The notes under the pieces were generated by a model that made no database searches, was not told the DNA's origin, and saw only the letters and a program-made list of their open reading frames with translations. Made by a program: the position numbers and the translations under genes. Positions 1 to 37,454 of a stretch of 37,454 nucleotides of DNA are shown here, one piece after another. Numbering within the stretch: position 1 is the first letter of the stretch; every line of letters begins with the position of its first letter. This DNA is from Candidatus Uhrbacteria bacterium (lineage in GTDB: Bacteria > Patescibacteriota > Patescibacteriia > JACQRZ01), in contig JACQSC010000002.1 of NCBI GenBank assembly GCA_016206155.1, forward strand, positions 207,473-244,926, in the 5' to 3' direction.

Positions 1-792
1 GAGGTATTTTTTTGCAAGGGCGGTGACTGACTCGCCCTGCAGAGCTCCTATTTCCAGAAAAATCGCGGCGCCCGATCGCAGATGGCGATGCGCGCGCTGA
101 AAAAGTTTTTCAAAAAAGAGGAGTCCATCAGTGCCGCCAAGAAGCGCTATTTGCGGCTCGTATGAAAGTTCAGGACAGTCGGCGCGTGCGGCGGAAAGTT
201 CATGCGCCGACAGATAGGGGAGATTGGCAACGACAAGATCATACTGAAATTCCTTCGTGAGTTGCTGCCACATATCGGAACGCTTGAATGTTATTTTTTC
301 AAGCAAGCCCATTGTTTTAGCATTTTCTTTTGCAACCTCAATCGCGCGCTTTACGCGATCAATCCCCATGACATATATTAATTGCGGACAGTTTTTCACT
401 ATACTCAAGAGCACGCATCCGCTTCCGATGCCTAGCTCCACGATGGATTGTTTGTAGGGATGCGCCCTGCAGTAATCAATGACCGCCTGTACTAAAAGTT
501 CTGTCTCCGGGCGGGGGATAAGCGTGTATTTGTTAACGATAAAATCAATTCCAAAAAATTCCTTATGGCCAAGGACATATGCAAGTGGCACGCGGCGGAG
601 GCGCTTTTGCACGAATTGCTCAATTAGCTTCGCTTTGGTAGTGGCAACATCCTCATCTCCATGAGCGAGCAGAAAAACACGATCCACGCCAAGCGCATGA
701 GCGATGATGAGTTCGGCGTCAAGCTGCCAAGAATCAATATCCGCCAGTGAAAGGCGCGCAGCAACAGATGTGAGATGGGATGTGATTGTCAT
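1..792 (-). CDS. prmC: Release factor glutamine methyltransferase (PrmC/HemK), C-terminus runs off the window edge
   Basis: Manual minus-strand translation from ATG at 792: MTITSHLTSVAARLSLADIDSWQLDAELIIAHALG...LAYVLGHKEFFGIDFIVNKYTLIPRPETELL...VVANLPYLS; HemK/PrmC hallmark motifs. Missing from the ORF track because it is open at the window edge. Confidence 0.93.
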   Translation of the reverse strand, partial: MTITSHLTSVAARLSLADIDSWQLDAELIIAHALGVDRVFLLAHGDEDVATTKAKLIEQFVQKRLRRVPLAYVLGHKEFFGIDFIVNKYTLIPRPETELLVQAVIDYCRAHPYKQSIVELGIGSGCVLLSIVKNCPQLIYVMGIDRVKRAIEVAKENAKTMGLLEKITFKRSDMWQQLTKEFQYDLVVANLPYLSAHELSAARADCPELSYEPQIALLGGTDGLLFFEKLFQRAHRHLRSGAAIFLEIGALQGESVTALAKKYL

Positions 793-796
793 GGCG

Positions 797-1351
797 CTAG
801 TATCCTTTCACCGTCGTGTCAACTTCGGGATCTTGCGAGATGTTACTGCCGGTTGTCCCTCGCTGTCCCTTGTATTTGCCTTCATACGGCTTTTCAACTT
901 CTTGGTCCATCGAATAGAAGACAAGTTGGCAGAGCCGACGCCCCGCATCGATGCGGATCGGTAAGGAGTTTGCATTATACAGCTCGAGGGTAATAGTGCC
1001 ATCAAATCCGGGATCGATCCAACCTGCGTTCTGGATAAAGAGTCCAAGTCGTCCTATAGAGCTTCGTCCTTCAACCGCAGCGGTGAGAAATGGCGGAACT
1101 TTGACATATTCCACAGTCGTCGCAAGCACGAATGTATGTGCGGGTACCGTTATGGATTCGGCGCTCAACTCCCGATATGCCAAGGGCTCATCCATTTTTA
1201 TAACATCCATGCTATTGCAGTCAACGATAAGAAAATGATTGCCAATACAGAGATCCACCGATGCGCCCCTGACTGCGTACTCCGATAGCGGATCGACAAC
1301 AATTGTTCCATCGCTCAAGTATTTTTTCAATGTTCTGTCTGAAAGAACCAT
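797..1351 (-). CDS. dcd: dCTP deaminase
   Basis: Contains EGRSSIGRLGLFIQNAGWIDPGFDGTITLELYN...GRRLCQLVF. Track ORF starts at a TTG (1363); ATG at 1351 (MVLSDRTLKKYL) is the more likely start. Confidence 0.93.
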   Translation of the reverse strand: MVLSDRTLKKYLSDGTIVVDPLSEYAVRGASVDLCIGNHFLIVDCNSMDVIKMDEPLAYRELSAESITVPAHTFVLATTVEYVKVPPFLTAAVEGRSSIGRLGLFIQNAGWIDPGFDGTITLELYNANSLPIRIDAGRRLCQLVFYSMDQEVEKPYEGKYKGQRGTTGSNISQDPEVDTTVKGY

Positions 1352-1359
1352 ACGAAATT

Positions 1360-2427
1360 TCAAATTTCAAATTTCAAATTACGATCTGCTTTTCTGAGCG
1401 CAGTAATCATACGTCCAATATCACCGTTCATCATAGTACCGATCGCGTGCCAGCTTTGCTTAATCCGATGATCAGTAATGCGATCCTGGGGAAAATTATA
1501 GGTGCGAATTTTTTCAGAGCGGTCACCGGTACCGACCATGCCTTTTCGCTGAGATGCGCGATCGCTGCGCACGCGCTCCTCCTCAGCCACAAGAAGGCGC
1601 GAACGAAGAACAATCATCGCCCGCTCCCTGTTTTGCTGTTGGCTCCGCTCGTCCTGACACGAAACTACAATACCTGTTGGAACATGCGTCATCCGTACGG
1701 CGGAGTACGTGGTGTTAACCGATTGCCCTCCGGCGCCACTTGCGCAAAACGTATCAACTCGAATATCCTTTGGATCCAGCGTAATATCGACCTCCTCAGC
1801 CTCTGGCAGGACCGCAACCGTAACAGTCGATGTGTGGACGCGACCACTTTTTTCTGTTTCAGGCACTCGCTGGACCCTATGAACGCCTGCTTCGTACTTT
1901 AAATCTCGATACACACGTTCACCCGATATTTGGGCAATAACTTCCTTCAGCCCGCCCAGCTCCGATCGGCTCATACTGATAAGGGAGATGTGCCATCCGC
2001 GAGATTCGCTGTACAGAGTATACATCCTAAAGAGCTCTGCGGCAAATAGCGCAGACTCGTCTCCGCCAGCTCCTGCGCGAATTTCTAAAATGATGTTTTT
2101 TGTGTCATACGGATCGTGTGAATGAAAAAATTCATTGATTTCCTCTTCAAGGCTCGGCAGTTGCCGCTCAAGTGATTCTTTCTCGCTTCGCGCAAGCACA
2201 CAGAGCTCCGCATCATCACATGTGCGTAGAAGTTCTTCGGTTTCAAGACTGCGCCCGACGATATTCCTGTAGCTGGCGATAGTCTCTACCATGCGCTGGA
2301 GCGCCCTATACTCCCGAGTTACCGCCTTAAGACGCTTCGGTTCTTTTGTGAGTTTTGGGTCTGACAACTGAGCTTCACATTCCTGGTACCGCTTCTCAAT
2401 TTCAGCTTGTTGCTCTTTGGTAACCAT
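1360..2427 (-). CDS. prfA: Peptide chain release factor 1 (RF1)
   Basis: GGQ motif in [34 protein letters not shown], and [21 protein letters not shown]. Start [14 protein letters not shown] at 2427; the track N-terminal extension runs through a palindrome. Confidence 0.95.
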
Positions 2428-2440
2428 AAAAAAACATACG

Positions 2441-2494
2441 GAAAATGGTGTCAGGAATAGTTTTTTGCAAAAAACTATTCCTGACACCATTTTC
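2441..2494. repeat. Perfect 54-bp palindrome (26-bp arms, GC centre), REP-like
   Basis: gaaaatggtgtcaggaatagttttttgc / aaaaaactattcctgacaccattttc; arms exactly reverse complementary. Confidence 0.95.
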
Positions 2495-2503
2495 CCCTAA
2501 ACG

Positions 2504-2794
2504 TTATGCCTCAGCGTTCTTTTTCGACGTTTTCCGTGCGGTTGTCTGCGCTCTCTTGACCTTGCGCCCTTTTCGTTCCGTAGAGAGGCCAGCCTTTAGC
2601 GCGACCTTCTTTTTAAATTTCTCAACACGTCCGGCAGTATCAATCAGCTTCTGCTTTCCGGTATAAAAAGGATGGCACTGCGAACAGAGCTCTACCTGAA
2701 TATCCTCAAGCGTCGAGCCAGTGGTGACCACATTGCCGCAGACACAGCGAATCCGCGCGGTTTGTACGTAGTTTGGATGAATAGCGGTTTTCAT
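2504..2794 (-). CDS. rpmE: 50S ribosomal protein L31, zinc-binding (CxC...CxxC) type with basic C-terminal extension
   Basis: [60 protein letters not shown]. Confidence 0.95.
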
Positions 2795-2834
2795 AATGGT
2801 GACAGCGTATCATACTCATAGATCATGTCAACCC

Positions 2835-2940
2835 GAAATAATGGGGTCAAAATAATGGAGAAATAATGGGGTCAGGAGCCATTAATTTAATGGCTCCTGA
2901 CCCCATTATTTCCTGACCCCATTATTTCCCATTATTTCCA
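2835..2940. repeat. Nested REP-like palindrome cluster (core 2860-2912: 26-bp perfect arms, 1-nt centre)
   Basis: gaaataatggggtcaggagccattaa t ttaatggctcctgaccccattatttc, with additional outer arms gaaataatggggtca (2835-2849) and tgaccccattatttc (2914-2928). Confidence 0.95.
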
Positions 2941-2941
2941 C

Positions 2942-2970
2942 TTGCTCTTTTTATATGGCTGTGGTATAAT
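2942..2970 (+). promoter_or_regulatory. Predicted promoter of rpsB-tsf: TTGCTC-17 nt-TATAAT
   Basis: TTGCTC at 2942-2947, 17-nt spacer, TATAAT at 2965-2970. Implies a ~130-nt leader before the rpsB ATG. Confidence 0.7.
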
Positions 2971-3074
2971 GGAAATAAGCGAATCGGATGATTTGCCTAT
3001 GTTTGTATTTAATTCACATATCCTTCAAGCACTCCTTACTCGGCAATTCCGCCGAACGGGCCGAAGGATAGAGG

Positions 3075-3104
3075 GGTCCGAAGTACCTCGGACCAATAAA
3101 GGAG
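3075..3104 (+). promoter_or_regulatory. rpsB 5' leader hairpin (GGTCCGA-agtacc-TCGGACC) adjacent to Shine-Dalgarno AAAGGAG
   Basis: 7-bp perfect stem at 3075-3081/3088-3094; SD 3098-3104; ATG 3110. Confidence 0.5.
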
Positions 3105-3109
3105 TCACT

Positions 3110-3877
3110 ATGCCCCAGCTACCAACACTGGTACAGTTACTTGAATCAGGACTCCACTTTGGACATCGGCGCTCACGCCGGCATCCGAAGATGGAGCCAT
3201 TTTTATTTTCCACAAAAAATGACCTGAGCGTCATTGATGTGCGAAAGACGCTTTCGGCGCTTGAAGCGGCGCTTGCGGCCATTGTACGCATCGCGGAACA
3301 GGGGGGTACGCTCCTCTGTGTCGGTACAAAAAAGCAGGCTCAAGCAGCGGTAAAAAAATGCGCCGAGGAAACGGGCCAGCCCTACGTTGTTAACCGCTGG
3401 CTTGGCGGAACGTTGACGAACTTTTCTGTCATCTCCAAAATGATTAAGAAGTATCATTCGCTAAAAGGACGGCAGGCATCGGGCGAACTTCAAAAATACA
3501 CAAAAAAAGAACAGCTTGAGCAAACACGTGAGATTGACGAACTTGACACGCTCATCGGCGGCATTCAACGTCTTACGGCGCTCCCGGACGCGCTTTTTGT
3601 TGTCGACATCAATCATGACAGTACAGCTGTCAAGGAAGCGCGAAAAAAACATATCCCCATCATCGCATTGTGCGATGCGAACGTAAACCCTGAACTTGTG
3701 ACGTTTCCGATTCCCGGCAATGATGACGCGCGAAAGAGTATCGATTTGATTCTTCGTCTTGTTAGCGAGTCATACCAGGAAGGAGCCGCGAAGCGCGCTG
3801 CGCACAAGCTGGAAAAAAGCGAGCCGGCGCAAGTAGTAGCTGCACCTACGGTGTTGGCGAGCGGCGTGACGCTGTGA
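3110..3877 (+). CDS. rpsB: 30S ribosomal protein S2
   Basis: MPQLPTLVQLLESGLHFGHRRSRRHPKMEPFLFSTKNDLSVIDVRKT...NRWLGGTLTNFSVI...DANVNPELVTFPIPGNDDARKSI. Start set at ATG 3110 after the SD. Confidence 0.96.
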   Translation: MPQLPTLVQLLESGLHFGHRRSRRHPKMEPFLFSTKNDLSVIDVRKTLSALEAALAAIVRIAEQGGTLLCVGTKKQAQAAVKKCAEETGQPYVVNRWLGGTLTNFSVISKMIKKYHSLKGRQASGELQKYTKKEQLEQTREIDELDTLIGGIQRLTALPDALFVVDINHDSTAVKEARKKHIPIIALCDANVNPELVTFPIPGNDDARKSIDLILRLVSESYQEGAAKRAAHKLEKSEPAQVVAAPTVLASGVTL

Positions 3878-3918
3878 TCTCTATATTTACCTTCACCAAT
3901 TACCTTAACGAAAAACCT

Positions 3919-4506
3919 ATGATTGATCAGCAAACACTCACAAAACTTCGCGAATTCACCGGCGCGGGCATTGTCGACTGCAAAAAGGCCCTTGATGAAG
4001 CCGGAGGGGATTTTAATGGTGCGGTTGAACTCCTTCGTAAAAAAGGGCAAAAGGTTGCCGCTAACAAGCAAGAGCGTGAAACCAAGGAGGGTCGCGTTCA
4101 TGCCTACATTCATGGCAATGGCAAGGCTGGTGCGTTAGTTGAGGTGCTCTGTGAAACGGATTTTGTTGCTCGCAATGAGCAGTTCATTCAATTTTGCCAC
4201 GGTGTCGCCATGCACGTCGTCGCCTCAAATCCCCTGTATATTAAACCGGAAGATATTTCGGACGAAATTATTGCAAAGGAGCGCGAAATCTATGAGGAGC
4301 AGATGGCAGGGGAGAATAAGCCTGCGGAAATAAAGGAAAAAATTTTACAGGGGAAACTTGCAAAATACTACGCCGAGACCTGCCTGCTGAAGCAACAGTT
4401 TATCATCGACGACTCGCAGACGGTTGAGCAGTATCTAACGGGAATGATTGCAAAGATTGGAGAGAAGATAGAAATTCGCCGCTTTTCACGTTTTGCACTA
4501 TCCTAG
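3919..4506 (+). CDS. tsf: Elongation factor Ts
   Basis: MIDQQTLTKLREFTGAGIVDCKKALDEAGGDFNGAVELLRKKG...ETDFVARNEQF. Confidence 0.95.
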   Translation: MIDQQTLTKLREFTGAGIVDCKKALDEAGGDFNGAVELLRKKGQKVAANKQERETKEGRVHAYIHGNGKAGALVEVLCETDFVARNEQFIQFCHGVAMHVVASNPLYIKPEDISDEIIAKEREIYEEQMAGENKPAEIKEKILQGKLAKYYAETCLLKQQFIIDDSQTVEQYLTGMIAKIGEKIEIRRFSRFALS

Positions 4507-4529
4507 ATATCCCGTGCATGGTATACTTG

Positions 4530-4558
4530 AAGGAGCACATAACTTGTGCTCCTTTTAA
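4530..4558 (+). terminator. Hairpin AAGGAGCACA-taact-TGTGCTCCTT followed by short T/A run between tsf and gap
   Basis: 10-bp perfect inverted repeat, then ttttaaat. Confidence 0.6.
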
Positions 4559-4574
4559 ATTATAAATATATTTT

Positions 4575-5591
4575 ATGGCACTACGCGTAGCAATTAATGG
4601 TTTTGGGCGCATTGGCCGTCAGGCGTTCAAAGCCGGTTTTGATTCAAAGAAGCTAGAGTTTGTTGCCGTAAATGATCTTACCGATGCCGAAACGCTTGCG
4701 CATCTTCTCAAGTACGACACGGTTTTTCGCGTATGGAATAAAAAAGTTAAAGCAAAGGGCTCGTCAATTTTTATTGACGGGCATGAAGTTCGCGTTCTTG
4801 CCGAAAAGGATCCCGCGTTGCTTCCGTGGAAGGATCTTGCGATTGATGTCGTCCTTGAGTGCACCGGCCGTTTTACAAACAAAGAGGATGCCGGCAAACA
4901 CATTGCTGCCGGCGCGCGCCGGGTTGTCGTATCCGCGCCGGTAAAGGGCGGCGAAGTGCCAACCTACGTATTGGGGGTTAATGACCAGAAGTACGCACAG
5001 GAACCCATTATTAATAATGCGTCCTGCACAACAAATTGCATTTCTCCGGTCGCCGCAGTTATGGTTGAGACGTTTGGCGTGCAAAAGGCGCTCATGACCA
5101 CGATTCATGCAGTAACCGCAGAGCAGAATATTGTCGACGCCCCGCCGCCGGGACTTAAAAAGGGTGACTTGCGCCGCGCGCGCACCGCGTACCAGAATAT
5201 GATTCCAACCACAACAGGTGCGGCCATAGCAACAACTGAGACCATTCCCGCTCTCAGAGGCCTCTTTGATGGGATTGCGGTTCGTGTGCCGATTCCGGAC
5301 GTATCGCTTACTGATTTCGTATTTCTGCTCAAAAAAAAGGCGAGTGTTGACCAGATTAATGACGCTTTTGTCAAAGCGTCTCGCGAGCCGCGCTTTAAGG
5401 GTATTCTTGGCGTCACCACAGAGCCGCTTGTGTCATCGGATTTTATCGGCTCCACCTATTCAGCCGTTGTTGACCTTTCGCTGACAAAAGTTATTGATGG
5501 CGATTTTGTAAAAATTATTGCATGGTACGACAATGAGTGGGGCTATTCAATGAGATTGGTCGAAATGGCTCAGCGCGTAGGTAAGCGGTAA
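4575..5591 (+). CDS. gap: Type I glyceraldehyde-3-phosphate dehydrogenase
   Basis: INGFGRIGRQAF, catalytic ASCTTNCISPV, YDNEWGYSMRLVEM. Confidence 0.96.
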   Translation: MALRVAINGFGRIGRQAFKAGFDSKKLEFVAVNDLTDAETLAHLLKYDTVFRVWNKKVKAKGSSIFIDGHEVRVLAEKDPALLPWKDLAIDVVLECTGRFTNKEDAGKHIAAGARRVVVSAPVKGGEVPTYVLGVNDQKYAQEPIINNASCTTNCISPVAAVMVETFGVQKALMTTIHAVTAEQNIVDAPPPGLKKGDLRRARTAYQNMIPTTTGAAIATTETIPALRGLFDGIAVRVPIPDVSLTDFVFLLKKKASVDQINDAFVKASREPRFKGILGVTTEPLVSSDFIGSTYSAVVDLSLTKVIDGDFVKIIAWYDNEWGYSMRLVEMAQRVGKR

Positions 5592-5596
5592 TTTTT

Positions 5597-6859
5597 ATGC
5601 AAAAGGTCTTAAGAACGTTTTCTGATATTGATCTGGGAGGAAAGCGGGTGTTGTTTCGAGCGGCATATGACGTTGTGCTCGAGCACGAACACGGCAGAAT
5701 TGTTGTTGCCGACGATACGCGGATACGAACGAGTCTCGCATCACTGCGCTATTTGTTAAAAAAGAAGTGTCGCGTTGTTATTCTTACGTGGCTTGGAAGA
5801 CCCGGCGGCAAGATCGTCCGTGACTTACGCCTTGACCCCGTTGCCAAGCATCTTTCACATCTCATAAAAAAACCGGTAAAGAAGCTTGATGCGGTAAGCG
5901 GCCCGATTGTTGAGAAGGAAATTGCGCGCATGAAGGGCGGGGATATCGTGATGCTGGAAAATGTCCGCTTCTCTCCGTGGGAGGAACATCATAACGACGC
6001 GCTTGCCGACGCGCTTGCAGGATATGCCGATTGCGTTGTGTTTGAAGCGTTTCCCCAGAGCCATAGAGACTATCCGTCGACAACCGGCGTACTTTCGCGC
6101 CTGCCAAGCATCTGCGGCACCGACATGTATACCGAGATCACGACGCTGTGCGGCATTCTCGAGAAACCCGCGTATCCCTTTGTTGTCGTGCTTGGCGGGG
6201 CAAAAATTTCTGACAAGATCGACTTGATTACACATCTTCTTACGGTTGCCGATGCGATCCTCATCGGCGGCGCGCTTTCGCATAACTTTTTGAAGGCGCG
6301 TGGCATCAAAATCGGCGGGTCACTTGTTGAGGGTCAGCGACTTGATTTAAAGAAGGAACGAAAAAAGCTCTATACTATTGCTGAGGAGATCATGAAGAAG
6401 GCAGGGGAGAGCTATGTAAATATTGCGCCGGGCATCACTGTTCCCAAACTCGTCTTGCCTGTTGATCTTGTCGCGGCGCCGGATCCAAAGCATCCGCAGA
6501 CGCATCATGTTGTGAACATTGATGGTCGCGACGCACTTCCTTGGAATTGGATGTACATGGATATTGGGCCGCGTACGCAACAACTTTTTTCGCGTGTCAT
6601 TAAGAAGGCCGAGGTTGTTTTTTGGAACGGTCCTTTGGGCTTCACTGAAGAGCGCGCGTTTGCACAGGGAAGTATTGCTATTGCAAAGGCGATTGCTGAG
6701 AGTAAGGCCCGTTCAATTGCGGGCGGAGGGGACACGGAGTCGTTCCTGAGAACCTACCGGCTCCGCTCGTCGTTCGATTATATTTCAACAGGAGGCGGAG
6801 CGGCGCTCGAATTGCTCGCCGGCAAGGAGCTGCCGGTACTCCGGTATTTAAGCAAGTAA
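5597..6859 (+). CDS. pgk: Phosphoglycerate kinase (divergent N-terminal substrate motifs)
   Basis: DDTRIRTSLASLRYLL, LENVRFSPWEE, GGAKISDKIDLI, DIGPRTQQLF, WNGPLGFTE, AGGGDTESFL, STGGGAALELLAGKELP. Confidence 0.93.
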   Translation: MQKVLRTFSDIDLGGKRVLFRAAYDVVLEHEHGRIVVADDTRIRTSLASLRYLLKKKCRVVILTWLGRPGGKIVRDLRLDPVAKHLSHLIKKPVKKLDAVSGPIVEKEIARMKGGDIVMLENVRFSPWEEHHNDALADALAGYADCVVFEAFPQSHRDYPSTTGVLSRLPSICGTDMYTEITTLCGILEKPAYPFVVVLGGAKISDKIDLITHLLTVADAILIGGALSHNFLKARGIKIGGSLVEGQRLDLKKERKKLYTIAEEIMKKAGESYVNIAPGITVPKLVLPVDLVAAPDPKHPQTHHVVNIDGRDALPWNWMYMDIGPRTQQLFSRVIKKAEVVFWNGPLGFTEERAFAQGSIAIAKAIAESKARSIAGGGDTESFLRTYRLRSSFDYISTGGGAALELLAGKELPVLRYLSK

Positions 6860-6871
6860 TACGACCCGCAT

Positions 6872-8122
6872 ATGGTGATAAAAGATATTATTGGTTCGGA
6901 AATTTTGGACTCGCGAGGCAATCCGACAATTCGCGTAACAGTGACTCTGGCAAATGGCGTGTCTGGAACCGCTTCGGTTCCTTCGGGCGCTTCGACAGGA
7001 ATCCATGAAGCGCTCGAGCTTCGAGACAATGATCCACGCCGTTATGGCGGGAAGGGAGTACTCAAGGCAATACGAAACATCAACAGTGCGCTTGCCGGAG
7101 AAGTGCGGGGACTGGACGTTCGTCGCCAGCGGCTTATTGATCGCCGATTGTGCGCTGTGGACGGCACGCCAAACAAGTCTCATCTTGGCGCAAACGCGAT
7201 CCTTGGCGTCTCACTTGCGTGCGCGCATGCGGCCGCTGTCGCATTGAAGATGCCCCTGTATCGCTCCTTGAGGCTCGTCTTCGCGCTTTCGTATCCATCT
7301 TTTCGCATGCCTTACCCAATGATGAATATTGAAAATGGCGGCGCCCATGCCGGCTGGATTCTCGATTTTCAAGAATTTATGATTGTTCCACGGCAAAAAT
7401 CATTTTCTCGCCGCGTTCAGTGCGGATCAGAGGTTTTTCATGCATTGGGCACGCTTTTGCGCAAACGAGGATTCTCGACACTCGTCGGGGATGAAGGTGG
7501 ATATGCTATTTTGTTTGAGAAAAATGAGGATGCGCTCCGTATGATTGTTAAGGCTATTGCCGCGGCAGGGTATACGCCGGGTACGGACGTGGTACTCGCA
7601 TTGGATCCGGCAACATCGGAATTTTTTAAGATGAAAAAATATGAACTAAAAAGGGATCACGCCAATCTTTCAACGCGTCAAATGATCGCTCTCTGGGAGA
7701 GGTGGATAAAAAAATATCCAATCATTTCCATCGAAGATGGTTTGGCGGAGGACGACTGGGACGGTTGGCAGGCAATGACCGCCCTATTGGGAAAGAAGGT
7801 AATGCTTGTTGGCGATGATTTCTTTGTCACTGATGCCAAGCGACTTCAGCTTGGCATTGACAGGCGATGCGCGAATGCTATCCTCATAAAGCCTAATCAA
7901 ATCGGAACACTAACGGAAACGATCGATTGTGTTCAGCTTGCGCAGCAGAGTGGCTACAAGGTCGTTATTTCGCATCGTTCCGGTGAGACTGTTGATACGA
8001 CCATTGCCGATCTTGCTGTTGCGGTTCGCGCCGATTATATCAAAACGGGAAGCCTCTCTCGATCGGAGCGGGTTGAAAAATACAATCGGCTCATGGAGAT
8101 TGAACGTGAACTCAAATTATAG
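6872..8122 (+). CDS. eno: Enolase
   Basis: ILDSRGNPTIRVTV, SGASTGIHEALELRD, VGDEGGYA, SIEDGLAEDDW, KPNQIGTLTET, SHRSGETVDTTIADLAVA. Confidence 0.95.
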   Translation: MVIKDIIGSEILDSRGNPTIRVTVTLANGVSGTASVPSGASTGIHEALELRDNDPRRYGGKGVLKAIRNINSALAGEVRGLDVRRQRLIDRRLCAVDGTPNKSHLGANAILGVSLACAHAAAVALKMPLYRSLRLVFALSYPSFRMPYPMMNIENGGAHAGWILDFQEFMIVPRQKSFSRRVQCGSEVFHALGTLLRKRGFSTLVGDEGGYAILFEKNEDALRMIVKAIAAAGYTPGTDVVLALDPATSEFFKMKKYELKRDHANLSTRQMIALWERWIKKYPIISIEDGLAEDDWDGWQAMTALLGKKVMLVGDDFFVTDAKRLQLGIDRRCANAILIKPNQIGTLTETIDCVQLAQQSGYKVVISHRSGETVDTTIADLAVAVRADYIKTGSLSRSERVEKYNRLMEIERELKL

Positions 8123-8139
8123 CCGTTACGCTTGCACAT

Positions 8140-9735
8140 ATGAATGGTGTTCATAGGCCATGTATTCTTATTGTCCTTGATGGGTGGGGAATTGCCGCCC
8201 CATCGCGCGCCAACGCCATCGTTGAAGCAAAAACCCCTTTTTTTGACTCGCTTGTTGAGCGCTACCCGACCGCCGTACTGCAAGCCTCGGGAGAGGCAAC
8301 GGGCCTGCCATGGTCGGAGGTTGGCAACTCAGAGGTGGGACACATGAATATTGGCGCGGGGAGAATTGTGTATCAGGATCTCTCCCGGATCAACAGCGCC
8401 ATTTCCGATCGTACCTTTTCCAAAAACACTGCGCTGCTATCTGCCTTTACCCATGCACGAGATACGTCTCACGCGCTGCACATTATCGGTATGCCAAGCG
8501 CAAGCGGGGTGCATGGCCACATTGACCACCTTTTTGCTCTCTGTGAGCTTGTTCAGACGTACGGAATTAAACGTGCGTTTCTTCATATTTTCCTCGATGG
8601 CAGAGATGCACCCTTCGCAAGCGGCGCCGGCTTTGTCCGTTCAATTGAAGAGCGCATTGCCGGTACTACCATTCGTATCGCTTCTCTCAGCGGCCGTCGC
8701 TATGCGATGGATCGTGATAACCACTGGGAGCGGACCGAATTAGCATACCGCGCCATTGCAGAGGGCCGCCCATGGAGCAACGAAAATCCAGTTACCGCGA
8801 TTGAGCAATCATATGCAAGCGGCGTGTATGACGAGGAATTCTCTCCGCTAGCGCTTGCGCATAATGGCGCGCCCGTCGGCGCCATTGCGAATGGCGACGC
8901 GCTTATTTTTTTTAATATTCGCGCTGATCGCGCGCGGCAGATTGCAAGCGCATTCATCAGAGATGATTTTAACCGATTCGAACGCGTGGCTCTTAAGGAT
9001 ATTCATGTTGTTACCATGACACAGTATGATGCGGCATTCAATGTGCCTGTTGGATTTGCGCCACAGCGTATCAGCCATTCCCTTGCCGAGTGTATCAGCG
9101 ATGCGGGGCTGAAGCAAATTCATATTGCGGAAACGGAAAAGTATGCGCATATCACGTATTTCCTCAATGACGGACGCGAAGAGCCATTCCGCGGGGAGGA
9201 TCGGGTAATGATCTCCTCGCCTCGCATTGAAACCTATGCAAAAAAACCGGAAATGAGCGCTCTCGAGATTACGGAGGCAGTCATTTCAGTCATTGATAGG
9301 GGATCTCATGATGTCATCGCGGTTAATTTTGCTAACGCGGATATGGTTGGTCATACAGGCGACTTCAAAGCGACGGTTGCCGCTCTTGAAGTTCTTGATC
9401 GCTGCATGAGGCGCATTGTTGAGTCAGCGCTTGCAAAAGGCGGCTGTGTTTTTATTACCGCCGATCATGGAAACGCGGAAAAACTTTTTGATCTCCATAC
9501 CGGGCAAATTGATAAGGAGCATAGCAATAATCCTGTCCCTTGTATCATGGTTGCGCGCGAGCTTGAAGGACGTACGCTCAACGCCCAGGATGTCTCCAGT
9601 GATGATTTGCATATTCTCGAACCCCATGGTATGTTGTCAGACGTTGCGCCGACGCTGCTCCATTTTTTGGGAATTCCTAAAGCCAGCGAAATGACCGGCA
9701 ACGATCTATTGGCTGGGATCATTGGCATTCACTAG
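8140..9735 (+). CDS. gpmI: 2,3-bisphosphoglycerate-independent phosphoglycerate mutase
   Basis: ILIVLDGWGIA, GNSEVGHMNIGAGRIVYQDL, HIFLDGRDAP, NFANADMVGHTGDF, TADHGNAE. Confidence 0.96.
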   Translation: MNGVHRPCILIVLDGWGIAAPSRANAIVEAKTPFFDSLVERYPTAVLQASGEATGLPWSEVGNSEVGHMNIGAGRIVYQDLSRINSAISDRTFSKNTALLSAFTHARDTSHALHIIGMPSASGVHGHIDHLFALCELVQTYGIKRAFLHIFLDGRDAPFASGAGFVRSIEERIAGTTIRIASLSGRRYAMDRDNHWERTELAYRAIAEGRPWSNENPVTAIEQSYASGVYDEEFSPLALAHNGAPVGAIANGDALIFFNIRADRARQIASAFIRDDFNRFERVALKDIHVVTMTQYDAAFNVPVGFAPQRISHSLAECISDAGLKQIHIAETEKYAHITYFLNDGREEPFRGEDRVMISSPRIETYAKKPEMSALEITEAVISVIDRGSHDVIAVNFANADMVGHTGDFKATVAALEVLDRCMRRIVESALAKGGCVFITADHGNAEKLFDLHTGQIDKEHSNNPVPCIMVARELEGRTLNAQDVSSDDLHILEPHGMLSDVAPTLLHFLGIPKASEMTGNDLLAGIIGIH

Positions 9736-9748
9736 CTGATCGATAGAT

Positions 9749-10810
9749 ATGCGCCCGATTCTTAACAGGCTTTTTGGCCGTTTCTCGAATGATCTCGGTA
9801 TTGACCTTGGTACCGCGAATACCCTCGTCTACGTTAATGACAAGGGTATTGTTATCAATGAGCCTTCCGTGGTTGCCGTGAATATGCGTACGGATCAAAT
9901 TCTTGCCGTTGGATCTGAGGCATACAAAATGGTTGGCAGAACGCCGGCTCATATTGTCGCGAGCAAGCCGCTCGTCGACGGAGTGATCTCCGACTTCGAG
10001 GTGACGGAAAAAATGTTGAACTATTTCATCAAGAAGGTGCACATCGAGCGATTTGGATTTTCCCCGCGGCCGCGTGTTGTTATTGGTATCCCCCTTGATA
10101 TAACCGAGGTGGAGCGGAAGGCCGTTGAAGATGCCGCGCATTCCGCCGGCGCGCGCGAAGTCTATCTTATCGAGCAGCCGATGGCAGCTGCGATAGGCGC
10201 GCGTCTTCCGGTCCAGGAGTCAAAGGGCGCCATGGTTGTTGACATCGGCGGAGGAACGACTGATATCGCTGTCATTTCCTTGGGGGGGATTGTAACATCA
10301 AAGTCGCTAAAGGTTGCTGGCAATGAATTGAACGAAGACATCATTCGGTACGCACGCGATTATTTCAATATTCTTCTTGGTGAACGCACTGCCGAGCAAG
10401 TCAAAATTAAAATAGGCTCTGCCGACATCCTCCCAGAACCGTTGGTGATGAAGGTGCGGGGCCGCGATCTCGTAAGCGGTTTACCCAAAGAAATTCTTAT
10501 GGATGACGCGCAGGTGCGCGAAGCGCTCACGCGAACCGTACGAACGATCGTCGACAATATAAAAACAACGATAGAAAATACGCCGCCGGAATTGGTCTCC
10601 GATATTTACGAGCATGGACTCCTGCTAACAGGCGGGGGAGCGCTTCTCAAGGAACTTGATCGTCTTATTTCCGACGCAACCGGGGTCCCTGTCGTTGTTG
10701 CCGAGGATCCACTTACATGTGTTGTGCGTGGAACGGCAGTCCTTATTGATGACCTTGCATTTTTAACAAACGTCATGGTGCCGCTGGCTAATGATAAGTG
10801 GCGCAAGTAG
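9749..10810 (+). CDS. mreB: Rod shape-determining protein MreB
   Basis: DLGTANTLVYVNDKGIVINEPSVVA, VVDIGGGTTDIAVISLGG, LLTGGGALLKELDRLI. Confidence 0.96.
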   Translation: MRPILNRLFGRFSNDLGIDLGTANTLVYVNDKGIVINEPSVVAVNMRTDQILAVGSEAYKMVGRTPAHIVASKPLVDGVISDFEVTEKMLNYFIKKVHIERFGFSPRPRVVIGIPLDITEVERKAVEDAAHSAGAREVYLIEQPMAAAIGARLPVQESKGAMVVDIGGGTTDIAVISLGGIVTSKSLKVAGNELNEDIIRYARDYFNILLGERTAEQVKIKIGSADILPEPLVMKVRGRDLVSGLPKEILMDDAQVREALTRTVRTIVDNIKTTIENTPPELVSDIYEHGLLLTGGGALLKELDRLISDATGVPVVVAEDPLTCVVRGTAVLIDDLAFLTNVMVPLANDKWRK

Positions 10811-10828
10811 GAGGGGTATGTATCTGCA

Positions 10829-11566
10829 ATGAGGAAGATTCTTAGTATCGCATCTATCATAGCGGGATTGGGTATTATTTTTGCGACGTCCGCGCTTCTT
10901 CCCGTTGAACGCGTTGTGCTTGGGATATCAGCGAATATATTTGGTATTAATGCGCGGGATTTGCCGTATGTGGCGGAAGTATGCGATGCATCCCTTTCCG
11001 CTCGTTCCTTGTTGCTGTCACAGGAGAATCAGGATCTGCGAGAGCAATTGCGTTTCGTCAAGCGAAGCAAGGTGGAAATGCTTGGCGCTCCTATTAGCGG
11101 ATATGCGACAGACCCCGCCCGTTCACTGTATGTTGTTGCACGAGGAACGCAAGACGGTGTTCGCGCGGGCGCGCCAGTCATTGCCGGAGATGGCAACCTC
11201 ATCGGAACGGTTCAATCTGCAGACGCGCAAACAAGTATGGTGCGCCCCGTGCACGACCCTCGCAGCAAAATTCTTGTGGTCATTCCCGGTGAAAAAGCCA
11301 GCGTGCACGGCATCGCGGAGGGTCGATTTGGTGTTGGTGTTGAATTAACAACGGTACCAATTACCGAAGAGCTCCGCACCGGCGATAGTGTCATGACGTC
11401 GGGACTCCAGCAAGGGATACCCGCCGGTCTTGTTGTTGGAACAATTTCGGATATAAAGAAAAATCCCGAGGACCTCTTTCAGACTGCTTCGCTTTCAATT
11501 CCGCATCCTGCAGTCCCGCCGCGGAACATCTCAATTATTATTCAGCCGACCAATGAACCAGATTAG
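10829..11566 (+). CDS. mreC: Rod shape-determining protein MreC
   Basis: N-terminal TM plus coiled coil, then VVARGTQDGVRAGAPVIAGDGNLIGTV...SVMTSGLQQGIPAGLVVGTI; located directly after mreB. Confidence 0.9.
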   Translation: MRKILSIASIIAGLGIIFATSALLPVERVVLGISANIFGINARDLPYVAEVCDASLSARSLLLSQENQDLREQLRFVKRSKVEMLGAPISGYATDPARSLYVVARGTQDGVRAGAPVIAGDGNLIGTVQSADAQTSMVRPVHDPRSKILVVIPGEKASVHGIAEGRFGVGVELTTVPITEELRTGDSVMTSGLQQGIPAGLVVGTISDIKKNPEDLFQTASLSIPHPAVPPRNISIIIQPTNEPD

Positions 11567-13355
11567 AAATTTTTGCATTATTGCCCATATCGATCACGGG
11601 AAAAGCACGCTTGCGGACCGCTTTCTTGAACTTACCGGTACAGTGAGCCATCGCGAGATGAAGGAGCAAATTCTCGATCAAATGGATCTTGAACGTGAGC
11701 GCGGGATAACCATCAAATTGCAGCCGGTGCGGATGACGTATACCCTGAACCTAATACGCTATACCTTGAATTTGATTGATACGCCTGGCCATGTTGATTT
11801 TGCGTACGAAGTGTCTCGATCCCTGGCTGCGGTTGAAGGCGCCATTCTTCTTGTCGACGCAACCCAGGGAATTCAGGCACAGACCCTGGCAAATCTCTAT
11901 CTTGCCCTTGAGCAGAATCTTGCCATTATTCCCGCTATCAACAAAATCGATTTGCCAAGCGCGCGCGTGGAGCAAACGGCGTCGGAGCTCATGTCCCTTC
12001 TTGCTTGCCAGCGCGAAGATATTTGCTCCGTATCCGGCAAGACTGGCGATGGTGTGCATGAGCTCCTGGAGGAATGCATTCGTCGCGTTCCACCACCCTC
12101 TCCCATGGAGCACAGTACATTGCGAGCGCTTATTTTTGATTCAGTCTATGATGACTACCGCGGCGTTCTAGCCTATATTCGCATTGTGGATGGATCGGTG
12201 ACTTCCGATGATCCCATCCGCTTCATGGCAAGCGGCGCAGTCAGCAAAGCTGGTGAGGTTGGATACTTTACTCCCGCCTATAAGAAATGTGATCGCATTT
12301 CGGCTGGAGAAATCGGATACATGGCTACAGGCCTAAAGAGTGTTCATGATTGCCGTGTTGGTGACACCATTATACTCGCTACCGATAAAGGGGCGCACCA
12401 ACTCCCGGGATATAAGGATGCAAAACCGATGGTTTTTGCGGGTATTTTCTGCAAGGATGGGGATCAACTGAAGCACTTGAGGGAGGGGGTTGAGAAACTT
12501 AAGGCGAATGATGCCGCATTTACCTTTGAGCCGGAACATTCGTTAGCGCTTGGCTTTGGTTTTCGGTGCGGTTTTTTGGGAATGCTTCATCTGGAAATCA
12601 TTAAGGAGCGCCTCGCCCGTGAATACGATCTCGATATCATTGTTACTGTTCCCTCGGTTGCTTATCGCGTTGTATTGAAGACTGGCGAGGAGCGGATTAT
12701 CCACGGCCCCCTTGAGCTTCCCGACGAGAACATGATAGAAAGCATTGCCGAGCCATGGGTTTCACTCGATGTTGTCACTCCCGAATCGACTCTTGGATCT
12801 CTTCTCGGGCTTGTATCTGAGCGGCGGGGGATCTATATTACCACTGAATATCTGCCGGGGGAGCAGCAGTCATTAGATAGGCGGGTCATTGTCCGCTTTG
12901 AGATTCCATTGAGCGGCGTTATTGTTGACTTTTATGATGCGCTGAAGAGTATTTCCTCCGGGTATGCTTCCATGAACTACGATCTCTGCGGATATCGGCC
13001 GGCTGATGTTGTTCGCATGGATATAATTGTCGGTCCGCAACGAGTAGATGAACTTTCATCAATTATTACCCGTGAAGAAGCGTATCGACGGGGAAAGGGC
13101 ATCGTTGAATCGCTAAAAAAAGCAATTCCGCGGGCTCAATTCGAGATTAAGCTGCAGGCGGCAGTCGGCGCAAAAATCATCGCATCCGAGCGCATCGCAC
13201 CGTTTCGAAAGGATGTCACATCGGGACTCTACGGAGGAGACGTGACAAGAAAACAGAAACTGCTCGCAAAGCAAAAAAGGGGGAAGAAGCGAATGCAGGG
13301 CGCTGGCCGCGTAGATATTCCCACCGACGCCTATCTGACTATTCTTAAGAGATGA
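11553..13355 (+). CDS. lepA: Elongation factor 4 (LepA)
   Basis: IRNFCIIAHIDHGKSTLADRFLELTG, ERERGITIKLQPV, NLIDTPGHVDFAYEVSRSLAAVEGAILLVDATQG; full LepA length (600 aa). Overlaps the 3' end of mreC by 14 nt. Confidence 0.96.
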   Translation: MNQIRNFCIIAHIDHGKSTLADRFLELTGTVSHREMKEQILDQMDLERERGITIKLQPVRMTYTLNLIRYTLNLIDTPGHVDFAYEVSRSLAAVEGAILLVDATQGIQAQTLANLYLALEQNLAIIPAINKIDLPSARVEQTASELMSLLACQREDICSVSGKTGDGVHELLEECIRRVPPPSPMEHSTLRALIFDSVYDDYRGVLAYIRIVDGSVTSDDPIRFMASGAVSKAGEVGYFTPAYKKCDRISAGEIGYMATGLKSVHDCRVGDTIILATDKGAHQLPGYKDAKPMVFAGIFCKDGDQLKHLREGVEKLKANDAAFTFEPEHSLALGFGFRCGFLGMLHLEIIKERLAREYDLDIIVTVPSVAYRVVLKTGEERIIHGPLELPDENMIESIAEPWVSLDVVTPESTLGSLLGLVSERRGIYITTEYLPGEQQSLDRRVIVRFEIPLSGVIVDFYDALKSISSGYASMNYDLCGYRPADVVRMDIIVGPQRVDELSSIITREEAYRRGKGIVESLKKAIPRAQFEIKLQAAVGAKIIASERIAPFRKDVTSGLYGGDVTRKQKLLAKQKRGKKRMQGAGRVDIPTDAYLTILKR

Positions 13356-13374
13356 GATTTGATATACTCATTTT

Positions 13375-13479
13375 ATGGCACTAAACAAACGAACGCAGCG
13401 GCGCGTATGGATTCTGATCACCGTTTTTGTGACGGTGAGTATGGTGTTATCGTTGCTGCTCCCCATATACTATTTTTAA
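13375..13479 (+). CDS. 34-aa single-pass membrane small protein
   Basis: MALNKRTQRRVWILITVFVTVSMVLSLLLPIYYF*; basic N-terminus plus one TM helix. Preceded by TATACT ending 6 nt before ATG. Absent from the track because it is too short. Confidence 0.7.
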   Translation: MALNKRTQRRVWILITVFVTVSMVLSLLLPIYYF

Positions 13480-13483
13480 AGAG

Positions 13484-15133
13484 ATGGTGATTAATCCGCA
13501 GGTATCAGCGTTGCTCGAGAAGCGCGGGATACCCAGTGAAGGACACGATCATTTTCTTTTTCCTTCATACGATCGCGATATTCATGACCCCTTTCTGTTT
13601 GATGATATGCCGACCGCGGTTGATCGGCTCTGTCGTGCGCTCAAGCACAATGAACATATAACAATTTACGGAGACTACGATGTCGATGGAGTCAGCGGCG
13701 CCGTTCTTCTGTACGATGTTCTGACAAAAGCAGGCGGGATCGTTTCGCTTTTTTTTAATCATCGTGAGGATGATGGATACGGGCTCCATTGCCACTGCAT
13801 CGAACGAATCGCAGAGCAGGGGACGCGCGTGCTGATTTCCACTGATTGCGGCATTGCGAATGCAAAGGAAATTGCCTACGCCAACACGCTTGGGATTGAT
13901 ACTATTATCACGGATCACCATACTCCGCCGGAGCGGAGCGAGGACATTCCGGATTCACTTGCGATTATTCATCCTCGAGTACATGCCGATCGTTATCCAT
14001 GGAAGCTCCTCTCTGGCGGCGGAAGCGCCTTTAAGCTCGCTCAAGGGCTCTGTCGCACATTTGCGGATCACGAACCGCTGTGGCACGCCGAAGAGAAATG
14101 GCTTCTTGACTTGGTCGCGATTTCGACACTTGCTGATTGCGTCCCGCTACTCGGAGAAAATCGCGCGTTAGTCCATTACGGGCTCAAAGTGATTAAAAAA
14201 ACACGACGGCCGGGCCTTCGTGCCCTTCTTGCGCGCGTGCCAAAATTTTATCAATCATCGACGCTCAAGGCACTCCACTTTGGCGTTATTCCACTTCTTA
14301 ATGCCGCAAGTCGCATGGAGCACGCGACATATGCCGCGAACGTACTCATCGCGCCCGATGATGCTTCCGCCGGCACTGCCGCCGATCTGCTTGTATCAAT
14401 GAATCTAAACCGGCAACGGCTGACACAAAAGACCATTCGAAGTGTCCCGGGTAATATTCTCCTTAACGGTGAGATATTTCTTGCCGCTTCTCCGCATTGG
14501 CGTGTCGGCGTATTGGGGCTTGCGGCCAATAGGCTATTGGCGGTCTATGACAAGCCGATCGTTCTTGTCCGAAGTGGCAATCCCTCTGTCGGTGTTGCGC
14601 GCAGCACGAAAACCATTCATATAGCAAAAACCTTTCATCGCTTAGCAGACTATTTCGACCGGTTTGGCGGCCATCGTGCCGCAGGCGGCTTTGCGCTGAA
14701 ATCATCCGTCACACTTGATGAATTTGCGGCTGCATGGGAGCGGATATCATTGGTTCAATGTGAACAAGACGCGGGCGTTGAAGATGGCGATGGCCCGATG
14801 CTGTCAGCGATTGATACGCATATTTCCCACATGACACAGGACTTCATTCGCGATCTGTTTCTTTGCGCGCCGTGGGGACCCGGGAATCCGGAACCACGTC
14901 TTAGACTGCGAAATTGCAAAATTACTGACGTGGCGCCAATGGGTACTCGCAAACAATGGATGCGCATACGCATTGAACAGGATGGATCATGCGTTTCAGC
15001 GCGCGCTCCCCAATCGCTCATTTCATTACTCAGTCCCAATAGCCCCGCGATCAGTGATATTATTTGCGCTGCTGAAGTGCGCGAGTGGCGGGGCGCCAAC
15101 TATTTGTCACTGACGGTAGACGCGATTAATTAA
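13484..15133 (+). CDS. recJ: Single-stranded-DNA-specific exonuclease RecJ (DHH family)
   Basis: IYGDYDVDGVSGAVLLYD, STDCGIANAKEI, ITDHHTPPE, FGGHRAAGGFAL. Confidence 0.94.
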   Translation: MVINPQVSALLEKRGIPSEGHDHFLFPSYDRDIHDPFLFDDMPTAVDRLCRALKHNEHITIYGDYDVDGVSGAVLLYDVLTKAGGIVSLFFNHREDDGYGLHCHCIERIAEQGTRVLISTDCGIANAKEIAYANTLGIDTIITDHHTPPERSEDIPDSLAIIHPRVHADRYPWKLLSGGGSAFKLAQGLCRTFADHEPLWHAEEKWLLDLVAISTLADCVPLLGENRALVHYGLKVIKKTRRPGLRALLARVPKFYQSSTLKALHFGVIPLLNAASRMEHATYAANVLIAPDDASAGTAADLLVSMNLNRQRLTQKTIRSVPGNILLNGEIFLAASPHWRVGVLGLAANRLLAVYDKPIVLVRSGNPSVGVARSTKTIHIAKTFHRLADYFDRFGGHRAAGGFALKSSVTLDEFAAAWERISLVQCEQDAGVEDGDGPMLSAIDTHISHMTQDFIRDLFLCAPWGPGNPEPRLRLRNCKITDVAPMGTRKQWMRIRIEQDGSCVSARAPQSLISLLSPNSPAISDIICAAEVREWRGANYLSLTVDAIN

Positions 15134-15137
15134 TTTT

Positions 15138-15563
15138 ATGAATACGCCTATGAACAAAGATCATATCACAACATACACGGATGGGGGAGCGCGCGGCAAT
15201 CCTGGTCCGGCTGCGCTTGGCGCCGTTGTTATTGATGCTGACGGCAAGAAACATAAGATAAAAAAATATATTGGCAGCGCGACGAACAATGTTGCCGAGT
15301 ATCAAGCACTCATCGCGGCGCTTGAGCGCGCGCATCATCTTGGCGCCCGTCACGTAACATGTTACTTGGATAGCGAGCTCATTGTCAAACAGATGAACCG
15401 AGAATACCGAGTAAAAGATCCAACGCTTGGGCAACTTTTTCTCAAAGTATGGAACATTGCGAGCCGGTTTTCGTCAATTTCATTTCATCATATTCGACGG
15501 GAAAAAAATAAGGAAGCCGATACGCTTGTCAATGAAGCTCTTGATGAAGCGTTGAGGAGGTGA
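15138..15563 (+). CDS. Ribonuclease HI family protein
   Basis: TYTDGGARGNPGPAALGAVV, NNVAEYQALIAALERA, YLDSELIVKQMNREY, REKNKEADTLVNEAL. Confidence 0.92.
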   Translation: MNTPMNKDHITTYTDGGARGNPGPAALGAVVIDADGKKHKIKKYIGSATNNVAEYQALIAALERAHHLGARHVTCYLDSELIVKQMNREYRVKDPTLGQLFLKVWNIASRFSSISFHHIRREKNKEADTLVNEALDEALRR

Positions 15564-15573
15564 TGACGCGGGG

Positions 15574-15601
15574 TTGACATATGGGGCCGCTATGCTAGTA
15601 T
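15574..15601 (+). promoter_or_regulatory. Predicted rnpB promoter: TTGACA-16 nt-TAGTAT
   Basis: Consensus -35 at 15574-15579 and -10-like hexamer at 15596-15601, about 50 nt before the RNase P P1 stem. Confidence 0.6.
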
Positions 15602-15651
15602 TAGTGTCATCATACGATGTGCGCGTCGTATCGTCGCTGATCATTGACATC

Positions 15652-16255
15652 ACTAAACAGCACGAGATGATCGCCCTACTCAACTTTTGAAGTGGAGGGG
15701 GAGGAAAGTCCGAACATCCCGTCTTCGCTAAAGCTTCGACGCGGCAGGCTTTTAGCTATTCAGGCGCTTATCGCGCCGTAGCTTTAGCGGAGGCGGACGG
15801 TAGTCGCTAACGGCGACCTATGATGCATACTCATATGATCGGAATGAGGAAAAACCTTTGCCTGATCGTTATTAGTGGAGGCATCGTACGGGAGAGTGTG
15901 TATATACCCAAAGGTATATACATTGCGTGAGAGGATGTTTTATCACAACGCAGCAACAGAAAAGTCCCCGCAAGGGGAGTCCTTTTTCTAGAAGAAGGAC
16001 AAGATACCGCCCCGATGCCCATCGGGGTAAGGGTGAAATGGTGTGGAGGCTCAATGAAGAGCTGACCTTGATGATATCGAGGGTAAGAGCGCACCAGAGC
16101 CGCAGTGATGCGGCCGCTTGGCAAACACCTACCAGATGCAAGAGCAGATACGCTCGCACAGAGCGTCCCAGCAATGTGGCGCCTTAGAGAGATGATCATC
16201 GCGTAATAATGGGTAATTATTACTTACAGAATTCGGCTTACAAGCGCTGTTTAGT
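15652..16255 (+). ncRNA. rnpB: RNase P RNA, enlarged (~604 nt between P1 strands)
   Basis: GAGGAAAGTCCGAACA (15701-15716), GGTAAGGGTGAAATGGTG and GGTAAGAGCGCACCAG segments, ACAGAATTCGGCTTA (16226-16240); P1 formed by actaaacagc (15652-15661) with gctgtttagt (16246-16255). Confidence 0.92.
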
Positions 16256-16302
16256 GGTATCACTGATTATTGACCTTCACCAATCTTCTTAACGAAAAAC
16301 CT

Positions 16303-16335
16303 ATGCGTGAAGCGTCGGTAGATTGCTTTCCATGA
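16303..16335 (+). CDS. Putative 10-aa leader peptide [10 protein letters not shown] overlapping the downstream start (ATGA)
   Basis: ATG lies directly after the conserved 35-bp leader motif; its TGA overlaps the ATG at 16332. Confidence 0.35.
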   Translation: MREASVDCFP

Positions 16336-17744
16336 AACGTTCTGACCTTATTTTTGCGCTTCTCCTGGTCCCTCTTGATTTCTTGATGATTATCGCGGCA
16401 GGATGTGTCGCGTATTTTTTGCGCTTTCAAAGTCTTGTTTCATTCCGACCCGTCATTTACGAAATCCCATTCCAGCACTATCTTTTTTGGGTGACGCTGG
16501 TTGCGTTTTTTTTCCTTGTCGTTTTTGCTTTTTCCGGACTCTATGCCATCGGGTACCGAAAAATAAGCAACGAATTACAGCGAGTCTTTACGGCATGTTC
16601 CGCTGGCGTCATGCTTGTTATTGTTTTCATTTTTTTCATTCAGGAGCTTTTTACATCCCGATTTATTGTTCTTGCTGCATGGCTCTTTAGTATCGCGTTT
16701 GTCGTGATTGGGCGGCTTGCATTGCGCGGAGTGCGCGCCGCGCTATTCTATCGAGGAATCGGTCTCCATCCCATTATTCTTATTGGTCCCAATCAGCGCG
16801 CGATGTCGTTTATTGATACCATCGCGGCTCACCCATCATGGGGATATCGAATCGCCGGACGCGCCGAGACCTTTAGTGACGATGACCAGAAGAACCTTGT
16901 TCGCATCATTGCAGAGGAGGGGGTTTCTGAACTCTTTGTTCTTGATCCATCATATTCTCGCGAACGCTTGGAGGCCATTGTTGACTTTGCTGTTGTTCAG
17001 CATATTTCGGTTCGCTATGCAGCCGATCTCATTGGCGCGAAGCGGCTTGTGATCAGCATGCTTGCCGGTATCCCGCTGGTGCTTATCAAACGCACGCGAC
17101 TTGAGGGCTGGGGGAGAATATTCAAGCGCCTCTTTGATATTATGCTGTCCGGTACGCTATTGGTGCTTATTTTGCCGCTTTTTGCAGCTATTGCAATTGC
17201 AATTAAGCTCGATTCTCCCGGGCCGGTTCTTTATCGCAACATTCGCGTAGGTCCGCGAGGTCTCTTTACGACATATAAATTTCGTCGAATGAAAATAGAA
17301 TTATGTACGGGCCCTGGATATGACCAGACAGGTGAGGCCGAGCGTGTTCAGGAGCGTCTCATACAGGAGCGAAGCGTTCGAAAGGGACCCCTCTTCAAGG
17401 TTCTTGGCGATCCGCGAAGCACCCGGGTAGGACATATGCTTGAGAAGACGAGCCTTGATGAACTGCCACAGCTATTCAATGTGCTTCTCGGAAACATGAG
17501 TCTTGTCGGACCCCGACCGCATATGCCCAATGAGGTTGCCGGATACACTAAGGACCATCATAAGCTCTTTAGCGTCAAGCCCGGCATCACCGGCCTTGCG
17601 CAGATCAGCGGTAGAAGCGATCTTGACTTTGACGATGAAGCTAGGCTGGATATCTTTTATGCGGAAAATTGGTCACTTGCTCTTGATATGATTATTATAC
17701 TTAAGACGCCGCTTGCGATTCTCACCCGAAAGTCACGCGTATGA
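16332..17744 (+). CDS. Exopolysaccharide polyprenyl glycosylphosphotransferase / bacterial sugar transferase (WbaP/WcaJ-like)
   Basis: N-terminal TM helices; [94 protein letters not shown]. Confidence 0.93.
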
Positions 17745-18880
17745 AGATTGCCCTTGTTCACGATCACTTGACTCAGGTAGGAGGAGCCGAGCGCGTGTTG
17801 AAAATCTTCCACGAGCTTTTTCCCGCTGCGCCAATTTATACCCTTATTCACGATAGGAAAAAAGTGGAGAATATCTTGCCGGATGCGGACGTCCGCCCAT
17901 CGTTCTTACAGCGATTGCCACTCAGTAGGAAAATGTACCAATGGTTTCTTCCGCTGATGCCAACTGCTACTGAGAGTTACGATCTTTCTGCCTACGACAT
18001 TGTCCTGTCCAGCGCGTCAGCTTTTGCAAAGGGAGTTATCACAAAATCAACAACGCTTCATATCTGCTATTGCCATACGCCTACACGATACCTGTGGACC
18101 GATACCCACGACTATCTCCGTGAATTGCGTGCACCAGGTCCGATCAAGGCCTATTTGCCGTATCTCTTCACGGGACTACGCATTTGGGATGCGCACGCAG
18201 CAATGCGTGTTGACCGATTCTTGGCAAACTCGCGCACAGTTCAGGAGCGCATTACAAAGCATTATCGCAGAGAGAGTACCGTTATGTTTCCGCCAGTTGA
18301 GGTGGACCAGTTTTCGCTCGGGGAGGGGAGTGGCCGCTACTACCTTGCCGGTGGTCGCCTCGTGTCTTACAAACGATTCGATATCATTATTGACGCATTT
18401 AATCGTCTTGGTATGCCGCTCAAAATTTTTGGCGTCGGCCCTGAATCAGAAAAACTGCGAAAACGAGCAAAGCCGAATATCGAGTTTTGCGCCGGTGTAT
18501 CGGATGAACAGCGTGCCGCCCTCTATAGAGACTGTATTGCATATATTCATCCCCAGGAGGAAGATTTTGGCATAACGCCAATCGAAGCAATGGCATCGGG
18601 GCGGCCAGTCATAGCCTATGCGGCAGGTGGCGCGCTCGAAACGATCCTTGACGACGTTACGGGAACTTTCTTCTATGATCAGGATTATGCGGCCCTCATT
18701 GATGCGATCCTTCATTTCGATGCAATGCGATATGATGCCGCGACCATCCGATCCTACGCAGTGAAATATAGCGTTGATCGTTTTAAAAAAGAGTTAAGTG
18801 ATTTTATTAATCGCGAATGGAACACATGGCAGGAGCTTCAGGAAATCAAGCGCCTTCGCGAATCAAAGATGATGTTTTGA
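17741..18880 (+). CDS. GT4-family glycosyltransferase
   Basis: [78 protein letters not shown]. 4-nt overlap with the upstream gene. Confidence 0.93.
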   Translation: MKIALVHDHLTQVGGAERVLKIFHELFPAAPIYTLIHDRKKVENILPDADVRPSFLQRLPLSRKMYQWFLPLMPTATESYDLSAYDIVLSSASAFAKGVITKSTTLHICYCHTPTRYLWTDTHDYLRELRAPGPIKAYLPYLFTGLRIWDAHAAMRVDRFLANSRTVQERITKHYRRESTVMFPPVEVDQFSLGEGSGRYYLAGGRLVSYKRFDIIIDAFNRLGMPLKIFGVGPESEKLRKRAKPNIEFCAGVSDEQRAALYRDCIAYIHPQEEDFGITPIEAMASGRPVIAYAAGGALETILDDVTGTFFYDQDYAALIDAILHFDAMRYDAATIRSYAVKYSVDRFKKELSDFINREWNTWQELQEIKRLRESKMMF

Positions 18881-18918
18881 ATTGCTGACACCTTCCTCTT
18901 GCCTTGAAGATGGCTGGT

Positions 18919-19869
18919 TCATACTTTCATTCTTCCGTGATGGAACTTCCGGTGAATGTCACGAAGACGTTTTGAAGTGATATGGGTGTACACTTGTGTT
19001 GTCGCGATATTGCGATGCCCAAGAAACTCCTGTACGGTGCGGAGATCAACACCCTGAGTAAGGAGGTCAGTCGCAAAACTATGGCGGAACGTATGCGGTG
19101 TTGCCAGAAATGGCAGTCCTGCTTTTTTTGCATACTTTTGAACGATATCTTCTATTGCGTGCGTCGTAAGCCGCTTTGAATCACTTCGGGGACCCTTAAA
19201 GCGAATAAAGAGGGGATTCTCGTCGTCAGTACGCGATGAAAGATATTTTTTCACCCAAAAAAATGCGCGCTCGGAGAAGTACACTGTCCGCGGATAGCCA
19301 CCTTTGCCGATAATGCTCAATTCAAAATCCGGCGAACTCATAGCTCCTTCAAATTGGTTTCGGTCAAGTGCGACAAGCTCGGCCACCCGAAGCCCTGTGG
19401 AGAAGAGCGACTCGAGTATTGCTCTGTCGCGAATTCCGCTGATCGTACTGTGATCTGGCATCGCGCAAAGTTTGTCAACTTGAACCCCGTCAAGAAACTT
19501 TATCAAGCGCTCTCGGCGCTCTTTTGGCAGTTTTATTTTTTCAGTAGGAAGTGATTGGATATTTCGCTCGTGAAAAAATGCAAAAAACATTCGAAGCGCT
19601 ATGAGGTAGCGGCTCTGGGTTGAGTTTAGAAGCGTGTGAGAGAGCTTACTTGTTGCGTTGGGGCGTCTCGCGAGCCACAGCCTATATTTTTGTACGTGCT
19701 CGGAGGTAATTTCTCTGGGTGTGATTGATGCAAGGTTATTCATTTTCAGCCATTCAATGAAGCATTTCAAAAATCTTCCATAATTCTTTACCGTATTCAA
19801 TGCCAATCCTTTTTCCACCTCTATATATTCAAGAAAATCAATAAAATATTCATGCGTTGGTTTTTGCAT
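18919..19869 (-). CDS. Tyrosine recombinase XerC/XerD family
   Basis: STGLRVAELVAL, TPHTFRHSFATDLLTQGVDLRTVQEFLGHRNIATTQVYTHI; ATG at 19869 (track starts at GTG 19875). Confidence 0.93.
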   Translation of the reverse strand: MQKPTHEYFIDFLEYIEVEKGLALNTVKNYGRFLKCFIEWLKMNNLASITPREITSEHVQKYRLWLARRPNATSKLSHTLLNSTQSRYLIALRMFFAFFHERNIQSLPTEKIKLPKERRERLIKFLDGVQVDKLCAMPDHSTISGIRDRAILESLFSTGLRVAELVALDRNQFEGAMSSPDFELSIIGKGGYPRTVYFSERAFFWVKKYLSSRTDDENPLFIRFKGPRSDSKRLTTHAIEDIVQKYAKKAGLPFLATPHTFRHSFATDLLTQGVDLRTVQEFLGHRNIATTQVYTHITSKRLRDIHRKFHHGRMKV

Positions 19870-19943
19870 ATACACTACATAGATTTACCTACATTATACG
19901 AAGTATAGTATACCATAAAAAATAGTACACCGTGATGCATTGC

Positions 19944-19952
19944 TGTGGATAA
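19944..19952 (-). promoter_or_regulatory. Perfect 9-mer DnaA-box match (TTATCCACA on minus strand)
   Basis: tgtggataa in the intergenic region between xer and the M23 gene. Confidence 0.35.
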
Positions 19953-19999
19953 CATGCCTGTTTTGTTGCCCGCCTTAGCACTACTCTATCCTCTACCAA

Positions 20000-21211
20000 T
20001 TATGGCAAATACTTCAACGGATCAACCGGAATCCCATTTTTACGCAACTCAAGATGCAGATGCGGTCCAGTCGTTAATGGCCCGGAGCCATTCGTTCCTG
20101 GTGCGCCGCCTGACAAACCAATCACCTGTCCTTTTTTGACATAGGTATCTTGTTCAACGATAATTCGATTAAGGTGCCCGTACACCGTCGCAAAGCCGTC
20201 ATCATGTACGATCATGACATAGGCATATTTTTTTCCGCTAAACTGCACGCGGCCAACATATCCGGCCTCGGCTGCCTTCACCTGCGATCCCTGATAGGCG
20301 CGGATATCGATACCCGGATGTTCGAATACGTAGCGAAAAGGATAATCGGGATCGTGAAATCGGGTGGTTATTCCCCTGCTGGGATCCACGGGCCACGCGA
20401 ACGCAAACGGACCTTCGGATTGAAGCTTGAGCCGCTGTCTGATCGATCGTTCAAATTCGGCCACCTCGGCATCAATCTGCGATTGCTCCGCGCGCGCTTC
20501 TTCAAGGAGCTTTTCAAATTTGTCAGCCGTGAGAAGCGACTGTACGATAATTTGCTGCTTTGCCTCCCGACGCTCCTCAAGCTGATCTTTTTGGCCCGCA
20601 AGCTGGCCCCGCAGCTCCTCCTGCCGCCTTTTTTGCTGCTCGAGCGTCGTCCGCTGCGCAAGAAGCTGTTCTCGTAGCACCTTAATGCGAACCAGCGTCT
20701 GTTTCACGTCCGCATGTGCGCGCTCAAGATAATAGAATGAATCAAAAAAATCAGAGAGCGATTCTTGCGTGAGAAGCACTTCGAGAGCGTCAACATCGCT
20801 GTTGTAGTAGAGTTGGCGGAGAAATGAAGAAAGGCGTTCCTTATGAAGCGCAATCTCTGCTTCCGCCTCCTGGATGCGCAAATCCGCCTGCTTTATTTCA
20901 AGATTATATTCTTCAATTTCCTCCTCAAGGACTTGGATTTCCAGCTGTTTTTGCGCAACATCGTCTTCGATGATTGATACTTCGCTTTCAAGCGACGATG
21001 CCTTTGAGCGACGATCACGGATATTCGCCTGATAGATTTGTATTTGCTTACGGATGCTGTTAATTTTGCTTTTACGATCCTTAATTTTCTCATTAAGCTC
21101 GAGTACCGTAATATCGGTTTTGCTCTGTCCCGATTCCGCAACAACGAATCCCCCACCTACAAGCACGAAGAGGGTAAAAACAGCGATAATTGAGCTATAT
21201 CTTAGTATCAT
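20000..21211 (-). CDS. Coiled-coil M23-family peptidase (EnvC/murein hydrolase activator-like)
   Basis: Signal/TM, long coiled coil, then HPGIDIRAYQGSQVKAAEAGYVGRV...MIVHDDGFATVYGHL...GPHLHLELRKNGIPVDPLKYL. Confidence 0.93.
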   Translation of the reverse strand: MILRYSSIIAVFTLFVLVGGGFVVAESGQSKTDITVLELNEKIKDRKSKINSIRKQIQIYQANIRDRRSKASSLESEVSIIEDDVAQKQLEIQVLEEEIEEYNLEIKQADLRIQEAEAEIALHKERLSSFLRQLYYNSDVDALEVLLTQESLSDFFDSFYYLERAHADVKQTLVRIKVLREQLLAQRTTLEQQKRRQEELRGQLAGQKDQLEERREAKQQIIVQSLLTADKFEKLLEEARAEQSQIDAEVAEFERSIRQRLKLQSEGPFAFAWPVDPSRGITTRFHDPDYPFRYVFEHPGIDIRAYQGSQVKAAEAGYVGRVQFSGKKYAYVMIVHDDGFATVYGHLNRIIVEQDTYVKKGQVIGLSGGAPGTNGSGPLTTGPHLHLELRKNGIPVDPLKYLP

Positions 21212-22707
21212 TGCAGTGTGCGGGCTCGCTCGCGAGCGTATGCGATGCGGCGAAGCGTTAGTGTTTTTCCAAGCGTCGGCGCAATATCAAAGGGACTTGG
21301 ACTCGCGGTCTGTCCGGTAAGCGCGACGCGAAACGGCCAGAGCACTTCCCCGTTTTTTTTGTCAGCCAGCGCAATAGCCTCCTTTACTCTCTGCTCTATG
21401 ATTGATGAGGTGAACTGATCCTCGGATATCTCTGAGAGATGCTGCTCGAGGAATAGCAGCTGTGCAACCACATCATCCAACGTCATTCCCTTCCACGCAA
21501 GAAGCGATGCATCATAATGGGGCTGGTCGACAAATAGATAGCCAAGCGCAGAGGCGCACCCGGAAAGTTTTTTCATTCGTTGTTGCTCCAATGAAACAAT
21601 CTGTCTGAGATCATTGATCTCGATTGTGCGCTGAGTGGCTGTAATCGTATATGAACCATCATCGTTGTGTGTGATGTGATGCGCGTCAACAAGAAAAGGA
21701 ATGCACCGCGCAGTGAGGATGTCAATCGGTGTGGCGCGAATATAATGAGCATTGAACCAGTCGAGTTTTGCGAGATTAAACACGGCGCCAGCTTTATGCA
21801 CTCTATCCAAGCTAAATATGTTCTCAAGCTCGTCGAGTGAAAAAAGCTCACGATCATTCTCAGCGCTCCAGCCGAGGAGGACAAGAAAATTAACAATCGC
21901 CTCAGAGAGGTATCCCTCGTTCTTATATTCCAGCAGCGAAACCTTATTTTGGCGTTTTGAAAGCTTTGTCCTATCGGTGTTTAAAATAAGCGGCAGATGC
22001 CCAAACAAGGGCGCGGAAAATCCAAGCGATTCGCCAAGCAGTAATTGCTTGGGGGTATTTGAGATATGATCCTCTCCTCGAATCACATGAGTAATGTTCA
22101 TGAGAAAATCATCAATAACAACCGCAAAATTAAAGAGCGGCGTTTCGATATTTTTTGCAATGATCATATCGTCAAGCGTTGCCGTGTCAAATGTGATATC
22201 CCCTCGAATGAGATCGGCAATTGAAACAACGCGTTGTGGAGTTTTAAAGCGAAGGACGGATGTTCTCCCCTGCCCTTCAAGCGTTTTTCTCTTCGCATCA
22301 CTCAAGCCCCTGCATATTCCGCTATATCGAGGAGGCTGTTTTGCAAGCATCTGAAGCTCGCGCTCGCGCTCCAACTCTTCTTGCGTACAATAACAAGAGT
22401 AGACAAGATCCTGTTCGTAGAGCTGCATCAGATATTTTTTGTAGATAGTGATACGCTCGCTCTGGCGATAAGGGCCGTGCGGACCGCCGACATCTGGTCC
22501 CTCGTCCCAATGGATCCCAAGCCAGTGGAGCCCCTCGATAATATCTGCTTCAAATTCCCTCCGCGATCGGTCCTTGTCAGTATCTTCTATGCGCAACACA
22601 AATCGTCCACCATGCTTTCGGGCAAAGAGATAGTTAAACAACGCAGTGCGCGCAGTACCGATATGAAGAAATCCAGTTGGCGATGGCGCCATTCTTGTTC
22701 GAATCAT
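21208..22707 (-). CDS. gltX: Glutamyl-tRNA synthetase
   Basis: RMAPSPTGFLHIGTARTALFNYLFAR, FVLRIEDTDKDRS, TKLSKRQNKVSLLEYKNEGYLSEAIVNFLVLLGWS. Confidence 0.95.
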   Translation of the reverse strand: MIRTRMAPSPTGFLHIGTARTALFNYLFARKHGGRFVLRIEDTDKDRSRREFEADIIEGLHWLGIHWDEGPDVGGPHGPYRQSERITIYKKYLMQLYEQDLVYSCYCTQEELERERELQMLAKQPPRYSGICRGLSDAKRKTLEGQGRTSVLRFKTPQRVVSIADLIRGDITFDTATLDDMIIAKNIETPLFNFAVVIDDFLMNITHVIRGEDHISNTPKQLLLGESLGFSAPLFGHLPLILNTDRTKLSKRQNKVSLLEYKNEGYLSEAIVNFLVLLGWSAENDRELFSLDELENIFSLDRVHKAGAVFNLAKLDWFNAHYIRATPIDILTARCIPFLVDAHHITHNDDGSYTITATQRTIEINDLRQIVSLEQQRMKKLSGCASALGYLFVDQPHYDASLLAWKGMTLDDVVAQLLFLEQHLSEISEDQFTSSIIEQRVKEAIALADKKNGEVLWPFRVALTGQTASPSPFDIAPTLGKTLTLRRIAYARERARTLQ

Positions 22708-22742
22708 ACTATGATTCTACGTTATTTTCACCTCCTGTCAAT

Positions 22743-23645
22743 TCATTGTATGACCACTTTTGTTCCGGTTGGAGTCCATTCATAAAGAACGGATGCGTCC
22801 TTCACGCCAACGCGGATACATCCGCCTGAGAACGGGTGTCCCAAGTGGCTCTCCCCTTCCTTTTTCCCGTTAGGCCACTCGGGAAGTTCATGAATGCCAT
22901 AGAGTCCAGTTTTGACGTCTTTTCCACCAAGCCCCATCCAATACGGCATCCAGAGACCCGCTATCTTTGACCAAGCTCTCTTACTTTTGTTCGCAATATA
23001 AAATTCACCCTTCGGCGTCGGGTGCTTTCGTGTTCCTGTCGATATAATCGCCTCGCCAAGGCGAATATCATCGACAAAGTATCCCAAGCGTTGCGTTGCA
23101 AGGCTTACAACAATTTTTTTTGCAATTTTATTTGGCTCGGCAGTACGGGGATCATACCCATGAAGCACTTCATGATAATCATCATATCCATCCCCGTCGG
23201 TGTCGCGCCGCATGATGCTTGTTCCAAGGGCGATCTCAAATGCATCATTAAGCCCATCGCCTTCGCTATCGACATCGGCGAGCTTTTTCTTTAAACCGAA
23301 ACGCGGAGAATACCCTTGAGCAATTTCAAGCCCGTCAGGATAGCTGTCGCCGTCTGTGTCGGGATTCAGGGGATCGGTGTCATACCGCTCACGCTCATCT
23401 TGATCGGATAAACCATCGCCATCACTATCGAGCGGCACATCTGCACGAACAGTTGCCACGCCAAGCATCGACCACACAACGATACCGAAAAATGCCGCCC
23501 AAATTAAAAAACGCCCCACACGACTTAGCCAGTTGAGTACAGTTCGAGGCGCTGTCGAGGAACGGAGTAAGGCGTACTCTGTGTACGGTGGCAAGTAGTC
23601 AGAGACGGCAACGAAGAAATGTGCCAACTGGGTAAGTCGTGACAT
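22743..23645 (-). CDS. L,D-transpeptidase (YkuD) with N-terminal TM and TSP3-type Ca-binding repeats
   Basis: DSDGDGLSDQDERERYDTDPLNPDTDGDSYPDGLE...; YGIHELPEWPNGKKEGESHLGHPFSGGCIRVGVKDASVLYEW. Likely start ATG 23645, overlapping the TAA of the upstream gene. Confidence 0.9.
   Translation of the reverse strand: MSRLTQLAHFFVAVSDYLPPYTEYALLRSSTAPRTVLNWLSRVGRFLIWAAFFGIVVWSMLGVATVRADVPLDSDGDGLSDQDERERYDTDPLNPDTDGDSYPDGLEIAQGYSPRFGLKKKLADVDSEGDGLNDAFEIALGTSIMRRDTDGDGYDDYHEVLHGYDPRTAEPNKIAKKIVVSLATQRLGYFVDDIRLGEAIISTGTRKHPTPKGEFYIANKSKRAWSKIAGLWMPYWMGLGGKDVKTGLYGIHELPEWPNGKKEGESHLGHPFSGGCIRVGVKDASVLYEWTPTGTKVVIQ
23519..23641. mobile_element. ~123-bp inverted-terminal-repeat element, copy A (MITE-like)
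   Basis: Ends CACGACTTAgCCAGTTG / CAACTGGgTAAGTCGTG (17-bp TIRs, one mismatch); homologous along its length to 28513-28636. Confidence 0.75.
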
Positions 23646-24637
23646 TACTGCTCTTTCGATGGCGTTAGTACCCGAAGCCGCTCGAGCCAACCCGAGGATT
23701 TCTCAATATTTTTTGTCCACACGCTTGTGAGTGGCAGCGCCGCGTCCACCGCGCGGTCAATCACTAATTGCGCGAAACGCTCGCGGCCTTGTGCGCCAAG
23801 CACATTATACGACCATACCATGAGTGTGATTACAAGCCCAGCCACTGCCCACATCCTCAAACCAACGCGTTCACCTCGAAATGCATGAAATGGTATATTT
23901 CGTTCAACCGCAACAAGATCCTGATACCGAAAATATTCATAGAGAATGTAAAAAGGAAACGCAAAAAACGCAAGCGCAATAAAACAGAGGGTAAAAAGCA
24001 GCCACCCAATAAATGGGAGCGCAAGCAGAAGCCACACAAGCACAAATGCAAGAAACACAAGAAGCGTTATCGCCACATAGCGTCCAAACACGCGAAAAAA
24101 CATTCCATGGACAAGATACCGGCTCTTTGCCAATGCATTCCATCCACGCTCTTTATCCAGCAACACAATAAAAAAGGCAAAGTAAAACCAGATCGAAAAA
24201 AAGAACGGCATCACAACAATCGCCAACCCTCCGTTCATAATTAGGAAAAGCAACAATCCGATGACGAACACGTCAACATATCGTTGTGCGGCCATTTCAA
24301 AGCTTTCCACAAGTGTAAGGGTTCTGCCACGGTATTTTTCATCGACAAGATACACAATTGCGGCAAAGATAAAGCTGAAATAAAAACCGCTAATAGCAAT
24401 GTTAATGACCGTGTTGAGAACTCTTACAAATCCCTGCGCAACAACCGATCCCTCCCGAACAAAAGAGATAAGACTGTCCTGAATGGAAATATTCAAAAAA
24501 GCGCCAATGCCAAACAATGCCGCCAGAACCAGCAATTTTGGAAAGAGCTCTTTATACAATGCCCACGCGCGGGCAAGAAGCGATCCGACGCCGGGAAGGT
24601 TCACCAGCATCAGCTCACCGGTTGGTGGATGTTTCAT
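23645..24637 (-). CDS. Multi-pass membrane protein of unknown function
   Basis: Several long hydrophobic segments; 330 aa; operon-like overlap with the L,D-transpeptidase. Confidence 0.7.
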   Translation of the reverse strand: MKHPPTGELMLVNLPGVGSLLARAWALYKELFPKLLVLAALFGIGAFLNISIQDSLISFVREGSVVAQGFVRVLNTVINIAISGFYFSFIFAAIVYLVDEKYRGRTLTLVESFEMAAQRYVDVFVIGLLLFLIMNGGLAIVVMPFFFSIWFYFAFFIVLLDKERGWNALAKSRYLVHGMFFRVFGRYVAITLLVFLAFVLVWLLLALPFIGWLLFTLCFIALAFFAFPFYILYEYFRYQDLVAVERNIPFHAFRGERVGLRMWAVAGLVITLMVWSYNVLGAQGRERFAQLVIDRAVDAALPLTSVWTKNIEKSSGWLERLRVLTPSKEQ

Positions 24638-24691
24638 AAAGCATGGATTATGAAATTTTTTAAAAATATGTTATTGGTCGGCTCATTCAAA

Positions 24692-24764
24692 TCCGCCCAG
24701 CAGGGATCGAACCTGCGACCCTCAGCTTAAAAGGCTGCTGCTCTGCCGACTGAGCTATGGGCGG
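24692..24764 (-). tRNA. tRNA-Lys (anticodon TTT), CCA not encoded
   Basis: CCGCCCA TA GCTC AGTCGGCA GAGC A GCAGC CTTTTAA GCTGA GGGTC GCAGG TTCGATC CCTGC TGGGCGG A on the minus strand; cloverleaf fits. Confidence 0.95.
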
Positions 24765-24897
24765 TAAGGCTCGAGCGCGGAATATTATTTCAGTATATAC
24801 GTTATTTAAGAAAAAGCAAGAAGGTGTGCATAATAGGTGCATAACGCACCCTTGCGAAAGCGAGCCCATAGGCTACAATTCCTCTCACCGAATAAAT

Positions 24898-26304
24898 ATG
24901 AGTACTGGCGCTAACATGCGAATCCCCCCTCAAAACATCGAAGCCGAGCAATCCCTGCTTGGCGCTCTTCTTGTTGATAAGGATGCAATGACAAAAATTG
25001 CGGATATCGTGGGAGCGGAAGACTTTTACAGAGATGCGCACGGCGTTCTATTTTCTGCAATGCTTGAGCTCTATGAACGCCATGAGCCCATTGACCTCTT
25101 AAGCGTCAGCAACATCCTTATTGAAAAAAATAAGCTTGATGTTGTCGGCGGGCGCAGTTCGATTATGGGTCTTGCGGCAGTTGTTCCCAATGCAAGCAAT
25201 ATCATCCACTACGCGCGCATTGTACAAAAAAAAGCGCTTTTACGTCGGCTTAACTCCGCTGCATCCGAGATCTCCGAGCTCTCCTATGAGGCTGACGAAA
25301 ATGTTCAAGATGTCCTTGATAAAGCCGAGTCGCGCATTTTTGCGGTTGCGCAAAAATTGCTCAAAAAATTATTCGTTCCAATAAAGGAAATTCTTTCTGA
25401 TGCATTCGAGCGCATTGATGAGCTGCATCGCGAGCGAGGCAAGCTGCGCGGCATTCCAACAGGTTTTACGGAATTGGACAATCTTCTTGCGGGCTTGCAA
25501 AAATCAGATCTTATCGTACTGGCAGCGCGACCCAGCGTCGGAAAAACAAGTCTTGCCCTTGATATCGCGCGACAGGCAGGGCTGCAGGGAAAAAATGCCG
25601 TCGCAATTTTTTCAATGGAAATGGCAAAGGAACAGCTTGTTGATCGTTTTATCTGCGCCGAGGCCGGAGTTGACCTTTGGAAAATGCGTACCGGAAAACT
25701 TTCGGATCGTTCAGGCTCGGATGATTTTTTGCGCATTGGTCATGCGATTAATGCTCTTTCTGAGGCAAAAATATTTATCGATGACACAGCTTCCGCAACC
25801 ATTTTGGAAATCAAGACAAAAGCGCGTCGCCTCCAAAGCGAGCATGGTCTTGATTTGATTATTCTCGACTATCTTCAACTCATGGAGGGGCATGGCAAGT
25901 CTGAGGGCCGCGTACAAGAAATCGCAGAGATCACTCGCGGTCTCAAAGCGATCGCGCGAGAACTCCAGGTTCCGGTCCTTGCCCTCTCACAGCTTGCCCG
26001 CGCCGTGGAACTCGTAAAACCAGCAATTCCAAAACTTGCGCATCTTCGTGAGAGCGGAAGCATTGAGCAAGATGCCGATGTTGTTGTGTTCATTTACCGC
26101 AAGAGTGCGGACAAAAATTATCGCTTTGAAGACCTGACTGACGAAGATAAGAATACCGCCGAGATAATTGTTGCCAAGCATCGCAACGGCCCAACAGGCA
26201 GTGTTCGGCTTTTCTGGGATGAAAAACGCGCCAGTTTTCGCAATCTTGAACGCAGGCATGGCGGTTTTGATATCTTTGACCAATCGTCCCCGCCTTCCAC
26301 ATAA
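24898..26304 (+). CDS. dnaB: Replicative DNA helicase DnaB
   Basis: RIPPQNIEAEQSLLGALLVDKDA, DLIVLAARPSVGKTSLALDIARQ, LIILDYLQLM, LSQLARAVE, LRESGSIEQDADVVVFIYR. ATG 24898; the track extension overlaps the tRNA. Confidence 0.96.
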   Translation: MSTGANMRIPPQNIEAEQSLLGALLVDKDAMTKIADIVGAEDFYRDAHGVLFSAMLELYERHEPIDLLSVSNILIEKNKLDVVGGRSSIMGLAAVVPNASNIIHYARIVQKKALLRRLNSAASEISELSYEADENVQDVLDKAESRIFAVAQKLLKKLFVPIKEILSDAFERIDELHRERGKLRGIPTGFTELDNLLAGLQKSDLIVLAARPSVGKTSLALDIARQAGLQGKNAVAIFSMEMAKEQLVDRFICAEAGVDLWKMRTGKLSDRSGSDDFLRIGHAINALSEAKIFIDDTASATILEIKTKARRLQSEHGLDLIILDYLQLMEGHGKSEGRVQEIAEITRGLKAIARELQVPVLALSQLARAVELVKPAIPKLAHLRESGSIEQDADVVVFIYRKSADKNYRFEDLTDEDKNTAEIIVAKHRNGPTGSVRLFWDEKRASFRNLERRHGGFDIFDQSSPPST

Positions 26305-26306
26305 CT

Positions 26307-26915
26307 ATGGGAGCCTATCCTCAACACATCCAAGCGCTCATTGATGCCTTTGTTCGGTTTCCCGGCATTGGCGAAAAAGCCGCACAACGCTTTGTTTTTT
26401 TTCTATTGCGCCAACCGCAAGCAGAGCTCTTGAAAATTGCAAAGCTCATCATGAATCTTCAGGATGCGATTCTTCTCTGCGGGCAGTGCGCGACGTATTC
26501 CGACCGTACGCCTTGTTCGCTCTGCGCGTCTATAAGCAGAGACCAATCCCTGATTTGTGTTGTCGCGACAAGCCACGATCTTGCCGCTATCGAGAGAACC
26601 GGTGAATATAGGGGGGTCTACCACGTTCTTGGCGGCACGCTGAATATGCTGGAAGGGGTGACGCCCGATAGGCTTAAAATTAAGGACCTTATCACGCGCG
26701 TAAAAAACCCGCACAAAAAAATTCGAGAAGTGATCCTCGCGTGCAATCCGGATCTCGAGGGAGAGAGCACAATGCTGTATCTTTCAAAAATTCTAAAAAA
26801 CTATTCTGTAAAGGTTACGCGGCTGGCACGCGGGCTTCCGCGTGGCGCTGACATTGAGTATGCCGATGATGTCACGCTCTCAGACGCGCTGCGTTCGCGA
26901 CGTGAAATTATATAA
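26307..26915 (+). CDS. recR: Recombination protein RecR
   Basis: FVRFPGIGEKAAQRFVFFLL, C-x2-C/C-x2-C zinc motif, YHVLGGTLNMLEGVTPD, RLARGLPRGADIEYADDVTLSDAL. Confidence 0.95.
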   Translation: MGAYPQHIQALIDAFVRFPGIGEKAAQRFVFFLLRQPQAELLKIAKLIMNLQDAILLCGQCATYSDRTPCSLCASISRDQSLICVVATSHDLAAIERTGEYRGVYHVLGGTLNMLEGVTPDRLKIKDLITRVKNPHKKIREVILACNPDLEGESTMLYLSKILKNYSVKVTRLARGLPRGADIEYADDVTLSDALRSRREII

Positions 26916-26931
26916 TCCTGCGACATACGGG

Positions 26932-26974
26932 ATCCCGCATCTAGTGCGGGATGGCTCCGTAGAACTACGGAGCC
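26932..26974. terminator. Tandem hairpins between convergent recR and rplU, probable bidirectional terminator
   Basis: ATCCCGCA-tctag-TGCGGGAT (26932-26952) and GGCTCCGTAG-aa-CTACGGAGCC (26953-26974), then acttttg. Confidence 0.7.
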
Positions 26975-27279
26975 ACTTTTGCGATCTTGACTTTCGAATA
27001 GGGTTGGCGATGACCCGTTTTTCTGCGATAACGAACTTTTCTTTTAAACTTGATAATCGCAACTTTTTTACCGCGGCCATGCTCAAGAACCGTTGCATGA
27101 ACAGCGATGCCGGGCAGTGTTGGCGTTCCGAGCTTCATGTTCTCGCCATTCTCGTCGGAAACGAACAAAACCTCAAATGAAAGGCTGGCATCCTTTTCGC
27201 CGCTCACCTTCTCCACCTTTATCTCGTCGCCCTCGCGCACAAGATATTGCTTACCGCCTGTTTTTATGACCGCGATCAT
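26965..27279 (-). CDS. rplU: 50S ribosomal protein L21
   Basis: MIAVIKTGGKQYLVREGDEIKVEKVSGE...VIEH-like ATVLEHGRGKKVAIIKFKRKVRYRRKTGHRQPYSKVKI. Confidence 0.95.
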   Translation of the reverse strand: MIAVIKTGGKQYLVREGDEIKVEKVSGEKDASLSFEVLFVSDENGENMKLGTPTLPGIAVHATVLEHGRGKKVAIIKFKRKVRYRRKTGHRQPYSKVKIAKVAP

Positions 27280-27352
27280 AAGCTATTGCTTAGGGTTTAG
27301 GGTTTGTTTTGATTAAAACAAAACTCTTGGGCCTGTTATACCCTTCAATACT

Positions 27353-27381
27353 ATTATACCACGACTTGAGAATTATGTCCA
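27353..27381 (-). promoter_or_regulatory. Predicted rplU promoter: TGGACA-17 nt-TATAAT
   Basis: Minus strand TGGACA (27381-27376), 17-nt spacer ending gtgg, TATAAT (27358-27353). Confidence 0.65.
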
Positions 27382-27409
27382 GTGTTCGCGTCCCTATGCA
27401 AATAAGCCG

Positions 27410-28498
27410 TCAATTGGCGCGTTTCCATCTAAGCAAAAGCACAAGAACAACCATGACCCCAACAAGGAGCGTGAGCGCTGTGGCTTTTTGCTGTGTCTGC
27501 ATAAAGAGCGCTGCGGCGCCAAAAAGCGCGGACACCGCCCAGAGAATCAATACGGTTTGCCGTTGGGTAAAGCCGGCATCAACCATGCGAAAGTGAAGGT
27601 GCTTTCGGTCGCCCTGAAACGGCGACCTCCGTTCAATAACGACGCGGCGAAAGATAATCCAGGCTGTATCAAGAATTGGAATACCTAACACAAGCAAAGC
27701 GATGGCAAACTTTGCGCCCGATATGATTGCGAGAACGCCAAGCAAAAACCCCGCAAGCAAGCTGCCTGCTTCACCAAGGAAAATTTTCGCGGGATTAAAA
27801 TTCCACAAGAGAAATCCCGCAAATGCCCCTGCGGCCAGAAAAGAGAGCAGCGCGGTTGGTTCGTTGACAAAGAAGAACAAACTCACCAAACCAATGATCG
27901 CCGCACCAATGGCCGTAATGCCGGAAACAAGGCCATCAAGTCCATCAAGAAGCTTTGTGGTATACATCGTGCCAAAGAGCCAAAGAAATGTGAGAAGATC
28001 AGCCCATACTGTGAGATACCGCGGAAGTCCGTTCCACCAAAAAAGAAAAATCTCCCACTGATTCAACGGCAGCTGCTGTCCGGTCACAGGGTTGGTCATG
28101 CTTTCAACGCCAAGGCCAAAGGCTATCACTATGAGTACCGCAAGGAATGGCGCGCCTATTATGTGAAGGGGCTTTAATGAATAACGGTCATCGAACGCGC
28201 CGCCAACGACCAAAACAATTGAGGCCAATGCGAGACCAATAAGATGCTTTCCCTGAACATGAATATCTATAAGCGCCGGCCAGTCCTGCGGCGCAAAGAA
28301 ATAATAAAGGCTGGCAACACTTGCGAGTGAAAAAAAAATGCCAATGCCACCAAGCAACGGTATTGGCTTGGTATGAATTTTGCGCGGGGCGCCGGGGCGG
28401 TCAACGATGTCGTACCGTATGGCGATTCCGCGCACTATTGCCGTTGCCGCTACCGAGCATACGAACGCAGTTAAAAAAACAACTATGTAGATCATCAT
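27410..28498 (-). CDS. WecA/TagO/MraY-family polyprenyl-phosphate sugar-1-phosphate transferase
   Basis: DRPGAPRKIHTKPIPLLGGIGIF, TKLLDGLDGLVSGITAIGA, FLGEAGSLLAGFLLG, QGDRKHLHFRMVDAGFT; many TM helices. Confidence 0.92.
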   Translation of the reverse strand: MMIYIVVFLTAFVCSVAATAIVRGIAIRYDIVDRPGAPRKIHTKPIPLLGGIGIFFSLASVASLYYFFAPQDWPALIDIHVQGKHLIGLALASIVLVVGGAFDDRYSLKPLHIIGAPFLAVLIVIAFGLGVESMTNPVTGQQLPLNQWEIFLFWWNGLPRYLTVWADLLTFLWLFGTMYTTKLLDGLDGLVSGITAIGAAIIGLVSLFFFVNEPTALLSFLAAGAFAGFLLWNFNPAKIFLGEAGSLLAGFLLGVLAIISGAKFAIALLVLGIPILDTAWIIFRRVVIERRSPFQGDRKHLHFRMVDAGFTQRQTVLILWAVSALFGAAALFMQTQQKATALTLLVGVMVVLVLLLRWKRAN

Positions 28499-28512
28499 AC
28501 TCTCATTCTTAC

Positions 28513-28636
28513 CACGACTTACGCAGTTTGATGCAGTTCAAGGCGCCGACGAGGAACGGAATAAGCTGTACCTTGATGGTACAGTGTTGAGTACCGCAGT
28601 CGGCAACGAAGAAATGCGCGAAATGCGTAAGTCGTG
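28513..28636. mobile_element. ~124-bp inverted-terminal-repeat element, copy B, with 6-bp flanking direct repeat TCTTAC
   Basis: TIRs CACGACTTACGCA / TGCGTAAGTCGTG (13 bp perfect); TCTTAC at 28507-28512 and 28637-28642. Confidence 0.85.
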
Positions 28637-30055
28637 TCTTACAATGCGTGGCCCATCTGGCATGTCATCGACACGATATCCAGCCCTTGCTATTTCGTCC
28701 CGCAGGGCGTCCGCCACTGCCCACCGCTTTTCTTTGCGGGCATGCTCTCGCTTGTCAGCAAGGAGGCTTACCTGCGCGGGAATACGGTCGTCCCGCCGGG
28801 TAAGCGATAGGCCAAAAACAGCATCAATCTTTTTTATAAATGCGCACACTATTCGATAATCACCCCTTCCGAGCCGAGCGGTCCTTCGATTGACCTGTGA
28901 GATAAAATTAAACAGCGCAGCCAATGCCTGCGGGGCGCCAAGATCGTCCGCAAGCGCAGCATCAATTTTCTTGGATGTCCTCGTGATCAGCGGCTCGATG
29001 CTCACCTTTTTTGGCTGAGCGCGTGTGGCGCGCAAAACATACTCACGCACGTTTTCACGGAGAGATCGATAGCCATTCTGCGCCGCATCCATGCTCTGCC
29101 ATGTAAAATTGAGCTGCTGTCGATAGTGGGTCTGCAATAGAAAAAAACGATACGCAAGCGGGTCATACCCCCGCTCGGCAAATGATTGAAGTGTGATAAA
29201 GTTTCCCTCTGACTTCCCCATTCGCGTTGAATCTATAACTAGAAACTCGCCATGCATCCAAAACAGTGCCATCGGCTTACCTGCTGCCGCCTCGCTCTGC
29301 GCTATCTCGTTGGTATGATGCACTGCAATATGGTCTATTCCGCCGGTATGAATATCAAAGGGTTGTCCGAGATAGTGCGTCGACATTGCCGAACATTCGA
29401 TGTGCCATCCCGGATAGCCGGCTCCCCACGGGGACTCCCATTTCATATCCTGATCCTGAAATTTTGATTTCGTAAACCACAGCACAAAATCATGCTCGTG
29501 TCTTTTATGTACATCCTTGTCTACGCGCGCAACCGATTTGCCAGTTTGCTTATCACTCCATTTCAGTTTACCATACCCCTTCCATGTTGACGTATCAAAA
29601 TAGACATTCCCTCCGGCTCTATAAGTGTGGCCTTTTTTTTCAAGTCGCTCGATCAGCTCTATCTGCAGCCAAATATGGTCAGTGGCTTTGCACCAAATGT
29701 TTGGCGCGATGATATTGAGATCGCGAATGTTGTCCTTGAAAGCATCTGTATAAAACTCGGCTATCTGCCATACGGTCTTACGCTCGCGCTGAGCCCCAAG
29801 AAGCATCTTATCATCGCCGCTATCCGCATCGGATGTCAAATGCCCGACATCGGTAATGTTCATCACGTGCTTCACCCGATAACCGAAGTGTATGAGTACC
29901 CGCTTGAGTGTATCGGCAAAAAAATAGGATCGCAAATTCCCGACATGCGCATAGTTGTACACCGTCGGTCCGCAGGTATAGAGGCGGACAGTCTTTCCCT
30001 TCAAGGGTTTGAATGCCTCTTTTTTTCGCGTCAGGGTGTTGTAAAGATGGAGCAT
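28538..30055 (-). CDS. cysS: Cysteinyl-tRNA synthetase (C-terminal ~33 aa encoded by the inserted element)
   Basis: LYTCGPTVYNYAHVGNLRSYFFADTL, GWHIECSAMSTHYLG, DIHTGGIDHIAVHHTNEIAQSEA, MGKSEGNFITL; ATG at 30055 (track uses TTG 30061). Confidence 0.95.
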   Translation of the reverse strand: MLHLYNTLTRKKEAFKPLKGKTVRLYTCGPTVYNYAHVGNLRSYFFADTLKRVLIHFGYRVKHVMNITDVGHLTSDADSGDDKMLLGAQRERKTVWQIAEFYTDAFKDNIRDLNIIAPNIWCKATDHIWLQIELIERLEKKGHTYRAGGNVYFDTSTWKGYGKLKWSDKQTGKSVARVDKDVHKRHEHDFVLWFTKSKFQDQDMKWESPWGAGYPGWHIECSAMSTHYLGQPFDIHTGGIDHIAVHHTNEIAQSEAAAGKPMALFWMHGEFLVIDSTRMGKSEGNFITLQSFAERGYDPLAYRFFLLQTHYRQQLNFTWQSMDAAQNGYRSLRENVREYVLRATRAQPKKVSIEPLITRTSKKIDAALADDLGAPQALAALFNFISQVNRRTARLGRGDYRIVCAFIKKIDAVFGLSLTRRDDRIPAQVSLLADKREHARKEKRWAVADALRDEIARAGYRVDDMPDGPRIVRHDLRISRISSLPTAVLNTVPSRYSLFRSSSAP

Positions 30056-30060
30056 TGCCA

Positions 30061-30113
30061 AGGGTTTAGGGTTTAGGGTATAGGGTTTAGGGTTTAGGGT
30101 TTTTTGAAACCCT
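30061..30113. repeat. Tandem heptamer array (AGGGTTT)6, one unit AGGGTAT, ending in an AGGGTTT-tttg-AAACCCT hairpin
   Basis: Direct reading of 30061-30102 plus 30096-30113. Confidence 0.97.
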
Positions 30114-30441
30114 ATCTTTTATCTCCACTTCCCCCGAGTTGCCCCCGTTCAAGACGAGACGAAAGCTTTTCAATATTATGCGTGGCGATCGTATTGAGTG
30201 TAACGCCAAGTTCTGTTGCAAGCTGAGCGCAATACCACAGCACATCGCCAATCTCATCAACAATCTGAGATTTCTGCTCCTCGCTTGGCACGCCAGCGCC
30301 ATCGCGGAAAACTTTTTTTACTTTGCCGGCAACTTCCCCCGCCTCATTGGCAAGCCCCAAGGTCGGATACGTTATATTCTCACCTGCGTTAGGATAGATG
30401 ACAAACCGGCGCGACTGTTTCTGATATTCATTAAAATCCAT
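30112..30441 (-). CDS. MazG-like nucleotide pyrophosphohydrolase
   Basis: NEAGEVAGKVKKVFRDG...QIVDEIGDVLWYCAQLATELGVTLNTIATHNIEKLSSR. Confidence 0.88.
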   Translation of the reverse strand: MDFNEYQKQSRRFVIYPNAGENITYPTLGLANEAGEVAGKVKKVFRDGAGVPSEEQKSQIVDEIGDVLWYCAQLATELGVTLNTIATHNIEKLSSRLERGQLGGSGDKR

Positions 30442-30467
30442 AATTTTTGATTCCTATTGTCTGACGT

Positions 30468-30495
30468 ATTATACTCCCCTCGCCCATCGGAGCAA
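30468..30495 (-). promoter_or_regulatory. Predicted promoter of the MazG-like gene: TTGCTC-16 nt-TATAAT
   Basis: Minus strand TTGCTC (30495-30490) and TATAAT (30473-30468). Confidence 0.6.
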
Positions 30496-30580
30496 GAGCA
30501 CGAATAAGCACGCATGTACCAAAACTGCGCCGGGTAACTCGCGCGCAACTCTTTTAGCGGGGCGCGTAAAGAAGGTTATC

Positions 30581-32353
30581 TTACAACGATTCATCGGTTT
30601 GCAAAGACGTCAGTCCTTCGATGGTCTGCTCAATGTTTTCCCCGACAATACGGTCATGGACGCGAAATACAATGTTCTCGACGAGCCGCGTATCACTTCC
30701 AAGTTGCGCTGTGGGCACGAGAATGTCAAAGGATGCGTCGATGCGCTTGACCGATGCGGGCAAGGCATTTAATCGCCATGTTACCGCGCGCGCCGCGGCG
30801 TCTATTCCGATGTCTCCCGCAGTGCGGCTGTTCACGCCACCCCACTCCGCCGAAGATGGCAGCGCAACATTCACCGTAAGATCATCAAGGTCATGAAGGG
30901 TATTGGTGACAGCAAGATAGACGCGAAATCTCTTTTTATCGCTCTGTCCCGCATCGCTCATATCGCGGAGGAACGCTCGTACGCGCGCATCTGAGAGAAC
31001 CGCGGCGCTAATGCGCGGCCCATCAATTTTGAGCGGCTCCTGATTAACCTTTCTGTCCTTTTCAACGCGCTCGCCGACACGAGCATTGAGTCCAAACTCA
31101 AGCGGTGCGTCCTGTGCGCTTGAACCAAGCGCAATTGTCAACGGTAATACCACCTGCGCTCCGCTTGGCATTTCCTTAAGTGAATCTACGCGCTCTGCAC
31201 TCCATATAACAACCTGTTCTCTCCGTTCTGCTCCGCCATCAAATACGGATTTCTCATGATCAATGCCATCCTTTGGCAGCGCCAACATCACCTCAAGATT
31301 GCGAAGCGTAACATTTCCCTTATTCGCGATAGTCACGGCAAGACGTTGGCTTGATTGGGGACGTAGTGCGCGAAGAGTGTCGGCGCCCTCGGTTACAAGC
31401 GAAAGAGAGACGTCGTTGCGAAGAATAGTGATATCGCTCTTTGATTCACGCAGAACAGCATCTGCGCGTCCCGACTCTCTTAGCATAAGCTGTACACCAA
31501 CTGGAACCAAGCCCTGAAGCGTCTCATGAGCTTTCACCGTTACGCGGAGCACTCCCCCATCGATATTCGGCCGCGTCGTCTTGCTTAACGCATATCCATT
31601 CCATTCATTTGATTCTTTAACAGAAACTTCTGGGTCGGACGACTCAATCGTCAGCCCTTCCGGAAGCGATAGCTTTAGAAAAATATTTTCCGGATTTCCA
31701 AGGCGCGTCACCTCTTGATAGTGGATCGTTATCTGCGCGCTTGATCCCGCGTTGACGGTCGATGGCGCCTCAAGACGGAGCCGTTCGATCGTTGCGGCGC
31801 CAATCACACTGCGCACTTCCTTTTTGACCGTAAAAGCGGAGCGGTAGAGTGGGTGCTGATAACTCAATGAAAACACCGCCTTGCGCTCATCATTCTCAAA
31901 TCCGGTAAGGGTTCCCCGAACGATGATACGCCCAGTGCCGCGGGGCTGGAGCGTTCCAATATTCCAATAATTATGAATGCTATTCTGGCTTGCCGGCTCA
32001 CTTTCAATAAAAGCAAAACCGATTGGGTATTCTGCAAATAGCGCGACATCAGAAACTGCGGAACGGCCCTGGTTTTGATACTCAAAAACATATTCGACAA
32101 CCGTCCCCGTCTCTATGGTCTGAGGTCCTGCCGCGGAAGCTATGATCGGATCGGACGATCCACCGATACGATTTGAGAAATAAAGATAGCCAACCCATGC
32201 GCTCGCCGCAAGCAATCCGACAAATAATGCGCCTATGACGCGAATCAAGAGCGAGGGGCGTGATGCCTTTTTAAACGCATGATCCCGTGAATCAGCGGGC
32301 CCGTTGGAGTGATAGAATTGGTAGAACTCGTTGTCTTGTTTTTTCTTTTTCAT
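30581..32353 (-). CDS. Single-pass membrane protein with repeated Ig/DUF11-like extracellular domains
   Basis: One TM near the N-terminus, then repeated beta-rich segments (e.g. TVVEYVFEYQNQGRSAVSDVALFAEYP; RLAVTIANKGNVTLRNLEVMLALP). ATGA overlap with the DUF4012 gene. Confidence 0.6.
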   Translation of the reverse strand: MKKKKQDNEFYQFYHSNGPADSRDHAFKKASRPSLLIRVIGALFVGLLAASAWVGYLYFSNRIGGSSDPIIASAAGPQTIETGTVVEYVFEYQNQGRSAVSDVALFAEYPIGFAFIESEPASQNSIHNYWNIGTLQPRGTGRIIVRGTLTGFENDERKAVFSLSYQHPLYRSAFTVKKEVRSVIGAATIERLRLEAPSTVNAGSSAQITIHYQEVTRLGNPENIFLKLSLPEGLTIESSDPEVSVKESNEWNGYALSKTTRPNIDGGVLRVTVKAHETLQGLVPVGVQLMLRESGRADAVLRESKSDITILRNDVSLSLVTEGADTLRALRPQSSQRLAVTIANKGNVTLRNLEVMLALPKDGIDHEKSVFDGGAERREQVVIWSAERVDSLKEMPSGAQVVLPLTIALGSSAQDAPLEFGLNARVGERVEKDRKVNQEPLKIDGPRISAAVLSDARVRAFLRDMSDAGQSDKKRFRVYLAVTNTLHDLDDLTVNVALPSSAEWGGVNSRTAGDIGIDAAARAVTWRLNALPASVKRIDASFDILVPTAQLGSDTRLVENIVFRVHDRIVGENIEQTIEGLTSLQTDESL

Positions 32354-34683
32354 TTAAATAGTGTTGTTAGCGCGACGTCTGATATGAACGGCTCAATCGT
32401 TTTGCTCATCCCTCCCTGATCAAGCGTTACTGAGGAAATGCGCGATCCAGATTGGCGCTGGAGAAGGAATGAATAGAGGCGCGCTCCGTTTTGCATCGGA
32501 AGGTCTTTGACCGTAAAAGGAAGGCGTACCCTCAATGAGACGGTCGCCTCCTCACCAGGCTTTACAACCAACCAGTGAGCAAAGACCGATTTGTTAAATT
32601 CGTGCGTGACGATCATTCCTGTTGTCGGATCTATTGATGGTGTTCCTTCTATCATACGCAAAAACGGATCCTCGCGCAACTCGTCTGATTGTTGCTCAAA
32701 ACGCGCAAGCGGGGGCGCGGCAAAACCTTTTGCCTCGAGAAGCGTTGTCCCGCGAGGAAAATAGAATCGAAGATAGGAACTGTTCGCAACGCCTGTAAAC
32801 AAATCACCGCCCGCTTTGCCGCTGTGTCTTCGTGTAAGCGTAACCTGCGCCTCAAGCGAACCGCCATCACGCACTGTGAGCGTACGGCTCAATGCGTCAT
32901 CGATGACCATATCGCTTTTTGCGCCGCCAATGTTTGCGGACACGACCATCAGATAATCATGCGCGGCATTGCGAACCGTACCGGAAATGCCGAAGCGAGA
33001 AATGGAATCCTGCTCTGCGGAATTTCGCAAAAAAACTTGAATATCGCGCCGCGCAAGCGCATCGACAATCAATCCCGCAACCTGCATGTGAGCGCTTGGT
33101 GATGCGCCGATTTTTTCAAGCGCAGCCGGGAATAAGTCGGCGATAAATTGCTTTGGCTTATTCTTCTCCCTGTCATACTCGAGTTCGACCGCCTTATGCG
33201 TTTCGAGAAAGAAATTATTTGCGGTAAGCTCCTTTCCGTACTCCTGCATGGGAATGCTTCCAACGACATCGAGCAGCCGCTCGAACATACCCGCATTTAC
33301 CGCAATCACTCCATCAACGGTCGGACCGCCTGCTCGTTCATAAAACCAAAGTATTTTTTGCGCCGAGGTTGGAAAATCCGGAAACCAGTTTGCGTCCTGA
33401 AACTCCCATCGCGGATTGACCAGGTGGAGCGGCTCTGGTGAACGTACGAATGCCGCAAGTTGGCCCTGGAGATCATACGAGCCGCCGCCCGGAACTTCGA
33501 TATCAACCAGCGCGCCACGATACACGTCAATAAGCGAATAACTCCCAATAAAGCCGCCAGTCGGACGCAGTTCTGCGTTATTTTGAAAGAGCAATAAATA
33601 GCGACGCTTCTTTTCCGCACCAAGGCTTGTGAGAAGCGCCGATTGGACTGATGAGAGGGATGAGGAGAGCGTATTCAAAGTTTCGGCTGTGTTTTTTAGC
33701 GTATCAAATTGCTCGCGATACTGCTCTGGAATTGTCTCTGACGATATATCAGCCATCTTCTCATCGATCATGCGAATGAGCGGATGAAGCTCATCAAGAG
33801 CAGATAGAACCGCCGTTACTGTTTGAAAAAAATGCTCACCGAACGCAGTATCACTCGATACGGTTTTGGAGAGAGCGCTCGTGCGAATGCCAATCTGCGA
33901 AGCAGCCAATCCTATGTCAAGCAGAGCCTCGCCGTCCGATATTTTTTTTCCTACCGCGGGGAGTGCTTTTGCGACAGAACGAACGGAAGACGGCACCCGG
34001 GTAGCGGTTGACCGCGCGCGCTCGAACGCATCACGCGCCTCACTGAAAAGCGCCAGCGCCCCAGACGCATCACCAGCTTGGAGCGCTGATATTCCCTGCT
34101 GGAGGGTATCAAGCGCGCGAAGCGCTGCTGTGGTCGTGTCAGCGCGCACCTCCGTCAAAAATTGATAGGAACGAATTGCTGGCAGCGGAAGCGCAAACAA
34201 GAGGAGGATTATTGTAAAGACAGTGAGTTTCTTCCACCAGAACACCGGCGGGGCAACGGACATCTGCGCGTGCTGCAGAGAGTCGTAGGCACGAGTGGAA
34301 AGAAGAGCCGATTTGTCTAACGCAAAAAAAAGTATCCTGCCGATACCACGTGCGCATATGATGGGAATGGTGATAACCATGAACGCCACACTGCGCCATA
34401 AGCCAAAAAGTATGATCCGCACTGTGATGCCGATAAGCCAGAAAAAACTCACAAAAACCCATGCACTCGCGCGAGCAACGATCGTTATAAGAAAGTCAAC
34501 AATACGATATCCTACCCTGAGAGCTCTTCCGACACAAAAGAGTGTCATCCGTACCGATGATATGTATGCGTTAAATATGCCGCTGAACAAAAACAAAAAT
34601 AACTGCCCGGTATTGTATACTGTCAGGGTTTCAATTGGATCGCCCCAAAGGTTTTCCGTGTGTTCCTTCGTGCCTTTTTTCAT
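32350..34683 (-). CDS. DUF4012-domain membrane protein
   Basis: LLLFQNNAELRPTGGFIGSYSLIDVYRGALVDIEVPGGGSYDLQGQL...DANWFPDFPTSAQKILWFYERAGGPTVDGVIAVN. Confidence 0.85.
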   Translation of the reverse strand: MKKGTKEHTENLWGDPIETLTVYNTGQLFLFLFSGIFNAYISSVRMTLFCVGRALRVGYRIVDFLITIVARASAWVFVSFFWLIGITVRIILFGLWRSVAFMVITIPIICARGIGRILFFALDKSALLSTRAYDSLQHAQMSVAPPVFWWKKLTVFTIILLLFALPLPAIRSYQFLTEVRADTTTAALRALDTLQQGISALQAGDASGALALFSEARDAFERARSTATRVPSSVRSVAKALPAVGKKISDGEALLDIGLAASQIGIRTSALSKTVSSDTAFGEHFFQTVTAVLSALDELHPLIRMIDEKMADISSETIPEQYREQFDTLKNTAETLNTLSSSLSSVQSALLTSLGAEKKRRYLLLFQNNAELRPTGGFIGSYSLIDVYRGALVDIEVPGGGSYDLQGQLAAFVRSPEPLHLVNPRWEFQDANWFPDFPTSAQKILWFYERAGGPTVDGVIAVNAGMFERLLDVVGSIPMQEYGKELTANNFFLETHKAVELEYDREKNKPKQFIADLFPAALEKIGASPSAHMQVAGLIVDALARRDIQVFLRNSAEQDSISRFGISGTVRNAAHDYLMVVSANIGGAKSDMVIDDALSRTLTVRDGGSLEAQVTLTRRHSGKAGGDLFTGVANSSYLRFYFPRGTTLLEAKGFAAPPLARFEQQSDELREDPFLRMIEGTPSIDPTTGMIVTHEFNKSVFAHWLVVKPGEEATVSLRVRLPFTVKDLPMQNGARLYSFLLQRQSGSRISSVTLDQGGMSKTIEPFISDVALTTLFK

Positions 34684-34695
34684 TGGATGCCGTTC

Positions 34696-34724
34696 TTGAT
34701 TTTATGTAAATTGTAGCATATAAT
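34696..34724 (+). promoter_or_regulatory. Predicted promoter TTGATT-17 nt-TATAAT, only 7 nt before an ATG
   Basis: TTGATT 34696-34701, TATAAT 34719-34724, ATG 34732. Confidence 0.65.
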
Positions 34725-34738
34725 CATACCAATGAACA

Positions 34739-36487
34739 GTGAAACAAAAAAACTGCCAGAACTGCAAAAACCAGTTCACCATTGAACCGGATGATTTTGC
34801 GTTTTATGACAAGATGAAGGTGCCTCCGCCGACGTGGTGTCCGGATTGCCGATTCATGCGCCGCTTGCATTGGAGAAATGAACGGGCGCTTTTTCATAAC
34901 GTATGCGCAAAGTGCAGCAAAAAAATCATCTCTGTCTATCATCCTGATTCGGGAATCGTTGTATACTGCCGTCCTTGCTGGTGGTCGGATGATTGGGACG
35001 GGCTTGATTATGGCGTAGACTTTGATCCAAGTCGTCCGTTTTTTGACCAACTGCGCGACCTTCTCTATCGTGTTCCGCTTCCCGACCTTTTCGGACTCTA
35101 TACCACGCTGGAAAACTCCGAGTACACCAACATGGTTGGGTATCTCAAAAATTGCTACTTCCTCACCATGGCGGACTGGAATGAAAATTGTTCCTACGGG
35201 AGTAATTTTTTACACTGCAGGGATTCGCTTGACTGCCTGATGCTCACCGAGAGCGAGCTCTGCTACGAATCGGTCAACTGCCACAAATGCTACAAGACGC
35301 TTTTTTCGATTGATTGCGAACAGTGCACGAATGTCAGTTTTTCAAAAAATTGCAACGATTGTATTGATTGCATCGGATGCGTTAATTTGAACAACAGGCA
35401 ACACTGTATTTTCAATGTGCAGTATACACCGGAGGAGTATCGCTTGCGCGCAGAAAACTGTTCACCGACATCGCGAACCACCATTGCCGAAATGCGAAAA
35501 AAGGCTGAGAATTTCTGGCGTTCATTCCCCAATAAATATCTCCATGAGCGTAATTCTCAAGATATCTCCGGGGACTACATTTATAATTCGACGAAGACGT
35601 ACGATTCTTTTCTGGTACAGGACATGGAAAATTCCCGCTATTGCGCCCTGGTACTTCCGGGAAAAACAACCGATTGCTACGACCATACGCATTATGGCAT
35701 TAATGCATCGCTCATGGTTGAAACCCTGCAGTGCGGTGGCCAGGCATCCGCTATCAAATTCAGTTGGTTTACCATTATTGATGTTATGAATGTGGAATAC
35801 GGCATGTTCAATATCGGTACCAAGAATTGTTTTGGCTCTGTCGGCATTAAGAAAAAGCAGTATTGCATTCTCAACAAACAATACTCAAAAGATGAATATG
35901 AAAAGCTGCGAAGTGAAATTATCGCGCAGATGAGTGAAAAGCCGTACGTTGATTCGCGCGGAGTTGCCTACCGCTATGGCGATTTTTTTCCCATTGATAT
36001 GAGTCCGTTTGAATATAATATCAGCAGCGCGCAGGAATTTTTTCCGCTCACTGAGGACATGGCGAGAAAACGAGGACTGCGGTGGCATATCCAAGAGGTG
36101 ACATCACAAAAAATCACAATGAAGACAAGCGACATTCCCGATACCTGTGACGATATACGCGATTCGATCCTTGAACAGATCATTGAGTGCAAACACGCGA
36201 GCCAATGCGAGGAGCGATGCAGTGGGGCATTCAAAGTTCTCGCACGCGATCTAAGGTTCTATAGGGATATCGGACTCCCCCTCCCTTCTCTGTGTCCCAA
36301 CTGCCGACACTATCGAAGAATCTTGAGGAGAAACTCGCATACGCTCATCCTGCGCCGCTGTATGTGCGACAAGGAGGGACATGCCCACCATACCGGTCTA
36401 TGCCCCATTGAGTTTAAGACAACCTATTCGCCCGACAAACCCGATATTGTCTATTGCAAAAAATGTTATCGCGCAGAAGTGATATAG
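34739..36487 (+). CDS. Cys-rich protein with N- and C-terminal zinc-ribbon modules flanking a Cys-rich core; unknown function
   Basis: CQNCKNQFTIEPDDFAFYDKMKVPPPTWCPDCRFMRRLHWRNER...VVYCRPCW and C-terminal CPNCRHYRRILRRN...IVYCKKCY. Start called at GTG 34739. Confidence 0.85.
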   Translation: MKQKNCQNCKNQFTIEPDDFAFYDKMKVPPPTWCPDCRFMRRLHWRNERALFHNVCAKCSKKIISVYHPDSGIVVYCRPCWWSDDWDGLDYGVDFDPSRPFFDQLRDLLYRVPLPDLFGLYTTLENSEYTNMVGYLKNCYFLTMADWNENCSYGSNFLHCRDSLDCLMLTESELCYESVNCHKCYKTLFSIDCEQCTNVSFSKNCNDCIDCIGCVNLNNRQHCIFNVQYTPEEYRLRAENCSPTSRTTIAEMRKKAENFWRSFPNKYLHERNSQDISGDYIYNSTKTYDSFLVQDMENSRYCALVLPGKTTDCYDHTHYGINASLMVETLQCGGQASAIKFSWFTIIDVMNVEYGMFNIGTKNCFGSVGIKKKQYCILNKQYSKDEYEKLRSEIIAQMSEKPYVDSRGVAYRYGDFFPIDMSPFEYNISSAQEFFPLTEDMARKRGLRWHIQEVTSQKITMKTSDIPDTCDDIRDSILEQIIECKHASQCEERCSGAFKVLARDLRFYRDIGLPLPSLCPNCRHYRRILRRNSHTLILRRCMCDKEGHAHHTGLCPIEFKTTYSPDKPDIVYCKKCYRAEVI

Positions 36488-36504
36488 TATTTCATGATAG
36501 CGTC

Positions 36505-37437
36505 TTAAAGCGCACGCAAAAACGCTTCCATTCCCCGCTCGCGGTGACCCGAAACCGAACAGTTGAGCGTGTAAATGCCGGGCTCGAGAGAGTCAAATTC
36601 AAGAATCGCCGACTCTCCCGGCGCTATCGTAGGCGTGCCAATACCCAGTTCCTTGACGGTAAGATTGTGTGGTGCGGCGCCGTTGTTTTTGAATATCATT
36701 CGCAGCGGTTTATCCGCATCAATCTTTGTTGAATAGGGTGTGAGAGAAAATTCTTTTGCTGACATATCAACCAGCGTAGGCTTCTCTTTTGTTTTTGATA
36801 GTGATACCGGCTGCGCGTCACGGGCAGAACCACGCTCTGGAATGAGAAGCAGGTTTGCGTGCGTAATACCAAGCGAGAGCTCCCTCATGATACGGAACGC
36901 GTCTTCCGGTCGTCCAAGGTAATATCGTTTTCCATCTATGGGATAGACATACCACGCCTGTCCCGCCGTCTCAACTTGAAGAAGAATGCGCCCCTGCATT
37001 CGATTGAGCAATCGTTGATTCGTTTGAAATCGTGACGGACCGGTTGGCGAATAATTTTGCTGAATCTCTTCTTTGTCGCCATACCCATCTCCATCGGTGT
37101 CGGGTCGCTGGGGATCGGTTCCCAACGCCTCTTCAAAAGAGTCGGCAAGCCCATCCCCGTCGCTATCAGGGCCTGATACTGGCAAAAGCGCTGGCGGAAT
37201 GCCGGCAAGTTCTTGGGTACGAATCCCAAGACCCAACTCGCGCATCACGCGGAAGGCATCTGCAGGACGGCCGAGGAAAACGCGCTCATTGGTTGTCGGC
37301 TGGACATACCATGCCTCACCGTTTTGCTCAACATCGAGAAGAATGCGACCAGACAGAACCGGCGCAGCATCGACTGGCGATATGCCAAAAAGCATGCCGC
37401 CGATAACCGATATCGCGATGGTAAAAAAATAGTTCAT
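36505..37437 (-). CDS. Secreted protein: two GRILL-QVE-AWYV-LGRP-DAF repeats, TSP3 repeats, C-terminal cupredoxin-like domain
   Basis: Signal peptide MNYFFTIAISVIGGMLFGISPVDAA; DSDGDGLADSFEEALGTDPQRPDTDGDGYGD; PHNLTV...YTLNCSVSGHRERGM. Confidence 0.85.
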   Translation of the reverse strand: MNYFFTIAISVIGGMLFGISPVDAAPVLSGRILLDVEQNGEAWYVQPTTNERVFLGRPADAFRVMRELGLGIRTQELAGIPPALLPVSGPDSDGDGLADSFEEALGTDPQRPDTDGDGYGDKEEIQQNYSPTGPSRFQTNQRLLNRMQGRILLQVETAGQAWYVYPIDGKRYYLGRPEDAFRIMRELSLGITHANLLLIPERGSARDAQPVSLSKTKEKPTLVDMSAKEFSLTPYSTKIDADKPLRMIFKNNGAAPHNLTVKELGIGTPTIAPGESAILEFDSLEPGIYTLNCSVSGHRERGMEAFLRAL

Positions 37438-37454
37438 AGAGCGTGACTTGGTCG

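Follow-up and report, generated by a model that had tools for sequence, protein, structure and literature searches.

The cysS/wecA-like junction and its insertion

The window, that is, the whole stretch of 37,454 nucleotides of Candidatus Uhrbacteria DNA that was analysed, lies on contig C9 of a 913,686-bp host genome (G000) and carries on its minus strand the cysteine--tRNA ligase gene cysS, followed by a gene for a wecA/mraY-like glycosyl-phosphate transferase. At the junction of the two sits a short element, hereafter copy B, without an ORF or transposase gene of its own (Table 1). Its terminal inverted repeats (TIRs) are perfect over 13 bp, and the positions given for the flanking TCTTAC duplications in an earlier note on this DNA proved exact when re-read from the sequence. 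Perfect 13-bp inverted-repeat pairs at this spacing occur twice in the window against 0.15 expected under a Markov-1 model, and only the pair of copy B is flanked by a 6-bp direct repeat. The plus strand of the element is predicted to fold at -60.2 kcal/mol (z = -8.35), with none of 200 shuffles as good.

Table 1. Features of the cysS/wecA-like junction and the second copy of the element in the window
Feature	Position	Strand	Remarks
Copy A of the element	23519..23641	+	76% identical to copy B
wecA/mraY-like glycosyl-phosphate transferase	27410..28498	-	Starts at 28498, 15 nt outside the left end of copy B
Left target-site duplication TCTTAC	28507..28512		
Element copy B	28513..28636 (124 bp)	+ (strand with the conserved fold)	Left end 28513, right end 28636; R1 model, 129.4 bits
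Left TIR, CACGACTTACGCA	28513..28525	+	Matches IS701-type IS ends YA(G/C)GACTTWCGC
Right TIR	28624..28636	-	TGCGTAAGTCGTG on the plus strand
Right target-site duplication TCTTAC	28637..28642		Reverse complement encodes V474-R475 of CysRS
cysS, cysteine--tRNA ligase (CysRS)	28538..30061	-	TIGR00435 covers residues 4-475

The native part of CysRS ends at about residue 475, the arginine encoded by the duplicated TCTTAC, which is also where the TIGR00435 match ends. Residues 476-507 (HDLRISRISSLPTAVLNTVPSRYSLFRSSSAP) and the stop codon are coded wholly within copy B, confirming the earlier proposal of an element-encoded tail, here 32 residues long. Deletion of copy B together with one TCTTAC was likewise said to restore an ATGA overlap, and the joined flanks do read this way: cysS ends GPRIV-R-M-R-V-TGA, its TGA and the ATG at 28498 overlap as ATGA, and the predicted empty junction is GTAAGAATGAGAGTATGATG. 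The tail is absent from the inspected C-termini of CysRS orthologs in 26 relatives, cysS orthologs ending near GPRIV as anticipated, and the wecA-like gene follows cysS in genomes of the same family. The predicted overlap, with the wecA-like start at -4, occurs in four of these genomes (G001, G003, G006 and G009); it is probable in G004, as an alternative start, and in G005, where the junction reads TTATGATG and also allows the -4 start. This comparison covers same-family genomes; in the nearest relative, G008, the site has no element, but a spacer replaces the overlap. Given the ATGA overlap in relatives and the tail-less orthologs, the predicted ancestral junction is probably real. The insertion illustrates how reduced CPR genomes acquire protein tails and lose translational coupling through mini-transposons.

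Other repeats were observed in the window. A 56-bp perfect palindrome (2440-2495), which covers the start annotated for prfA (release factor 1, 1360-2490, minus strand), and a 53-bp near-perfect palindrome (2860-2912) both carry GGTGTCAGGA / GGGGTCAGGA motifs. Two ORF regions (23168-23360 and 37065-37167) contain 37-nt repeat units (GTCGCCGTCTGTGTC-like) that possibly encode Asp-rich, calcium-binding-like protein repeats.

A dispersed family with target duplications

Matches to the element in the host genome number nine by BLAST and 12 by R1, a covariance model of structure built from 18 copies and comprising 121 positions and 40 pairs. Among the copies, copy A shows no clear target duplication, and its right end adjoins the stop codon of a minus-strand ORF (23645-24637). 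Of the 381 genomes of the class, 70 gave R1 matches and several of these hold 10-54 copies; copy B thus has hundreds of relatives, which differ in sequence but retain the folded shape. Pattern matches extend to Kerfeldbacteria, Uhrbacteria, Doudnabacteria, Kuenenbacteria and others; those outside CPR comprise two Omnitrophota MAGs and one Micavibrio MAG, for which binning errors are possible. Virus-borne copies were rejected, as the five pattern hits among IMG/VR virus sequences gave no R1 match. In the CPR literature searched we found no study of such repeats, nor did we find the terminal sequence printed in such a context in the literature searched.

Two further copies in the host genome have 6-bp duplications (GAATAT at C8:13710 and GTACTA at C9:109285), and among 81 copies 5-bp duplications were observed nine times against 0.3 expected; some copies carry duplications of 7-9 bp. 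In the genome of Candidatus Magasanikbacteria JACPGS01 (G349; 29 R1 matches), the TIRs extend to 17-18 bp and the ends read TAGGACTTWCGCGTTTGG. Matches to the TIR with few mismatches in this genome all pair into short elements except two, which are right-end remnants. The G349 copies are young: most of those fetched are flanked by clean 5-bp duplications at AT-rich, TTA-like targets, and one pair at unrelated sites shows no difference over 123 bp. The arms of family f57 diverge from the IS701-type ends, and its tRNA-adjacent copies are without clear duplication. At another host locus (L093, 3863-4072; C1:117862-118071), two divergent copies stand back-to-back in opposite orientation, 4 nt apart.

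Covariation within the interior

In an alignment of 86 copies fitted to the R1 model, standard pairs occupy 94.2% of pair cells and changes on both sides are seen at 39 of the 40 pairs, with a covariation score of 0.703 versus 0.202 for shuffled alignments and 0.07-0.11 for slid structures. The 18 copies aligned independently, with 27 of 40 pairs covarying, agree with this, as do the slid structures. At an orthologous tRNA-Tyr site compared between the congeneric genomes G324 and G252, paired changes occur in both the arm and the interior. With pairs whose consensus is G.U set aside, G.U outnumbers A.C by 96 to 29, and the plus strand of the window is therefore the folding strand.

The idea that neutral palindrome correction alone produced this covariation was rejected, because the hairpin of one strand has internal loops and mismatches that persist at fixed places, although the process itself does occur: one G349 copy (L154, 541-680; C2:41279-41330) is a 52-bp perfect snap-back consisting of the left arm, an 8-nt loop and the exact complement, which is evidence of self-templated arm copying. 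The covariation shows that the interior of a MITE can be structurally constrained.

Orientation of copies beside genes and tRNAs

Placement was assessed in about 155 copies with gene calls taken as simple ORF picks, and the counts are not fully independent, because some loci were chosen for clustered copies and some copies are orthologous; within this set, 36 copies have a tRNA or tmRNA gene no more than 20 nt away, and the right end points toward the gene in 36 of 36, the left end in none. These right ends lie 0-15 nt from the gene, on its 5' or 3' side, while left ends never come nearer than 44 nt. Between co-directional genes the element is antisense in 55 cases versus sense in 17 (p = 8e-6), and a stop codon falls within 10 nt of the right end in 32 copies versus six for the left end. 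A further 44 copies gave the same direction more weakly (14:8 and 6:2, with one tRNA, at the right end). Copies A and B both fit the rule, each with its right end toward the 3' end of a minus-strand gene. Polarity relative to transcription varies, the element being sense before tRNAs and antisense after tRNAs and stop codons.

A replication-strand bias was rejected, since on a 1.5-Mb contig of G287 orientation mostly tracks local gene direction and not one strand. In G252, inverted copies stand on both sides of the tmRNA gene (L210, 1057-1702), their right ends 5 nt and 1 nt away. To our knowledge, ordinary mini-transposons do not show such same-end orientation toward tRNA genes or gene ends; the one-sided placement (36 to 0 at tRNAs) is a sharp rule that symmetric-end DDE transposition does not predict.

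IS701-type relatives and separable ends

Scanning 85,000 species genomes for the end TAGGACTTWCGCGTTTGG yielded 96 stretches, many of which contain the R1 core. The same ends also bracket unrelated hairpins (TGTCATTCCCG...CGGGAATGACA, TGTCATTGCGAG...GCAATGACA, CTCCCTTT...AAAGGAGG and CCCTTCGACAGGCTCAGG), and for this reason ends and interior are separable modules, one terminal chassis carrying many interiors. Hairpins dispersed widely in CPR genomes (TGTCATTCCCGCG..., TGTCATTGCGAG... and CCCTTCGACAGG...) were observed enclosed by these ends at loci L232, L242, L273, L289, L212, L219, L296, L293, L220 and L305.

One of the 96 stretches (L299) holds a decayed transposase that matches NF049921, the NCBIfam model of an IS701-type group, and a search with this model within the class returned 24 genomes. 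These include that of L314, a 1,096-bp IS that carries TAGGACTTACGCGTTTG at either end and is flanked by the 6-bp duplication CAAGAT; its transposase scores 324.6 bits (cut-off 250). Autonomous relatives with matching ends, namely L314, L317, L318 and plasmid ISs, all reside in other genomes. The plasmid ISs, from Methanosarcina (M. barkeri), Gloeocapsa and Piscirickettsia, have 5-bp duplications and the TIRs TAGGACTTACGCAGTT, CAGGAGTTACGCAGTTG and CACGACTTTCGCAC, which bracket the CACGACTTACGCAGTT of copy B. Full-length transposons with ends of this kind, for which the earlier note had suggested a search, thus exist, with duplications of 6 bp (L314) and 5 bp (plasmid ISs); the host genome and G349 contain none with identical ends.

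The host genome (93.8% complete) yielded no NF049921 transposase, nor did G008, G085 or G349; mobilisation would therefore have taken place in trans, and copy B is assigned to the IS701 type by its ends only. Descent of the core from a parent IS was considered and rejected, as the R1 model matches nothing in 14 IS loci. This work ties a repeat that is widespread but unannotated in CPR genomes to the named NF049921 clade of transposases.

Origin of copy B and competing explanations

We interpret copy B as a non-autonomous miniature transposon (MITE) with IS701-type ends, a reading to which we assign a probability of roughly 0.86. The TIRs, the duplication, the dispersed copies, the matches to IS ends and the ancestral arrangement in relatives are observed directly, and the initial description, in which a MITE-like element inserted with a 6-bp duplication at a site whose empty form can be reconstructed, is supported. 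An IS701-type DDE transposase of the NF049921 group would act in trans on the ends of copy B, this enzyme being the putative one here, and a staggered target cut of 5-6 bp at the 3' end of cysS would be followed by insertion. Covariation shows that either selection or the way the element propagates maintains the folded plus strand; at one stage or another of propagation the interior probably has to adopt its fold as single-stranded DNA or RNA. The placement statistics show insertions at a gene or tRNA edge with the right end toward that edge.

Ordinary DDE mobilisation requires only the ends, and it therefore leaves both the conservation of the interior fold and the bias in orientation unexplained. 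A tentative, rather unlikely extension is that these elements form a class of bacterial mobile elements with an obligate single-strand fold, an insertion machinery that reads gene and tRNA boundaries, and one end facing them. If true, they would be orientation-specific, tRNA-targeting mini-elements riding in different terminal-repeat chassis, with a logic comparable to that of the tRNA-targeting retroelements of eukaryotes. A selected single-stranded intermediate is possible, but the strictness of the 5-6 bp duplications and the identity of the ends with those of ISs speak for insertion by a transposase.

In an improbable alternative, copy B is not a DDE-moved MITE: a structured element is copied via RNA or single-stranded DNA and its right (3') end is joined first at a nick at the gene edge. 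This would resemble the way in which SINEs insert by target-primed reverse transcription, with IS-like ends as a later or lineage-specific coat, and it accommodates the conservation of one strand's fold, the constant presence of the right end on the tRNA side, the duplications of 7-9 bp at some copies and the fact that all three solo or truncated ends are right ends (G000 C1:15852, G349 C9:14704 and G349 C26:9156). Three truncated copies are too few, however, and both the 18-bp TIRs identical to those of IS701-type ISs and the strictly 5-6 bp duplications of young copies argue against it.

Slightly less probable again is a functional RNA or cis-element (a terminator, an mRNA-stabilising hairpin or a tRNA-processing hairpin) kept where it is useful, with mobility secondary. 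The covariation at the orthologous tRNA-Tyr leader and the adjacency of copies to tRNA or tmRNA ends and stop codons agree with such a role, but polarity relative to transcription is inconsistent, presence is patchy at 70 of 381 genomes, no terminator-like site was found at copy B and Rfam 15 gave no match at the gathering score. That a chance inverted and direct repeat adjoins a genuinely longer CysRS, as the shortness of the direct repeat might suggest, has a negligible probability, refuted by homologous copies dispersed in and beyond the host genome and by orthologs without the tail.

Comparison with known systems

ERIC, Correia and Rickettsia palindromic elements are imperfect palindromes of 100-150 bp that sometimes extend ORFs, and Correia and ERIC elements are associated with TA targets. 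The family of copy B has similar palindromes, whereas its sequence is unrelated. REP/BIME sequences with RAYT transposases (PMC3733652) are likewise imperfect palindromes close to stop codons; REPs, however, measure 20-40 bp and are tagged GTAG/CGTC (PMC3733652), and they lack a target duplication, whereas this family ends in CACGAC/YAGGAC, is about 121 bp long and has TIRs and target duplications.

With IS701-type ISs of the NF049921 clade the family shares ends of the form YA(G/C)GACTTWCGC and an AT-rich duplication of 5-7 bp, but the element is without an ORF, and the IS loci tested do not contain its hairpin core. The duplication of IS701 has been published as 4 bp (PMC2266710), in contrast to 6 bp at copy B and 5-7 bp in the NF049921 clade.

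In build the family resembles bacterial MITEs such as Nezha, QMITE and MITEAba12 (PMC10969869), which are also short, ORF-less, intergenic and mobilised in trans by ISs, with TIRs, target duplications and a hairpin; the review that describes them (PMC10969869) makes no mention of tRNA, stop codon or orientation. The family of copy B differs in adding a class-wide compensatory interior fold and an oriented position beside genes and tRNAs. Three features go beyond an ordinary MITE, namely homologues in 70 of the 381 class genomes, a covarying fold with fixed loops and oriented placement.
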